13,443 nucleotides of DNA, taken from positions 1-13,443 of the forward strand of contig JACQVT010000719.1 of assembly GCA_016209665.1 (NCBI GenBank), in the 5' to 3' direction. The notes under the pieces are model-generated. The model was given only the letters and a program-made list of their open reading frames with translations. It was not told the DNA's origin and searched no databases. Source of the DNA: Planctomycetota bacterium (lineage in GTDB: Bacteria > Planctomycetota > Phycisphaerae > UBA1845 > PWPN01). Shown here piece by piece: positions 1-13,443 of the stretch. The position numbers were made by a program, and so were the translations under genes. Numbering within the stretch: the first letter of the stretch is position 1; the number at the start of each line of letters is the position of its first letter.

Positions 1-36
1 ACCTTCGACCCCGGCCTCATGACTCTGAATACGACT

Positions 37-108
37 TAGAGTGCATCCTAAAACCCGTGTGGGACCGGCTTCCAGCCGGTCGGTTTTCAGGGTTTTAGGA
101 TGCACAGT
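37..108. mobile_element. MITE-like insertion with perfect 16-bp terminal inverted repeats
   Basis: The arms gtgcatcctaaaaccc (41-56) and its exact reverse complement (90-105) enclose a small inner hairpin (63-81). The element separates two codons of a recognisable protein motif (NTT | YYWRID), so it is a recent insertion rather than an ancestral spacer. The net gain is 72 bp. TTA occurs at both edges (36-38 and 108-110), which could be a 3-bp target duplication. It brings in-frame stops TAG (37-39) and TAA (49-51). It encodes no transposase, so it would have to be mobilised in trans. Confidence 0.75.
58..81 (-). repeat. REP-like CCGGC hairpin inside the 72-bp insertion
   Basis: Stem arms gaccggct (63-70) and agccggtc (74-81) close a 3-nt loop, with tgtggg immediately before the stem. 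Read on the minus strand this is stem plus cccaca, the same unit that occurs twice in tandem at 9018-9077 on the plus strand. The copies differ at one stem base pair (T-A here, A-T there), a paired change that keeps the hairpin. Confidence 0.7.
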
Positions 109-435
109 TACTACTGGCGGATTGACGAGGTTAACACTGCGGGTACGACCACCGGCGATGTGTGGAGTTTTGTGACCAGGGGGCCGCTGGGGGATTTTGA
201 TGCCGACGGCGACGTGGACCAGGAGGATTTCGGGAGGTTGCAGGCTTGCCTTTCCGGGAGCGGTGCCTTCCCTGACCCTGATTGCGGAGCGGCGGACCTG
301 GACGGCGACGGGGATGTGGATCAGAGCGATGTCGACGTGTTCCGGGCGTGCATGAGTGGAGCAAACATCTTAGCCGGTTGCTGACCACCGGGCCGGGAGT
401 GATGGCTTCTTCCTGAATGGGACATCATGGCTGAA

Positions 436-470
436 TCGAAGCGCTCGTGTTGAGCGTAGTCGAAGCGCTC
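436..470. repeat. 11-bp direct repeat pair in a short intergenic gap
   Basis: tcgaagcgctc occurs at 436-446 and again at 460-470, separated by gtgttgagcgtag. The block lies in the 102-bp gap between the broken dockerin gene and the beta-propeller gene, just upstream of the latter's ribosome-binding site. It resembles the 'cttcgactacgctcaacac' dispersed repeats seen in several bacterial phyla. Function is unknown. The rest of the gap (385-486) shows no clear promoter. Confidence 0.45.
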
Positions 471-472
471 CC

Positions 473-499
473 AGGAAAGTGGCAAAATGAAGCGAGGAG
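473..499 (+). promoter_or_regulatory. Two Shine-Dalgarno sites serving alternative starts
   Basis: aggaaag at 473-479 lies 7 nt before the ATG at 487. gaggag at 494-499 lies 5 nt before a second in-frame ATG at 505. Both are plausible. The second start gives a more typical signal peptide (MLKMTLFAVAASLAFA), so the true start of this gene is undecided between 487 and 505. Confidence 0.45.
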
Positions 500-1542
500 T
501 TCAAATGCTCAAGATGACCCTGTTTGCCGTCGCAGCGTCGCTTGCCTTTGCGGGCAATCCCGTGGCGGAAATGGAGGCGGAGTTCACGTCGCCCGACTCG
601 GGCTTTTTCGTTCTGGCCCGGCATGAGGGCACAGGCGAGATGTGGGCCGGCACCTACGGCGGCGACAAGTCGCGCCTCTTCGTCAGGCGGGACGGCGCCT
701 GGAAACTGCATACGGAGCTGCCGGAGACGGAGTCCGTCTTCCGCCTGGTTTATCATCGGGGCACGAAGACTCTCTACGCCAACCTGGAGCGGAACTCCAA
801 AGCTCCCTGCATCATGCGGCTGGACGCAGACCGCTGGGTGGACACGGGGGCCGGCCACGACTACCCAGAAACGCAGGGTACGATGGGTCTGGGACTAGGC
901 GTCGGGGCCGACGGCAGGCTTTATGCCGGCGTGACGCCTTATACGCCGGGGCAGCCATCAAAGGGCTATGTGTGGCGCAGCACGGACGGAGTCCGCTGGG
1001 AGAAGTTCGCGGAGACGCAGAGCGTCACCAAGCACTTCATCGCCTATCGCGGAAGGACCTATGCCGTGTTGACCTTCGGCAGGGGAGGCAACCAGCTCGT
1101 TCGCCTGGGGAAGACCGGCTGGGAGACAGTGTGCGAGTTGCCCGATGAAAAGGGTTTGCAGTACGCGGTGGAGTTTGGAGAGAGCCTCTTCCTCGGCGGC
1201 TCCGATGCCGCCACAAGCAAGGCGGCCATCTACCGGTATGACGGCTCCTCCCTAAAGAAAACCTTCGAGGCCGAAAGGGGAGGAGGCTTCTTCTCGTTTG
1301 CGATGGTCCGGCAGGATGGTCGGGACTGGCTCTATGTGGGTCATAGTGCAGGCTGGCGTGTGAAGGGTAAGCAGGCCGCCCTGTATCGCAGTGCCGACGG
1401 AGTTAAATGGGAGCCGGCGCAGGTATTCGACGAGGCCGAGTGCTGGGCAGTGGCAGCAGGGGAGAGTCCGGGCGTGCTTTATGCGGCGACCCGGCAGGAG
1501 GGCGGCCACGGAAAGATCTACAGGGCGGAGTTCAAACGCTGA
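487..1542 (+). CDS. Secreted beta-propeller-like protein with Asp-box (BNR-type) motifs
   Basis: A 351-residue protein (345 if it starts at 505) with a signal peptide (hydrophobic stretch about residues 10-22, ending AFAG). The mature part consists of short beta-rich units alternating with statements such as 'RLYAGVTPY', 'ALYRSADG' and 'VLYAATRQ'. Two Asp-box-like turns are visible: S165-T-D-G-V-R-W171 and S302-A-D-G-V-K-W308. These are typical of sialidase, photosystem-stability-factor and exo-glycosidase-like propellers. I see no set of catalytic residues that would identify a sialidase, so I call only the fold. It is exported and might bind or process polysaccharide, but its substrate cannot be read from sequence. 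It stands alone between two dockerin-tail remnants, and by eye it is less GC-extreme than the genes downstream, which fits an accessory gene. Confidence 0.8.
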   Translation: MKRGVQMLKMTLFAVAASLAFAGNPVAEMEAEFTSPDSGFFVLARHEGTGEMWAGTYGGDKSRLFVRRDGAWKLHTELPETESVFRLVYHRGTKTLYANLERNSKAPCIMRLDADRWVDTGAGHDYPETQGTMGLGLGVGADGRLYAGVTPYTPGQPSKGYVWRSTDGVRWEKFAETQSVTKHFIAYRGRTYAVLTFGRGGNQLVRLGKTGWETVCELPDEKGLQYAVEFGESLFLGGSDAATSKAAIYRYDGSSLKKTFEAERGGGFFSFAMVRQDGRDWLYVGHSAGWRVKGKQAALYRSADGVKWEPAQVFDEAECWAVAAGESPGVLYAATRQEGGHGKIYRAEFKR

Positions 1543-1974
1543 GAGGGACGACCGGGCCGTGGGGACCGCAAGTCACGGTGTTCTTGACATCCGTCAGTTG
1601 TATGGCACCGGGCAGCGATGCTGTTGAGAACCGGATGACCGCTCACTCCGGCGCCGGCGGTCTCCTATGTGGGAGCGATTCCCCCGGACTGTACTTTGAC
1701 TCCAGATGACCATGGCATCCTTCGGGCGGACTTCGACCATGACGGCGACATAGACCAGGCCGACTTCGCCACGTGGCAGGTTTGTTACAGTGGATCTCTT
1801 CTCGCCGATCCAGACTGCGCCAACTGACCGTGCAGCCTGCTGTTGCCCCGCGAGTTCACCGCAGGACAGACATCGCCCGCCTACCCCGGCACGCGCTGCC
1901 TGGCGGGACGATCGAGCATGCGAGTTGCCCGGTCCCTTGTCAGTGGCCCGAGGGCGGGCCATACTGGCCCCGCG
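1543..1974. other. 432-bp gap with a dockerin remnant and no intact gene
   Basis: No complete gene fits here. The stretch 1543-1638 holds nothing I can name. From 1639 to 1827 there is an orphan dockerin tail (listed separately). From 1828 to 1974 the frame of the downstream transporter stays open from a TTG at 1843 and includes an ATG at 1918, but its translation (MPREFTAGQTSPAYPGTRC...) is neither membrane-like nor like a signal peptide, so I treat it as leader DNA. I found no good promoter or terminator. Confidence 0.5.
1639..1827 (+). pseudogene. Orphan C-terminal dockerin-like fragment
   Basis: After an in-frame stop at 1636-1638 the frame reads PLTPAPAVSYVG, then RADFDHDGDIDQADF, ATWQVCYSGSLLADPDCAN and a stop at 1825-1827. 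The Asp-rich loop, the helix with a central Cys and the 'ADPDCAN' ending match the second half and natural C terminus of planctomycete dockerin-like tails. There is no ATG, no ribosome-binding site and no preceding first repeat, so this is probably the remnant of a deleted gene. It is in the same frame as the propeller gene, but several stops lie between them, so simple readthrough is not supported. Confidence 0.6.
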
Positions 1975-3405
1975 ATGGCACGGATTCAGCCGGTGCTCGG
2001 GCTCCTGGTGATGGTCGGGTTGATGTATGCGTTCAGCGCCGACCGGCGGGCGGTGCGCTGGCGGGTGGTGGTTTGGGGGCTGGCACTTCAGTTCATCTTC
2101 GCGCTGTTCGTCCTGCATACGTCGGTGGGGCAGGCGTTCTTCGACGGGGTCAACCGCGGCTTCATGGGTGTGATGAAGGCGGCCCAGGAGGGGGCGGCGT
2201 TCGTGTTCGGCCCGCCCGGCGTGACCGACGACGTGCCGGTGGGCCACGTGGGGCCGGGCGGCGAGTTCAGGCAGATCGGCTCGACGGTCGCCCGCGTCGG
2301 CTTTCAGTTCGCGTTCCGGGCGCTGCCGCCCATCATCTTCTTCTCGGCCCTGATGGCGATCGGATACCACCTGGGCGTGATGCAGTGGATCGTCCGAGCG
2401 TTCGCCAAGGTGATGTCGGTGTCGATGAAAACCAGCGGGGCCGAGACCATGTCGGCCGCGGCGAACATCTTCGTCGGCCAGACCGAGGCCCCGCTCATGG
2501 TGCGGCCCTACGTCAACTCGATGACCAATTCCGAACTGATGGCCATCATGGTGGGGGGGTTCGCCAACACGGCCGGCGGCGTCATGCTGATGTACATCAG
2601 CATGTTGCAGGACCGCGTGCCGGACATCGGGGCCCACCTGCTGACCAGCAGCGTGCTGACCGGGCCGGCCTCGCTGATGATGGCCAAGCTGCTGCTGCCC
2701 GAAACCGCCCGGCCGACCACCCTTGACACGCCGCGGCCCTTGACACGCGATGCGGCTTCGCCGCTCTTGGACGCTTCGCGTCCGGTCGCGCGTCAAGGGC
2801 GGTCGCGTTCGCGACCAGGAGCGGCAGAGCCGCGCGGCGAGTCAAGGGCCACCGCGGGCGACGTGCGGATCGAGCTGCCCAGGACCGACGCGAACCTGAT
2901 CGACGCCGCCGCCCGCGGTACGCAGGAGGGCCTGGGCCTCGCTCTGAACGTGGCCGCGATGCTGATCGTGTTCATCGCGATGGTCGCCCTGGCGGACCTA
3001 GGCCTGGCGTGGACCAGCCAGCACGTGTTTGGCGCCGAACAGCCGTGGACGCTGGCGACGATCTTCGGCAAGCTGTTCTGGCCGCTGGCCTGGCTGATGG
3101 GCGTGCCGCTGATGGACTGCGCGGCCGTGGGCAACCTGTTGGGCGTCAAGACGTTCCTCAACGAGCTGGTCGCCTACAAGCAACTGGCCGACACGGGCGG
3201 CGGGCTGTCGGACCGGTCGTACCTGATCGCCTCGTATGCCCTGTGCGGGTTCGCGAACATCGGGTCCATCGGCATCCAGATCGGCGGCATCGGGGCGATG
3301 GCCCCGGAACGCCGCGGCGACCTGGCCCGCCTTGGCGTCAAGGCGATGATCGCCGGTTCGTTCGCGACGTTCTCGGCGGCGTGCGTCGTGGCCATCCTCG
3401 TGTAG
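1975..3405 (+). CDS. Concentrative nucleoside transporter, CNT family, with a repeat-derived loop
   Basis: An inner-membrane cation-coupled nucleoside importer. From the ATG at 1975 it has 476 residues. Hydrophobic helices occur near residues 5-20, 31-52, 110-135, 190-210, 222-245, 320-345, 360-380, 413-440 and 450-476. The substrate-binding residues known from the Vibrio cholerae CNT structure all have counterparts: Q169-T170-E171 in VGQTEAPL, E397 in LNELVAYK, and N428 and S431 in GFANIGSIGI. These strongly support an active nucleoside permease. Residues about 249-292 are an Arg/Pro-rich insertion encoded by a nested inverted repeat, and without it the length would be normal for the family. 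The start is uncertain: TTG 1843 and ATG 1918 are in frame upstream, but 1975 begins right before the first helix. None has a strong ribosome-binding site. It has no operon partner. Confidence 0.92.
   Translation: MARIQPVLGLLVMVGLMYAFSADRRAVRWRVVVWGLALQFIFALFVLHTSVGQAFFDGVNRGFMGVMKAAQEGAAFVFGPPGVTDDVPVGHVGPGGEFRQIGSTVARVGFQFAFRALPPIIFFSALMAIGYHLGVMQWIVRAFAKVMSVSMKTSGAETMSAAANIFVGQTEAPLMVRPYVNSMTNSELMAIMVGGFANTAGGVMLMYISMLQDRVPDIGAHLLTSSVLTGPASLMMAKLLLPETARPTTLDTPRPLTRDAASPLLDASRPVARQGRSRSRPGAAEPRGESRATAGDVRIELPRTDANLIDAAARGTQEGLGLALNVAAMLIVFIAMVALADLGLAWTSQHVFGAEQPWTLATIFGKLFWPLAWLMGVPLMDCAAVGNLLGVKTFLNELVAYKQLADTGGGLSDRSYLIASYALCGFANIGSIGIQIGGIGAMAPERRGDLARLGVKAMIAGSFATFSAACVVAILV
2720..2848. 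repeat. Nested inverted repeat inserted in frame within the CNT gene
   Basis: The 8-mer cccttgac occurs at 2720-2727 and 2737-2744, and its complement gtcaaggg at 2792-2799 and 2841-2848. The arms extend: 2737-2750 pairs with 2786-2799 at 13 of 14 positions, and gcggcttcgccgctcttgg (2752-2770) pairs with 2812-2830 except at three positions. The block is 129 bp (43 codons), has no stop in the transporter's frame, and encodes LDTPRPLTRDAASPLLDASR and following Arg-rich residues in a loop between membrane helices. It looks like a palindromic repeat that landed in a tolerant loop. Confidence 0.7.
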
Positions 3406-3448
3406 TCAGGAATCCGGAATGTGTCGTCCGAGCCGGTGGGAGTCAACC

Positions 3449-3520
3449 AGCACGAAGCGCAAGCGAGTGCTCAATCGTCGGCGCGAATCGCGTGATGAGC
3501 ACTCGCTTGCGATTCGTGCT
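3449..3520. repeat. 72-bp palindrome with 25-bp arms
   Basis: 3449-3473 (agcacgaagcgcaagcgagt...) is the reverse complement of 3496-3520 with one mismatch in 25. The 22-nt loop itself contains a perfect small hairpin, cgcga-a-tcgcg (3482-3492). It lies between the transporter stop (3405) and the glycosidase start (3573). There is no T-tract after it, so it is not a textbook terminator, although it could still protect or end a transcript. The 'agcacgaagcgcaagcgagt' string is one I associate with dispersed repeats of planctomycete genomes. A 17-bp piece recurs at 5846-5862. The remainder of the 167-bp gap shows nothing else clear. Confidence 0.8.
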
Positions 3521-3572
3521 CGTACATGACGAGTTCTGTGTTCGCGCATAGGCGGTAACTGGGAGGCACGGG

Positions 3573-5813
3573 ATGAACCGCTTGGTCAATCTGCTGGTGG
3601 CGATGTCGTTGGTCTCGGCCGTGCGGGCGGAGCCGTTGCTGCGGTGGCAGTCGGGTACGCCGGCGCGGCCGGGGCTCAAGCTGGGAGCAACGGTCGATCG
3701 CACGTTCGTGCTCGACTGGCGGTATACGCCGCCGGACTGGCAGACGTCGATCTGCCTGATCGACGATGGGCTAAAGACGCTCGTCGGCAAGGACGGGGCG
3801 ATGCTCTACGACTACGGCGGCAGCGGCTCGGCCGCCGGCTTCGCCACGCGGGTCACGCTCCATCTGGACGATGGGGAGGACCGCTGGGTCGGCCAGCGAA
3901 TCGAGGACCCGCGAGTGCCGATCGTCATCACCGAGATGTTGCGGAACGGCATCGAGCTGCGGATACAGGCGTTTGCCGTGCCGGACACGGCCGTCTGGCC
4001 GTCGCCGCCGACACGTGAATTCGTCCGTCGTGCCGGCATCCCCGCCAGCCAGGCGGTCCGGATGGGGCCGCCGCGGGCGGACCTCGTTCTGGCGACCCTC
4101 ACGAACCAGGGCCCGTCTACCGTTGAAGTTCGGCCGCAGGTTCGCGTGCACTCCACCAAGGCCATCCGCTTCGACAAGGCGGCACAGATCGTCTGGGTTG
4201 GCGATCGGCCGATGATCGGCATGTTGCCGGGGGCCACGGTCGCCTCACGCAGCGAGCGCGAATGCGTGGTCGTATTGCCGGCGATGTCGCTGCCGCCGGG
4301 TGAATCGCGGCAGCTTGTCGTGCCGTTTCATCACAGCGTCGACGCCATTACCTGGTCCATCGAGGCGGCAACGCGGGCCCTGGATGCCGCTCGCGCCTAC
4401 TGGAGGAAGGCGGACTTGCCGTATGGCCGCATCAGCGTGCCCGACGCCAACGTGCGGGCGATGATCGACTCGTCCATCCGCAACATCTACCAGGCCCGCG
4501 AGATCAAGGACGGGCTGCCCGCGTTCCAGGTGGGGCCGACGTGCTATCGCGGCCTGTGGATCGTCGACGGAGCGTTCCTGCTCGAAGCGGTGACCATGCT
4601 GAATCGTTCGGCCGAGACGCGGGCCGGCGTGCAGTACATGCTCAACCACCAGAACGCGGACGGCTCGTTCGAGCTGTTGACGCAATACTGGAAGGAAACG
4701 GGCATCGTCCTGTGGGTGATCGACCGGCACGAGCAGTTGACCGGCGATACGGCCTGGCTGCGGGAGACCTGGCCGCGGGTCGAGCGGGCAGTCCAGTCCA
4801 TCCAGTCGCTCCGTCGCAAGGCCTCGCAGGACCCAGCCGCCCCCTACGCCGGACTGGTGCCGCCCGGGTTCCCCGACGGCGGGCTGGGCGGGCCCATCGC
4901 CGAGTATACGAACGTCTATTGGCTGCTCGTCGGCCTCGAATCGGCGGTTGCGATCGCGGCCCGCACCGGTCATACCGACCAGGCGGCCGCGTGGCAGCGC
5001 GAGTATGACGACATGTGGAGGGCGTTTCGCAAGGCGGCCGAGCGCGACCTCGCGGCGGATGCGTTCGGCAACAAGATGCTGCCCGTACCCATGCAGCGGC
5101 CGCTCGACAGGGCCCCACACAAGGCGCTGTGGGCGTTCTGCCACGCCATTCACCCCGGCGAGCTGTTCGCCCCCGACGACCCGATCATGCTCGGCACTTT
5201 GGCATCGCTGACCGACAACGAGTGCGAGGGGCTCGTCAAGGGCACGGGTTGGCTGGATACCGGCATCTGGAACTATTTCGGCGGGTTTTACGGCCATGCG
5301 TTTGCCTGGCTGGGGCAGGGGGACAAGGCCGCCCAGGTGCTGTACGCCTTCGGCAACCATGCCTCGCCGCTGCTGGCCTGGCGGGAGGAGCAGTCGCCGG
5401 TCGGCCAGGGCGGCGAAATCTGCGGGGACATGCCGCACAACTGGGCGAGCGCCGAGTTCATCCGGCTCAGCCTGCACCTGCTGGTGTTCGAGCGGGGCGA
5501 CGAACTGCACCTGTTGGAGGGGCTCCCGCCGACGTGGCTGACGCCCGGAGCGAAGACCACCGTGGAGGACGTTCTGACGCGGTTCGGGCCGTTCTCGATG
5601 ATGCTGCGGGTGTCTGATGACGGACAAACGGCGGACCTGGAGATCCGACCGCCGGCACGCAGACCGCCCGCTCGCCTTGTCCTACACACCCGCGACTGGG
5701 CGGAGGCCGTGATGCTGGACGGCCGCGCGCTGGTCGACGGCCGCGACCTGAGCCCGACCCAACGCTCGACCATCCGGATCACCATCCGCCTGCCGGGTCA
5801 TCAGTCTCCCTGA
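3573..5813 (+). CDS. Secreted six-hairpin (alpha/alpha)6 glycosidase-like protein
   Basis: 746 residues. The start at ATG 3573 is set by gggagg at 3561-3566, 6 nt upstream, and by a clean signal peptide (MNRLVNLLVAMSLVSAVRA). Residues about 20-270 look like an N-terminal beta-sandwich, about 285-650 are helical, and the last 95 or so are beta-rich. The helical part has landmarks of six-hairpin glycosidases: YRGLWIVDGAFLLEA (Asp332), TGDTAWLRETWPRVERAV, NVYWLLVGLESAVAIA, and GGEICGDMPHNWASAEFIRL (Glu615, Asp619). Asp332 and Glu615 are my candidates for catalytic acid and base. The layout recalls GH15, GH63, GH78 and related clans, but I cannot assign a CAZy family or substrate. It probably acts in the periplasm or outside the cell on a plant- or algal-type glycan. 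It is monocistronic and convergent with the next gene. Confidence 0.75.
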   Translation: MNRLVNLLVAMSLVSAVRAEPLLRWQSGTPARPGLKLGATVDRTFVLDWRYTPPDWQTSICLIDDGLKTLVGKDGAMLYDYGGSGSAAGFATRVTLHLDDGEDRWVGQRIEDPRVPIVITEMLRNGIELRIQAFAVPDTAVWPSPPTREFVRRAGIPASQAVRMGPPRADLVLATLTNQGPSTVEVRPQVRVHSTKAIRFDKAAQIVWVGDRPMIGMLPGATVASRSERECVVVLPAMSLPPGESRQLVVPFHHSVDAITWSIEAATRALDAARAYWRKADLPYGRISVPDANVRAMIDSSIRNIYQAREIKDGLPAFQVGPTCYRGLWIVDGAFLLEAVTMLNRSAETRAGVQYMLNHQNADGSFELLTQYWKETGIVLWVIDRHEQLTGDTAWLRETWPRVERAVQSIQSLRRKASQDPAAPYAGLVPPGFPDGGLGGPIAEYTNVYWLLVGLESAVAIAARTGHTDQAAAWQREYDDMWRAFRKAAERDLAADAFGNKMLPVPMQRPLDRAPHKALWAFCHAIHPGELFAPDDPIMLGTLASLTDNECEGLVKGTGWLDTGIWNYFGGFYGHAFAWLGQGDKAAQVLYAFGNHASPLLAWREEQSPVGQGGEICGDMPHNWASAEFIRLSLHLLVFERGDELHLLEGLPPTWLTPGAKTTVEDVLTRFGPFSMMLRVSDDGQTADLEIRPPARRPPARLVLHTRDWAEAVMLDGRALVDGRDLSPTQRSTIRITIRLPGHQSP

Positions 5814-5819
5814 CCGAGC

Positions 5820-5894
5820 GATCGCGCGATCACCAACCGGGCGCGTGCGCTTCGTGCTGGTTTACTCGCATCGTGTCGAACGATTCAGTTGGTG
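5820..5894. repeat. Hairpins and a partial palindrome copy in the convergent gap
   Basis: The 88-bp gap between two convergent genes holds the perfect palindrome gatcgcgcgatc (5820-5831), the inverted pair caccaac (5831-5837) and gttggtg (5888-5894), and tgcgcttcgtgctggtt (5846-5862). The last is an exact 17-bp match to the reverse complement of 3445-3461, so it is a fragment of the palindrome family at 3449-3520. A bidirectional termination role is possible from position, but there is no T-tract. Confidence 0.5.
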
Positions 5895-5901
5895 TTCCGA
5901 C

Positions 5902-7020
5902 TTACTCCGCGCCGGAACTGGCGGCTCTGGCGGGCGGCTCGCCGGGCCGGGTGTCGGCGGAAGAATCGTCGGCCGAGGTCTTTTTCGGAACCTCCGGCGT
6001 CTTCACCTTCAACGGCATCGCGGTGGCCATGTAGTAGACGTTCGGTGTCTTGACGTCGGCGAAGTTGCGATCGACGTGCTTGAGGAGGGGTTCGAGCAGG
6101 CTCGCGGCGGCGGGCTGCGTCGAGGCCCGCAGGCGGTCGATCCACTGCTCCACGATGCGCCGCTGCACCAGCCCCACCAGCCGTCTGGCGTTGTTGCGTT
6201 CCTGATTCTGATTATCCATCCAGGTCCTGAGCGTGGCGTCCACACGCGACAGGAGGGTGGTGGCGGCCGCCGACTCACCCGCCTCGGCGATCAGGCGGCA
6301 TCGCAGCAGACGGCTCATGAGGTCGTAGGGCATGTGCTCGGGCTTGGCCAGGACGGCGGGCAGGGCCTCGAGGGCCCGCTCGGGGTTGCCGCCCTCGTTG
6401 AGCGCGAACGCCTGCCACAGCAGGGCGGCGGCGGCGGTGTCGGCGTCGCTCGATTCGCGGGCGACGGCCAGCCCGCGGCCGGCCTTGCGCCACTTTTCCT
6501 TCGCGGCTGCATCGCTCGGCTCCAGGTCGGCTTCGTGCAGCACGGCCGCGAACGCCGCGATCGTGTCGGCCGACTGCAACAGGTCGCGCCGCTGCTGCTT
6601 CGTGTCGGCCTGCTCGGGTCCGGTGGATGGCGCACGCTCAAGGATCGCTCTCGCGTGGTCAACCTGCTCCTCGGCGGCACGGGCCGCCTTTGCGATCGAA
6701 CGGCGATCGGTGGCGGTCTCCAGCTTGAGCAGCCACCGCGTGGCGGGTCGGGCGGTCGGGACCGCGACCCACCAGTTCGCCAGCGCCAGGTGTGCCCGCG
6801 CCTTGGCGAGGCCGTCGCGCGCTTCGTCCAGGCGGGCCTCCAGCGAGCGGCGGTCGGCGTCGTTTTGCTTCTGAAGGTCGCCGGGGTCGGCCAGCACCCG
6901 CTCCCAGTCGATCGCCCCCGACGCTCGCTCGTCGTTGGCCGCTCGCACCTCGGTTGCAAGCGCCGCCAGCAGCAGCCCCAGCCCGATCCATGCCGTGGTT
7001 CTCGTCGTACCGAGCATCAT
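5902..7020 (-). CDS. Exported helical repeat (TPR-like) protein of unknown function
   Basis: 372 residues on the minus strand, with ATG at 7018-7020 and an adjacent second ATG at 7015-7017. The N terminus is a signal peptide (MMLGTTRTTAWIGLGLLLAALATEVRA) with no lipobox Cys. The rest is almost wholly helical and Ala/Arg/Glu-rich, with TPR-like pairs such as ALLWQAFALNEGGNPERALE followed by VLAKPEHMPYDLMSRLLRCRL. The C terminus (about 330-372) is a low-complexity tail rich in Pro, Ser, Asp and Ala. I do not recognise a family with a known function. It is divergent from the ExbB/ExbD operon with a 90-bp gap, so it may share control with it and could be another periplasmic partner. That link is positional only. 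I see no strong ribosome-binding site. Confidence 0.75.
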   Translation of the reverse strand: MMLGTTRTTAWIGLGLLLAALATEVRAANDERASGAIDWERVLADPGDLQKQNDADRRSLEARLDEARDGLAKARAHLALANWWVAVPTARPATRWLLKLETATDRRSIAKAARAAEEQVDHARAILERAPSTGPEQADTKQQRRDLLQSADTIAAFAAVLHEADLEPSDAAAKEKWRKAGRGLAVARESSDADTAAAALLWQAFALNEGGNPERALEALPAVLAKPEHMPYDLMSRLLRCRLIAEAGESAAATTLLSRVDATLRTWMDNQNQERNNARRLVGLVQRRIVEQWIDRLRASTQPAAASLLEPLLKHVDRNFADVKTPNVYYMATAMPLKVKTPEVPKKTSADDSSADTRPGEPPARAASSGAE

Positions 7021-7061
7021 AGACTGCGTAGGTTATCACAATCGTGCGAGCCTGCCAGCGT

Positions 7062-7090
7062 TTGACGGTGGCGCGGGTGGAAAATACACT
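7062..7090 (+). promoter_or_regulatory. Predicted sigma70-type promoter of the VWA-ExbBD operon
   Basis: TTGACG (7062-7067) and TACACT (7085-7090) are separated by exactly 17 nt in the gap between two divergent genes. The -35 matches the consensus at five of six bases and the -10 at four of six. Transcription would start near 7097, just ahead of the ggag ribosome-binding site at 7101-7104, giving a very short leader. On the other strand I found only weak promoter-like matches for the divergent gene. Confidence 0.45.
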
Positions 7091-7110
7091 CGGCAGCGAC
7101 GGAGCAGGGC

Positions 7111-8085
7111 ATGGGCGCGGAATCGACCCTGGTTGCGGCGGTAAGGTCGGGTGGTCCGGTCAGCCGGCTGGTACGCTCCAGCGCATTCGCCTGGATGCTG
7201 TCGGTCGCGCTGCATGGGGCGCTGTTCCTGGTGTTCTACCAGTTGGGCTTCGGCAAGGCCGCGTCCGTCCGCCGCCTCATCATCCCCGAGGCGCGGCTGG
7301 CCGTCGGCCCGGCCCCGGTGCTGCCCCGGCCCGATGCCCCGGTGAAGTTCGCCTCGGAAGACCCCGGCGCGGCGGCGCGGGCGGCGACCCGGACGCCGCG
7401 GCTGGACGAACTGCCCATCGTCAGCGTCGAGTCGCGCGGCCCGGGTGCCGCCGGCGTCGTGGTTTCGGGACCGCCGCTGTTGGCCCTGCCCGGCGTGGAC
7501 GCAGCGGGCACCGGTACCGCGCTGGGTTCCGCCGGCGCGGGTGGAGGGCCGGCGGCCTTCGGGCCGGTCAGCCGGTTCTTCGGCCAGGCGGGCAACGCTT
7601 ACAAGGTGGTCTACGTGGTGGACGTGTCGGCCTCGCTGATGTACTACACCGACGACATCATCCGCGAGATGCAGGACTCGATTCGCGATTTGCTGCCGAC
7701 GCAGGAGTTCCACATGGTCCTGGCCATGCCCCGCGAGATTCGCGAGTTCGAGCCGCGCCGGCTCGTGCCCGCCAACGCCCGCTACAAGGGGATGGCCTAC
7801 GACTTCATGCGGGTGATTGCCGGCGTGCCCAAGCCCGGCAAGGCCGATCCGATCGAGGCCATGCGGCGGGCGTTCGCGGCCCGGCCTGAGTTGATCTACT
7901 TCCTGACCGACGGCGACTACCCGGACGTGGAGTCCGACCTGGAATCGACGCTTAAGGAACTGAACCGCGCCGGCGACGTGAAGATCACCGTGATCGGGTT
8001 CGATCCGTCCCCCGCCCCCCGCGCCCTCCTGGAGCGCATCGCCAGAACGAACGGGGGGCACTGCCGGTTCGTGGAGCCTAAATGA
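7111..8085 (+). CDS. VWA-domain protein with a TonB-like N-terminal membrane anchor
   Basis: 324 residues; ggag at 7101-7104 lies 6 nt before the ATG. Residues 1-26 are cytoplasmic, and about 27-47 form one transmembrane helix reading AWMLSVALHGALFLVFYQLGF. Ser31 and His35 have the S-x3-H spacing of the TonB/TolA 'SHLS' helix, the part that contacts ExbB/ExbD or TolQ/TolR; the later Leu and Ser of that motif are not kept. Residues about 50-160 are a Pro/Ala/Gly-rich linker. The C-terminal VWA domain begins with KVVYVVDVSAS: Asp171, Ser173 and Ser175 form an intact DxSxS metal site, and TDGDYPD (Thr266-Asp267) supplies the second acidic loop. It should face the periplasm. It heads the operon with ExbB and two ExbDs, so I infer it is the energised partner. 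The family label VWA is firm; the TonB-like role is a hypothesis. Confidence 0.88.
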   Translation: MGAESTLVAAVRSGGPVSRLVRSSAFAWMLSVALHGALFLVFYQLGFGKAASVRRLIIPEARLAVGPAPVLPRPDAPVKFASEDPGAAARAATRTPRLDELPIVSVESRGPGAAGVVVSGPPLLALPGVDAAGTGTALGSAGAGGGPAAFGPVSRFFGQAGNAYKVVYVVDVSASLMYYTDDIIREMQDSIRDLLPTQEFHMVLAMPREIREFEPRRLVPANARYKGMAYDFMRVIAGVPKPGKADPIEAMRRAFAARPELIYFLTDGDYPDVESDLESTLKELNRAGDVKITVIGFDPSPAPRALLERIARTNGGHCRFVEPK

Positions 8086-9305
8086 ACGTCTGGCCGCACG
8101 GACATCGTGACACGCTTGCCACTGGATGGCGTCGGGTGTGCCTGCTTGCAGCGGTGCTGGCCGCCGCCGCGCGGGGCGACGTTATCGCGGTCAAGGGTCA
8201 GCCGCCGCTGGTCAACACGCGGATCGTGCGGCTGCACGAGGGCAGGCTGGTCTGCGTGACCGACCCGGGCGGCGAGCAGGCCTTTCCGCTCGACCAGGTG
8301 GACTACATGCAGGTCACGGGTTGGCAAATGTTCGATCTGGCCGAGAGGCAGCGGCGGACGGGCGATTGGCATCGGGCCGCTGGCAGCTATGAGAAGGCGC
8401 TGGCGGAGTTGGAGGTGGGCGCCGAGCCATCCAGTGCGACGGACCCCGCGCCGCCGGCTGTCGTCGCCTCCGACGACCCGCTCGACCGGCTGCTGCTGGT
8501 GAAATGTCGGCTGATCCAGGCCTGCGACGCCCAAGGCCGGTTCGAGCGGGCGGTGGAGCTGTACCTCGACGTCATCGAGCGGATGCCGGCGGTCGTCGAG
8601 ACGCTGCGTCCGCGACGCTTCCCGGAGACCGGCCTCGCCTGGATCGACACCGCCGGGCGGCAGGTGGACGCCGTCATCGCCCGCCGCGGCGCCGACGACG
8701 TCGCCGCGTCGCTGCGCCGTTGGCGGGCCACCTGGCCCAAACCGGCGGCGTCGGCCCCGGAATCCACCAGCGTGGCGCCTATGGTAGCCGACGTCGATCC
8801 GAGGCTGCGGGCCGCGGTGGCCGAGGTCGCGGGCCTGGTCCAGTCCGGTCGCGCGAACGAGGCATTGTCACGTATCGATGGGCTGCACGACCAAGTCCGC
8901 GGCACACCGCGGGCGGACGTGTTCTACTGGCAGGGACGCGCTGTGCAGTTGAAGATTCCACCGGCCGCGGCCACGCGACCGGCGGAGGGCGGGGCGGGGC
9001 AGGTGCTCGGGGTCATGGACCGGCAGGATGCCGGTCCCACACAAGCAGACCGGCAAGCTGCCGGTCCCACAAATGTCGATCCCACACTGGCCCGGGCGGG
9101 GCTGGCCTACTTGCGGGTGGCGGTCCATTTCCCCGGACACCCGCTGGCGCCGGAGTGCCTGTACCGCGCCGGTGAGTTGTGTCGGCAGGCGGGGCGAACC
9201 GAGCAGGCGAAGTCGCTGTGGGCGGAACTCATCGCCACGTACCCGCAAACGCGGGGCCCCGACGGCACGGTGTGGGCCGACCGCGCGCGGGAGGAGCTGA
9301 AATGA
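8082..9305 (+). CDS. Exported TPR protein of the ExbBD operon
   Basis: 407 residues. Its ATG overlaps the upstream TGA (ATGA at 8082-8085), suggesting translational coupling. Residues about 17-32 (RVCLLAAVLAAAARG) are a signal peptide or anchor. A short beta-rich segment follows (DVIAVKGQPPLVNTRIV...), then helical repeats of TPR type: MFDLAERQRRTGDWHRAAGS, KCRLIQACDAQGRFERAVEL, VAGLVQSGRANEALSRIDGL, and YRAGELCRQAGRTEQAKSLW. TPRs bind other proteins, so a scaffold role in the periplasm is likely. Residues 313-334 (DRQDAGPTQADRQAAGPTNV) are the translation of an inserted DNA repeat and lie in a linker between helices. No catalytic motif is visible. Confidence 0.85.
   Translation: MNVWPHGHRDTLATGWRRVCLLAAVLAAAARGDVIAVKGQPPLVNTRIVRLHEGRLVCVTDPGGEQAFPLDQVDYMQVTGWQMFDLAERQRRTGDWHRAAGSYEKALAELEVGAEPSSATDPAPPAVVASDDPLDRLLLVKCRLIQACDAQGRFERAVELYLDVIERMPAVVETLRPRRFPETGLAWIDTAGRQVDAVIARRGADDVAASLRRWRATWPKPAASAPESTSVAPMVADVDPRLRAAVAEVAGLVQSGRANEALSRIDGLHDQVRGTPRADVFYWQGRAVQLKIPPAAATRPAEGGAGQVLGVMDRQDAGPTQADRQAAGPTNVDPTLARAGLAYLRVAVHFPGHPLAPECLYRAGELCRQAGRTEQAKSLWAELIATYPQTRGPDGTVWADRAREELK
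9018..9087 (+). repeat. Tandem REP-like hairpins inside the TPR gene
   Basis: Two 30-bp units begin at 9018 and 9048. Each starts with a hairpin (gaccggcaggatgccggtc; gaccggcaagctgccggtc) followed by ccaca, and a decayed third piece, gatcccacac, follows at 9078-9087. Stems have 8-bp arms and 3-nt loops. The loops differ (gga, agc) while the stems are identical. The same unit in the opposite orientation is at 58-81. The array has no stop in the gene's frame. On the opposite strand it reads GTGILPV and GTGSLPV, a phrase common in spurious translations of such repeats. Confidence 0.75.
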
Positions 9306-10039
9306 TGAACGTTGCCTTGGGTGCGATTTCATGGATGGGCCGCGGCGGGCTGGTCCTGGCCGCCGAGGACCTGCGCGGGCCGTCGGTGTTCCAGCACTTC
9401 GTCGTCGCGGGCGGCTGGATCACCTGGTGCCTGCTGATCCCACTGTCGATGGCCACCGTGGCCCTGACGATTCAGTACCTGATCACCATCCGCCGTGCGA
9501 CTCAGATGCCGATCTCGCTGGCCAAGGCCCTGGTCGCCGCCGCCAGACAGGGTCAGCGGCGAAACATTCTCGAGACCACGCGCGATAGCGACACCATGCT
9601 CGGCCAGGCTGCCTACGCCGCTGCTCTGCACACCGCCGACGGCATGGACGCCGCCATGGCCGGCGTCGATGAAGCGGTCGAGGACCGGGTCGGCCGCCTC
9701 ATGCGGCGGGTCGAGTACCTCAGCGTCATCGGCAACGTCAGCCCCATGATCGGCCTGCTGGGCACGGTCGTGGGCATGATCCAGGCCTTCAACCGCATCT
9801 ACACCGCCGGCGGCGGCGTGCCCGAGACCAGCAAGCTGGTCGGCGACATCGCCATTGCCCTGGTCAACACGTTCTGGGGACTGGCGATCGCAATCCCGGC
9901 CCTGACGATGTATGCGTTTTTCCGCAACCGGGTGGACGCCTTCGCGTCGGATTGCATCCGGCTCTCCGGCGGGCTGGCAGCGTCGCTGGTCGACGCCGAA
10001 CGGACAGCGGGCGCCGCGCCCGCCACCGCACGCACCTGA
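9302..10039 (+). CDS. exbB: ExbB/TolQ/MotA-family proton channel subunit
   Basis: An inner-membrane subunit that, with ExbD, converts proton flow into movement of a partner protein. The ATG at 9302 overlaps the previous stop (ATGA at 9302-9305) and follows ggaggag at 9290-9296, giving 245 residues. An N-terminal hydrophobic stretch is followed by transmembrane helix 1 (about 38-63, GGWITWCLLIPLSMATVALT), a cytoplasmic domain, then the family signature GNVSPMIGLLGTVVGMIQAF (144-163) in helix 2 and VNTFWGLAIAIPALTMYAFF in helix 3. Thr155 and Thr190 match the channel-lining threonines of helices 2 and 3 in ExbB. The symbol denotes the family; sequence alone does not separate ExbB from TolQ here. 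Confidence 0.95.
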   Translation: MMNVALGAISWMGRGGLVLAAEDLRGPSVFQHFVVAGGWITWCLLIPLSMATVALTIQYLITIRRATQMPISLAKALVAAARQGQRRNILETTRDSDTMLGQAAYAAALHTADGMDAAMAGVDEAVEDRVGRLMRRVEYLSVIGNVSPMIGLLGTVVGMIQAFNRIYTAGGGVPETSKLVGDIAIALVNTFWGLAIAIPALTMYAFFRNRVDAFASDCIRLSGGLAASLVDAERTAGAAPATART

Positions 10040-10072
10040 TGACCCAACGTTTGCCCTGGGATTCCACTGCTT

Positions 10073-10513
10073 ATGGCAGACGCTCGCAGACAACGCGGTC
10101 CCGCCGGCTGGCACTTCAACATGACGCCGCTGATCGACGTCACGTTTTTGCTGCTGACCTATTTCATGCTGGCCAGCCACTACGCCTCGGCCGAGAAGCC
10201 GGACATCGCCCTGCCCCGTCCGCACGAAAGCCAGGCCCAGGACCGCCCCTTGCAGGAGAAGATCTACGTCAACGTGCTGTACTACGGGCCGCGCAGCGAG
10301 CCGACGCTGATGCTGGGACCGGTGCGGATGGAGTCGCTCGATGAGTTGAGGGCCCGGCTCACCGTCGTCGGCCGCGCGGACCCGCAGACCCAGGTGGTGC
10401 TCCGGGCCGATCGTAACGTACGTTACGGCGAGGTCCGCCAGGTGATGGAGGCCGTCGCCGCCGCCAATCTGCCCCGCTTGCAGGTGGTGGCGGAGCTGGA
10501 GCCGCGTCCATGA
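10073..10513 (+). CDS. exbD: ExbD/TolR-family subunit, first copy
   Basis: 146 residues with one N-terminal helix (about 20-36) carrying NMTPLIDVTFLLLTYFML. Asp22 is the proton-carrying aspartate of the family. The periplasmic part ends with the usual ExbD/TolR fold features: VVLRADRNVRYGEVRQVMEA, then a final beta strand. The 33-nt gap to exbB is the largest inside the operon, and the ribosome-binding site is weak. An ATG at 10039 overlapping the exbB stop is out of frame with this protein. The normal family length and motif leave little doubt. It probably forms a mixed dimer with the second ExbD next door. Confidence 0.94.
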   Translation: MADARRQRGPAGWHFNMTPLIDVTFLLLTYFMLASHYASAEKPDIALPRPHESQAQDRPLQEKIYVNVLYYGPRSEPTLMLGPVRMESLDELRARLTVVGRADPQTQVVLRADRNVRYGEVRQVMEAVAAANLPRLQVVAELEPRP

Positions 10514-11064
10514 ACGCCCACGACGAATGGCAAGCGCTGCTGCCGCCCGAACCCGCCGGGCCGGACGATCGGGCCGGCGCCTCGGCGTGCCGACGCCGCA
10601 TCAGCTTTCGTCGCCGGCAGCGCAAGATTCCCTACGTAATCACCCTGAACCTGACGGCGATGATCGACACCATCTTCAACCTGCTCTTTTTGTTCATCAT
10701 CATCAGCCGGTTCGGAGCCATCGAGGGGATGTTGCCGGCCAGGTTGCCGGCCCGGGTGGCCCAGGCCGCCGCGCTGCCCGCCGCCGAGCTGCCGCGGGTG
10801 CCCATCCGCATCCGCCTGATCCCGGATGCCGCGAATCCGGCCGGCTGCCGGGCCACCATCGATCGCTTCAATGAAACGCCGGTCGAGCTGAAGGCCCTGC
10901 CCGCCGCCCTGCGGCGCATCCGCGACGCGGGTGTGGGTTTCGACCGGGCGACGCCCGTGCACCTGCTGGCCCGCGACGATGTCGCCTGGGACCACGTGGT
11001 CAACGCCTACAACGCGGCCATGGCCGCCGAGTTCGGGAAGATCTATTTTGCCGGGTCGTCGTGA
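10510..11064 (+). CDS. exbD: ExbD/TolR-family subunit, second copy, with a long basic N-terminal extension
   Basis: 184 residues; its ATG overlaps the first exbD stop (ATGA at 10510-10513). The transmembrane helix (about 42-66) contains LNLTAMIDTIFNLLFLFIII with the family aspartate at Asp53, so it should conduct protons. Compared with the first copy it has about 30 extra cytoplasmic residues, ending in a strongly basic patch (CRRRISFRRRQRK, 27-39), and PLID is replaced by AMID. The periplasmic domain ends VAWDHVVNAYNAAMAAEFGK, matching the terminal helix of the fold. The two copies are too different to be a recent duplication, which fits division of labour. Confidence 0.92.
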   Translation: MNAHDEWQALLPPEPAGPDDRAGASACRRRISFRRRQRKIPYVITLNLTAMIDTIFNLLFLFIIISRFGAIEGMLPARLPARVAQAAALPAAELPRVPIRIRLIPDAANPAGCRATIDRFNETPVELKALPAALRRIRDAGVGFDRATPVHLLARDDVAWDHVVNAYNAAMAAEFGKIYFAGSS

Positions 11065-11067
11065 ACC

Positions 11068-13443
11068 ATGATGCCTGTACGTCCGAGCCGTTGTTCAGCC
11101 TGCCTGCTGGTGCCGTTGGCGTTCGCGCTTCCGGGCCCGGTCGCCGCGCCGCCCGGACCAACCACGCAGCCGTTGCCCGACGTCGTCGACGACGTGGTGT
11201 TGTTCGAGACCCTGCGGCGACACGGGCTCGATGATTGGCTCCAGCAGTATCTGGCCGACGTCCCGCCCGCGGACAAAATCGGCGTCGCCCTGGCCGAGCG
11301 ACAACGCCTGTTGACTCGGGCCGCAGCGCCTGGCCGCTCCGCCGAGCAGGCCCGGGCCGATGTCGTCGAGGCTGGTCGACTCCTCACCGATCTGATCGCC
11401 GGGCACCCCGACGATCCCCGCAGCCTCCGCTGGCAGCTCGAGTTGGCCCGCGACTACCTCGAACGACAGTGTCCGTCGGCTTTCGAGAACTTGTTGATGT
11501 ACGAACTGCCCGGCCGGGATACGGCCATCGCGCGGGACTTGGCGAGCCGGACCATCGAGACGCTGCGCGAGCTGCGGCGTCGGATTGCCGACACCTGGAA
11601 GTCCGTAGAGGACCTGGACGAGTTCACCCTCACCGCCGTGCGCGGCTCTGGTTCGTTGTCCATGCTCGAATCGCTTGACGCTACCTCCGCGATGCTGATG
11701 ACCTGGGCGAAACTGTACCGGGCAGCCAGCGCCGGTGCCGACACGGATGACGGGCAACGAGTTGCCGCGTTCGCCGAGGTCCTCGCCGACGTGACGAAGT
11801 CCGGCTGGCTGGACCTGCCGCCCGGCCGCGAACCCGAGCAGGCGGGGGCATCCCTCATCGCCGCCGTCGCCGAGCGTCAGACCGGCCAATACGACCAGGC
11901 CGAAGGACGGGCCCGCCAGGTCATCGCACTGCTGGGTCGGATCACCGACCGCGCCGTTCGACAACGATTGCGGCAACTGGCCTTGCTCGCCGTCCTCGAG
12001 CAGATTCGGGCCGGCCGCGACGCCGGCCGGTACGACGCCGCCCTGCAGGGGATCGAGCCGGCCCGTCAGTGGTTCCTCAAGAATCGGCCGGATGAGCCGG
12101 CCCCGTTGGTGGCGATGGCCCTGCTCGAGGCCAGCATCCTCTCGCGCCGTCAGCAGTCCGTCTCCCAGCGGTCGGTCCCTTCGCGGCGGCCCGCCGCTTG
12201 GCCCGCCGCTTGGCTGCGGTCGTCGGAATGCCTCGACGCGATGCAGCGCTTGTGCAGCCTGTCATCGGCCCACCGCGACCTGCTGTACGCGGTTCTCGCG
12301 GCGTCACTGGGGTCGGTTCCGTTCGCCGATGATGTCCCGCCCTTCGGCCTGCAACTGCTGGTCGGAGCGGCGGTCGCCGACGCCGATTTCAACTCCACCG
12401 CGGACGCCTCCATTGCCGCCGGCCGGCTGCGCGACACCATCACTGCCGCTCGCCGGCCGATCGCCGCGGCGACGACCCAGGGCCACGCGCCACTGGCGGG
12501 TGAGATGCGCTACCTGCTCGGCCGGGCTCTCGCCGAGCAGGACAACCGGCTCGATGCGGTGCAGGTCCTCGCCGACCTTGTCGAGCAGTTCCCCGCGCAT
12601 GATCGCGGCGACGCCGCGGCCCGCCGGGCGGTGGGCCTGGCCACGGAAGAACTGCGTCGATCGGGTCCCGGCGGTTCACCGGCGTCGCGGGCGGCATTCG
12701 TACGGGCGGCTCGAATCCTGCGTCAGCGCCTGCCCGCCGATCCGAGCGCAGCGGAGTTGACCTATGCCGTCGCCGTCGCCCTTGAGAACGACGCCCGCTA
12801 CGAGGATGCCGCTGCCGAGTACGCGAGCGTGCCCGCCGGCCACCCACGCTCGCCTGACGCCGCACTCGGCCGGCTCCGCTCCTGGCGACAGGCGCTCGAT
12901 CAGGCGTCGGCCGATCGGCCACTGGACGCCACCGGTCTGGCCGGCCTGGCGGATCAGGCCAAGGCTGCCATCCGAGAGGTGCAGCGAACCGCGGTCACGC
13001 GCCCCGCACCCGGCGAGGCCGGCACCACTGGCCGCGGTCCCGATTGCGGCGAAGGTTCGCTGATCCTGGCCATCGCCGAACTGCTGAATCACCCGGCAGT
13101 GGGTGGGGCGGACGAAGCAGCTCGGCTGATGCGGGACTTCGATGCCCGCTTCGCTACGTGTCACGACCTGCTGGGGCCGGCTTTGCGGCAGCGGATTCTC
13201 GCCCTCAGACAACTGAGGAAATTGCAGGAAGCCCGCGGTATGGTGGACCGCTATCTCGCCGCCGATCCCGAGAACGCCGGCACGGTCATGGCCGGTCTGC
13301 TCCAGGCGATGCACGACGAGACCCAGGCCGCGTTGCGGCGCGGCGACGCCGCCGCCGGCACCGTCGCCGCCGAGGCGGTCCAGTTGGGCCAATCGTTGAT
13401 CGATTGGGCGGCGGCCCGGCCCGGCGGAATGACGCCTCTGAAC
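11068..13443 (+). CDS. Large exported TPR-type protein, incomplete at the window edge
   Basis: An open frame of 792 codons from ATG 11068 (a second ATG follows at 11071) to the last base, with no stop. It begins 3 nt after the second exbD stop, so it belongs to the operon. The N terminus (MMPVRPSRCSACLLVPLAFA, cut near PVAA) looks like a signal peptide. The rest is helical and Ala/Arg/Leu-rich with many TPR-like pairs, for example ERQTGQYDQAEGRARQVIAL, YLLGRALAEQDNRLDAVQVL, and VAVALENDARYEDAAAEYAS. It probably acts as a periplasmic scaffold for the ExbBD machine. Residues near 365-385 are low complexity and include a 12-bp tandem duplication. No enzyme motif is seen. The C terminus lies outside the window. 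Confidence 0.85.
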   Translation, partial: MMPVRPSRCSACLLVPLAFALPGPVAAPPGPTTQPLPDVVDDVVLFETLRRHGLDDWLQQYLADVPPADKIGVALAERQRLLTRAAAPGRSAEQARADVVEAGRLLTDLIAGHPDDPRSLRWQLELARDYLERQCPSAFENLLMYELPGRDTAIARDLASRTIETLRELRRRIADTWKSVEDLDEFTLTAVRGSGSLSMLESLDATSAMLMTWAKLYRAASAGADTDDGQRVAAFAEVLADVTKSGWLDLPPGREPEQAGASLIAAVAERQTGQYDQAEGRARQVIALLGRITDRAVRQRLRQLALLAVLEQIRAGRDAGRYDAALQGIEPARQWFLKNRPDEPAPLVAMALLEASILSRRQQSVSQRSVPSRRPAAWPAAWLRSSECLDAMQRLCSLSSAHRDLLYAVLAASLGSVPFADDVPPFGLQLLVGAAVADADFNSTADASIAAGRLRDTITAARRPIAAATTQGHAPLAGEMRYLLGRALAEQDNRLDAVQVLADLVEQFPAHDRGDAAARRAVGLATEELRRSGPGGSPASRAAFVRAARILRQRLPADPSAAELTYAVAVALENDARYEDAAAEYASVPAGHPRSPDAALGRLRSWRQALDQASADRPLDATGLAGLADQAKAAIREVQRTAVTRPAPGEAGTTGRGPDCGEGSLILAIAELLNHPAVGGADEAARLMRDFDARFATCHDLLGPALRQRILALRQLRKLQEARGMVDRYLAADPENAGTVMAGLLQAMHDETQAALRRGDAAAGTVAAEAVQLGQSLIDWAAARPGGMTPLN
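12190..12213 (+). repeat. 12-bp perfect tandem duplication
   Basis: cccgccgcttgg occurs twice in a row, giving PAAWPAAW at residues 375-382 of the large TPR protein. It keeps the frame and lies in a low-complexity Arg/Ser/Pro-rich stretch between helical repeats, so it is probably a slippage product in a linker. Confidence 0.7.

Follow-up and report, generated by a model that had tools for sequence, protein, structure and literature searches.

The first gene of a motor operon in the window (the whole stretch of 13,443 nucleotides that was analysed, from a draft genome 77.55% complete) encodes a protein that is best read, from its anatomy, helix motif and gene neighbourhood, as a vWA force transducer. 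The protein has a single N-terminal helix, a linker and a VWA domain; Ser31 and His35 in the helix are conserved among its orthologues, and the ExbB protein of the operon carries a matching conserved serine. Very probably, it is a transducer that is driven by the proton motive force and coupled to the ExbB/ExbD motor through these two residues. A class of vWA force transducers has already been described (Williams-Jones et al. 2025, Mol Biol Evol msaf138, PMC12204202), and the window protein is therefore a well-supported further example and not a new kind. The preliminary description of this DNA, which knew of no described TonB-VWA partner of this kind, was wrong on this point.

The VWA protein and its operon

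The genes and motifs of the window that concern the VWA protein are the following.

5902..7020, minus strand: divergent protein, a conserved neighbour
7111..8085, plus strand: putative VWA force-transducer protein, 324 aa (ATG at 7111, stop at 8085; helix, linker, VWA domain)
7201..7215, plus strand: codons S31 to H35 (SVALH), the S-x3-H motif and putative motor contact
7270..7299, plus strand: codons 54-63 (RRLIIPEARL), a conserved stretch shortly after the helix, candidate 'motor box' only
7621..7635, plus strand: codons D171-x-S173-x-S175, MIDAS motif 1
8082..9305, plus strand: TPR protein, 407 aa, overlapping the stop of the VWA gene (ATGA)
9302..10039, plus strand: ExbB/TolQ-like motor subunit, 245 aa from the ATG at 9302 (PF01618, 1.1e-25)
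10073..10513, plus strand: ExbD/TolR-like subunit 1, 146 aa (PF02472, 1.8e-21)
10510..11064, plus strand: ExbD/TolR-like subunit 2, 184 aa (PF02472, 3.3e-9)
11068..13443, plus strand: large protein that runs off the window, helical-repeat-like by eye

By hydropathy, there is one N-terminal transmembrane helix in the VWA protein, at about residues 26-47, and it holds both S31 and H35. It is followed by a linker of 104 residues (49-152) with 15 Pro, 22 Ala and 15 Gly, and by the VWA domain at residues 165-320. The VWA_3 score of the window protein is 24.9 bits, below the Pfam cut-off of 27, and four of the six relatives scanned pass a VWA cut-off. In the Pfam scan the protein has no TonB_C and no TolA match, a PDB sequence search found no relative up to E = 1, and a search of PHROGs gave nothing. 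The full four-residue SHLS motif is absent: the Leu and Ser of TonB and TolA are replaced by F and G at positions 42 and 46 of the window protein, and both positions vary across the 65 rows of the order-wide alignment described below. The preliminary description had already pointed out the single helix with its S-x3-H spacing, the Pro/Ala/Gly-rich linker and the retention of only the first two SHLS residues. All three hold, the first in residues and coordinates and the second in composition.

A canonical MIDAS in a VWA domain has D-x-S-x-S, a Thr and an Asp all present. In the window protein the D-x-S-x-S is present and D267 (bases 7909-7911) is kept, but the set is incomplete, as the Thr position is Ala245 (bases 7843-7845). 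The earlier wording of an "intact MIDAS" was therefore too strong, although it was right for the D-x-S-x-S part. Of the 11 rows from the window's family in the order-wide alignment, 10 have Ala at this position and one has His, whereas all 54 rows outside the family have Thr. The metal site of the VWA domain has thus changed specifically in this lineage, which has lost the MIDAS Thr.

The operon has the order VWA-TPR-ExbB-ExbD-ExbD, with the VWA gene first; it lies on one strand, is tightly packed and has three ATGA overlaps among its junctions. The TPR protein is probably exported, as judged by eye from its hydrophobic N-terminus. Its C-terminal repeats are weakly YbgF/CpoB-like (TIGR02795, 30.5 bits against a cut-off of 90.1), and the gene is present in 64 of the 81 loci compared below. 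A member of the large protein's family lies downstream, on the VWA strand, in 62/81 loci. The divergent family lies upstream in 44/81 and so may have its promoter region, or a function, in common with the VWA operon; some of the loci that lack the divergent or the large gene are short. Pfam scans of the large and of the divergent protein gave no match, so that neither neighbour has a Pfam name that could serve as a clue to the partner of the VWA head. Two further features lie elsewhere in the window. A Na+-dependent nucleoside transporter with Nucleos_tra2 domains (1843-3405) is apparently unrelated to the VWA operon, and the C-terminal end of an ORF at 100-384 contains two D-x-D-x-DGD-like repeats that resemble dockerin-type repeats.

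Conservation of the Ser/His pair and of the motor

A search of 120 genomes, including the window's own, gave a VWA match in 112, some of which cover only part of the protein or concern other VWA proteins, as in G048. From 79 related genomes 80 regions were fetched, which together with the window make 81 loci; 32 matching genomes, mostly lower-scoring, lie outside this set. S-x3-H is found in a hydrophobic N-terminal segment of 78 of the 84 VWA ORFs in these regions and the window. Of the six misses, three are truncated at the end of their contig (L044, L058, L092), and the other three are tandem VWA paralogues from L091. Similarly, the motif is present in the helix of 91 of the 95 database matches, window protein included, and the other four are without the N-terminus. 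In a control, only 4 of 305 other helix-bearing N-termini from the fetched regions carry S-x3-H, and 2 of 158 when the control is limited to unlabelled ORFs; the control ORFs are non-overlapping long frames and not curated genes. In the same test the motif is found in 59 of 61 VWA ORFs, and 8 further VWA ORFs have no helix within the 160 residues examined. L091 (G114:C39:76500-92000) is a locus with four successive VWA ORFs, three of them without S-x3-H, and with no motor gene in the region.

Alignments of the orthologues give the same picture. In an alignment of 69 of the 95 matches, hand-picked for diversity and with fragments excluded, S31 and H35 are the sole invariant columns before residue 157. 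They are also invariant in the order-wide alignment of 65 rows, which are 20-64% identical to the window protein; this invariance is partly built in by selection, because the rows were chosen from the 78 ORFs already shown to bear S-x3-H, and the unselected counts are the 78/84 VWA ORFs and the 91/95 database matches. The order-wide profile, made from these motif-bearing rows, was used for a phylum-wide search that matched 270 of 294 genomes, many only in the VWA domain. Among the best 30 phylum-wide loci S-x3-H is present in 28, window included, or 27/29 without the window, and it is missing in L175 and L183. An alignment of VWA orthologues had been proposed as a check in the preliminary description: Ser31 and His35 are conserved, and the outcome of non-conservation did not appear.

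Just after the helix, P59, E60 and A61 are conserved at 90% or more in the alignment of 69 matches. This segment is a candidate for the beta-strand "motor box" that follows the helix in the published class (PMC12204202). In TonB the D-box after the helix binds ExbD and is a proposed force handle, according to the available text of Loll et al. (PMC10907165). The strict E. coli D-box pattern, in residue classes of our own choosing, occurs in 0 of the 65 order-wide rows against a shuffle mean of 2.9, and E. coli TolA likewise lacks it in the same test.

The motor is conserved together with the VWA gene. ExbB lies downstream and on the same strand in 66/81 loci; six of the 15 loci without it run into a contig edge and nine do not. 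Each of the 65 loci with ExbD has two ExbD genes, and the proton-binding Asp is present in all 130 proteins (Asp22 in subunit 1 and Asp53 in subunit 2 of the window). In cryo-EM structures from E. coli, TonB Ser16/His20 interact with ExbB Ser34/Trp38 and TolA His22 touches TolQ Ser28/Trp32, and the roles that the Ser/His pair and the ExbB contact residues may have here are taken from these structures (PMC12215075, available text). In an ExbB alignment that included E. coli ExbB and TolQ, the equivalent of ExbB Ser34/TolQ Ser28 is S50 of the window ExbB, in a numbering that starts one residue before the ATG at 9302, and it is invariant (66/66). The pore Thr residues are invariant as well (66/66 and 65/65) and the Pro of TM3 is kept in 54/65, whereas the equivalent of ExbB Trp38/TolQ Trp32 is replaced, mostly by I/V/L. 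A Ser at the contact position may be general in ExbB proteins. The available text of the structural study describes the Leu and the second Ser of SHLS as less well conserved in Ton too, and therefore the full motif was not treated as defining (PMC12215075). The coupling to ExbB/ExbD through Ser31/His35, as first proposed from the DNA alone, is well supported by the conservation in the orthologues and by the invariant ExbB serine.

At the genome level, 58 of 61 genomes have a VWA match, and all but one of them (57) contain two or more ExbD matches; the three that lack a VWA match each contain fewer than two. The co-occurrence gives a Fisher value of 1.1e-4, or 4.4e-4 if G048, where the motor pair comes without a VWA match of the S-x3-H type, is counted as VWA-negative; relatedness between the genomes is ignored in both values. 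In the window's family 12/13 genomes have exactly two ExbD matches; the exception is G011, which is 55% complete and lacks any. We also considered whether the window's genome might contain another ExbBD system and rejected this, as the only other MotA_ExbB match (on C85) has no adjoining ExbD match; its neighbours look flagellar. In G004, G005, G012 and G045 the motor genes are distant from the VWA gene or lie on a different contig. Near the separate motor genes of G045 there is another S-x3-H hydrophobic segment (L218), in an apparently multi-pass protein. Seven of 53 Planctomycetota loci, many of which are the same contigs as the 80 fetched regions, have S-x3-H but no ExbB by profiles (L157, L158, L159, L165, L166, L168, L169). 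The VWA ORFs of L158, L165, L166, L168 and L169 are longer than 800 aa, with S-x3-H in the N-terminal hydrophobic segment.

Relation to the published class, TonB and TolA

The published class is defined by an N-terminal single helix, a long linker and a C-terminal vWA domain, and its neighbourhood contains a TPR gene, a tolQ-like gene and a pair of tolR-like genes; many members have the full SHLS (PMC12204202). It rests on gene neighbourhood, helix motif and AlphaFold 3 models, and in the available text the authors assign no function and report no deletion phenotype (PMC12204202). The window protein shares the helix-linker-VWA plan, the Ser/His pair and the TPR, tolQ-like and paired tolR-like genes, a likeness judged by features. 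However, here the VWA gene precedes the TPR and motor genes, while the paper, in its available text, words it as downstream; the Leu and second Ser of SHLS are also missing, and the window's family has Ala in place of the MIDAS Thr. A literature search of titles and abstracts found no other paper describing the class among the matches listed. To our knowledge, there is no experiment on such VWA transducers.

Both classical systems resemble the one in the window. With TonB-ExbB-ExbD it shares the S-x3-H helix, a rod-like linker, the ExbB Ser and pore Thr residues and the ExbD Asp; it differs in the VWA head, the lack of TonB_C, the two different ExbDs, the replaced ExbB Trp38 (mostly by I/V/L) and the absence of the strict D-box. 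With TolA-TolQ-TolR of Tol-Pal it shares the S-x3-H helix, the motor and the TPR gene with its weak likeness to CpoB/YbgF; in contrast, there is no TolA match, and neither TolB nor Pal was matched among the scanned window genes. OmpA-like domains, found in 61/61 genomes, are the domain of Pal and also of other proteins.

The preliminary description regarded the protein as a possible substitute for TonB or TolA and named a separate tonB or tolA gene in the same operon of related genomes as a refuting outcome, which did not appear. TonB_C is matched in 16/120 genomes, 15 of them over the cut-off, and in none of the 16 is it on a contig with a VWA match, the contigs being those of draft assemblies. 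Several points favour a reading in which the VWA protein truly replaces TonB in energising receptors, at least where a genome has receptors but no TonB. A Plug receptor is found in 24 of the 61 genomes, and 21 of these 24 have no TonB_C match. Within the window's family, seven of 13 genomes have a Plug receptor (G003, G004, G005, G008, G009, G010 and G012; L220-L229), and none of the 13 has TonB_C or TonB_2 over the cut-off even in a laxer search, with weak matches below it in 2/13 and 6/13. The ten regions around the receptors of the seven genomes contain no S-x3-H helix protein, and the single pair of ExbD matches in 12/13 family genomes also fits. Still, the VWA gene is present in the six family genomes where no Plug receptor was found, including the window's own (77.55% complete) and G001, of the same genus and listed as 100% complete. 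In the three genomes that have both (G039, G042, G060), TonB_C lies within about 3 kb of the receptor. Further, the head is not a TonB domain, and a divergent TonB may have been missed. Serving TonB-dependent receptors is thus unlikely as a general role, because the gene occurs in genomes without a Plug receptor found, and even the restricted role seems improbable to us. The four family receptors scanned match the barrel and plug of TonB-dependent receptors, and those scanned in G003, G004 and G005 adjoin an ABC_sub_bind protein. A fuller version for the window's family, in which TonB was lost, the VWA protein became the only client of the sole ExbB-ExbD motor and its head with the altered MIDAS would drive outer-membrane work including TonB-dependent receptors, is a long shot.

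The remaining alternatives concern the motor itself. The VWA protein could be bound to the motor as a regulator or scaffold of ExbB/ExbD, for instance for ligand-gated proton flow, instead of as a force rod. The Ser/His contact is proposed to signal into ExbB TM3 via Ser, Trp and Pro (PMC12215075, available text); the Ser (66/66) and the Pro (54/65) of this chain are kept, and the strict D-box, the proposed force handle (PMC10907165, available text), is absent. The Trp of the chain is replaced, however, and a long Pro/Ala/Gly-rich linker, the plan of TonB and TolA, would be needless for a local regulator, which makes this reading unlikely. It is very improbable that the protein replaces ExbD in the motor pore, as in the published pore-helix vWA/TolQ pairs, which likewise combine a vWA head with a neighbouring TolQ-like gene but have, in the available text, no ExbD and an Asp in the helix (PMC12204202). 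Here all 65 ExbD loci carry two Asp-bearing ExbDs, and the window helix is free of Asp and has S-x3-H, which contradicts such an identity. Lastly, S-x3-H could have arisen by chance in a helix that only anchors the protein in the membrane, and the VWA gene could stand next to the motor genes by accident. The motif does occur in 4/305 other N-terminal helices, but against 78/84 VWA ORFs, near-complete conservation at 20-64% identity and a conserved operon, chance is hardly credible.

Several observations also count against motor coupling. The Trp partner of the His is replaced in ExbB, SHLS has lost its Leu and its second Ser, and the strict D-box occurs less often than in shuffles (0/65). Nine loci without ExbB are not at a contig edge, the motor genes are apart in G004, G005, G012 and G045, 7/53 loci have S-x3-H without ExbB by profiles, G048 has a motor pair without a VWA match of this type, and L175 and L183 lack the motif. 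Finally, the Ser at the contact position may be a general feature of ExbB.

A possible mechanism and its meaning

We suggest that the VWA protein acts as a force transducer in the following way. Ser31 and His35 would attach the single helix to the outer face of the ExbB pentamer, as in TonB and TolA, and the two ExbD subunits would sit in the ExbB pore, where proton flow would move them. The linker of 104 residues could then span the periplasm, and the VWA head would grip a partner, which would in turn be pulled. That the protein actually transmits force we infer from the work in E. coli. The partner of the head would lie in the periplasm or the outer membrane, and the TPR protein of the operon is a possible candidate. 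As the VWA system appears to be more general than the receptors, a Tol-like rather than a Ton-like role would fit better, and a role of the head in envelope maintenance is our tentative preference over nutrient uptake.

To the published class, the present analysis adds conservation at the scale of orthologues, the conserved ExbB serine and the single ExbD pair of the family, as well as the order of the genes and the loss of the MIDAS Thr that is specific to the family. As this family has lost the Thr but retained the motor contacts, it offers a natural comparison for the question of whether the head depends on metal. Ser31 and His35 are the sole invariants outside the head and the ExbB serine is invariant too; this makes a third type of envelope rod, which would stand beside TonB and TolA, worth bench testing in Planctomycetota.
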